DNA from: Mariniblastus sp.
Lineage (GTDB): Bacteria > Planctomycetota > Planctomycetia > Pirellulales > Pirellulaceae
Reading direction: 5' to 3'
Length of the DNA stretch: 38,231 nucleotides
Assembly: GCA_023300235.1 (NCBI GenBank)
Contig: JALZWN010000230.1
Span: 1-38,231 of the forward strand
This document shows, one piece after another, positions 1 to 38,231 of the stretch. The notes under the pieces were generated by a model that ran no database searches, was not told the DNA's origin, and saw nothing but the letters and a program-made list of their open reading frames with translations. A program made the translations under genes and the position numbers. The stretch's first letter is position 1; each line of letters opens with the position of its first letter.

Positions 1-380
1 CCCAACTTGTCTACAAACCATTCGAACCGCTAATTCATAGCTCTCGGTTACTCCGCAATTGGAGCGACACATCCGGATGGGTGGCTGGCACAAACATCAT
101 CTATGTAAAATTTTCATATCTGTTTGTAAGCATTACTCGAAACCCAATCAACATTGGTTCTCAATTTTTTCCCAAAGACGCTTGCGTTGCTAGCGTCCTA
201 CAGTATCCAAAACGCAGGCTTGGTCCGATGGTCTAGGGCACACGTATTGGGAAGCTTAAGATAAGCTTCTTCGCAAAACGCTGCGATCAATACGTCAGAA
301 TAGATCCACCTTCACCAAACCAAACTCATCTCCAAATGCATCGGGCTGGTTCGTGTGGAATACAAAGCTTCGGTTCAAGG
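1..380. other. Upstream spacer without a recognisable gene
   Basis: I see no credible coding sequence here. The only clear structure is a perfect inverted repeat at 251-269 (separate entry). The stretch probably holds the promoter of the large gene that follows, but no -35/-10 pair stands out. Confidence 0.5.
251..269. promoter_or_regulatory. Perfect 8-bp inverted repeat (operator or weak terminator)
   Basis: GAAGCTTA and TAAGCTTC are separated by the 3-nt loop AGA, giving a perfect dyad about 110 bp upstream of the preferred start of the next gene. No T-run follows, so it is a poor intrinsic terminator. It could be a repressor site or the 3' hairpin of a gene outside the window. Confidence 0.3.
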
Positions 381-3300
381 ATGAGTCGCCACATTTTATC
401 GCTCGCCAAAATCCCCAAGCCCCCTGCCCCATGGCCGCGGGCAAACGTCGTGTTTACGTCGGTGATCTTCTTCCTACTAGCCGGTGCGATTGCTTGTTCG
501 GCCAGCGGCGACGACTCGGTCGCTCGTGAACCGCTGCCCAAATCATGGCAAGCCGACGCCGAACTTACCGACGTGTTCTTCGCCGACGAAAATCTTGGTT
601 GGGCCATTGGGGAATCAGGCGTTACCCTGCGCACTCGCGATGGCGGAAACACTTGGAACGTTCAATCCAGCGTTAACTCGTTCCGCAAAGACACCGTTCA
701 ACTACAACAAAAATTCCGCAATCTCTCAAACAACAAATCCTCAAACTCCACCGGCATCACAGGCTCAACCACAACGACAACGCCGATCACCTGTCGCTTA
801 AATTCGTTGCACTTCATCGACGCCAATCAAGGCTGGGCTGCCGGCGGCTATCAACTGCCCTACATCAACCGCACCCAAGCCGTCGTTCTACAAACGCGTA
901 ACGGCGGGATCACCTGGGAACCCAGCCAACACCTCACCATCCCGCGACTACGCAAAATCAATTTTTCGTCGCCACGACACGGAACCGCTTTCGGTGATTC
1001 CGGCAACGTATTCACCGGCGGAATTTTTGAAACCAACGATGCTGGCAATTCTTGGTCCGCCATTTTGCGCGACAGCGACGCTGCTTGGTTGGACGGCACC
1101 CAAACCGACCAACACTTCGTCATGATCAACGACGCTGGAAAACTTGGCCGATTCGATAACGGGCGATACGAAGCAGCCGTTCTGCTGGGTGACCAAGCAG
1201 CCAAAACAAGAACCTTTCGTTGCCTCAAAATGATCGATACCAACCAAGGCATCGCCGTTGGTGATCAAGGCAGCTTGTTCACCACCAACAACGGCGGACT
1301 TTCCTGGCAACGCATCGCCATCGAATCCACTCATCCACAGCTGAGTAACTTTGATTGGAAAACAGTCGCCGTAACCGAACAAAACGAACAAAATCCCGAA
1401 CCAAAAATCATCATTGCCGGCTTCCCCGGATCGACCATCGCGACACTCGATTTGAAAACGAATCAACTTTCAACTTCCAGCACACCCGTACGAACCAAAC
1501 TCAACCGCTTATTCTTTTTGGACAGCCAAACTGGCTGGGCCGTTGGAGATTTCGGCGTCGTATTAAAAACCACCGATGGCGGTACCACCTGGAAACGCCA
1601 ACGCGGCAACACCCGCAACCTGGCCATGCTGGTCGTCGCTCCTCGCGCTAACCAAACACCCGTCGAACTTTTGGCTCGGCACTCCTTCGACCAGAACTAC
1701 AACTGCGGAGTCATCGTCCTTCAAGACACCAACACCGCTTTCGAATCGGCTCGACAAGCCTCCAGTCGGTTGGGAAGTTGCTACCACGATCTAATCCAAA
1801 CAAGCTCAACGGGCCCCCAAAGCCTTAATCCCGAGACCGTGATCGCGAAATTAGTCCGCGACATTCGCACGCTCAAACCAGCCGTGGTTGTCAGCCAAGC
1901 ACCTCAAACATTCTCTCAAGACACCGCCGATCCTTTTCAACTAATCAGTCTGGCCGTCAAACTCGCCGCCGACCCAACCGCCTATCCAGACCACGCTGCA
2001 CTCGGCCTAAACGCGCATCGAGTCAGCCGTTTTGTGGTGCAAGATCCAATCGGCCCAATCCGCATCAACCCAAAACGAATGTTAATTCAATCAGGCCAAA
2101 AATTACGAGACCAAGTCGCTTTTAGCCGATCACTGTTGGGAAAGCCGACCATCGATCTAACGCCCAATCACTACCGCTTCGTCGCATCCGTTGCCCAACG
2201 AGCGACCACGCCAACAACCGACTTACTCTCGGGTCTTCCCTCGCACCTGCTGCCAAAACGGTTAGGCAAATCCCTCCAGCAAAGCAATTTAGCCGAAATC
2301 CGTTTCACTAACCAAAGTGCGACGTCGCTAAATGATTTTGCCAACTTCAAAATCAATACTCCGCAAGACCTGATCGTTTGGCGGCAACAGCTGCAACGTT
2401 TTTTGAGTTCGATGGAAGTCAACGTGTACAACGGCAGCAACTGGATGTTGAGACTCGTCGAACAATACCAATCACAAGGCCAACCCGAACTGGCCGAACA
2501 AGCGGCCGAGTTATTGATCACTCGGTTCCCCAGCAGCCCGTACACGATCGCCGTCACGACTTGGTTGGCCAAACAGTACTCCAGCGTCGAACTCGGAAAA
2601 CTAGCGTTTGACCAGCAAGTTGATTGGGGTTTGTTGCATGCCGACGGATCACCATCCTATTCGGTGCGAAACGCCAAACGATATGCGACCGGGCCGGAAA
2701 AGAAGGTCCAAGCTGGCGTCACGACGCTGACTTGGCAACCGCTTCAGCAACCAGCAGTTAAGTTAAAAAACAAAACCGGTGCGAACAAGCCTAAGCCTGA
2801 CGACCAAGGCTCAACCATCGCTCAAACCAGTGCCACCGGAAACATTGAATCCGAAACAGCTGCCCTGCCCAACCGCCGGCCTGAATTCTACCTACAGCGG
2901 CTGCAACGATCGGCTCGATTGCTATCTTCGATCGGGCAACGCGATCCAGATTTCGCCGCTGGCCCGTACTGCCAATGGCTCGAAGTTCAGCTCGCCCGCC
3001 AGCTAAACGAAATCTCCCCCGACACCATCAAATCGTTGCCAAACCGATATAAAAGACTAGTCGCCGATGGTGGACCGCTCCAGCAAAGCATTGCCGAAAA
3101 AGCCAATTTCGAACTAGCATTAATCGACGGCGAAACCAAACCAGATCCTAGCTCCACGCAACCACCCAATTCCACTTGCCTTGAAATCGTAGACCGACCC
3201 GATTTGGACGGTCGACTAAAGGAACCGCATTGGCAGTCCGCCCAAGCGATTCCAGTTTTGATTTCTTCCGACAAAAACAACCGCCACCAACCGCAAGCTC

Positions 3301-3770
3301 AGGTTCAATTTTGCCACGACGCAGAACACCTTTACATCGCGATCGCGTGTGAGAAATCTTCGTCGTTGACCTACCAGCCATTACGGATCAAACGCACTCG
3401 CGACGCCCAGATAAACGGCACCGATCACGTTTCCATTGAATTGGATCTCGACCGCGATCACGAAACCAGCTTTCGCTTCGCGGTCAACCACCAGGGGTTA
3501 GCTCGCGAATCCTGCAACGGAATCGCGACTTGGAATCCCGATTGGTCCGTCAGCAGCAGTCAAACTAAAACGCTCTGGATGATCGAAGCGGCGATCCCGT
3601 TATCGAAAATCAGCCCCACCAAAATCCGCCCGAGCGATCGCTGGACCGTAAGACTATCTCGTGACATTTCGCCGACTAGAGTCGGCGGGCTAAGCCAGAA
3701 CGCGCAGCAAGCGACGTCCATTTTCTTGCACCGCCCGCTGCCTAAACATGAGAACACGTTGTCGTTCTAG
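381..3770 (+). CDS. Secreted Ycf48-like beta-propeller protein with C-terminal CBM9-like domain
   Basis: A very large exported protein of 1129 residues from the ATG at 381; an in-frame ATG at 336 would add 15. I prefer 381 because AAGG lies just upstream and it gives a more ordinary signal peptide (hydrophobic stretch about residues 23-40, ending in ACSA). Residues about 60-410 hold at least four Ycf48/BNR-type propeller blades, each with a GWA(I/V)G-type strand and a TxDGGxTW turn, as in photosystem II assembly factor Ycf48 and plant photosynthesis-like repeat proteins. Residues about 410-930 are not recognised; a helical stretch near 690-750 looks TPR-like. Residues about 935-1129 resemble the CBM9-like domain of secreted carbohydrate-binding proteins (LDGRLKEPHW near its start). 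Function is inferred only: a periplasmic or surface protein that may bind glycan or help protein assembly. Its stop is 8 bp from the convergent nitroreductase stop. Confidence 0.8.
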   Translation: MSRHILSLAKIPKPPAPWPRANVVFTSVIFFLLAGAIACSASGDDSVAREPLPKSWQADAELTDVFFADENLGWAIGESGVTLRTRDGGNTWNVQSSVNSFRKDTVQLQQKFRNLSNNKSSNSTGITGSTTTTTPITCRLNSLHFIDANQGWAAGGYQLPYINRTQAVVLQTRNGGITWEPSQHLTIPRLRKINFSSPRHGTAFGDSGNVFTGGIFETNDAGNSWSAILRDSDAAWLDGTQTDQHFVMINDAGKLGRFDNGRYEAAVLLGDQAAKTRTFRCLKMIDTNQGIAVGDQGSLFTTNNGGLSWQRIAIESTHPQLSNFDWKTVAVTEQNEQNPEPKIIIAGFPGSTIATLDLKTNQLSTSSTPVRTKLNRLFFLDSQTGWAVGDFGVVLKTTDGGTTWKRQRGNTRNLAMLVVAPRANQTPVELLARHSFDQNYNCGVIVLQDTNTAFESARQASSRLGSCYHDLIQTSSTGPQSLNPETVIAKLVRDIRTLKPAVVVSQAPQTFSQDTADPFQLISLAVKLAADPTAYPDHAALGLNAHRVSRFVVQDPIGPIRINPKRMLIQSGQKLRDQVAFSRSLLGKPTIDLTPNHYRFVASVAQRATTPTTDLLSGLPSHLLPKRLGKSLQQSNLAEIRFTNQSATSLNDFANFKINTPQDLIVWRQQLQRFLSSMEVNVYNGSNWMLRLVEQYQSQGQPELAEQAAELLITRFPSSPYTIAVTTWLAKQYSSVELGKLAFDQQVDWGLLHADGSPSYSVRNAKRYATGPEKKVQAGVTTLTWQPLQQPAVKLKNKTGANKPKPDDQGSTIAQTSATGNIESETAALPNRRPEFYLQRLQRSARLLSSIGQRDPDFAAGPYCQWLEVQLARQLNEISPDTIKSLPNRYKRLVADGGPLQQSIAEKANFELALIDGETKPDPSSTQPPNSTCLEIVDRPDLDGRLKEPHWQSAQAIPVLISSDKNNRHQPQAQVQFCHDAEHLYIAIACEKSSSLTYQPLRIKRTRDAQINGTDHVSIELDLDRDHETSFRFAVNHQGLARESCNGIATWNPDWSVSSSQTKTLWMIEAAIPLSKISPTKIRPSDRWTVRLSRDISPTRVGGLSQNAQQATSIFLHRPLPKHENTLSF

Positions 3771-3778
3771 ACGACGCG

Positions 3779-4417
3779 TCATACGCGAACGACGATTTCT
3801 TCCAGCGGCATGCGAATCTTTTTCTGATGCTGAGCCGCATCGTCTTCGGAGCGGTAACCCACCGGCAACACCAACACCGACCGTAAGTTTTTGCTTTCTA
3901 AATCCAACAGCTGGTCGTACTGGTCCGGCACAAAACCTTCCATCGGACACGAATCAATCTCCATCTGCGCCGCGGCAGATATCATTGTGCCAAGCACGAT
4001 ATAAGCTTGCTTCGCGGCCCACTGATAAAGGTCCTCCTGCGACAACTGGCCGATTGTGCCCAGCATCATGCCTTTGTAGGGATCCAGCATGCCAGCGTCG
4101 AGCCCTCGTTCTTGTTCCATCCGAGCCGAAAAGGCACTGATGTAATTCGCATCCACGTCGGTACGCACCGCGATCACGATCACATGCGACGCGTCGGCGA
4201 CTTGATGTTGATTGTACGAATGCGCGACCAGCTGGTCTTGGAGATTTTGATTCTGAATCACCACCAACTTATACGGCTGCAAACCGTACGAAGAAGCCGC
4301 TAGGTTCCCGGCTTCCAACAGCTGGTTAATCTGAGCATCGGTGAGCGAGCGGTTGGCGTCAAACTTTTTAGTAGCGTATCGCCAGTTAAGAGATTGGAGT
4401 GAATTCATCATCATCAT
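3779..4417 (-). CDS. NAD(P)H nitroreductase family protein (NfsB-like)
   Basis: About 212 residues, the normal size for the FMN-dependent nitroreductase family, which reduces nitroaromatics, quinones or similar electrophiles using NAD(P)H. The N-terminus LNWRYATKKFD is the classic FMN-phosphate binding region. SSYGLQPYKLVVI contains the next conserved flavin loop, and the C-terminal LPVGYRSEDD closes the fold. The start is placed at a run of four ATG codons (4406-4417); an in-frame upstream ATG at 4513 would add 32 residues with no family similarity and is less likely. Such enzymes are cytoplasmic homodimers. The gene stands alone, convergent with the Ycf48-like gene, so no pathway can be assigned. 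The physiological substrate is unknown. Confidence 0.9.
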   Translation of the reverse strand: MMMMNSLQSLNWRYATKKFDANRSLTDAQINQLLEAGNLAASSYGLQPYKLVVIQNQNLQDQLVAHSYNQHQVADASHVIVIAVRTDVDANYISAFSARMEQERGLDAGMLDPYKGMMLGTIGQLSQEDLYQWAAKQAYIVLGTMISAAAQMEIDSCPMEGFVPDQYDQLLDLESKNLRSVLVLPVGYRSEDDAAQHQKKIRMPLEEIVVRV

Positions 4418-4627
4418 CTTAAAATTAAAATTGGGTTGGGAGCTACTGTCGCTTGGGAGCAACAGTCGATTTTCTGCGAAATTGTATATTAACGCAAAGC
4501 CGCAACGACGCAAAGAATCATTTCTGAAATCTTTCCTTGCGGCCCCAACTTAGAACCAACCCTAGAACAACTTCCTGATTGGTCCGCGCCGACAGCTTGG
4601 CGATCGGCTCGCACGCTTTGGCAAACA

Positions 4628-5986
4628 CTACTCTACTTTTGCTTCAACACAGAACAAGTGCTTTTCACCGCGGATGAACAACTGCCCGTCAACCGGGGCC
4701 GCAGTCGCATCAACGCCTTCGCCGACATCGTTCACGCTCACGATCTCAAACTTTTCAGCGTCCTTGATCACCACCGTCCTGCCACTGCGACCGGTCAAGT
4801 AGACATGGCCGTTGGCAACGACTGGCGAAGCATAAGTACTACTGATTTTGGAAACCCGAGTCACGTCGTAGAACGGCTCGCCCGTCTCCGCGTTGTAACA
4901 CGACACATTACCGCTTTTGGCTTTGTAAAAGTACAACCGATTGCCCGACAAAACTGGCGACCCGATGTCCGGCGTATCTCGCTTGAGCGACCAAGCAACT
5001 TTCTCGGTACCTTCGATATCACCAGTTCCGTCCAACTTGAACGCACCCATGAACGACCCACGATGCCCGCTGGTCACCACCACCAAATCGTCATACTTAA
5101 CCGGCGAAGCCACCGGACGTTCAGCCTGACCACCGCACGACCAAAGCTCTTCGCCAGATTCCAAATCGTAAGCGCGGACTTTGATTTGACCGTTCAAAAC
5201 GACTTGTTTGCGATCGCCGTTAGCCACAACCATCGGCGTCCCCCAGTTTGTCGGCTCGTCACGTTCAATTTCCCAAATGATATCGCCAGTAGTCTTGTTG
5301 AAAACGTACAACTTCGATTGGCCTTCGTGATCGTAAGGCACGATCAATTTATCGTCTTCTAAAACCGGCGAGCTACCTTCGCCAAAACCAGCTCGAGTGC
5401 TCATCGGTTCAAACTGGTCGTACTTCCAAACCAAGTTACCGTCGAGCGAGTAACAAAAGATCCCTCGGCTGCCGAAGTGAGCGTAAACGTGTTTCCCATC
5501 GGTACAGGGAGAAGCCGCTGCAAAATTATTGGTGCCATGCACGCCTTCATGCGGCACAATTTTGGCAGCCGTTTTTTTCCAAACGACTTCACCATTACTT
5601 CGGTTAATGCACAATAGCTGGAACGATGTTGCTTTGGTCGGCTTGCCACGGCCTCCGCCTGCTCGACCGCCGCGTTGCCGCCCGCCTTGACCGCGTCCAC
5701 CCTGCCCGCGTCCGCCTTGAGCCTGGCCACCAACGCCGGTTTCTTCGCCTTCGGTAACGGCAGTCACCACAAACACTTTGTCCTCCCAAACCACCGGCGA
5801 TCCCGACCCTTTACCATCGAGCGCAACCTTCCACTTAATGTTCTTCTGCGCATCCCACTCAACCGGCGGCTTGGCCGTTTCAGAAACGCCATTGCCCGTC
5901 GGGCCTCGCCAATGCGACCAATTCTCTTGAGCCATCGCTGTCGTGGACAACAAACTCAACAAGGCAAAAAACAGAATTCGGTTCAT
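4628..5986 (-). CDS. Secreted PQQ-like beta-propeller repeat protein with RGG-rich insertion
   Basis: 452 residues. A signal peptide (MNRILFFALLSLLSTTAMAQ) is followed by WSHWRGPTGNGVS, the usual opening of planctomycetal PQQ-like (BamB-like) propellers. Repeated blades show W-K or W-S strands and a recurring (S/T)PVV element, for example GSPVVWEDKVFVV, SSPVLEDDKLIVP, ASPVKYDDLVVV and SPVLSGNRLYFY. The fold is an eight-bladed quinoprotein-type propeller. I see no evidence that PQQ is bound, and these proteins are generally treated as binding or scaffold proteins in the cell envelope. Residues about 86-115 form a low-complexity Gly/Arg/Gln insertion built from GGRGQ units. The gene is transcribed alone, with a 640-bp repeat-rich spacer upstream. 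Function beyond the fold is unknown. Confidence 0.88.
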   Translation of the reverse strand: MNRILFFALLSLLSTTAMAQENWSHWRGPTGNGVSETAKPPVEWDAQKNIKWKVALDGKGSGSPVVWEDKVFVVTAVTEGEETGVGGQAQGGRGQGGRGQGGRQRGGRAGGGRGKPTKATSFQLLCINRSNGEVVWKKTAAKIVPHEGVHGTNNFAAASPCTDGKHVYAHFGSRGIFCYSLDGNLVWKYDQFEPMSTRAGFGEGSSPVLEDDKLIVPYDHEGQSKLYVFNKTTGDIIWEIERDEPTNWGTPMVVANGDRKQVVLNGQIKVRAYDLESGEELWSCGGQAERPVASPVKYDDLVVVTSGHRGSFMGAFKLDGTGDIEGTEKVAWSLKRDTPDIGSPVLSGNRLYFYKAKSGNVSCYNAETGEPFYDVTRVSKISSTYASPVVANGHVYLTGRSGRTVVIKDAEKFEIVSVNDVGEGVDATAAPVDGQLFIRGEKHLFCVEAKVE

Positions 5987-6131
5987 GGTTGGCTCGTTTT
6001 AAATTTAAGTTTAGAAGTTCGACCAGATCTTAAGGCATAGTTTATTCGCTCAACTGGCTTGCACGCCAGTATGAATTTCCATGCAATGTGGCTCTGCTAA
6101 CCAATGACCTGCTGTAGCGACCTCGGTACCC

Positions 6132-6456
6132 TGGTAGCCCGCAGCGTCAGCAAGGAACCCATAGTCGCCTTTCACTCCGTGAAAGTAGCGCTACCTTCGG
6201 TGGACGTTCACAAAGCGGTTGGCTCTGAACAAACAGGCGGCTTCTAGGCCGGCGTTGATCCAAAGAACTGCTGCAGAGTGACTGGATGAAAGATTTGTCG
6301 AGTGGACCTTCGCTTTGTAGAAATGCGGCCCTGTTTGGTCGCCCATGCAAACGCTTCTTTCACGGAGTGAAAGGCGACTATCTCCCCATGACTAAATCAA
6401 CAAACCCGTTAGCGAGGATTTTCTGGGGTTCCTCGCTGACGCGTCGGGCTACCATT
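6132..6456. repeat. Nested inverted-repeat element (REP/MITE-like)
   Basis: The outer arms at about 6132-6159 and 6428-6456 are inverted copies: TGGTAGCCCG-n2-GCGTCAGC, one changed base, then AGGAACC. The inner arms at 6161-6190 and 6352-6381 match at 29 of 30 positions. The first inner arm contains the hairpin CTTTCAC-TCC-GTGAAAG. The left arms are adjacent, while the right arms are separated by 46 bp. The central 160 bp contain no gene. This architecture is typical of a non-autonomous mobile element or a pair of REP sequences. No transposase or clear target-site duplication was seen. Confidence 0.6.
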
Positions 6457-6493
6457 TATAGGGACTAGTGATCTGGCAGTGTTGAACTTTAGA

Positions 6494-6557
6494 GTAGCTG
6501 GATTCGCCAGAATTCAGTTTGACTCAGAGAAAACCGAACTCTGGCGAGTCCGGCTAC
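6494..6557. repeat. Long imperfect hairpin
   Basis: The arms at about 6494-6519 and 6532-6557 are inverted copies (GTAGCTGGATTCGCCAGA against GTAGCCGGACTCGCCAGA read from the other strand), differing only by transitions. The stem is roughly 26 bp with a short loop. It lies in the spacer downstream of the tex gene and has the look of a dispersed REP-like palindrome. Confidence 0.55.
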
Positions 6558-6596
6558 ATGTTTCGATCCAAATCTTTATCTTTGACAGACCACTGG

Positions 6597-6622
6597 TAAA
6601 ACTTGCCAGCCCGTTGGGCTGG
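6597..6622 (-). terminator. Possible intrinsic terminator for tex
   Basis: A perfect 7-bp stem, CCAGCCC-GTT-GGGCTGG at 6606-6622, lies about 70 nt downstream of the tex stop. Reading the minus strand, it is followed after a few bases by TTTT. The T-run is short, so this is a moderate candidate. Confidence 0.4.
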
Positions 6623-6693
6623 TCCATTTCACGAAGCGTTTTTAGCTTGTCTGCGCGCATGACAGGCTGGAGGCACCAGCTTCACCTTTGCCG

Positions 6694-8850
6694 CTAAAAC
6701 TTGCGAGTCGCACTGATCCGCTTGCCACCGGGATCGACTTCCATGATCTTGACCTTCGTCACATCTCCCACCGAAACAAACTCATTGGGATCTTCCACGA
6801 ACTGATCCGCCAACTGCGAGATATGAATCAACGCGTCTTGATGAACACCGATGTCAATGAACGCGCCGAAGTGAGTCACATTCGTGATCACACCTTCCAG
6901 CACCATACCGGCTTTCAAATCACCGACCGAATTGACTTTCGAGTCAAACTTGACCGCTTTGAATTCATCTCGCGGGTCACGGCCTGGCTTACCAAGTTCG
7001 GCAATGATGTCCACGATCGTCGGTTCACCAAAACGGTCACTCACAAAATCACTGGCGATTAACTTACTACTAAGCGTTGCATTGCCGACCAGCGTTTTCA
7101 AATCGGCTTTCAAATGCTTGGCCATCTGTTTGGCCACGGCATAGCTCTCCGGGTGCACCGCTGAGTTATCCAACGGCTGGCTACCGCCGCGAATCCGCAA
7201 AAAACCAGCCGCTTGCTCAAACGCCTTCTTGCCCAGCTTTGACACCGACAGCAATTCACTGCGTTTGCCAAAGCGACCATTTTCATTTCGGTAATTGACA
7301 ATGTTTTCTGCCAACTTCGGCCCGATTCCCGCCACGTACGACAACAACGGCGCGCTGGCCATGTTCAAATCAACGCCGACATGGTTCACACAAGACTCCA
7401 CGATTCGATCGAGACATTTCTTGAGCTTCGGCTGATTGACGTCGTGCTGATACTGCCCCACGCCGATCGACTTCGGATCCGACTTGACCAGCTCCGCCAA
7501 CGGATCTTGCAACCGCCGAGCGATACTGATGGCGCCGCGGACGGTGATGTCGAGATCGGGAAACTCCTTCACTGCGATATCGCTGGCCGAGTAAATCGAC
7601 GCGCCGGCTTCGCTGACCATCACACTAGTGACGGACAGTTTGTTGTCTTTGATCAGCTTGCCGACAAAGGCATCAGTTTCTCGCGACGCCGTACCGTTAC
7701 CGATTGCGATCAATTCGGCATCATGCTTTTTAATCAACTTCAACAACGTTTTTCCGGCGCCTTGGATGTCGTTCTTGGGAGCCGTCGGATAGATCGCGGC
7801 GTTTTCCAAAAACTTGCCCGTTGCGTCGATCACCGCAACTTTGCACCCCGTGCGAAACCCTGGATCGATGCCGATCGTCACCTTCGGCCCAGCTGGCGCG
7901 GCCATCAACAGCTTCTCCAAATTCTTAGCAAACACATCGATCGCCGCTTCGTCTGCGTCTTTTTTGAGATCCTGCAATACCGCTGACTCTGTGGTCGGCA
8001 TTAACAGCCGAGCAAAACAGTCTTCGGCGGCTGAAACCAAATCGTGAAAGAACTCGAACTCTCGGTTGGTTACCAACCGTCGCTTCAAATCAGAGACCTC
8101 GCGATCGCCATCGAAGCTCACCCCAATCCGCAAGACCCCTTCGCTGCTACCTCTTAGCATCGCCAACACTCGGTGGCCCGGAATCCGCGAGACTGACTCC
8201 TCGCGGTCGAAGTACTGTTCAAACTTATCGGCACCTTCGGCGGCTTTTTTACCGCGTTTGACTTTGGACGACACCCGGCCGAACTTCATCGCCTTTTCCA
8301 ACAACCAAGTTCGTGCCGCCACGCCCTCAGACCATTGCTCGGCCACGATGTCCAACGCCCCGGCCAACACCGCGTCGGCATCGGGCAAATCGTTAGCCGA
8401 ATCAATGTAAGGCTTCAGCACCGACGTTTTGGTTTGGCCGAGTCGCGTTTGAGCCCGCAGCAAATCGGCCAGCGGTTGCAATCCGCGTTCCCGAGCGATG
8501 GTGGCCCGAGTTCGGCGTTTTGGTTTAAACGGCAAGTAGATGCCTTCCAAAGTTTGCAAGTCGCCACAATCATCGATCGATTTTTGCAACGCCGCCGTCA
8601 TCAAACCCTGCTCCTGGATCGACTTGATCACGGTCGCTTTCCGAGCCGCCAAGGCGTTGATTCGTTCAAGCGCGTCTTCGATTTTCCGGAGCTGAATCTC
8701 GTTCAGGCTCTGCGTCGCTTCTTTGCGATAACGAGCGATAAAAGGGATCGTGTTGCCGTCTTGTAACAATGATACCGCCGAACCAATCTGCTTGGCTGGC
8801 AGTTTTAATTCAACTGCAATCTGAGCGATGATATTTTTCTGAGTGTCCAT
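6694..8850 (-). CDS. tex: Tex family RNA-binding transcription accessory protein
   Basis: 718 residues from the ATG at 8850 (MDTQKNIIAQIA...); an in-frame ATG at 8871 would add seven residues. Neither start has a strong ribosome-binding site. Domain order matches Tex: an N-terminal helical region with IPFIARYRKEAT, a YqgF/RNase H-like domain (GIDPGFRTGCKVAV near residue 325), helix-hairpin-helix repeats (VAGIGPKLAENIV), and a C-terminal S1 domain (VLEGVITNVTHFGAFIDIG ... ALIHISQL). Tex proteins bind nucleic acid in the cytoplasm and influence transcription and stress tolerance; catalytic activity of the RNase H-like fold is generally thought absent. The protein ends immediately after the S1 domain, lacking the basic tail of some homologues. 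It is transcribed alone. Confidence 0.93.
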   Translation of the reverse strand: MDTQKNIIAQIAVELKLPAKQIGSAVSLLQDGNTIPFIARYRKEATQSLNEIQLRKIEDALERINALAARKATVIKSIQEQGLMTAALQKSIDDCGDLQTLEGIYLPFKPKRRTRATIARERGLQPLADLLRAQTRLGQTKTSVLKPYIDSANDLPDADAVLAGALDIVAEQWSEGVAARTWLLEKAMKFGRVSSKVKRGKKAAEGADKFEQYFDREESVSRIPGHRVLAMLRGSSEGVLRIGVSFDGDREVSDLKRRLVTNREFEFFHDLVSAAEDCFARLLMPTTESAVLQDLKKDADEAAIDVFAKNLEKLLMAAPAGPKVTIGIDPGFRTGCKVAVIDATGKFLENAAIYPTAPKNDIQGAGKTLLKLIKKHDAELIAIGNGTASRETDAFVGKLIKDNKLSVTSVMVSEAGASIYSASDIAVKEFPDLDITVRGAISIARRLQDPLAELVKSDPKSIGVGQYQHDVNQPKLKKCLDRIVESCVNHVGVDLNMASAPLLSYVAGIGPKLAENIVNYRNENGRFGKRSELLSVSKLGKKAFEQAAGFLRIRGGSQPLDNSAVHPESYAVAKQMAKHLKADLKTLVGNATLSSKLIASDFVSDRFGEPTIVDIIAELGKPGRDPRDEFKAVKFDSKVNSVGDLKAGMVLEGVITNVTHFGAFIDIGVHQDALIHISQLADQFVEDPNEFVSVGDVTKVKIMEVDPGGKRISATRKF

Positions 8851-8871
8851 GGCCGACAGTATATGGCCCAT

Positions 8872-9365
8872 TTCGCAGACAGCCCATGGGATACTGGCAG
8901 GTATTGCAGTCCGTTTCGCTTGACCACGTTCGGAGGTTCTATCCGTATTCTAGTGGCTGGCCTAAGTATTCCCGGTGCTTTATCAGGTGAGTGGGTGCCA
9001 TGCTTCACCGCTTTGAGAGTTAGGTGATCTACTGAGTGCTGGCATGCTTACGCGTGCAATGTGGTTTTGGATAAGTCCCGTGAGCATATTTTTTTGCGCG
9101 CCCCCTGTAGAGTGAGGGCATTTTTAACGGCGTAGCATGGCACCCTCGCTGGCCCAAGCCAAGTCGATGTTGCATTGGAACAAGACCATGTTAAGGCTGT
9201 CAGCTCTTGGCCGCCCAATAAATCCCCCGAAGAACCAAGTTCGAAGAAGCATTATTTAACGCGACGGCGAAAGGCCCCAAAGCACACGCAGAACCTCATC
9301 GTCGTTGATTCCCAGACCAGAGCCTTGGAAACAGATGGTGGTAAACCGCTTGAGCGCCGAGCCAC
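8872..9365. other. Intergenic spacer with an inverted repeat
   Basis: No convincing gene is present. Between the start of tex and the 3' end of the next minus-strand gene the only strong signal is the 12-bp inverted repeat listed separately. The tex promoter should lie at its left end, but I cannot define it. Confidence 0.5.
8993..9145. repeat. REP/MITE-like element with 12-bp inverted ends
   Basis: GGGTGCCATGCT at 8993-9004 is exactly complementary to AGCATGGCACCC at 9134-9145. The ends enclose 129 bp of non-coding DNA. The geometry fits a small non-autonomous mobile element. No open reading frame of note lies inside, and target-site duplication is not evident. Confidence 0.45.
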
Positions 9366-9899
9366 TTACTTATTTTCGATCGGCTCAAATTCAATCCCGA
9401 ACGTCGCTCGATCTCCACCGGGGCGACGAGCATAAATCCGAACGTACTCTAATGGCACGTATCCGACATTGAAACTCTTGCCGTCGCGGGTGATGAACTT
9501 GCTGAGCAAAAATTCTTTCTCGGTTCCCGCTTCGATCGGTTCGACGTCGAACGTCGAATAAAAGTAATTGACCTGCAACTTAAGATGACTCCAATCTTGA
9601 TCACTGTTATTGCGAACAATAATTGAACCGCCTTCGAACTTAGGTCGATCCAAGTACGGTACTTGATAGAAATCTGGATTGGGAACGGCCATCGTGGAAA
9701 CCGAAGCTTCCAACTGGCCTTCAAAAACCGGTGGCATGAAACTCCACAACGAAAAGATCGTGATCACCGGAATCAACATCATCACCACTAACGTGATGGT
9801 CAGCATTCGCTGCGACAATTTCGGCGATGCCTTCTGGGCTGTCGACAACCGATCGTCCACTGGCGGGGTCGTATTCAAAATCTCGGCCTGAGTAACCAC
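9366..9899 (-). CDS. Hypothetical protein with one N-terminal transmembrane segment
   Basis: About 177 residues from a GTG at 9899; a TTG at 9932 in the same frame would give 188. I do not recognise the family. A polar N-terminus of about 32 residues precedes one strongly hydrophobic segment (LTITLVVMMLIPVITIFSLW, about residues 33-55). The remainder, about 120 residues, is predicted extracytoplasmic and beta-rich (GGSIIVRNNSDQDWSHLKLQVNYFY, then a strand ending IYARRPGGDRATFGIEF). Phrases such as IIVRNNSDQDW recall domains that describe the degree of sequence interaction in Ig-like folds. A single-pass anchored beta-sandwich is my inference. No operon partner is visible: the histidine kinase starts about 285 bp away in the opposite direction. 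Confidence 0.65.
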   Translation of the reverse strand: MVTQAEILNTTPPVDDRLSTAQKASPKLSQRMLTITLVVMMLIPVITIFSLWSFMPPVFEGQLEASVSTMAVPNPDFYQVPYLDRPKFEGGSIIVRNNSDQDWSHLKLQVNYFYSTFDVEPIEAGTEKEFLLSKFITRDGKSFNVGYVPLEYVRIYARRPGGDRATFGIEFEPIENK

Positions 9900-10183
9900 G
9901 GAAAACTCAACATGCTTGGGAAAAACTATCAATCGACTGACTATTTAACTGGCAGCGACTCGCTTGGTAAACCGAGTTTTCCGGCCGCGATGAAAATATC
10001 AGCAAGATAATCTTCTACTTGCCAGCAAAGCCGCTACGTAACCGCTGACAGGGCAACGTCGCCCCACCGGTTCAGCCATTTTGGTTTGAATTGGTCTTTG
10101 CGCCGCATCCGGTTAGAATCGGCCCTTCCGTCAAACGCACCTCCTCCGCCAGTCCCCCCCGACTGCTCTGCATCGAACGAATC

Positions 10184-11521
10184 ATGAACGCCACTCGGAT
10201 CCCCGAAAATGACCACTGCTACGCCAACACCAAGTGGCTACTCAAGCTCCGCTGGGTCGCAGTCATCGGTCAGTTGGTCACGATTCTCGGTTCGACTTGG
10301 CTGTTTCAAATGGAAATCCCAATGGCTTGGGCGATGGCGTCGGTCATCGGAGTCACACTGGTTTCTAATCTGTTGTTGATGTTTTGGTCCAACCGCTGGC
10401 AGCAACCACAAACTTCGCTCACCAACGAATACCCGTCCAGATCATGGAGCCTGATTTTAGGACTGGTTTTGATTTTGGACATGCTGTCGTTGACGACATT
10501 GCTGTTTGCCACCGGAGGACCGAACAATCCATTTAGCTTGTTCTTCTTTGTGAACTTGAGTTTGTCGGCGTTGTTGCTGAATCGATACTGGGCCTGGGCA
10601 ATCACCGCGTTGACGTTTTGTTGTTACTTTTTTTTGATGTACCAGCACCACCCGATCGCTCAACTGAATCTGGGGTTGGAAACGATTCGCAGCACCGGTC
10701 AAATTTCGATTATGCAAAAAGGACTCTTGGCGTCGTTTGTTACCTGCGCCTGCGTGATCGTGTACTTCTTGACTCGGCTAACCGACGAGCTTCACAATCA
10801 ACAAATCCAGATCCGCCGCGCCCAGTTGTTGCAATCCAACAGCGACAAAGTGGAAGCGTTAGGAACCCTAGCCGCCGGTACAGCCCATGAACTGGCGACG
10901 CCGTTGAGCACGATTGCGATCGTGGCCAAGGATGTCGAGCAGGCTTTTGAAAAACACCCGCCTAACTTCCCCGGCGCAGAAGACGTGATCGACGACGTGC
11001 ATTTGATTCGCAGCGAGCTGGATCGCTGCCGCAAGATCATTGACCGGATGTCGTCGCATGCCGGGGACACGATCGGCGAATCGATTGGCCCGGTCTCGGT
11101 GGAAGAAATTTCTATGCGAACGCTTGATGGCATCGCGGATTCAGATCGAGTTGAATTGAGTTTGCCCGAGGCGGTCAAAGAGCAATTTTTGTCGGTGCCG
11201 GCTGAGGCGTTATGCCAGGCGATGCGAGCCATCATTCAAAACGGAATCGACGCGGACGGCAGTGGAAGCCCGATTGAAGTGACCGTCTCGGACGTGGGCG
11301 ATAGTTTGCAATGGTTGATCAAAGACCAAGGCGACGGCATGTCCAACGAACAGCTTCGACGCGTGAGCGAACCGTTTTTTACTACCAAGCCGCCAGGCAA
11401 AGGGATGGGACTGGGCGTGTTCTTGGCTCGTAATGTCGTTGGTCGACTGGGAGGCTCCATCGAGTTTGAAACTCGGCCCGAGAAAGGGACAACAGTGCGG
11501 TTGAAGTTACCAAAGAGTTAG
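10184..11521 (+). CDS. RegB/PrrB-type redox sensor histidine kinase
   Basis: 445 residues from the ATG at 10184, where similarity begins; an upstream in-frame start at 10091 is less likely. About six transmembrane segments fill residues 20-200. They contain GGPNNPF at 111-117, matching the GGxxNPF heptapeptide implicated in quinone sensing by RegB/PrrB. The cytoplasmic kinase follows: H-box ALGTLAAGTAHELATPLSTI with phospho-accepting His235, N-box with Asn353 (QNGIDAD), and the ATP-binding loops DQGDGMS and GKGMGLGVFLARNVV. In the known family, oxidised quinone lowers autophosphorylation, and the kinase controls respiration, nitrogen and carbon metabolism through RegA. No response regulator is adjacent, so the partner must be encoded elsewhere. 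The divergent neighbour is a small membrane protein of unknown function. Confidence 0.88.
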   Translation: MNATRIPENDHCYANTKWLLKLRWVAVIGQLVTILGSTWLFQMEIPMAWAMASVIGVTLVSNLLLMFWSNRWQQPQTSLTNEYPSRSWSLILGLVLILDMLSLTTLLFATGGPNNPFSLFFFVNLSLSALLLNRYWAWAITALTFCCYFFLMYQHHPIAQLNLGLETIRSTGQISIMQKGLLASFVTCACVIVYFLTRLTDELHNQQIQIRRAQLLQSNSDKVEALGTLAAGTAHELATPLSTIAIVAKDVEQAFEKHPPNFPGAEDVIDDVHLIRSELDRCRKIIDRMSSHAGDTIGESIGPVSVEEISMRTLDGIADSDRVELSLPEAVKEQFLSVPAEALCQAMRAIIQNGIDADGSGSPIEVTVSDVGDSLQWLIKDQGDGMSNEQLRRVSEPFFTTKPPGKGMGLGVFLARNVVGRLGGSIEFETRPEKGTTVRLKLPKS

Positions 11522-11705
11522 GACGTGCTGTTGTTTTGATAGCATGCGGGGTGAGCAAGATACTGAATGTCAGCAAGTCCAACGTAGTGGAAGAGGCTGC
11601 GAGGATGACGCAACAGCCGGAGAGGCAACAGGGAGATCTGGTCAAGTTAAATCTATTACGAGTCGAGAAAGAACTTACTTTTCCGATGTACCAGATAAAA
11701 ACATC

Positions 11706-11767
11706 AACCACGGATGAACACCGATCAACACGGATTTTTAAGCGCACATCCGTGTCTATCAGTGGTT
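11706..11767. repeat. Imperfect palindromic repeat between convergent genes
   Basis: AACCAC at 11706-11711 pairs with GTGGTT at 11762-11767, and ACACGGAT at 11728-11735 pairs with ATCCGTGT at 11748-11755. The sequence belongs to the type containing CACGGATGAACAC that recurs in many bacterial spacers. It lies between the 3' ends of the kinase and pheA genes, where a folded transcript could stabilise or end both messages. Confidence 0.5.
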
Positions 11768-11783
11768 ATAAATTTTTCATCCA

Positions 11784-14021
11784 CTAAGACAGCACCCGCT
11801 GCGACGCGGGGAAACTTCCCAAGATCGTCAACTGCGGTTGGTCATTTTCATCACGTTTGCAATGCCCCCTCGCTTCGCCGAGCACTTGCTGAATTTGTTG
11901 ATCATCTCGGTGCCCCACCAGATCCGCAAAGAACGTGTACTCCCAGTTCTGAGTCTGGCTGGGCCGCTTGTCCAAGTGCGTTAAGTTAATCCCCTGCTTC
12001 TTAAACACTTCCAACACGTTTACCAAGCTACCGGGCGCATCATCGGTTCGGAACATGATGGCCGTCTTGTCTTTGCCCGAAGGCAACGTTTGGCGAACGG
12101 ACAAAATCAAAAACCGAGTCATATTATTTTGGCGGTCTTCGATCTTGCGGAACAACGGGGTCAAACCATGAATCTCGCCGGCAAGCGCCGAACCAATCGC
12201 CGCCGCGCCGCAATCTGGATCATCCGCCATCCGAGCTTTCACTCGTTCCATCGCGTTGGCGATACTGCTGGCTGTATGAATTTTGACCTGCGGATACTGA
12301 GTGCTCAACCAACGTCGGCACGCCGCCAACACTGGCGCCGTGCTATAAACTTCGCGGATTTCATCCGGCCGGCAACCGGCCAACAAACAAGAATGAATTT
12401 GCAATTTAACTTCGCCATAGATCGAAACCGAATCGTGGTAATCCATGAACGCGTCCAACGTACCGTTGATCCCGCCAACGGACGTGTTTTCGACCGGAAC
12501 CAAACCATAATCGATCTCCTGATCAACCACCTGACGGAAAATCCCGCGAATCTCTTGCGACGCAGCAAACGTAACACTCGACCCAAACTGACGAACCGCG
12601 GCCACGTGCGAGTGTTCTCCTTCGGGGCCTAAGAACCCAATCCGCAACGGCTTTTCCAAAGCAAAACTACCGCTCATCAACTCGCGGTAAATGCCTTCCA
12701 AGGTTCGATTAGGCATCGGACCGTCGCTCAAATTTTCGATCTTTTTCAATACCGCCACTTCGCGGTGAGGAGCATAAATCGGCACGTCGCTTTGTCGTTT
12801 GAAATTACCAACCTCCACGACCAACTTCGCTCGCTCGTTCACCAAATCAATGATGTCCGCATCGCACTGGTCGATTTCTGATTGGCGCTTTGTATCATCT
12901 TGAAACCGCTGCACCGGATCATTCGCTTGGTAAGTCCCTTTCGGATCGGCGATCGGGTAACTACCCAATACATGCAGCGATTTACAAAACGCTTTCACCT
13001 CTCCCAAAATCATTGCCGTCTTGCCGTCGTCCAAGTGCCCCAAGATATCGACAAAGAACGTGTAGTCCGCGTCCACTCGTTGATTGGGTCGCTTTTCGAT
13101 GTGGCCTAGATTCATCGAGTAGCGTTTGAACACATCCAAGATATCCACCAACGAACCCGGGCGATCATCACACGTGAACATCACGCTCGTTTTGTCATTC
13201 TCCGTCGGCGCGGCGGGGGTTTTAGTCAGGACTAAAAACCGCGTCACATTATTGGGATTGTCTTCGACGCCATCCGCCAGCACGTTCAAATCATATAGCT
13301 GCCCCGCCTTGACCGAACCGATCGCAACCACGCCATCATCGGCAGCCAGTTTGGCAAGCCCCACCGCAGCGGCGGTGCTTTGCGCAGCGATGCGTTTGGC
13401 GTTAGGGAAGTTTGCGCCAATCCATTTGTCACACTGGACGAGTGCTTCAGCTTTGGAATGAATTTCTTTGACGTCTTCAAGTTTGCAATTGCCCAGCAAC
13501 TGAAACGAAATCGATGTGCGAATTTCGCCACCGATTAAAACTTGCCCGAAGTAATCGTTGAAAGAATCCAGCGACTCAATGATCGCCCCGCCAGTGCTGT
13601 TTTCGATCGGCACCAAACCAAATTCGACGTGCCCACGAGCCACCTCTTCAAACACGCCAGAAAGTGCTCGCAGATTTTCGTAATCAACCGAGTCGCCAAA
13701 ATGTTGTTCGGCCGCTTGATGGCTGAATGTGCCTTCGGGGCCCAGGTAACCCACCCGAACGCGACGAGCCAAACCGTACGATGCGGAAAAGATCTCGCGG
13801 TAGATACCTCGCAGCGCCGTGGCTGGAATGATCCCATCGTTCTTGGCGACCACATCATCCAGACGACCCCGCACAGGTTCATCTCCGATGACTGGGGATC
13901 TTCCGAAACGAATTTCATCGATCTCAAGTTCGGCTCGATCGTTCAATCGCTTGACCAAACGACGGTCGACAGCATCAATAGCGACGCGGAGATTTTGAAG
14001 CTGAGGGGCGTTGGCGGACAT
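11784..14021 (-). CDS. pheA: Tandem duplicated chorismate mutase-prephenate dehydratase (double P-protein)
   Basis: 745 residues, twice the usual 360-390 of a bifunctional P-protein. It carries two complete modules. Copy A has chorismate mutase (7-85), prephenate dehydratase (88-268) and ACT (277-355). Copy B has the same at 378-455, 460-642 and 652-737. The reactions are chorismate to prephenate to phenylpyruvate, the committed branch to phenylalanine, in the cytoplasm; ACT domains normally bind phenylalanine for feedback control. Copy B mutase keeps the AroQ residues (R379, R397, K408, R420-E421). Copy A has Arg at the Lys position (R38) and lacks the Arg-Glu pair (VRGRLDD). Copy A dehydratase is canonical (GPEGTFSHQAA, PIENSTGGA, VTRFLVL). 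Copy B has GPEGEHSHVAA in the first motif but keeps PVENTSVGG and MTRFLIL. Both ACT domains have PGSLV and (E/D)KRP in place of the usual GALV/ESRP. The gene is alone, convergent with the kinase gene. Confidence 0.93.
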   Translation of the reverse strand: MSANAPQLQNLRVAIDAVDRRLVKRLNDRAELEIDEIRFGRSPVIGDEPVRGRLDDVVAKNDGIIPATALRGIYREIFSASYGLARRVRVGYLGPEGTFSHQAAEQHFGDSVDYENLRALSGVFEEVARGHVEFGLVPIENSTGGAIIESLDSFNDYFGQVLIGGEIRTSISFQLLGNCKLEDVKEIHSKAEALVQCDKWIGANFPNAKRIAAQSTAAAVGLAKLAADDGVVAIGSVKAGQLYDLNVLADGVEDNPNNVTRFLVLTKTPAAPTENDKTSVMFTCDDRPGSLVDILDVFKRYSMNLGHIEKRPNQRVDADYTFFVDILGHLDDGKTAMILGEVKAFCKSLHVLGSYPIADPKGTYQANDPVQRFQDDTKRQSEIDQCDADIIDLVNERAKLVVEVGNFKRQSDVPIYAPHREVAVLKKIENLSDGPMPNRTLEGIYRELMSGSFALEKPLRIGFLGPEGEHSHVAAVRQFGSSVTFAASQEIRGIFRQVVDQEIDYGLVPVENTSVGGINGTLDAFMDYHDSVSIYGEVKLQIHSCLLAGCRPDEIREVYSTAPVLAACRRWLSTQYPQVKIHTASSIANAMERVKARMADDPDCGAAAIGSALAGEIHGLTPLFRKIEDRQNNMTRFLILSVRQTLPSGKDKTAIMFRTDDAPGSLVNVLEVFKKQGINLTHLDKRPSQTQNWEYTFFADLVGHRDDQQIQQVLGEARGHCKRDENDQPQLTILGSFPASQRVLS

Positions 14022-14337
14022 GGTTTTGCAGATTTAAGACTGGAGGAAACCCGAACTCGCCAGCGAGGGAGTCGAGCCATACCGATCCATCGGTCGCTTG
14101 GCCAAATTTGGGGACCTTGATCGGTAATTTAGTCCCATAGTCTAAACCGGATTGCCGGATAAGTAAGCCGGTTGTCGAGTATCCATAAAAAAAACGTTCC
14201 ACCCAAAATTTGAGTGGAACGCCCCTTCCGAGGCTGCCCGCGGACGAGCAACCATACGTTCAATCGTGCCTTCAGAAACAATCCAACCGGACCGAGCGGT
14301 GGTTATCCAATCCGCTGGTCAGGTTTGAGAGTATTTC
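14022..14337. other. Spacer between pheA and the ammonium transporter
   Basis: No gene is seen. It holds the intrinsic terminator of the transporter gene at 14187-14221, and its pheA-proximal part should contain the pheA promoter. A GAACTCGCCAGCGAGGGAGT stretch near 14051 loosely resembles the hairpin at 6494-6557 but is not a clear palindrome. Confidence 0.5.
14187..14221 (-). terminator. Rho-independent terminator of the amt gene
   Basis: On the minus strand, CGTTCCAC and GTGGAACG form an 8-bp stem around an AT-rich loop, and the 3' arm is followed directly by eight T residues (A-run at 14187-14194 on the plus strand). It lies 117 bp beyond the amt stop, separating amt from pheA transcription. 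Confidence 0.85.
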
Positions 14338-15888
14338 CTAGTGCAGTGAGTAAGCACTGATACCGTGCTCACCCAAGTCCAAGCCTCGTTGTTCTTCTTC
14401 TGCGTCAACTCGCAAGCCCATTGTGAATTTCAATACCAAGCCAACGACCAGGCAGAAAGCAATCGTGAACACGCCAATGGCTGCGATACCCGTCAATTGA
14501 GCAATGATCTGATCCATGCCCTTCTTGACACCAAACAGGCCAACAGCCAACGTTCCCCAGATTCCACAAACCAAGTGAACACTAATCGCACCGACGGGAT
14601 CGTCGATCTTGATCACGCTATCGATGATGATCACAGCAAAGTAAACCAAGACACCAGCGATGGCACCGATGATGATTGCTTCCAGAGGGCTCATCAAGTC
14701 AGCACCGGCAGTGATACCGACCAAGCCAGCCAAGATACCATTAAGTGTCATCGACAGGTCAGGCTTGCTCGTGTGAATCCAAGAAGTGATGGCGGCGACG
14801 AAACCACCAGCAGCAGCGGCCATTGAAGTCGTTACCAAAACCAAAGAAACCAAACCAGGATCGGCACTCAAAACAGATCCGCCGTTGAATCCAAACCAAC
14901 CGAACCAAAGCAAGAATACTCCGATGGCAGCCATTGGCAGATTACTTGGAGACATTGCAACTGATCGGCCTTTGACGTACTTGCCCATACGTGGGCCAAG
15001 CAAAATCGCCATCACCAAAGCTCCCCAGCCTCCTACCGAGTGAACCAAAGTCGAACCCGCGAAGTCATAGAAGCCAGCTCGATCCAACCAGCCAGCGCCC
15101 CATTTCCATGAGCCTGTGATTGGATAACTGATCGAAACAAACAAAGTACAGAAGATCAAGAAAGTCGACAGTTTAACTCGGCCAGCAACTGCACCCGAAA
15201 CAATCGTACAGCAAGTCGCCGCAAACATCGCTTGGAAGAAGAAGTCGGTGAATAGCGTGAAAGCACCATCGGCATCCTCTGACTGTAGATACTGTTGAGT
15301 CGAGTTTGCGTTGAACGCAGCGTTGTCCTCGCCAGGAGCGGCGGCTGACGGTCCTGTCGTCAAAAACCCAAAGCCTGCGAACTTGAAAAATCCACCGTCT
15401 TTGTAAGTCGTTGTTTCCACGCCAGCTGAATCGGTGGCTGTGGTTCCTTTATCAAACCCCGGGTACATCAAATTAAACCCACAGATGCCGTAGGTGATGA
15501 TTCCGATACACACGATCATCGAGTTCTTAAACAAGATGTTGACGGTGTTCTTTGATCGAGTCAGACCACTTTCAAGCGTGGCGAAACCCAAGTGCATGAT
15601 AAAGACCAACATACCAGCGATCATGATCCACAAGTTGTTGATCATGAACTCAGCGGTGATCGCGACAGGTTCAACTGCTGCTGCCGGAGCTGCTTCTTCG
15701 ATTACTTCAGCAGAAGCAGCTTCAGTCGAAGCAGTTTCGTCCGTTGCTGCAACTTCTTCGGTTGCAGTCTCTTCTACTGCAACTGCAGCAGCGTCCTGTG
15801 CGATTGTTACAGCAGGTGCGCTAACGATGGAAAAACTGACAAGGACCATAAGCATCATCACTAGTGGTCGCCATAAAAAATCGTTCAC
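14338..15888 (-). CDS. amt: Ammonium transporter (Amt family) with Ala/Glu-rich N-terminal extension
   Basis: 516 residues from a GTG at 15888, supported by GAGAGG about 8 nt upstream on the minus strand. A signal-peptide-like segment (residues 9-30) is followed by a low-complexity stretch rich in Ala, Glu and Thr (32-74), then the Amt core from about residue 83 with some eleven membrane helices. The twin pore histidines are present in STLVHSVGGWGAL and AISVHLVCGIWGT, and FATLESGLTRSKN and LLWFGWFGFNGGS are typical Amt motifs. The channel admits ammonium across the inner membrane. The periplasmic acidic extension is much longer than in E. coli AmtB. No glnK/PII gene is adjacent. The divergent neighbour resembles the regulatory part of glutamate dehydrogenase, which fits a nitrogen-assimilation role. 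Confidence 0.95.
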   Translation of the reverse strand: MNDFLWRPLVMMLMVLVSFSIVSAPAVTIAQDAAAVAVEETATEEVAATDETASTEAASAEVIEEAAPAAAVEPVAITAEFMINNLWIMIAGMLVFIMHLGFATLESGLTRSKNTVNILFKNSMIVCIGIITYGICGFNLMYPGFDKGTTATDSAGVETTTYKDGGFFKFAGFGFLTTGPSAAAPGEDNAAFNANSTQQYLQSEDADGAFTLFTDFFFQAMFAATCCTIVSGAVAGRVKLSTFLIFCTLFVSISYPITGSWKWGAGWLDRAGFYDFAGSTLVHSVGGWGALVMAILLGPRMGKYVKGRSVAMSPSNLPMAAIGVFLLWFGWFGFNGGSVLSADPGLVSLVLVTTSMAAAAGGFVAAITSWIHTSKPDLSMTLNGILAGLVGITAGADLMSPLEAIIIGAIAGVLVYFAVIIIDSVIKIDDPVGAISVHLVCGIWGTLAVGLFGVKKGMDQIIAQLTGIAAIGVFTIAFCLVVGLVLKFTMGLRVDAEEEQRGLDLGEHGISAYSLH

Positions 15889-16737
15889 TTGTTACCTCTC
15901 AAAATGGTATGGATTGGAGTCTCGGAAGGTTGAGCTTCACACCGTCGTGAAGTGAAAACACGGAGTAGCAAGTGGAGGGCCAAAGCCAACCCACTTTTTC
16001 AATGAAATTTAAGAAAACTTCTCAACGCAAGCAAAAACGTGTGCTATTTAATTTCCCAAACCCCACTGCGCGAAAAACGAACGACCGGTGCCCAGTTTTT
16101 TTGCTCGATGCTCTCGCAATTCAAACCCATTAATGCGGCATCCACCCCACTACAGCGGTAAAACCATCTACTTGAGGCCTTCAAGGCCACCGTAAATGGT
16201 TATTACGGTATTTCGGGTCATCCCGCCTCCGTCTACCTGCACGTTTTCCAGACACCCGCCTCCACTAACCGCCGGCTGAGTCCACCATCTCGCCCTTAGG
16301 CCAAACGGCCTGCGACTACCGCTAGCATGCGGGCGTTCCAATGCCTGCGCCAAGGCAAATCAGCTTTTGAAGCCAAGTGTCCTGGTAACCCGACTCGTTA
16401 GGGCCCGTTGATTTAGCCTGTTTTGGCGAAGCCTAAAAAATGTGGTGATGGCGTCTCGGAGTTAAAATCAACCGCAGATGCCCCCAGCCTGAACCCAGCC
16501 ACTGCCAGTCTGAAATCCGAATTTATCCGCGTCCATACGCGGTTCAAAATCCCAGCCCCCTACACGGTTATTAGAAAATCACCCCCTGCCCGACCTCGCC
16601 AAGATCAACTAACGTTTTCAGTGCTTATTCCAATACTTCGCGACAAAGCAGAACGTGCGTCGCTCAACAACGTGGTGGGATCAGCTGTTAGTGTCCGCTA
16701 TTGATCTCCTGATTCAACTTCCGCTTTAGGCCCCCGA
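15889..16737. other. Long divergent intergenic region
   Basis: About 850 bp between the divergent amt and glutamate-dehydrogenase-like genes with no credible gene. Short frames at 16168-16353 and 16423-16704 show no family resemblance, and the second runs through a dispersed repeat at 16470-16544. The amt promoter must lie near 15910-16080. A sequence near there (TAGCACACGTTTTTGCT on the minus strand) is reminiscent of a sigma-54 site, but the -24 GG element is absent. Confidence 0.45.
16470..16544. repeat. Degenerate dispersed palindromic repeat
   Basis: AACCGC at 16470-16475 is complementary to GCGGTT at 16539-16544, and the right arm reads ATCCGCGTCCATACGCGGTT. It is of the same general type as the element at 11706-11767, more decayed. 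Confidence 0.4.
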
Positions 16738-17574
16738 ATGTCCAAAAACTTTGAACGCACCCAAGCGATCATCGAAGAACTAAGAGCCGACATCGATTTT
16801 GAACTCGATGATGTGTTGGTGAAAATTGTTAACGGCTTGCCCGAGGGATATTTTCGATCGTTCTCCAATCACGACCTGCTCAAGCCGCTCAAAGCATTGC
16901 TCGCCTTGGGCATTTGCCAGTTAAACGACGAGATCACACTCACCAGCGATGACAAGCGGCACGTCACGGTCGTTGCCAACCGCAACTACCCTGGACAGTT
17001 AGCCGCTATCCTGCAACGGCTGCCCGATGACCGACCTTTGATGGGCGCTCGCGTATTCACTTCCAAAGCTCACGACTTCATCATTGACCTGTTTGAGTTC
17101 AAACAAAAGCCAAACCAAGAACAACCCGCCGCCAAACCGACCGGGATCGCTCAGCTGATCGAAGACGTCGCGTCGATCACGAAACACTCCATCGAGTCGA
17201 TTACTGAGTTCGTATCGCACTACGATCGCCACAATCGAATTTTGAAGTACCCAAACCAAGTGGCCGAGCAATTCCTAGCTTTCAACGAGACCGAACACTC
17301 GCAAGACGTGGTGGTGCGTTGCAAACCGGGCGCAAAAACCGAACAAACTCAAATCACGGTGTCACGGGGAAGTGCGACCGGCAAAGAGGTTTTTCAACGT
17401 TCGGCAGAATTCCTTGGGCAACAAAAGCTAGACATCGAACGAGCCTGGTTGCACGATTTGTTTCCGTTGGACGACACTTCGCACGTCGCAATCGCCAGCT
17501 TTTTGGTCGATACGACAGCGCGGTCGGACTTGGATCTTCAGTCGATGGCGCAAAAGCTCGAAGCGTTTATTTGA
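16738..17574 (+). CDS. Stand-alone homologue of the N-terminal region of large NAD-glutamate dehydrogenase
   Basis: 278 residues, cytoplasmic, with no signal peptide. The N-terminus (TQAIIEELRADID ... LPEGYFRSF), an ACT-like segment at about 72-122 (VTVVANRNYPGQLAAILQRL, then ARVFTSKAHDFIIDLFEF) and the second half (KYPNQVAEQFLAFNETEHS ... FLGQQKLDIERAWLHDLF ... VAIASFLVDT) follow the pattern I associate with the regulatory N-terminus of large planctomycetal NAD-dependent glutamate dehydrogenases. This is recalled pattern similarity, not an alignment. The catalytic Rossmann and glutamate-binding domains are absent, and no downstream frame supplies them. It may be a separate sensor of amino acid or nitrogen status, or a preserved fragment of a former full gene. 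Its position divergent from amt supports a link to nitrogen metabolism. Codon use looks normal. Confidence 0.6.
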   Translation: MSKNFERTQAIIEELRADIDFELDDVLVKIVNGLPEGYFRSFSNHDLLKPLKALLALGICQLNDEITLTSDDKRHVTVVANRNYPGQLAAILQRLPDDRPLMGARVFTSKAHDFIIDLFEFKQKPNQEQPAAKPTGIAQLIEDVASITKHSIESITEFVSHYDRHNRILKYPNQVAEQFLAFNETEHSQDVVVRCKPGAKTEQTQITVSRGSATGKEVFQRSAEFLGQQKLDIERAWLHDLFPLDDTSHVAIASFLVDTTARSDLDLQSMAQKLEAFI

Positions 17575-18060
17575 GCGCCTCTCAAAAAATGTTGATTCTT
17601 CCGGGGTTTAGTCGCTGAGTTCAACCGCATTTTCCGCGATCTGAAATTCAGCCAACTTTCAATGAAGACAGCAAGAACTGAAAGACTCTGCACTGTTTTG
17701 TCCTGAAGCATTAGGGCAAGCACTAACTGGGGGGCAGTTACCCAGTTGCCTCTAACTGGGATAGTCACCTAACTGGAATAAACACTTATTCGGATAAACA
17801 TAAAGGGTGTTCCGCCCCCCACCCTCAGCAGCGGCCCGACTTTTCCGGTCAACCAAAGCCTCGCGATCATCGCGATTAACCAAAAGCAAGCGTTGTCGCA
17901 ACTGTACGAGTTGTTCGTTTTGGCCTACAGGCAGCGAACAAATACGTTAAAACATTCATTGGCACTTTGCCTGCCGATCAATACACAAACAGTTCTCGAC
18001 TGCGACAACCGTTTTTGATTGAACAAATACGTACCGCCGGACCTCAGCACCGATCTTGCC
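17575..18060. other. Spacer with iterated CTAACTGG octamers
   Basis: No gene is seen. The octamer CTAACTGG occurs at 17723-17730, 17752-17759 and 17769-17776, with an inverted CCAGTT at 17743-17748 between the first two. The cluster is about 285 bp upstream of the GH57 start, too far for a simple promoter-proximal operator. The GH57 promoter lies somewhere in the right half. Confidence 0.4.
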
Positions 18061-20241
18061 ATGAGCCAAAACAAAATCCGACTCTGCCTCGTTTTGCACA
18101 ACCACCAGCCCGTTGGCAACTTCGACGGCGTATTCGAACAGGCTTACCAAGACAGCTACTTGCCGTTTTTGGACATCTTCGAAAAGTTTACGGATCTGAA
18201 CATCTCGTTGCACACCAGCGGTCCACTGATCCAATGGATGCAAACCAACCACCCTGAATACCTCAACCGGATTTCTCTGTTGGTCGAAGCCGGCCGAATC
18301 GAAATCATCGGCGGGGCATTCTACGAAGCCATCCTGCCGATGATCCCGCGTTGCGATCGCGTCGGACAGATCGCTAGTTTTTCGGAGTGGTTGACCGAGC
18401 GGGTTTGTCCGTCGGTTGCCGGCATGTGGATGCCAGAACGCGTTTGGGAGTCTTCACTGACCAGCTCGATCGCCGAAGCCGGAATCGACTACACCGTGCT
18501 GGATGACTATCACTTCCGCCGCGCCGGATTAACGAACGAAGAACTCACCGGCTATTTCGTTACCGAAGACGAAGGCAAAACCATCAACGTCTTCCCTGGC
18601 AGCGAGCACTTGCGGTATTTGATTCCCTTCGCCGAACCAGAAGAAACCGTGCAGCACTGCCGGATGCTGGCCGACCGTTGCTCCGACAGCGTGGTTGTCT
18701 TTGGCGACGACGGAGAAAAGTTTGGTACTTGGCCCAACACCAAAGAACACGTTTACGAAAAAGGCTGGTTGATTCGATTCTTCCAAGCGTTGACCGACAA
18801 CAAAGATTGGTTGCTGACCAGCACACTAGCCGACGCCGTTGAAAACACTCCACCTCGCGGCAAAGTCTATTTGCCCGATGCCAGTTACCGCGAGATGACC
18901 GAGTGGTCGATGCCGGTGGACCGCCAAGTTGAACACGACGAATTGGTCCATCAACTCGAACACGATCCGCGCTGGAAACAAATTCAATCGTTCATGAGCG
19001 GCGGCTTTTGGCGAAACTTTAAAGTCAAGTATCCCGAAACCAACGAGATGTATTCGCGGATGATGTACGTCAGCGGTTTGCTGCAGAAAGCGACCGAGCA
19101 AGGCTGTAATCCGAAGGTGTTAGAACTGGCTCAAGATCACTTGTATCAAGGCCAATGCAATTGCAGTTACTGGCACGGAGCCTTCGGTGGAATCTATCTG
19201 CCGCATCTGCGCAACGCCGTATACAAGCACTTGCTAACCGCTGAAACAACTCTGGAAAAAGCTCTCGGCCGACCCGAAAAATGGGTCGAAGCCACCAACG
19301 AAGACTACGACTTCGATGGGTTGCAAGAAATTCGTTTGGCCAACGAACAAGTCGCCGCTTGGATCGCACCCAAGTCGGGCGGACAAATTTACGAGCTGGA
19401 CATTCGCTCGATCGCCCACAACCTAGGAGCCACCATCCAGCGTCGGCCGGAACTGTATCACGAAAAAGTCCGCCAAGGTGAAAACGAAAACAGTGACGAA
19501 GCGGCCAGCATCCACGATCGAATCGTGTTCAAACAAGCGGATCTGGATAAGCAATTGTTTTACGATGCCCGGATGCCCAACATTTTGGTTGACCACTTTT
19601 GGGACGAAGACGTGAACGTCGAAGCGATCCGAAAATGTGAGGCGATGGAGCGAGGTGATTTTGCCGACGGTGAATACGCCGCAACCATTCGCAGTAACCC
19701 AGACCGAGTTCAAGTCTTGCTGTCCAAAGACGGCAACGCGTGGGGCGTGCCGCTATCGATCAAAAAAGGCATCACGCTCGACGAAGGCACCGACACGTTG
19801 GAGATCACTTATATGATCGAAAGGCTGCCGGCCGATCGTACATTCCACTTCGGGGTCGATTTTAATCTTGCCGGAATGCCCGACGGCCAAGACGACCGGT
19901 TCTTTAGCAACAGCGACGGCGAAAATCTCGGCCAACTGGGATCGACGTTGAATTTGAAAGACGTTCAACAAATCAGCGTCAACGATCAGTGGCTTGGGAT
20001 TTCGGTCCAGCTAGAAACAGATCGTCCGGGCGACATGTTTGCTTATCCAACGCAGACCGTCAGCCAATCGGAATCCGGTTTCGAGCTCGTACACCAATCG
20101 GTCTGCGTCCAACCTCACTGGATCGTCCGCGGAGACGCCAACGGTCGCTGGGTCTGCCGCATGAAGTTGGCTCTAAAAACCACCAAAGGCGAAGAAGCAG
20201 CCGCTCAAGAAAATAAAACCGATCGGTCTCAGCTTGTTTGA
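18061..20241 (+). CDS. GH57 family 4-alpha-glucanotransferase / alpha-amylase-like protein
   Basis: 726 residues from the ATG at 18061, where the protein opens MSQNKIRLCLVLHNHQPVGN as GH57 enzymes do; an in-frame TTG at 18019 is unlikely. GH57 motifs are in order: HNHQP (13-17), GGAFYEAILP (84-93), GMWMPERVWE with candidate nucleophile Glu126, and FGDDGEKFG (215-223) containing the candidate acid Asp. The C-terminal half (about 380-720) fits the DUF1925/DUF1926 beta-rich domains of Thermococcus-type glucanotransferases. The 726-residue length is somewhat above the roughly 660 of the archaeal enzyme. It lacks a signal peptide, so it should act in the cytoplasm on glycogen or maltodextrins, either transferring or hydrolysing alpha-1,4-glucan chains. 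It is monocistronic, with strong hairpins just after the stop. Confidence 0.9.
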   Translation: MSQNKIRLCLVLHNHQPVGNFDGVFEQAYQDSYLPFLDIFEKFTDLNISLHTSGPLIQWMQTNHPEYLNRISLLVEAGRIEIIGGAFYEAILPMIPRCDRVGQIASFSEWLTERVCPSVAGMWMPERVWESSLTSSIAEAGIDYTVLDDYHFRRAGLTNEELTGYFVTEDEGKTINVFPGSEHLRYLIPFAEPEETVQHCRMLADRCSDSVVVFGDDGEKFGTWPNTKEHVYEKGWLIRFFQALTDNKDWLLTSTLADAVENTPPRGKVYLPDASYREMTEWSMPVDRQVEHDELVHQLEHDPRWKQIQSFMSGGFWRNFKVKYPETNEMYSRMMYVSGLLQKATEQGCNPKVLELAQDHLYQGQCNCSYWHGAFGGIYLPHLRNAVYKHLLTAETTLEKALGRPEKWVEATNEDYDFDGLQEIRLANEQVAAWIAPKSGGQIYELDIRSIAHNLGATIQRRPELYHEKVRQGENENSDEAASIHDRIVFKQADLDKQLFYDARMPNILVDHFWDEDVNVEAIRKCEAMERGDFADGEYAATIRSNPDRVQVLLSKDGNAWGVPLSIKKGITLDEGTDTLEITYMIERLPADRTFHFGVDFNLAGMPDGQDDRFFSNSDGENLGQLGSTLNLKDVQQISVNDQWLGISVQLETDRPGDMFAYPTQTVSQSESGFELVHQSVCVQPHWIVRGDANGRWVCRMKLALKTTKGEEAAAQENKTDRSQLV

Positions 20242-20781
20242 GTGACTTAATTGTAGATCTTAAGCGGCGGTACACAGCCCGCCGCCAGGCAGATCTGCCT
20301 GACATCGCCTGCGAATCTTGAAACACTGAGTCGCTGACAGCGCACTGAAAAGAATTCGAACCACAACTCTACGCCGCTTTGCGTTTCTTTTGCTTAAGTC
20401 CGCCGTCCATCGAATCGGCGTTGCCACCTCCGCCTTGCGAATCGGCGTCAGACTGCTTGGATCCTCAGGCGATTTTTTGGCTCGTTAAACGCTAGGAGAA
20501 ATCACTTCATAGCGAAAACTTCATTTCCCAATCGACAATTCGATAAACCAACCACGCCAACGAACCGAGTTTATTGTCAGAAGGTTGGGCATTCTGGATA
20601 ACCAACCGCTTGGATCTCTCAAAAACCCCCACGAAAAGACGGATTTACGGGGAAATAAAAGGTCCTCGAAAAAGACATGCCAATTGGCCAACGATAGCTA
20701 TTACAAGCTGGCTTCGGCGAATAAAATGCCAGCCCTTTAAACAAGTCAAAAAACGTACTCAATTTGTGAGCTTAAAAACTA
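20242..20781. other. Spacer between GH57 and Na/Pi cotransporter genes
   Basis: 540 bp with no credible gene. The left end holds two adjacent hairpins (20264-20301). The rest shows no clear repeat or regulatory site, although a phosphate-responsive promoter for the following gene would be expected near 20700-20780. Confidence 0.45.
20264..20301 (+). terminator. Tandem hairpins after the GH57 gene
   Basis: GCGGCGG (20264-20270) pairs with CCGCCGC (20279-20285) around an 8-nt loop. It is followed immediately by the perfect palindrome CAGGCAGATCTGCCTG (20286-20301). There is no T-run, so this is either a factor-dependent stop or an mRNA-stabilising 3' structure. Confidence 0.45.
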
Positions 20782-22512
20782 GTGGATGCTGAATCATTAA
20801 CAAAGTTGATCTTTGGATTGGTTGGTGGATTAGGATTGTTCCTAATCGGAATGAAGCACATGTCCGAAGGAATTCAAGCGATCGCCGGCCAGAGCTTACG
20901 GAGAATCATCGGCGCGGTAACCAATAACCGTATCCTTGCCACCATCTGTGGCGTCGTTGTAACAGGGCTCGTTCAATCAAGTTCGATTACAACCGTGATG
21001 GTGGTTGGCTTTGTCAACAGTGGAGTCATGACCTTGACTCAAGCGGTTGGGATTATTCTCGGAGCCAATATTGGTACGACGATCACTGGTTGGTTCCTTG
21101 CATTAAAAATCGGCAAGTACGGTTTGCCGTTGATGGGCTTTTTTGCCTTTGGCTATCTGTTCGTAAAGAAGGAACGCATTCGTTACTTCGCAATGGCACT
21201 GATGGGCGTCGGGATGATCTTCTTTGGTTTGGAGCTCATGAAAGACTCCTGTGCCATCATCAAGAAGATGCCAGACTTCGAAGCTTGGTTCCACCAATTT
21301 GACGCGCACACTTATGTTGGCGTTCTCAAGTGTGCTCTGGTCGGTTGTATCATGACCACGCTTGTGCAATCTTCCTCTGCGACGTTGGGGATCACAATTT
21401 CGCTTGCCAGCGCTGGGATCATTCCATTCGAAACCGCAGCTGCTTTGGTGTTGGGTGAAAACGTCGGCACGACGATCACTGCTTTCTTTGCATCCATTGG
21501 AGCGACCACCAATGCTCGCAGGGCCGCGTACTTCCATATCATCTTTAACTTAATAGGTGTGTTTTGGATTACGCTGATATTTGGTTGGTACATCGAAATG
21601 ATTCAATGGCTCGTTGGCGGTGGTGTGAATGAAGCTGTCGACGTCGTCAAAGAGGTCGTCGATAAAGTCAACGGCGAAGAGATTAAAAGAAGTATTACCG
21701 AAACGACCCTTCCCAAAATGACGGTGGCGATTGCGACGACTCATACGATTTTCAATGTCGTCAATACGCTAATCTTCCTGCCGCTCGTACCGATGATGGT
21801 CCGGCTGCTGGAACGGATCGTGCCAGCTCGCGACTATAAAGAAAAGCCAAAACTAACTGACTTGGACTTCTTGGTCGCAAGAACCCCCTCTTTGGCGATC
21901 GAGCAGTCTCGACTTGAGATCGAAAAAATGGGCGACAGCTGCGAGAAAATGCTCGACTGGCTGAATGAGATTATCAACCAAGACGAACCCGACACAGCTT
22001 TGGCTGACAAGTTAATTCGTCGCGAGCAAGTTCTCGATACGATGCAGGACGAGATCACCGAGTTCATCACTGAGTTACTCTCCGGAAATGCTCCGTTGTC
22101 GGTTGCTGACGAGGCCTGTCGCCAATTAAGAATGGTTGATGAGTACGAATCGATTAGTGATTACGTTGCCAACCTGAATAAGTTTGATCGTAAGCTAAGA
22201 GGAAGCGGCGAACGCTTTACCAAACAGCAACGAGAAAGTTTATCGCATCTCAACCGCCAGATCGCTGAATACTTGAAAGCGATCGACGTCGCTCTAGTCA
22301 AAGGAGATCGTAACGTTTTGACTCAAACGACTGCTTTGTCTGATCGCATTCGAAAAGAAGTCAAGAACCTGCGACGAATCCATTTGGACAACTTGCTAAA
22401 TAACAAGATGTCACCGCAAATCAGCGTGGCCTACCTCGCCACACTGAACGCGTACTCTCGCGTAAAAGACCACACGAAAAATATCGCCGAAGCCGTTTGC
22501 GGCGAGAAGTAG
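20782..22512 (+). CDS. Na+/Pi cotransporter family protein with PhoU-like C-terminal domain
   Basis: 576 residues from a GTG at 20782 (MDAESLTKLIFGLVGGLGLF...). No good ribosome-binding site is visible and no ATG lies earlier in frame. The duplicated NaPi-II core is clear: QSSS at 65-68 with GANIGTT at 94-100, then QSSS at 196-199 with GENVGTT at 225-231, each within hydrophobic helices. Residues about 370-570 are helical and resemble PhoU (paired helical bundles with LRRIH and VAYLATLNAYSRVKDH segments). The protein should import phosphate with sodium across the inner membrane, with the PhoU-like tail modulating it in the cytoplasm. It stands alone; no pst or pho genes are near. Confidence 0.92.
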   Translation: MDAESLTKLIFGLVGGLGLFLIGMKHMSEGIQAIAGQSLRRIIGAVTNNRILATICGVVVTGLVQSSSITTVMVVGFVNSGVMTLTQAVGIILGANIGTTITGWFLALKIGKYGLPLMGFFAFGYLFVKKERIRYFAMALMGVGMIFFGLELMKDSCAIIKKMPDFEAWFHQFDAHTYVGVLKCALVGCIMTTLVQSSSATLGITISLASAGIIPFETAAALVLGENVGTTITAFFASIGATTNARRAAYFHIIFNLIGVFWITLIFGWYIEMIQWLVGGGVNEAVDVVKEVVDKVNGEEIKRSITETTLPKMTVAIATTHTIFNVVNTLIFLPLVPMMVRLLERIVPARDYKEKPKLTDLDFLVARTPSLAIEQSRLEIEKMGDSCEKMLDWLNEIINQDEPDTALADKLIRREQVLDTMQDEITEFITELLSGNAPLSVADEACRQLRMVDEYESISDYVANLNKFDRKLRGSGERFTKQQRESLSHLNRQIAEYLKAIDVALVKGDRNVLTQTTALSDRIRKEVKNLRRIHLDNLLNNKMSPQISVAYLATLNAYSRVKDHTKNIAEAVCGEK

Positions 22513-22748
22513 AACGAGCACCGAGCCAGCCTGGTGAGCTGAAGTTGAACATTCCTTCCCGGCCGGCTTGCTCCGACTATCAAAAAAGAAATACCCTCTT
22601 CTTAGAATGGTTGTTACTTACTGTTACTGACGTCCCTTTCATCATCAGACAAAGGCCACAAGGAGTCGAGCTTCGACCTTACATTGCCGATTAAAATAGA
22701 CAAAGTAAACCGCTGGTATCGATCAATACCTTCACCGCGTCCATTGAA

Positions 22749-23459
22749 ATGAATCCAACTCTATCACAAAAAATCTGCGCCGAAGCACTCGGAACATACT
22801 GTCTCGTGTTTGTGGGAACCGCTGCCATCGTCGTCAACGATTTAGGCGAAGGCGTAATCACGCATGCAGGCGTAGCGTTGACGTTTGGCTTGATTGTACT
22901 GGCGATGATCTATGCGATTGGTGACGTTTCTGGAGCCCACATCAACCCCGCAGTAACGCTTGCCTTCGCGGTTGCTCGACGGTTCCCGTTGAGATTAGTC
23001 GGCCCTTACATCGCCGTTCAATGCCTCGGCGCGGTACTTGCCAGTTTAACGGTCTTGGTACTGTTTCCCGATCATGAAACACTCGGCCAAACGCTGCCTT
23101 CGGGCAGCATCATGCAAACGTTTGTATTGGAGTTCGTGCTGACGTTCATGTTGATGTTCGTGATTCTGAGCGTATCCACCGGGGCCAAGGAAAAAGGCAT
23201 CACCGCCGGAATCGCAATCGGCGCGGTAGTCGGGTTGGAGGCACTGTTTGGCGGGCCCATCTCTGGCGCATCGATGAATCCGGCTCGATCCCTTGGCCCT
23301 GCTTTGGCTGGTTTGCACTTCACCCATCTCTGGATTTACATCGCCGCGCCGATCCTGGGCGCCCTAGCCGCGGTTCCCACCTGCCGCTGCATCCGCGACG
23401 AAAACTGCTGCGGCGAATCCGAAAATTGCTCCGATCCACAGCCCAGCAAACCGCTTTAG
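22749..23459 (+). CDS. Aquaporin (MIP family) with Cys-rich C-terminal tail
   Basis: 236 residues with six membrane helices and both half-helix motifs: NPA at 66-68 (HINPAVT) and at 177-179 (SMNPARSLGPAL) with filter Arg180. Position-matching against AqpZ puts Phe46, Ala165, Ala174 and Arg180 at the aromatic/arginine filter. The usual water-channel His and Thr are therefore replaced by small residues and the pore should be wider. The cytoplasmic tail carries five cysteines in sixteen residues (C212, C214, C220, C221, C227; CRCIRDENCCGESENC), which is unusual and could bind a metal or metalloid. Conducted solute is unknown: water, glycerol or a small neutral solute such as arsenite are all possible. 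No ars genes are adjacent. It is monocistronic. Confidence 0.93.
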   Translation: MNPTLSQKICAEALGTYCLVFVGTAAIVVNDLGEGVITHAGVALTFGLIVLAMIYAIGDVSGAHINPAVTLAFAVARRFPLRLVGPYIAVQCLGAVLASLTVLVLFPDHETLGQTLPSGSIMQTFVLEFVLTFMLMFVILSVSTGAKEKGITAGIAIGAVVGLEALFGGPISGASMNPARSLGPALAGLHFTHLWIYIAAPILGALAAVPTCRCIRDENCCGESENCSDPQPSKPL

Positions 23460-23780
23460 CGACGAACCGTCGGCTGACCGCATTCCTGCTGCAATTCCTG
23501 CTGCAATTCCTGCTACGATTCCTGCTGCAATTCGCCTAAAGAATCGATCTCACTACTAAAACGACAGCTGCCGAACGAGAAAATCAATCTTATTGCTCGC
23601 CAGCCAAGCCCACCCATATCCCTTCCAACGGTTATACTAGACCGTGTTGGTTTCACCTTTGAGTACCGTACGAGGTACCACCACCGACACAAACATCTAA
23701 ACGGATTTTAATCGGAATCGTCAAGTCAAGGAGTTCTTCCACAGGCAAGAACACGACAGCAAAGTCACTTTCACCTAAGA
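23460..23780. other. Spacer with a 12-bp tandem repeat
   Basis: No gene is seen. Just after the aquaporin stop is a four-unit 12-bp repeat (separate entry). Further right, GGTACC-type dyads near 23665-23682 (GTACC-GTACGA-GGTAC) form a small palindrome upstream of the ATPase gene that might be an operator. Confidence 0.45.
23482..23529. repeat. 12-bp tandem repeat, four units
   Basis: ATTCCTGCTGCA is repeated head to tail four times: units at 23482, 23494, 23506 and 23518. The third unit ends in TACG instead of TGCA. It lies about 20 bp past the aquaporin stop in non-coding sequence, so slippage would not affect a protein. Confidence 0.8.
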
Positions 23781-23792
23781 GTGAGTGCATTG

Positions 23793-25724
23793 ATGAAAAA
23801 CTCGACCTTGTTTCAGATGGCCAACGAGCCTCGAAAGCTAGACCGTGACCGTAACGCTCCCGTTATCTGGCTCAAGCGTTTTGTGATCTCGTCTTCGCTG
23901 GGATCCAAAAAAGCGATCCGTGACATTCCGTTTCGCCGCGGCTTGAACATCATCCAAACTCGAAAGGTGAAGCCTCAAAGCGGACCCGTTGCCAGACAAG
24001 GTGTTGGCAAAACACTTTTAATGCGACTGATTCGGTACTCGTTGGGCGAAGAAAATTTTGGAACCGAAGACACGCAGGCCAAAATTCTGACAGCCTTTCC
24101 CACACTCGTGACCGTCGGGCATTGGGAGGTAGCTGGCGAAGACTGGATTGTCGTTCGGCAAGTCAATGATAGCGACGGGAAGCTTGCTTTTGCGGTCAAG
24201 AGCGATGACTGGAAATCCGTCGTTGGCCGACGATTGGAAGAGCTACCCTACCAAGCATTTTTATCAGCAATCAACGAAGCCGTTCTGTGTGATTTGCCAA
24301 AGCTCGAACTACCCACCGGCCAAACCGCCAGCTGGCGAGACTTACTAGCTTGGTTGACGCGCGACTATCAATGCGGCTACCGCAGTGCAAATGATTGGCG
24401 TCACCGCGATGCCAACTCTGGGCCAAATTTACAAAGAGAAGAAAACAGCCAGTTGATGCAGTGGGTGATGGGGCTGATGGACCCGGATGAAATTAGATAC
24501 AAAGTTCATCACCGGGCGCTGCTGAACGATCGAGCGACACACAAAAAGGCCGCTACCGAACAACACAAACAAATGAAAATGCTCTGGCCACTGCTACAAG
24601 CAAAACTCGAAGTTGCCGAAGACGCCGAAGTGGCAACCCAACAGCGAACCTTCAATTCATTTCGCCCGGCGGACCATGTTGCCGAACAAATCGAGTCGCT
24701 AGAGCGATTAAAAGAAAGTGAAAGCCAAGCGTCAAAAACCGCCGAACTTGAAGCCCATATCACGGCGTTGCAAACGCAGCTGGTTCAATGCAAAGCTGAC
24801 ATCGGTTCTTGCAGCAGCCTGTCCCAATACATCCGTCAAAAAATCGCGGAACTCGAACCGGACCCTGCAAAGCTTTATGCCAATTGCCAGACACCGCCAA
24901 CGGACGACCAGCGAGTTGAGTCCAAAGAAGTGTCAGACAATCCGACGGTCGACAACCAGCTGGCTGACCTACGTCGACAACTTGAATCTCAAAAACAACA
25001 ACTTCAGGCGGGGCAGTCTGAAGAACAACAAATCTTCGCCGACTTGGCCGAGGCTCAGTCTTTGTTGAACGAAGGTCGCGAACAGATTGCCACTGCTTTG
25101 TCTGGTATCGATCAACGCATCGGTCGTTGGAAGGCGTTTGAAGACGACGCCAGGAGCTTTCAAGATTTATCCGACTCCCATGCCGCGACCACTCACAAGA
25201 TTGCGCGAGCCGGCAGCGAAGTCGAACGGTCGCTTCACTTGCAAGAGAACTTACGCGCCAAAAACCTGCAACAGATCACCGATTTCTCTAACGAATACCA
25301 ACAGTTGCTGCGAGAGATCTTTGGTCCCGAAGCCGGTGGTTCAATTAAAGTCGACGCCACGGGTCTTCACCCGAACCCGGACAATCATCTCGCTCCCGCC
25401 GGAGCACCCCTGTCGGCGATGACAACTGTTTTGGCTTTTGATATCGCCAGCTTGTCCGCCAGCATGAAAGGAATTGGACGCCACCCTCGTTTCCTAATGC
25501 ATGACAGCCCTCGTGAAGGCGACATGCAAACACCGTTATTTTTGCGACTGCTCGAACTCGTCCATCAGCTAGAAAACGAGTTCGAGGGTTCTGACGAAAT
25601 TTCGTTTCAATACATCGTCACTACAACCACGCCGCCACCCAAGCCGCTTGCGGCCAAACCTTTCGTCGCGGAAACGCTCGACGGTAAATCCGACAAAGGC
25701 TTGTTGTTAAAGCACCGCTTTTAA
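23793..25724 (+). CDS. SMC/Rad50-like P-loop ATPase with coiled coil (DUF2326-like)
   Basis: 643 residues from the ATG at 23793; a GTG at 23781 would add four. The N-terminal strand RFVISSSLGSKKAIRDIPFRRGLNIIQ leads to a Walker A motif ARQGVGKT (67-74, Lys73, Thr74). A long Gln/Glu/Lys-rich region at about 245-495 is predicted coiled coil. A signature-like segment GAPLSAMTTVLAFDIA precedes Walker B RFLMHDSPRE (Asp571, Glu575). This is the head-coil-head plan of SMC/RecN/Rad50 ATPases, and the FLMHDSP motif and overall pattern resemble the DUF2326 type known from ABC-three-component and other accessory systems. The Gly-Val-Gly-Lys loop is preceded by an atypical basic insertion (QTRKVKPQSG). 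No partner gene sits beside it, so whether it acts in DNA repair, defence or chromosome handling is undetermined. Confidence 0.7.
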   Translation: MKNSTLFQMANEPRKLDRDRNAPVIWLKRFVISSSLGSKKAIRDIPFRRGLNIIQTRKVKPQSGPVARQGVGKTLLMRLIRYSLGEENFGTEDTQAKILTAFPTLVTVGHWEVAGEDWIVVRQVNDSDGKLAFAVKSDDWKSVVGRRLEELPYQAFLSAINEAVLCDLPKLELPTGQTASWRDLLAWLTRDYQCGYRSANDWRHRDANSGPNLQREENSQLMQWVMGLMDPDEIRYKVHHRALLNDRATHKKAATEQHKQMKMLWPLLQAKLEVAEDAEVATQQRTFNSFRPADHVAEQIESLERLKESESQASKTAELEAHITALQTQLVQCKADIGSCSSLSQYIRQKIAELEPDPAKLYANCQTPPTDDQRVESKEVSDNPTVDNQLADLRRQLESQKQQLQAGQSEEQQIFADLAEAQSLLNEGREQIATALSGIDQRIGRWKAFEDDARSFQDLSDSHAATTHKIARAGSEVERSLHLQENLRAKNLQQITDFSNEYQQLLREIFGPEAGGSIKVDATGLHPNPDNHLAPAGAPLSAMTTVLAFDIASLSASMKGIGRHPRFLMHDSPREGDMQTPLFLRLLELVHQLENEFEGSDEISFQYIVTTTTPPPKPLAAKPFVAETLDGKSDKGLLLKHRF

Positions 25725-25901
25725 AACGCCTCGCATCGTCCATGCAACGCCAATCCGCCCCAGCGTAAACCTTGGTTTTGCAAGAAGTTAAAGGCAAAGA
25801 CTAAAAAACGATAAATCTTCGCCTTAGAACAGTCGTTGCTCGCAACGCATGGCCCCCCGCAAGTAAGCTGTTACAATGTAACCCCACAACCATCAACGCC
25901 T

Positions 25902-25933
25902 AACGTTCCCCACTAAAAACGTTCCCCACTAAA
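25902..25933. repeat. 16-bp perfect tandem duplication in a 5' region
   Basis: AACGTTCCCCACTAAA is present twice with no spacing (25902-25917 and 25918-25933), ending 13 bp upstream of the thioredoxin-like start. It falls in the 5' untranslated region, so the duplication changes the distance between promoter and start codon. Confidence 0.8.
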
Positions 25934-25946
25934 TAAAGTAACCGTT

Positions 25947-27152
25947 ATGAAAAGCCCAGACAGGCTCGAATCCTCTAAACTTCGAACCATTTTTTCTCGC
26001 TTCCCCTTGCTCGGCATGCAATTCATCCTTGCTTGCATGGTGCTGACTTCCGCGTCCGCCCTCGCCCAGCAACCAGCAGCCAAACCCTCACTCGTCCCCG
26101 GTTCTGAAGTCAGCCTCTCGGCGGTTGCCGCGGTCGAATGGGTCCAAGGAGAGGGCCCGAAAACGTTTGAACCCGGAAAGGTTTACATTTTCGAGTGTTG
26201 GGCGACGTGGTGCGGGCCTTGTATCGGCATGATTCCCCACGTGAACGAACTCCACAAGAAGTACTACGACAAAGGATTGCGAGTCTATGGCATGGACGTT
26301 TGGGAAGGCGATCTGGACAAAGTGAAAAGCTTTGTCAAAAAGAAGAGCAATGAGATGACTTATCCGGTCGCGTTTACGGGCGAGAAATCGGCCTTCGAAA
26401 AGGAATGGTTGGATGCTTCTGGAGCAGAAGCAATCCCACATGCGTTCATCGTGCGAAACGGAAAACTGTTGGCGGCAACCGAGGCGTCGCGGCTCACCGA
26501 CGCTCTGATCGAGTCGCTGCTTTCGGGTGATGAAGGCGCGAAAAAAGCTGCTGACACAATCATTTCGGCTCAAAAAAATCAGGGGAAAACGGACGCGTTG
26601 TCGAGAGCAATCAAATCCGCGGCTAAGAAAAAGGACGCGGAGAAGATGGCTGAGTTACTCAAGGAGTTAAAAGACCTCGACCCAGGTCACCCCGAAATTG
26701 CCACCTTGGAGCTCCGGGTGTTGCTTGCATTAGATGACTGGCCTGCCGCAGCGACCGCCCTCAACAAATTGCCAACCAGCGAGTCCAGAAGATCTTTCGT
26801 ATCGATGGCTGGATCGACAAGCGCCAGGATTCGCAACAAATACCCGGACGTCTTCATTACAGCCTTGGTTCCGCATTATTCAGACTACGTCATGAACAGC
26901 GAAGCTCAGATTGGCCCAAACCACTTCGTTAACCTGAGTATCCTTCAATGGCGGATTGGCGACAAGGAAGCCGCCCTCGTCACCGCAAACAAATGTATCG
27001 AAGCCGCTAAAAACGCCCCAAGGGAGACCGAAGCTGGCAGGAAAGCTTACGCGCGGTTCGCTAAATCTGTGAGTGAAGGTACGATGCCGACATCTGCGGA
27101 CGTGTCTGCGTTTAGACGCCAGGCCATGAAAGAAGCTGAGAACGCGAAGTAG
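25947..27152 (+). CDS. Secreted TlpA-like thioredoxin-fold protein
   Basis: 401 residues. A signal peptide (hydrophobic core at about 20-40, cleavage near ASALA-QQ) is followed by a TlpA/ResA-like thioredoxin domain. Its active site ATWCGPC (Cys89, Cys92) and cis-proline segment EAIPHAFIV are intact. The C-terminal half (about 185-400) is helical with repeated pairs that look TPR-like and contains no cysteine pair. The protein should act in the periplasm as a thiol-disulfide oxidoreductase, reducing or protecting substrate cysteines, with the helical half possibly binding a partner. It is preceded by the 16-bp duplication and followed by a strong hairpin. The target is unknown: no cytochrome c maturation genes are near. 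Confidence 0.88.
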   Translation: MKSPDRLESSKLRTIFSRFPLLGMQFILACMVLTSASALAQQPAAKPSLVPGSEVSLSAVAAVEWVQGEGPKTFEPGKVYIFECWATWCGPCIGMIPHVNELHKKYYDKGLRVYGMDVWEGDLDKVKSFVKKKSNEMTYPVAFTGEKSAFEKEWLDASGAEAIPHAFIVRNGKLLAATEASRLTDALIESLLSGDEGAKKAADTIISAQKNQGKTDALSRAIKSAAKKKDAEKMAELLKELKDLDPGHPEIATLELRVLLALDDWPAAATALNKLPTSESRRSFVSMAGSTSARIRNKYPDVFITALVPHYSDYVMNSEAQIGPNHFVNLSILQWRIGDKEAALVTANKCIEAAKNAPRETEAGRKAYARFAKSVSEGTMPTSADVSAFRRQAMKEAENAK

Positions 27153-27173
27153 CAGGCCACATCGCTAAAGCCG

Positions 27174-27207
27174 AATTCAGCAAATGCTTGAAGCCATTTG
27201 CTGAATT
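27174..27207 (+). terminator. Strong hairpin after the thioredoxin-like gene
   Basis: AATTCAGCAAATG (27174-27186) pairs perfectly with CATTTGCTGAATT (27195-27207) around an 8-nt loop, 22 bp past the stop. No T-run follows, but the 13-bp stem should end or protect the transcript. Confidence 0.6.
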
Positions 27208-27292
27208 GATAATCACGAGTCGGTGCCGCTCGATGCGGTACCGCCGTTTCGTTTGTTTCGGCCAACACGATCTACAGACTGGCTGACTGATC

Positions 27293-27503
27293 GGTTCGGA
27301 ACAAAATTAAATAGTGCGACAAAGCATTTTATCAATATCACAAAATATAAATGAAAATTGTTATGAAAGCGTTGGTTGGTTTACTGAGTTTAGCGGGTGT
27401 TTTGGTCGCTCTGTCGACACAAGCCCAGACGGTCGAGCCCGTAGTCGCTCCAGCACAGGCCGAAAGGGGAAAGGTTGCCGTCTCGCAATCGAAACTCAAG
27501 GAC
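27293..27503 (+). repeat. Duplicated 5' region and signal-peptide cassette, copy 1
   Basis: This stretch of about 210 bp (58 bp upstream of the ATG plus about 50 codons) is highly similar to 35181-35390. Both copies contain GACAAAGCAT, AAATATAAATGAAA and a signal peptide ending LVALS-QAQTVEP. Similarity stops abruptly after the CAATCG-A-CTCAA stretch, beyond which the two proteins are unrelated. Confidence 0.85.
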
Positions 27504-29021
27504 AATGACCCTAAGGCCAAAGACCTTGGCGCGATTTGGTTCGTCGGCGATTCGATTACGCAAAGCAATGCAGACGGCGATGCGAAGGGCTCTCCTCGCA
27601 AGTCGCTCTACGAACTGCTGAAGGCCAGCGGCTACTCGTTCACTTACACCGGCCACCACGCAAAAAACACAGACGGGCTTCCTGCAACCGGCACGACGCC
27701 AGCCGATAATCTCTATCATTTTCATACCGGAGTTTCCGGCTACTTGATCGGCAAAACTCCACCAGCGAAAAATTGGGCCGGGATTGCGCCCAATCTTGAC
27801 AAATACTGGGGAAGCGGACGCCTCGCGACCGTGAAGCCATCGATCATTTTGATCATGCTTGGCACCAATGATATTGGACGTGGCTTCGAACTCGATAGTG
27901 CGCCCGATCGGCTCCGAGAAATGCTGGACAAGATCTATGCCTTGCCCAACGTCGGGCAGCCCAAAGTATTCTTGGCCACGATTCCACCTAACCATCGCAA
28001 TGAAGCCGATCGCACCAACGTCATCATCTTTAATGAATCCGTGCCGCGGATTGTGGCGGACTACAAAGCCAAAGGCAAAGCGATCTATTTCGTCGATCAA
28101 TTCAAACCGATCAACGATGCCTACAAGTCAAACATGCGAGGTGACAACCTTCACCCCAATGCAACCGGCAACGACACCATGGCAAAGCAGTGGTTCGCCG
28201 GCATTCAAAAGTCGCTCCAAACAACCGCTTCCGTTGGCACCGATGATGACCAAGATGCATTCCCCGGCGTGAAAACGGATTTCCGTGGGTATGATCGCTA
28301 CGATCGAGTAAAAACAACTAGCGGTTTTATCTCAGTCGTTTGCCCCAAGGTCGCTGCGCCGGGAAAACCTTGGCTTTGGCGAAGTCTATTCTGGGAGGGA
28401 ATCAAACCCTTCAGCAATGCCGACCTCAAGTTGGTCGAGCAGGGATATTATGTCGTGCTTGCCCACGGCAATGTGCATGGGCACCCCGATGGCAATGTCA
28501 ACATCGACGCGGCTTATCAGTTGCTGACTACGGAGTATGGTTTTTCAAAACAATGTTCCATGGCGTCCATGAGTCGAGGCACGTTGTCGCTGTTTACTTG
28601 GGCTTCGGTCAATCCGGAAAAGGTCAACAGTATCTATGTCGATAACGGGGTTTGTAACGTAGATAGCTGGCCCGCTGGCAAATTGGTCCCCGGCAGCGAC
28701 TCGGTCGGCAGTGGTGACGCGCAATCTTGGCAGGGCATGAAGAACGTTTATGGCTTCACCACCGATCAGCAATTGCTTGATGCGAAAGTGAGCCCGATTG
28801 ATAAACTTGAATCGCTGGCCAAAGCCGGGGTACCGATTTTGATGGTCTGCGGAAGCCAGGACACAGCGGTTCCCTACGAGGAAAACGACGCGATCATGGA
28901 ACAGCGATATAAAAAGCTTGGCGGCTCCATCGAAGTGATCATCGAAAACAAAGGCCACACACACGGCATGAAGGACCCGACTCCAGTGCTCGAATTTATC
29001 AAACGAAACACGTCGAATTGA
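27351..29021 (+). CDS. Secreted SGNH esterase fused to an alpha/beta hydrolase
   Basis: 556 residues. After a signal peptide (cleavage near AQA-QT) and a short linker comes an SGNH/GDSL domain (about 58-290): GDSIT with Ser68, LGTND (170-174) and DNLHP with Asp265 and His268, the full catalytic set. The second domain (about 305-556) is an alpha/beta hydrolase with SMSRG (Ser408), GSQD (Asp504) and a late KGHTHG (His536 or His538). The first Gly of the GxSxG elbow is Ser. Both active sites appear intact, so the chain could remove two kinds of ester, such as acetyl groups from polysaccharide. It sits 166 bp upstream of the GH95-like gene on the same strand, as expected for a degradation cluster. 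The first ~50 codons and the upstream region are shared with the GH117-like gene. The substrate is unknown. Confidence 0.87.
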   Translation: MKIVMKALVGLLSLAGVLVALSTQAQTVEPVVAPAQAERGKVAVSQSKLKDNDPKAKDLGAIWFVGDSITQSNADGDAKGSPRKSLYELLKASGYSFTYTGHHAKNTDGLPATGTTPADNLYHFHTGVSGYLIGKTPPAKNWAGIAPNLDKYWGSGRLATVKPSIILIMLGTNDIGRGFELDSAPDRLREMLDKIYALPNVGQPKVFLATIPPNHRNEADRTNVIIFNESVPRIVADYKAKGKAIYFVDQFKPINDAYKSNMRGDNLHPNATGNDTMAKQWFAGIQKSLQTTASVGTDDDQDAFPGVKTDFRGYDRYDRVKTTSGFISVVCPKVAAPGKPWLWRSLFWEGIKPFSNADLKLVEQGYYVVLAHGNVHGHPDGNVNIDAAYQLLTTEYGFSKQCSMASMSRGTLSLFTWASVNPEKVNSIYVDNGVCNVDSWPAGKLVPGSDSVGSGDAQSWQGMKNVYGFTTDQQLLDAKVSPIDKLESLAKAGVPILMVCGSQDTAVPYEENDAIMEQRYKKLGGSIEVIIENKGHTHGMKDPTPVLEFIKRNTSN

Positions 29022-29187
29022 TCCGGCTACGGAGTGGGAACGTTGCAATAAAATACGCATGAGTTTCCAGAAATTTGGAACCGAAAACCATCCTGGCTTT
29101 TTGCAAACACTCTCTCTCAGCAACCTGCGTAGTTTACCAACTTTCGTTGAGTTATTTCCCAAGTCCCCCCCATTTAAGACCTTCGAA

Positions 29188-31539
29188 ATGAACGTAGTGT
29201 TCCAGGCTGTCCGGTGTCTCGTTTTATTGCTTCTGCTGTTTTGCTCTTCACCGCCAGCAGACGCGCAAGTCAGAACCGAAGTTGACTGGGCTGAATTTAT
29301 GGCTCGTCACGATCTGGTGTGGACACGAGCGCCGATGGTATGGCACGACGGCCCATTTCTAGGCAACGGGATGCTGGGGTCAATGCTGCATCAACTCGAT
29401 GACCATCACCTGCGGATCAGTCTGGGACGCGCCGATGTCGAGGACCACAAGACCAAGGGGGCACCTTTTATTTCCCAGTCACGGCTACCCAACGGCTATT
29501 TCACCCTAAAAACTTCTGGGAAAATCACCAGCTTCAGCGGTCGCCTCGACTTGTACAACGCCGAAGCACGCGTGCGGGTCACTACCGATAAGGGGGCGAT
29601 TGAAATTCGCGGCATCGTTCACAGTGATGACATGGTGATCCTATACGACCTGAAGCCCACCGGCGATGAAGTTGCCATGGAACTCGATTTCGTTCCACTC
29701 AAAGCGATCGCGCCGGCTCGTTTGCAAGCCGATCAGGAAGTCGCGGCCAAGGGTGACAAAGCTCACTCAAGCCGAAAAAAATGGGCGTCGACACCATACA
29801 AGTACAATCCTGATCCCGTGCTGGCCAAGGTCGGGCGTTACCAAGTCTCGCGGCAAACCTTGGTCGCCGGTGGCGAAACCGGAACGGCTTGGATTATCAA
29901 GGACCGGCCTGAGGGAGCGAAGCAGTTATTCGTTTCCATCGAACACAGCTTTCCCGAAGCCACGGCAGTCGATGACGCCGTTGAGCACCTGAAGAAGATC
30001 GACGACGAGTCGTTTGAAAGTCTGGTTAAGCGACATCGTGTTTGGTGGCACAACTACTACCCCAAGAGTTTCCTGAGTCTGGATGATACCCGGATGGAAA
30101 GTTTCTATTGGATTCAAGTGTACAAATTCGGCGCGGGCGCTCGTAAAGGCCGAGCGTTCATGGACACGATGGGGCCTTGGATGGTCGAAAACACGGCTTG
30201 GGCGAACGGTTGGTTCAATCTCAATACCCAGCTTTCCTATTGGTTCCTCTCGACCGCAAATCGCTTGGAGGTCGCTGACAGCCTGTTCACAAAACTGGAC
30301 GAAAACCTACCGACTCTGGTGGCCAACATGCCTGCCGCTTACGGCAAACAGTGCGCGGGCATGTCGACGATCGTGCCGCAAACTTTCGTCAGTAAATTCC
30401 CTCGTGGAAAGCTTGGGTTCACTGGCGAATTGCTTTGGACATGCCACGACTATTGGCTGATGCTAGAGCGGACTATGGATTCTGAACGCATCACAAACAA
30501 GTTCTTTCCGCTGCTGAAAAAATCGGTCAATACGTATCTGCATTTCATGGTCGAAGGCAAAGACGGATTGATACATCTGCCGCACACCCGATCTCCTGAA
30601 TACGGAGCGGGAGAAGACTGTAATTTCAATCTCGCATTGTTTCGCTGGGGACTGCGGACGCTTGTTGCGATCGACAAACGATATGGAATCAACGATCCGC
30701 TGCTGCCAAAATGGAAAGACGTGCTCAGTCGGCTGGTTGATTATCCGAAAAACGAAAACGGATTCATGGTCGCCAAAGATTTTCCTTTCGAACAATCGCA
30801 TCGCCACTATTCTCATCTGATGATGATTTATCCATTGTGCGAGATCAATATTGAACAACCCGAAAACCGCGACTTGATCGCCAAGTCAGTCGATCATTGG
30901 ATCAATTATCCCGGCAGAGGAAACGCGGGTTATTCGTGGAGTGGTGCCGCAGCGATGTATGCTTTGCAGGGCGATGGTGAAAAAGCAGCTGGGTACTTGG
31001 ATACATTCTTACGGATGCAGGAAATTTACCCCAACAATCCGGCGATGATCCATCCTACAACGATGTACACCGAAACCAATCGCATCCAGCCGGTAACCGA
31101 AACACCACTGTCGCTGTGTGATTCACTTCAGTTGATGCTGCTGCAAAGTTGGGGCGACAAGATTCGAGTTTTCCCGGGCGTCCCGGCGTCATGGAAGAAC
31201 CTTTGTTTTGATGGAATGCTGGCGGCCGGTGGGTTTAAAGTCAGTGCCGTACGCACCGACGGCAAAACGCAGCTTGTCTCGGTTGAAAGCTTGGCTGGTT
31301 CGCCTTGCATCGTGCAAACAGACGTTGCTGAGATGAATGTTTATATCAATGGCGTCGCAGCCACTGAGCAGCAAATAATGCACAGTGGTGAGGGAGCCTT
31401 TGAACTTAAACTTAACAAAGGTGACGTAGCGGTTCTGACGGTTGGCGAACTGAAGGACGCCGACCTGCGGATCAAGCCGGTCGCCGCCACCAAAGCGAAG
31501 CAAAATTCTTTCGGACTAAATAATGGTGCTTCAAATTAG
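29188..31539 (+). CDS. Secreted GH95-like glycoside hydrolase (divergent active site)
   Basis: 783 residues from the ATG at 29188, chosen because it begins a clean signal peptide (hydrophobic LVLLLLLFCSS, cleavage near ADA-QV). An ATG at 29059 would add 43 residues. The N-terminal beta-domain opens WHDGPFLGNGMLGSML as in GH95. The alpha/alpha-barrel carries NLNTQLSYW with Asn344 and Asn346, SPEYG with Glu471 and HRHYSHLM (538-545). These match the Asn-x-Asn and Glu elements of GH95 alpha-L-fucosidases and alpha-L-galactosidases. The usual HPPFQIDGNFG block with the catalytic Asp is replaced by sequence around PVTETPLSLCDSLQLMLLQSW, so activity or specificity may differ. The C-terminal tail (KLNKGDVAVLTVGELK onward) recurs as an orphan fragment at 34655-34801. 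Confidence 0.85.
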   Translation: MNVVFQAVRCLVLLLLLFCSSPPADAQVRTEVDWAEFMARHDLVWTRAPMVWHDGPFLGNGMLGSMLHQLDDHHLRISLGRADVEDHKTKGAPFISQSRLPNGYFTLKTSGKITSFSGRLDLYNAEARVRVTTDKGAIEIRGIVHSDDMVILYDLKPTGDEVAMELDFVPLKAIAPARLQADQEVAAKGDKAHSSRKKWASTPYKYNPDPVLAKVGRYQVSRQTLVAGGETGTAWIIKDRPEGAKQLFVSIEHSFPEATAVDDAVEHLKKIDDESFESLVKRHRVWWHNYYPKSFLSLDDTRMESFYWIQVYKFGAGARKGRAFMDTMGPWMVENTAWANGWFNLNTQLSYWFLSTANRLEVADSLFTKLDENLPTLVANMPAAYGKQCAGMSTIVPQTFVSKFPRGKLGFTGELLWTCHDYWLMLERTMDSERITNKFFPLLKKSVNTYLHFMVEGKDGLIHLPHTRSPEYGAGEDCNFNLALFRWGLRTLVAIDKRYGINDPLLPKWKDVLSRLVDYPKNENGFMVAKDFPFEQSHRHYSHLMMIYPLCEINIEQPENRDLIAKSVDHWINYPGRGNAGYSWSGAAAMYALQGDGEKAAGYLDTFLRMQEIYPNNPAMIHPTTMYTETNRIQPVTETPLSLCDSLQLMLLQSWGDKIRVFPGVPASWKNLCFDGMLAAGGFKVSAVRTDGKTQLVSVESLAGSPCIVQTDVAEMNVYINGVAATEQQIMHSGEGAFELKLNKGDVAVLTVGELKDADLRIKPVAATKAKQNSFGLNNGASN

Positions 31540-31567
31540 CTTGGAATAACCTTGCTACGGTGAAGGA

Positions 31568-34297
31568 CTACATCAGTTCGACGACCAAACTGTCTCCAGC
31601 GTTGACCGTGGTTGGTTCGACAAACTTCAATACGCACTTGCCGTTCGACTTTTCAAAGTCCACCTGAACTTTAGCACCTGCAAGCGTTACGCTGACTCCC
31701 GCAGCGGTTGTTCCCTCGACCGCATCAAGCGTAAGCTCTTGCAACACTAGCTGGCCGTAACGCAGCTCAATCATCGCCGATTGGTTGCCAGCATCTACTT
31801 TTTGAGAGAAGCTACCCCAGCCTTCGGCCGTCGTAAAAGCGGCTCGAAAATCGCTTTGCTGCATCTTCGGTCCGAAAGCAAGTTTCCCCTGCGGGCCGTC
31901 GTACTGATAGCCGCACATTGCGGTGAACGCGCCGTAGCTAGCCATCGCTCGCGAATAGTGATCGCTACACTCGATTTCGTTGTACGGATTGCGAACTTTT
32001 GGTTGATACCGATCGTTAATCGCTTTGCCGATCGCTAAGCCTTCCTCGATCATGCCGTGCCAGATCATATGCGAGGCGACTTGCCACTCGAACCCCGTCA
32101 TGCACTCGTTGAGATAGCCGGCGTAGCTTTTCTTTCCACTCTTCGGCTCGATTTTGCCGTTCGGGAAACTGCACATCACCAAACCCGCGTCTCCAGCACC
32201 CGCATACCAACGGCCGTTGGTGACCACTTTGCGATACTCGCCGACTTGGGGCGTAAAGTTAAACTTCCATAACGCTTGGAGAGCTTTTTTGATTTTGTCG
32301 GCGGGCAAGATCGGGTCGAGCCCAACATGATGTAACCACGAATCTCCGAGCACTTGGTCGATGTGACAGCCATTGGTCGATCCGTGCTTTTCGGTTTCAA
32401 GATCGCCCGGTTTGTGAATGAAGTAGCCGAACTCTTCGTTCCACAACAGTTTCACCATCGCAGGCATACCTTTTTCGACGATTTCGTCGTAGCGTTTGGC
32501 CACGCCAGGTTTGTCCATTTGCCGGGCCATCATTGCGGAAGCTTTAAGGGCCGCGTGGTAGAGGTTGGTCAGCCAGTGGACTTGTCCGTGCCATGGCTCG
32601 TCGAGCGTGTTGTGCTGAGCACCGACCAGCATTCCATCTTCGTCGGCGTCCCATTTCTTAATCACGTGTTCCATCGAAAGCTCGACGCGTTCCCAGATGT
32701 TTTTTAGAAACGTGTAATCGGTTGTCATTTGACTCTCACGCAACACCCGCAAGATCGTTCCGCAGTTGCCGTCGATCGCATCACCAAATTGCCCTCGTTG
32801 GTAGCGATGGCCGATCGAGCCGTCTTTGTCATTGAACCCAACACCATATTCGATTCGGTCACGATTCTCTCGTTCGATGACAGGAAAAATTCTTGATAGC
32901 CCCTGTGCATAATGCCAAACGTGAGTGCAGTTGCCCGGACAACAGCGGACGCCTTCTTCGAAGTTGTAGATGTCAGTTTCGCTACCCTTGGCAAAGACTC
33001 GCTGTCCCATCTGAGTTTGAATACAATTGAGCGTGACAAAGGTACGCTCAAGGAACCAATGGGGCAGCGTCGAAGCGTACCATGTTTCGGTCCAAGACTG
33101 CGTGGCAAGGAGCAGCTCCTGCTCGCGAGCGGCAAGCTGCTTAGCGGCTTGCACTGCGGTCGGGTACTGTGTGGCATAGTGATTACGCCCAACCTTTGTT
33201 CCGTGAGCGCCAAAGGCAACGCCATACGCGACCAGTGGAAAACTCCAAGACACAACAAACGAAACTGTCTGCGACTCGCCAGGCTTCAACAAAAGCTTGC
33301 GACCCACCGATGTGAAGCCGGGTTGGTTAAAGTCCGCTTTCGCCTTGGTTCCACTTTCAGGTTTCGATGTGGATTCAAAAACGCCTTGAGCCCCCGGTTG
33401 CTTCTTAGCCAGATTGACCAAATCGGGGCGTTGCTCGCCAAGCATTCCGATCGCCGTGGTGCATGTGTCGACGCCCGCTTTCATGGGATTGCCGTTGGCC
33501 GATTCAGCTGAACACTCAATGGCACTCAGGTTTTCGAATTCGTGATAGACGCTGACTTTTTTCCCTTTGGCTTCCTTTAACGTCTTGCGACTGGAAATGT
33601 TCTGATTCCAACCGGCAATCGAGACTTCCTGTTTTTTTGAACTTGTGTTGTTCACGGTGTAACGCATCACGACCGCTGGAAAGCTGGAATCGTCTCGGTT
33701 GAGTGGAATAAACGGAGTCCAAGCTTCAAGATCGACACTAACGGGGCTCGATTCATCTGAGTACGCGACTCGGCCCATCGGGTAGGCGTTGGTGAATTGG
33801 ACGTCTCTGAATCCTTGGGCATCCAGAGTGCGAGTTTCGCCACCCGCCTCAATTGCAAAACCGATATCGTAAGGCGAGACGGACTTGGGCGGCTGCATAT
33901 AGCCGAGCCCTTTGGGATTATGCTGCGCGCCCATGGATGCATCCAGATTCCAAAGCCAAAGCCGACCGTCGCCTGAAAGATAAACTTGCCCGGTGCAGAT
34001 ACCACTTATCGGCATGCCAAGATAATCAAACTCACCTGCCGAGGCACTGAGCGCCTCGCCACGAGCATAGAGACTGGAGATCCACTCTTTGCTGAGCTTC
34101 TTATCCGCGGGAATGAGGTGGACCAACTCGCCAGCTTGGAAGGGCCCCGCCATCACCGAGCTGGGATTGGCGAGTGCCAAAGCTGCAGTCAAACCCGAAG
34201 CCTGAATGAATTGGCGCCGGCCGAGTTGTCCCATCGCTGGGCTACAGCAATTGAAATCGCTACCGTGATCTTCTTCGTTCATATTTTTGATTGACAT
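31568..34297 (-). CDS. Tat-exported GH116/DUF608-like glycoside hydrolase
   Basis: 909 residues from the ATG at 34297 (an ATG at 34282 is an alternative). A twin-arginine signal, GRRQFIQASGLTAAL with Arg27-Arg28, predicts folded export. The N-terminal beta-domain (GISGICTGQ-type glycine strand, LWLWNLDAS) and the DUF608 alpha/alpha-barrel match the GBA2/GH116 family, which cleaves beta-glucosides, beta-xylosides or related substrates. Candidate catalytic residues are Glu448 (NFEEGVRC) and Asp566 (HNTLDEPWHG); HIDQVLGDSW with Asp647 is also conserved-looking. The block CCPGNCTHVWHYAQ is typical of bacterial members. It ends 28 bp from the convergent GH95-like gene, and its promoter faces the 3' orphan fragment. 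The actual glycoside is unknown. It is the only minus-strand gene of the cluster. Confidence 0.86.
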   Translation of the reverse strand: MSIKNMNEEDHGSDFNCCSPAMGQLGRRQFIQASGLTAALALANPSSVMAGPFQAGELVHLIPADKKLSKEWISSLYARGEALSASAGEFDYLGMPISGICTGQVYLSGDGRLWLWNLDASMGAQHNPKGLGYMQPPKSVSPYDIGFAIEAGGETRTLDAQGFRDVQFTNAYPMGRVAYSDESSPVSVDLEAWTPFIPLNRDDSSFPAVVMRYTVNNTSSKKQEVSIAGWNQNISSRKTLKEAKGKKVSVYHEFENLSAIECSAESANGNPMKAGVDTCTTAIGMLGEQRPDLVNLAKKQPGAQGVFESTSKPESGTKAKADFNQPGFTSVGRKLLLKPGESQTVSFVVSWSFPLVAYGVAFGAHGTKVGRNHYATQYPTAVQAAKQLAAREQELLLATQSWTETWYASTLPHWFLERTFVTLNCIQTQMGQRVFAKGSETDIYNFEEGVRCCPGNCTHVWHYAQGLSRIFPVIERENRDRIEYGVGFNDKDGSIGHRYQRGQFGDAIDGNCGTILRVLRESQMTTDYTFLKNIWERVELSMEHVIKKWDADEDGMLVGAQHNTLDEPWHGQVHWLTNLYHAALKASAMMARQMDKPGVAKRYDEIVEKGMPAMVKLLWNEEFGYFIHKPGDLETEKHGSTNGCHIDQVLGDSWLHHVGLDPILPADKIKKALQALWKFNFTPQVGEYRKVVTNGRWYAGAGDAGLVMCSFPNGKIEPKSGKKSYAGYLNECMTGFEWQVASHMIWHGMIEEGLAIGKAINDRYQPKVRNPYNEIECSDHYSRAMASYGAFTAMCGYQYDGPQGKLAFGPKMQQSDFRAAFTTAEGWGSFSQKVDAGNQSAMIELRYGQLVLQELTLDAVEGTTAAGVSVTLAGAKVQVDFEKSNGKCVLKFVEPTTVNAGDSLVVELM

Positions 34298-34654
34298 GCG
34301 TTGGTATACTTTTTCTAAATGCTAAACGGTAAAAGTGCCATAGTTGAGTCTGATTGATAGGTAACTGAATTGATTTTCGAAAAAGTGAGATTTCAAAAGA
34401 TCCCAAACTATTCTCTGACCTTGTCGCGAACAAAAATTCAGCTGAGTCTGATGTTATACAGTATCCAGAATCGAATATCGCTCAGTTAACACTTTTATCT
34501 TAACAGTAGCGAACCGAGGAACCACAGGCCTGGCGTTTCGTCGTGCTTCTGCGATTTCTCATCGGTGGGCTTTGCTTGAGCTTGAAATCTGGTGGGAGTT
34601 CGGCCAGCTGTTGGGGCGTTGACTTGGAAAAATAAAACCTGTCAGGAGCGTCAC
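34298..34654. other. Upstream region of the GH116-like gene
   Basis: 357 bp with no gene seen. It should contain the minus-strand promoter of the GH116-like gene. The right end joins the orphan GH95 tail fragment. Confidence 0.4.
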
Positions 34655-34801
34655 CGCGCCTTTAAATTGAAACTTAACAAAGTTGACGCAGCGGTTCTGG
34701 CCGTTGGCGCACTGAAGAACGCTGATCAAAGTATCAAGCCGGCTGCCGCGACCCAAGACAAACAAAATCCCTTCGGACTAATTAATGGTACGTCAAAGTA
34801 G
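34655..34801 (+). pseudogene. Orphan 3' fragment of a GH95-like gene
   Basis: About 145 bp match the last codons of the GH95-like gene at 31395-31539. The translation FKLKLNKVDAAVLAVGALK ... NPFGLINGTSK parallels FELKLNKGDVAVLTVGELK ... NSFGLNNGASN, including the stop. The matching begins abruptly at GCCTTT, with nothing of the enzyme upstream, and no signal peptide or start is associated. It is the relic of a former tandem copy lost by deletion, perhaps when the neighbouring segment was rearranged. Confidence 0.8.
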
Positions 34802-35180
34802 CGAAGAATAAACGTTGGAACTGTCCTGAAATAAATCCCCGATTGGGGCACGACTAAAAGGATCTCCAGCCCTATGATCGCTGACGGGCTGGAGTACCGA
34901 GCGACATTGTCGCTCAGCTTTCCTAGGTGATAGCGCAAACGTGGAAGTTATTTCGTCACTGTTCCAATGGTTTGGTTAGCTGCTTGGGAATTTACTGCAG
35001 CAGCTTCTTTGGTTGGCTACCTTCTTTGAAAGCACGCCAGCATGACAAAAAACCAAAACCAACCAAGCTCGGACGCTGAAGACAAGCCTGAAAGGTTTGC
35101 ACGATCACTTTTGTTGTCGTGTAGAAAGTGAGATTATTAGTGAGCCTGAGGGTATTTGCGTGGAAAAGTGAAAAATACCC

Positions 35181-35390
35181 GGTTCACCGAAAATAAAATA
35201 ATGTGACAAAGCATCCAATCAATAGCAAAAAATATAAATGAAAGTTGTTATGAAAACGTTGATTAGTTTATTGAGTTTAGCGGGTGCTTTGGTCGCCCTA
35301 TCGGCACAAGCTCAGACGGTCGAGCCCGAAGTCGCTCCGGCACAGGCCAAAATGGGAAAGGTCGTTGTGGCGCAATCGGAGCTCAATGGC
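35181..35390 (+). repeat. Duplicated 5' region and signal-peptide cassette, copy 2
   Basis: Second copy of the segment at 27293-27503, here joined to a GH117-like gene. The shared part covers 57 bp before the ATG and about 50 codons, differing by scattered substitutions that are largely silent or conservative. This indicates one copy seeded the other before divergence. Confidence 0.85.
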
Positions 35391-36248
35391 ATCGGCGTCG
35401 AAAAAGGCGTGATGCGTCGTGACCCAAGTGACATCATCAAGATCGGTGATCTCTATTATGTTTGGTACTCCAAGGGACTGCTTGCGCACGGCTACGATGC
35501 GACCGTTTGGTATGCCACGTCCTTGGACGGTAAAAATTGGGATGAGAAAGGAATGGCGTTGGCAAAAGGTGCCGCAGGAACTTGGGAGGCTGGCAGTGTA
35601 TTCACACCAAACATTCTGGTCGCAGAAAATCGCTACTGGTTGTTCTACACAGCCACCTCGAAACAACACGCCAAAAAAGGCTTTAACCCGGATTCAAAAA
35701 TTGGCATCGCTGTATCGGATTCGCCCAACGGCCCGTGGGAGCGTCTTGATTCCAACCCAGCCCTAAAGAACAGCGACAACGAAGCGGACTTTGACAGCCA
35801 TCTCGTCGACGATGCCTGCTTAATTGTGCGTGATGGAAAATACTGGTTCTATTACAAAGGACGCCAGCAAGGAAAAAGCCCCGCCGAGACTAAGATGGGA
35901 CTCGCCGTTGCAGACCACCCGCAGGGTCCTTATGTGCGACATCCAGAGAATCCTGTGATCCCCGGCAACCACGAAGTCTTGGTTTGGCCTCAGGGCACCG
36001 GCGTCGCAGCCATGATCGGAAAGACCGGTCCGGCGGAGATTACGAATTCGATCTTGTATGCCGCAGATGGGATCCATTTTTCGAAAACGCATGATGTGAA
36101 AAAAGGCCCGGTCGGGGGCGGGGCGTATCGTCCTGAGGCATTTACCGACAGCGGCACTGGCCAGATCCCCACGTGGGGCGTTGGAATCCGCAATGGTGGC
36201 AAGAAGCGGTTGCCCTGCATTCATCGGTTTGATGTCAAGGATCAATGA
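35238..36248 (+). CDS. Secreted GH117-like glycoside hydrolase
   Basis: 336 residues. The signal peptide and linker (1-50) are those of the cassette shared with the esterase. The rest is a five-bladed propeller of the GH117/GH43 type. Bladed motifs include MRRDPSDIIKIGDLYYVWY with candidate base Asp62, GTWEAGSVFTPNILVAENRYWLFY, LVDDACLIVRDGKYWFYYKG with Asp191-Asp192, and PGNHEVLVWPQG with His245-Glu246, resembling the His/Glu pair discussed for GH117. Such enzymes release 3,6-anhydro-galactose or related sugars from the ends of red-algal oligosaccharides. The family assignment rests on motif pattern only, and GH43 or GH32 relatives are alternatives. It lies between the GH95 fragments and the sulfatase, all on the same strand. 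Confidence 0.75.
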   Translation: MKVVMKTLISLLSLAGALVALSAQAQTVEPEVAPAQAKMGKVVVAQSELNGIGVEKGVMRRDPSDIIKIGDLYYVWYSKGLLAHGYDATVWYATSLDGKNWDEKGMALAKGAAGTWEAGSVFTPNILVAENRYWLFYTATSKQHAKKGFNPDSKIGIAVSDSPNGPWERLDSNPALKNSDNEADFDSHLVDDACLIVRDGKYWFYYKGRQQGKSPAETKMGLAVADHPQGPYVRHPENPVIPGNHEVLVWPQGTGVAAMIGKTGPAEITNSILYAADGIHFSKTHDVKKGPVGGGAYRPEAFTDSGTGQIPTWGVGIRNGGKKRLPCIHRFDVKDQ

Positions 36249-36309
36249 GCCACGCGGTAATCGTCCAATGCTGCTTACTTGAGATTTTGAATTTTGGCGA
36301 GACGAGTTT

Positions 36310-36340
36310 GGAGTGCCGGCTTTCGTCGGAATCCAGGCTA
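36310..36340. repeat. Fragment of a REP-like repeat
   Basis: GGAGTGCCGGCTTTCGTCGG followed by AATCC resembles dispersed palindromes found in many proteobacterial and planctomycetal spacers, whose spurious translation reads WIPTKAGTP. It lies between the GH117-like gene and the fucosidase remnant. No complete inverted partner was found. Confidence 0.3.
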
Positions 36341-36429
36341 GAGCTCGACGCAAATCAGACTAAAGGCGATACTACAAACGGACTTTCATGGATCGCAACG
36401 TTTAAAGGATGGATTAGCCTTAGAGATCA

Positions 36430-36927
36430 TTGATTTCTGGGCTCGGTTCATGGAAGGCACATGAGAACATCGGTTTGCTGTTAAAAAAGTCCACTCGCAA
36501 CATCTTTTTTGACACGCATCCTCCATTTCAAATCGACGGCAACTTCGACGCGAGTGCCGGCAAGACTGAAATGTTAATTCAATCTCATGCCGAACAAATT
36601 GATCTACTCCATGCGTTGATGAAAGCTTGGCCCAATAGGTCCGTCAAAGGGCTTTGTCCAAGAGGCGGTTTCGAGGTCGATACGGAATCGGATTCGGAAT
36701 CGGAAAACGGCGTGCTCACCGCGGCTACGTTGCGATCGAAGTTGGGCAACACCTGCACCGTTCATTTCGGCGATAAAACGAAAACGCTCAACACAGATGT
36801 CAATGGACGTTGCGATCTGATGCCGCCGTTAGAAACGGCGTTGAAGATCTATGACAAACTACATCCTTTAGAACCGTCGTTCACTGAGCCTCGAGCTCGT
36901 AGCCCTCGTGAGAAAGTTGCACAATGA
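36430..36927 (+). pseudogene. C-terminal remnant of a GH95 alpha-L-fucosidase
   Basis: About 165 codons remain. They include the classic GH95 block FFDTHPPFQIDGNF, then TEMLIQSHAEQIDLLHALMKAWPNRSVKGL and RGGFEVD. Normal GH95 genes are about 750-800 codons, and no N-terminal two thirds is present upstream in any frame. Substitutions at usually invariant places (GNFD for GNFG, LLHALM for LLPALP, GLCPRGG for GLRARGG) suggest decay. The segment before DTHPP (WKAHENIGLLLKKST) is still recognisable. The stop TGA overlaps the sulfatase ATG as ATGA (36924-36927), so an operon junction has survived the loss of the rest. Confidence 0.8.
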
Positions 36928-38231
36928 ATCGCATTGTTTATCTATTGATGATTGGCGTTTTGAGCGCCGGTGTTTCCTTTTCCTATGAGGAAGCTTCGGC
37001 GAACGATCAAAATCCAAGTGCCACGGCCGAACGTCCCAATTTCATTGTCATCTTCACCGATGACCAAGGCTATCAGGACTTGGGCTGTTTCGGTTCCCCG
37101 GACATTAAGACGCCGCGTATCGACCAAATGGCCAAAGAGGGGATGAAGTTCACCAGCTTTTATGCACAGACCGTGTGCGGTCCCTCGCGTGGGGCGCTGA
37201 TGACGGGTTGCTATCCCATTCGGTTTGCTCGGCACGCCGATCCCGATTCGATTCACCCGGAAATGCACCTGGACGAAATGACCATCGCCGAAGTGCTGAA
37301 GCAGCAAGGCTATGCGACCGCGGCATTCGGCAAGTGGGATTTGGCCGGGCACAGCCAGACGGCTTATAAGCCTGAACTGCTACCGACGAATCAGGGCTTT
37401 GATGTTCATCTTGGAACGCCCGGCAGTAATGACCAGTTTGCCAATCTGATCCGAGGCACAAAAATGGTGAAGCGGAGGTGCGACATGTCCACGCTAACGA
37501 AACGCTACACCGACGAAGCAATCGGCTTTATCAACAGCAGCAAGGATACTCCGTTTTTCATCTATCTCGCGCACTCGATGCCACACACCAAACTTGCGGC
37601 ATCGGCGGATTTCAAAGGAACGTCGAAAGGCGGCCTGTATGGCGATGTGATCGAAGAATTGGACTTCAACGTCGGTCGCGTGCTCGACACCGTGAAAGAG
37701 CTGGGGCTCGACGAAAACACCTACATTATTTTCACCAGCGATAACGGTCCCTGGTGGATTAAGAAAAAACATGCCGGGCATTGTCAGCCGTTACGCGGCG
37801 CGAAGACGTCGTGTTGGGAGGGCGGGTTGCGTGTGCCATGCATCATGCGTGCACCGGGTAAGATTGCTGCCGGCACCGAATGCGATGCCGTGGCGGCCAC
37901 GATCGACCTGCTGCCGACGCTCGCCCAACTCGCTGGCGGGGCAGCGCCTGCTGACCGAGTGATTGACGGAGTGGATCTTTCCGCTCTGATGCATGGTAAG
38001 TCCGATGATCTTGATCGGAGTTTCTTTTACTATCAGCACGACTGCCTGCGGGCAGTGCGTTCGGGGAAGTGGAAACTGTGGTTGCCACATACCGAACCGG
38101 TGAACGTCAGCATTGCAACGCATTGGCGCAGCCATATTCAACCAGCCGATCAGATCCGCCTCGAAACCGTCCGGCTGTATGACTTGGATGCCGATATCAG
38201 CGAAACCACTGATGTATCAGACCAGCATCCC
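36924..38231 (+). CDS. Type I sulfatase, incomplete at window end
   Basis: The ATG at 36924 opens a signal peptide (VYLLMIGVLSAGVSFS) and a sulfatase chain open to the window end, 436 codons with no stop. The core is intact: NFIVIFTDDQGYQDLG with metal ligands Asp46-Asp47; CGPSRGALMTG with Cys85, the residue converted to formylglycine; and FTSDNG with Asp273-Asn274. The Cys-x-Pro-Ser-Arg signature identifies an S1 family enzyme needing a formylglycine-generating enzyme. It should desulfate polysaccharide in the periplasm, alongside the esterase, GH95-like, GH116-like and GH117-like proteins. The position of sulfate cleaved cannot be read from sequence. The start overlaps the fucosidase remnant by four bases. 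Confidence 0.95.
   Translation, partial: MNRIVYLLMIGVLSAGVSFSYEEASANDQNPSATAERPNFIVIFTDDQGYQDLGCFGSPDIKTPRIDQMAKEGMKFTSFYAQTVCGPSRGALMTGCYPIRFARHADPDSIHPEMHLDEMTIAEVLKQQGYATAAFGKWDLAGHSQTAYKPELLPTNQGFDVHLGTPGSNDQFANLIRGTKMVKRRCDMSTLTKRYTDEAIGFINSSKDTPFFIYLAHSMPHTKLAASADFKGTSKGGLYGDVIEELDFNVGRVLDTVKELGLDENTYIIFTSDNGPWWIKKKHAGHCQPLRGAKTSCWEGGLRVPCIMRAPGKIAAGTECDAVAATIDLLPTLAQLAGGAAPADRVIDGVDLSALMHGKSDDLDRSFFYYQHDCLRAVRSGKWKLWLPHTEPVNVSIATHWRSHIQPADQIRLETVRLYDLDADISETTDVSDQHP

Follow-up and report, generated by a model that had tools for sequence, protein, structure and literature searches.

How is the work of a P-protein divided when its whole module occurs twice in a single chain? A locus of Mariniblastus sp. 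(Pirellulaceae) raises this question. In the window, i.e. the whole stretch of 38,231 nucleotides that was analysed (contig JALZWN010000230.1), an initial annotation had recognized two chorismate mutase-prephenate dehydratase-ACT (CM-PDT-ACT) modules in one gene, and had proposed that, after an internal duplication, each half kept one activity. The answer to which our analysis points is somewhat different. Judging from the distribution of residues, the protein is quite probably a covalent pseudo-dimer, that is, a PheA-type P-protein fused by tandem duplication, which then became asymmetric and would be left with one composite mutase site.

Organization of the double gene

The gene lies on the minus strand, where ORF inspection gave a frame that starts with an ATG at position 14021 and runs for 745 codons without an internal stop. 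A Pfam search of the 745-aa chain returned two stretches each of CM_2, PDT and ACT, in CM_2-PDT-ACT order, in agreement with the two modules in one uninterrupted frame initially described. The four motifs on which that description was built were likewise located in both copies (copy A/copy B: GPEGTFSH/GPEGEHSH, VPIEN/VPVEN, TRFL/TRFL and PGSLV/PGSLV). The features are listed in table 1; unless protein positions are meant, residues are numbered after E. coli PheA (taken from NC_000913.3) through alignments.

Table 1. Features of the double gene, with positions in the window and residues of the 745-aa protein.
Feature	Positions	Strand	Basis or remark
Whole double gene, 745 aa, CM-PDT-ACT-CM-PDT-ACT	11784..14021	(-)	
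Copy A chorismate mutase domain, residues 8-84	13770..14000	(-)	Pfam CM_2
Copy A R12, equivalent to E. coli Arg11 (residue given in trans)	13986..13988	(-)	alignment; 12/12 doubles
Copy A G40, at the E. coli Lys39 position	13902..13904	(-)	alignment
Copy A P49-V50, at the E. coli Arg51-Glu52 position	13872..13877	(-)	alignment
Copy A prephenate dehydratase domain, residues 88-268	13218..13760	(-)	Pfam PDT
Copy A T98 of GTFSH	13728..13730	(-)	alignment
Copy A TRF catalytic triad, residues 260-262	13236..13244	(-)	alignment; role from an excerpt of PMC10845154
Copy A ACT domain, residues 276-358	12948..13196	(-)	A318 versus Trp in near-relative singles (E. coli Trp338)
Copy B chorismate mutase domain, residues 378-457	12651..12890	(-)	Pfam CM_2
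Copy B Q380, at the position of the trans Arg11	12882..12884	(-)	alignment; Arg in 0/12 doubles
Copy B K408, equivalent to E. coli Lys39	12798..12800	(-)	alignment; 12/12 doubles
Copy B R420-E421, equivalent to E. coli Arg51-Glu52	12759..12764	(-)	alignment; 12/12 doubles
Copy B prephenate dehydratase domain, residues 460-644	12090..12644	(-)	Pfam PDT
Copy B E469 in GEHSH (copy A: T98)	12615..12617	(-)	alignment; Glu in 12/12 doubles
Copy B TRF, intact, residues 635-637	12111..12119	(-)	alignment
Copy B ACT domain, residues 652-740	11802..12068	(-)	Pfam; W693 equivalent to E. coli Trp338

When the halves are scored separately, half A remains below the Pfam cut-offs for CM_2 (21.2 bits, cut-off 27) and for ACT (25.1 bits), and passes the NCBIfam dehydratase equivalog PRK11898 (225 bits against a cut-off of 219). 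Half B passes CM_2 with 72.4 bits (cut-off 27), misses PRK11898 (192.6 bits against 219) and falls narrowly under the cut-off of the P-protein mutase model TIGR01807 (66.9 bits, cut-off 69.55). TRF is present in both halves. The whole chain reached 312.6 bits against the NCBIfam equivalog PRK10622, well short of its cut-off of 577.

Distribution and origin

A survey of the genus Mariniblastus (28 genomes) found the same double architecture in 12 genomes, a single CM-PDT-ACT gene in 14 and no match in two. The 14 singles are nearest to copy B (54-60% identity) and presumably represent the gene type from which the double arose. In the genome of the window (a draft in 311 contigs with a completeness of 94.8%), a whole-genome search gave no second place matching the double protein, which itself shares 62-63% identity with the other doubles. 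The common arrangement in 12 of the 28 genomes, together with the placement of the halves in two separate clades (see below), rules out an assembly artefact; two separate genes are ruled out by the one uninterrupted frame and, again, by the arrangement that the 12 genomes have in common.

Outside the genus, no double appeared among the matches listed, best first, for 396 genomes of the order, where the doubles listed (six) all belonged to the same genus. A draw of 392 genomes of the phylum (E < 1e-110) gave only the window's own double, the other five hits being single frames of 425-470 aa; the two draws overlap, and a very diverged double could escape both. Two of the long open frames from the order draw, L049 and L050, turned out on reading to be single modules; further long frames of that draw measure 549-694 aa. 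Scanning GTDB contigs yielded 215 confirmed loci, 80 of which were retained, 11 of them doubles; according to record titles, four of the doubles belong to Mariniblastus and the others to Pirellulaceae, Planctomycetaceae or Planctomycetota. Probably these 11 overlap the 12 doubles of the genus, and the two sets are not summed.

A phylogeny of the PDT-ACT portion separated the A halves (100/100) from the B halves (99/99), each set forming a clade of its own. As for the way in which the two join the singles, neither A and B as one clade (p-AU 0.30) nor B with the near singles (p-AU 0.28) is favoured. An RpoB tree of 27 of the 28 genus genomes (G013, a fragment, being left out, and the frame of G015 being broken) has a single branch that sets the doubles apart, with weak support when the window genome is counted in (64% of bootstraps) and firm support for the other 11 (99/97). 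Tex was also tried as a species marker and dropped on account of paralogues. Gene neighbourhood differs as well: an ammonium transporter family gene adjoins the double in the window and in nine of the 11 doubles from GTDB (of the remaining two, L128 is almost without flank), and the same search found none near singles (0/13). The simplest history is one in-frame tandem duplication, after which the gene was inherited vertically. Since the 12 doubles make up a single lineage, the residue pattern described below is one evolutionary event that was kept, not 12 independent ones.

Mutase residues in the two copies

In the AroQ dimer, Arg11 of the E. coli mutase (EcCM) is supplied by the other monomer (excerpt of PMC5526877), and this Arg11' is termed catalytically important (excerpt of PMC12329711). 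The catalytic set used here comprises Arg11', Arg28, Lys39, Arg51, Glu52 and Gln/Glu88. It is complete in all 19 near singles (14 from the genus and the five nearest from the family), a sample that came from a whole-protein search and on which the columns were recounted.

Across the doubles, Arg11 is present in every A copy (12/12) and in no B copy (0/12; Glu 9, Gln 1, Gly 1, Asn 1), and it is found in 14/14 singles of the genus and in 5/5 of the nearest family ones. This assignment in copy B is independent of the alignment, since no gap interrupts the stretch between position 11 and Arg28 in any of the 12 B copies aligned. Arg28 is kept by both copies in all 12 doubles. At the other positions it is copy A that departs from the near singles: Lys39 survives in one A copy (L006) and Arg51 in none, while both are found in 12/12 B copies and 19/19 near singles, and position 88 is Gly or Ala in all 12 A copies, against Glu in 12/12 B copies and 19/19 near singles. 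Ser84 is retained in 3/12 A and 12/12 B copies. Glu52 is present in 12/12 B copies; the corresponding column of copy A, in a poorly aligned loop, has Glu in 9/12.

In the window, copy A holds Arg11 and Arg28 of the set and copy B all except Arg11. Thus, the loss of the AroQ Lys and Arg-Glu from copy A, beside a canonical dehydratase motif, was correctly seen from the beginning, whereas the claim that copy B keeps all mutase residues fails at Q380. Neither half carries a full AroQ set for a protomer; by sequence, one full set is present across the A and B pair.

Thirty-five mutase columns are conserved in 18 or more of the 19 near singles. Counting a column as lost where it is kept in at most three of the 12 doubles, copy A has lost 17 of these columns and copy B four (Arg11, L21, L87 and Q89), among which Arg11 is the only catalytic one. 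The wider GTDB singles have Arg11 in 66/66 readable cases and Lys39 in 68/68, in a sample that leans to intact mutases, the scan patterns (PIYAPHRE and NW[DE]YTFF, present in 73 and 36 of the 80 loci) containing Arg51-Glu52. Counts of Arg51-Glu52, and partly of Trp338, in these singles are not free because the loci were chosen by those very patterns. Sixty-eight of 69 GTDB singles were counted: L177 was dropped for its broken frame, L170 and L192 are without position 11, and L155, L158 and L174, trimmed at a stop, enter the residue counts and stay out of the fold alignments. With the same pattern bias, 28 columns are near-invariant in the GTDB singles, of which copy A has lost 11 and copy B Arg11 only. 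Finally, the N-terminal stretch of helix 1, which bears Arg11, matches the GTDB-single consensus at 6/6 scored columns in copy A and at 62% on average in copy B.

These results support the internal duplication with complementary loss that had been proposed, the pattern being kept in 12/12 doubles. The idea that each half kept one activity has to be divided: it does not hold for the mutase, copy B being without the Arg11 that copy A has, and it suits the dehydratase, where A is intact and B suspect. On residue content, neither half by itself has the appearance of a mutase, and the mutase most likely belongs to the A/B pair. A composite mutase site seems to us highly probable; that it is formed within one chain is an assumption to which we lean, since it is simpler than a site formed between chains.

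The following course of events would account for the pattern. A PheA-type homodimer would have become covalent through in-frame tandem duplication, and asymmetric afterwards. The two mutase domains would be intertwined in the manner customary for AroQ dimers, with one working site built from the Arg of copy A and the equivalents of Arg28, Lys39, Arg51, Glu52, Ser84 and Glu88 of copy B, the other site being dead. Dehydratase activity would reside in copy A, the dehydratase fold of copy B possibly being retained as a dimer partner or a ligand-binding regulator. Phe feedback might be sensed mainly through the ACT domain of copy B, which is the weakest step of the scheme. An obligate covalent heterodimer in which roles are split in all three domain pairs (composite mutase, dehydratase in A, Phe sensing in B) is a bolder proposal, and we hold it to be rather unlikely; if true, catalysis and feedback would cross between the halves, and the copy B dehydratase fold would be a pseudoenzyme partner.

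Dehydratase domains

Copy A has canonical dehydratase motifs. In copy B, the replacement of the usual GTFSH or GSYSH by GEHSH, noted in the initial annotation, proved to be general: position 114 is Glu in 12/12 doubles (GE[F/H]SH), against Ser or Thr in 68/68 GTDB, 60/60 order and 14/14 genus singles, those of the genus having Thr. The hydroxyl at this position is dispensable, since the solved dehydratase of Chlorobium tepidum (2qmx) has Ala there by alignment; an acid, if it faces the dicarboxylate substrate, would nevertheless be hard to reconcile with normal activity. It appears likely that the copy B dehydratase is inactive.

A less probable reading, to which we still give appreciable weight, is that the copy B dehydratase is active, perhaps with an altered preference, the change from Ser/Thr to Glu being a modification rather than a loss. 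Indeed, TRF, critical for substrate binding and catalysis (excerpt of PMC10845154), is kept in 12/12 B copies, as are Glu159 (12/12), Asn160 (11/12) and Gln215 (11/12), and purifying selection on this domain is strong, with a dN/dS about equal to that of copy A (0.020 versus 0.022). Against this, Glu114 is absent from all 68 GTDB and all 60 order singles, the window copy B has lost Gln215 (replaced, A567), and half B lies under the equivalog cut-off.

ACT domains

The two ACT domains also differ. At positions 337-338, where E. coli itself has Pro-Trp, Asn-Trp is found in 19/19 near singles and 12/12 B copies and is lost in 12/12 A copies, in which Thr304 has moreover become Cys. Trp338, which we take to be important for feedback in E. 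coli, is also missing in 55/60 singles of the order and, by alignment, in the Phe-inhibited C. tepidum enzyme, so that its loss need not end sensing. With respect to the GALV and ESRP motifs, the window has GSLV and EKRP in copy A and GSLV and DKRP in copy B, the Lys of the second motif being found in the 68 GTDB singles too. That the asymmetry of the ACT domains is functional is a guess, and a rather unlikely one, because the majority of distant singles are without the Trp as well.

Selection, predicted structure and topology of the proposed site

Among eight close doubles (23 pairs), dN/dS amounts to 0.083 in mutase A and 0.027 in mutase B, against 0.020-0.022 in the four remaining domains, the window copy being left out as too distant and saturated; values for singles, from three pairs only, are 0.050-0.078. 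Purifying selection acts on every one of the six domains, mutase A being the least constrained.

AlphaFold2 modelled the whole chain, from 57 aligned rows, with a mean pLDDT of 85.5 and a pTM of 0.73, and half A alone with a pTM of 0.71. Since two unplaced halves should score well under one half, the model suggests that the halves hold a defined arrangement within the chain. A long helix 1 is predicted in each mutase domain (5-40 and 376-409). In a Foldseek search, the 16 best hits were of the dehydratase type, although one bears the title putative chorismate mutase; among the 50 hits listed, none is an AroQ mutase domain.

These models bear on whether the composite site could instead lie between chains, A of one and B of another, in a domain-swapped oligomer. 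The residue pattern is identical under both topologies, and single P-proteins must pair between chains. The fusion, however, puts the within-chain partner nearest, and the pTM of the whole chain is suggestive, if not decisive, of a defined within-chain arrangement; a between-chain site is, in our estimation, on the unlikely side. Considerably less probable is the original view that each half is self-sufficient, copy B as a complete mutase and copy A as a complete dehydratase. The domain scores fit it, half B passing CM_2 and half A the dehydratase equivalog, and each failing the other. Nonetheless, a B-B dimer would miss Arg11 in both sites in all 12 doubles, a residue that no near single is without. 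The composite site shared by A and B remains our preferred reading.

Other mutases and the decay control

Sixty Pirellulales singles from outside the genus, drawn from 362 order genomes with a match, served as a control for decay. A degenerate mutase with AroH, an unrelated mutase, was found in 36 and a complete mutase without AroH in 17 (Fisher 9e-9), the seven discordant genomes being degenerate without AroH (five) or complete with AroH (two); the share of degenerate mutases (41/60) is biased upward, 20 controls having been picked for an unmatched mutase part. Arg11 is kept in only 7/41 degenerate control domains, and in 6/36 of those where Lys39 and Arg51 are both gone, in contrast to the 12/12 of copy A, even though the latter is one lineage.

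In the doubles, a genome search (of drafts) found AroH in 0/12, and no further CM_2 domain over the cut-off was found in the 8/8 searched; matches below the cut-off number two in G007, one in G016 and one in the window genome (12 bits, E 0.9). The double should therefore be the only source of prephenate in these genomes. The absence of AroH is no proof of an active mutase elsewhere, since 5/60 control genomes (drafts) are degenerate and without it. Within these bounds, the mutase pattern of the doubles is not mere decay, the two controls (order singles and AroH absence) both speaking against it. That both mutase domains are dead scaffolds and an undetected mutase converts chorismate is very improbable, for although dead P-protein mutase domains are frequent (41/60, in the biased sample above) and the window genome is a draft, AroH is missing from all 12 doubles, copy B, unlike dead domains, keeps every catalytic residue except Arg11 in 12/12, and the dN/dS of mutase B is low (0.027). 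The prephenate dehydrogenase family was not found in four of the 12 genomes searched; the window genome has a separate prephenate dehydrogenase, which also needs prephenate.

Relation to known systems

E. coli PheA (AroQ-alpha, PDT and ACT) has the same three domains in the same order, each half of the double is clearly homologous to it, and its catalytic residues are all present somewhere in the double chain. The double differs in having two modules per chain, with the mutase residues split between them and an unaltered dehydratase motif in one half only. The singles of the genus are direct homologues, with one module and a full mutase set in 14/14. The double thus departs from ordinary P-proteins in architecture and in the placement of residues, not in chemistry. 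Queries of the open-licence literature, including doubled or fused mutases and fused homodimers, found no description of a doubled P-protein.

The AroQ-beta fold of the yeast-type mutase Aro7 probably stems from the duplication of an EcCM-like unit. Aro7 has one catalytic centre per subunit (excerpt of PMC10520331); it is eukaryotic and without a dehydratase, whereas the double would have arrived at a fused mutase with one site independently, in bacteria. If the composite site is real, it would offer a bacterial parallel to yeast's enzyme, and a case of a symmetric enzyme turned lopsided. Exported CM-CDT fusions also combine a mutase and a dehydratase in one chain (excerpt of PMC10520331), but each has one mutase and one cyclohexadienyl dehydratase, is exported, and does not have its module doubled.

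As a natural experiment, the double would represent a fused symmetric dimer in which one of two equivalent shared sites can decay freely, the halves keeping only what the other site needs. The 14 single-gene genomes of the same genus provide the comparison state, and a mutase-deficient E. coli selection strain has been published (excerpt of PMC7762937). A parallel in logic only, with enzyme, fold and pathway unrelated, is found in ELAC2, the long-form tRNase Z, which has two related lactamase-type domains, the N-terminal one with a flexible arm that binds tRNA and the other acting as the endonuclease (excerpt of PMC11996679).

Degenerate mutase domains in single P-proteins

Among the Pirellulales P-proteins with a single CM-PDT-ACT module that were examined outside the window's genus, part of the catalytic set is missing in 41 of 60 mutase domains, a proportion drawn from a sample that is biased upward. 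A degenerate mutase domain was also seen together with a separate AroH, a chorismate mutase unrelated to the AroQ type, in the genomes of many Pirellulales single P-proteins (L031, L032, L044-L048 and many of L213-L252). The AroH search found no such gene in five genomes with a degenerate mutase domain (G339, G034, G028, G354 and G063), and the P-protein loci in this category are L225, L236, L241, L246 and L251. Their mutase may lie elsewhere, or incomplete drafts may account for this gap.

Genomes standing apart in the genus

Two genomes of the window's genus, G010 and G012, were searched for a P-protein match, for the CM_2 domain and for AroH, and none of the three was found; auxotrophy or assembly gaps are possible explanations. 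A third genome, G014 (loci L027 and L083), possesses an RpoB almost identical to that of G006, whereas its P-protein clusters with those of G025 and G015. This discordance suggests that G014 is a mixed bin.

Surroundings of the double gene

An ammonium transporter family gene adjoins 9 of the 11 double loci retrieved from GTDB contigs, and none was detected in the flanks searched around 13 single P-protein loci. On the 3' side, the stretch holding the inverted ATCCGTGTNNATCNGTGGTT copies is predicted to fold into a strong hairpin (z -4.3), and this repeat has four matches in the whole window, with up to three mismatches allowed, versus 0.15 expected.

Features of the window around and beyond the double gene
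Feature	Position	Strand	Remark
Inverted ATCCGTGTNNATCNGTGGTT repeat copies	11706-11767		directly past the double gene's stop codon
Ammonium transporter gene	14338-15888	-	immediately upstream of the double gene
Carbohydrate-active gene group	27351-38231		GDSL lipase, GH95, GH116, GH43-like, sulfatase
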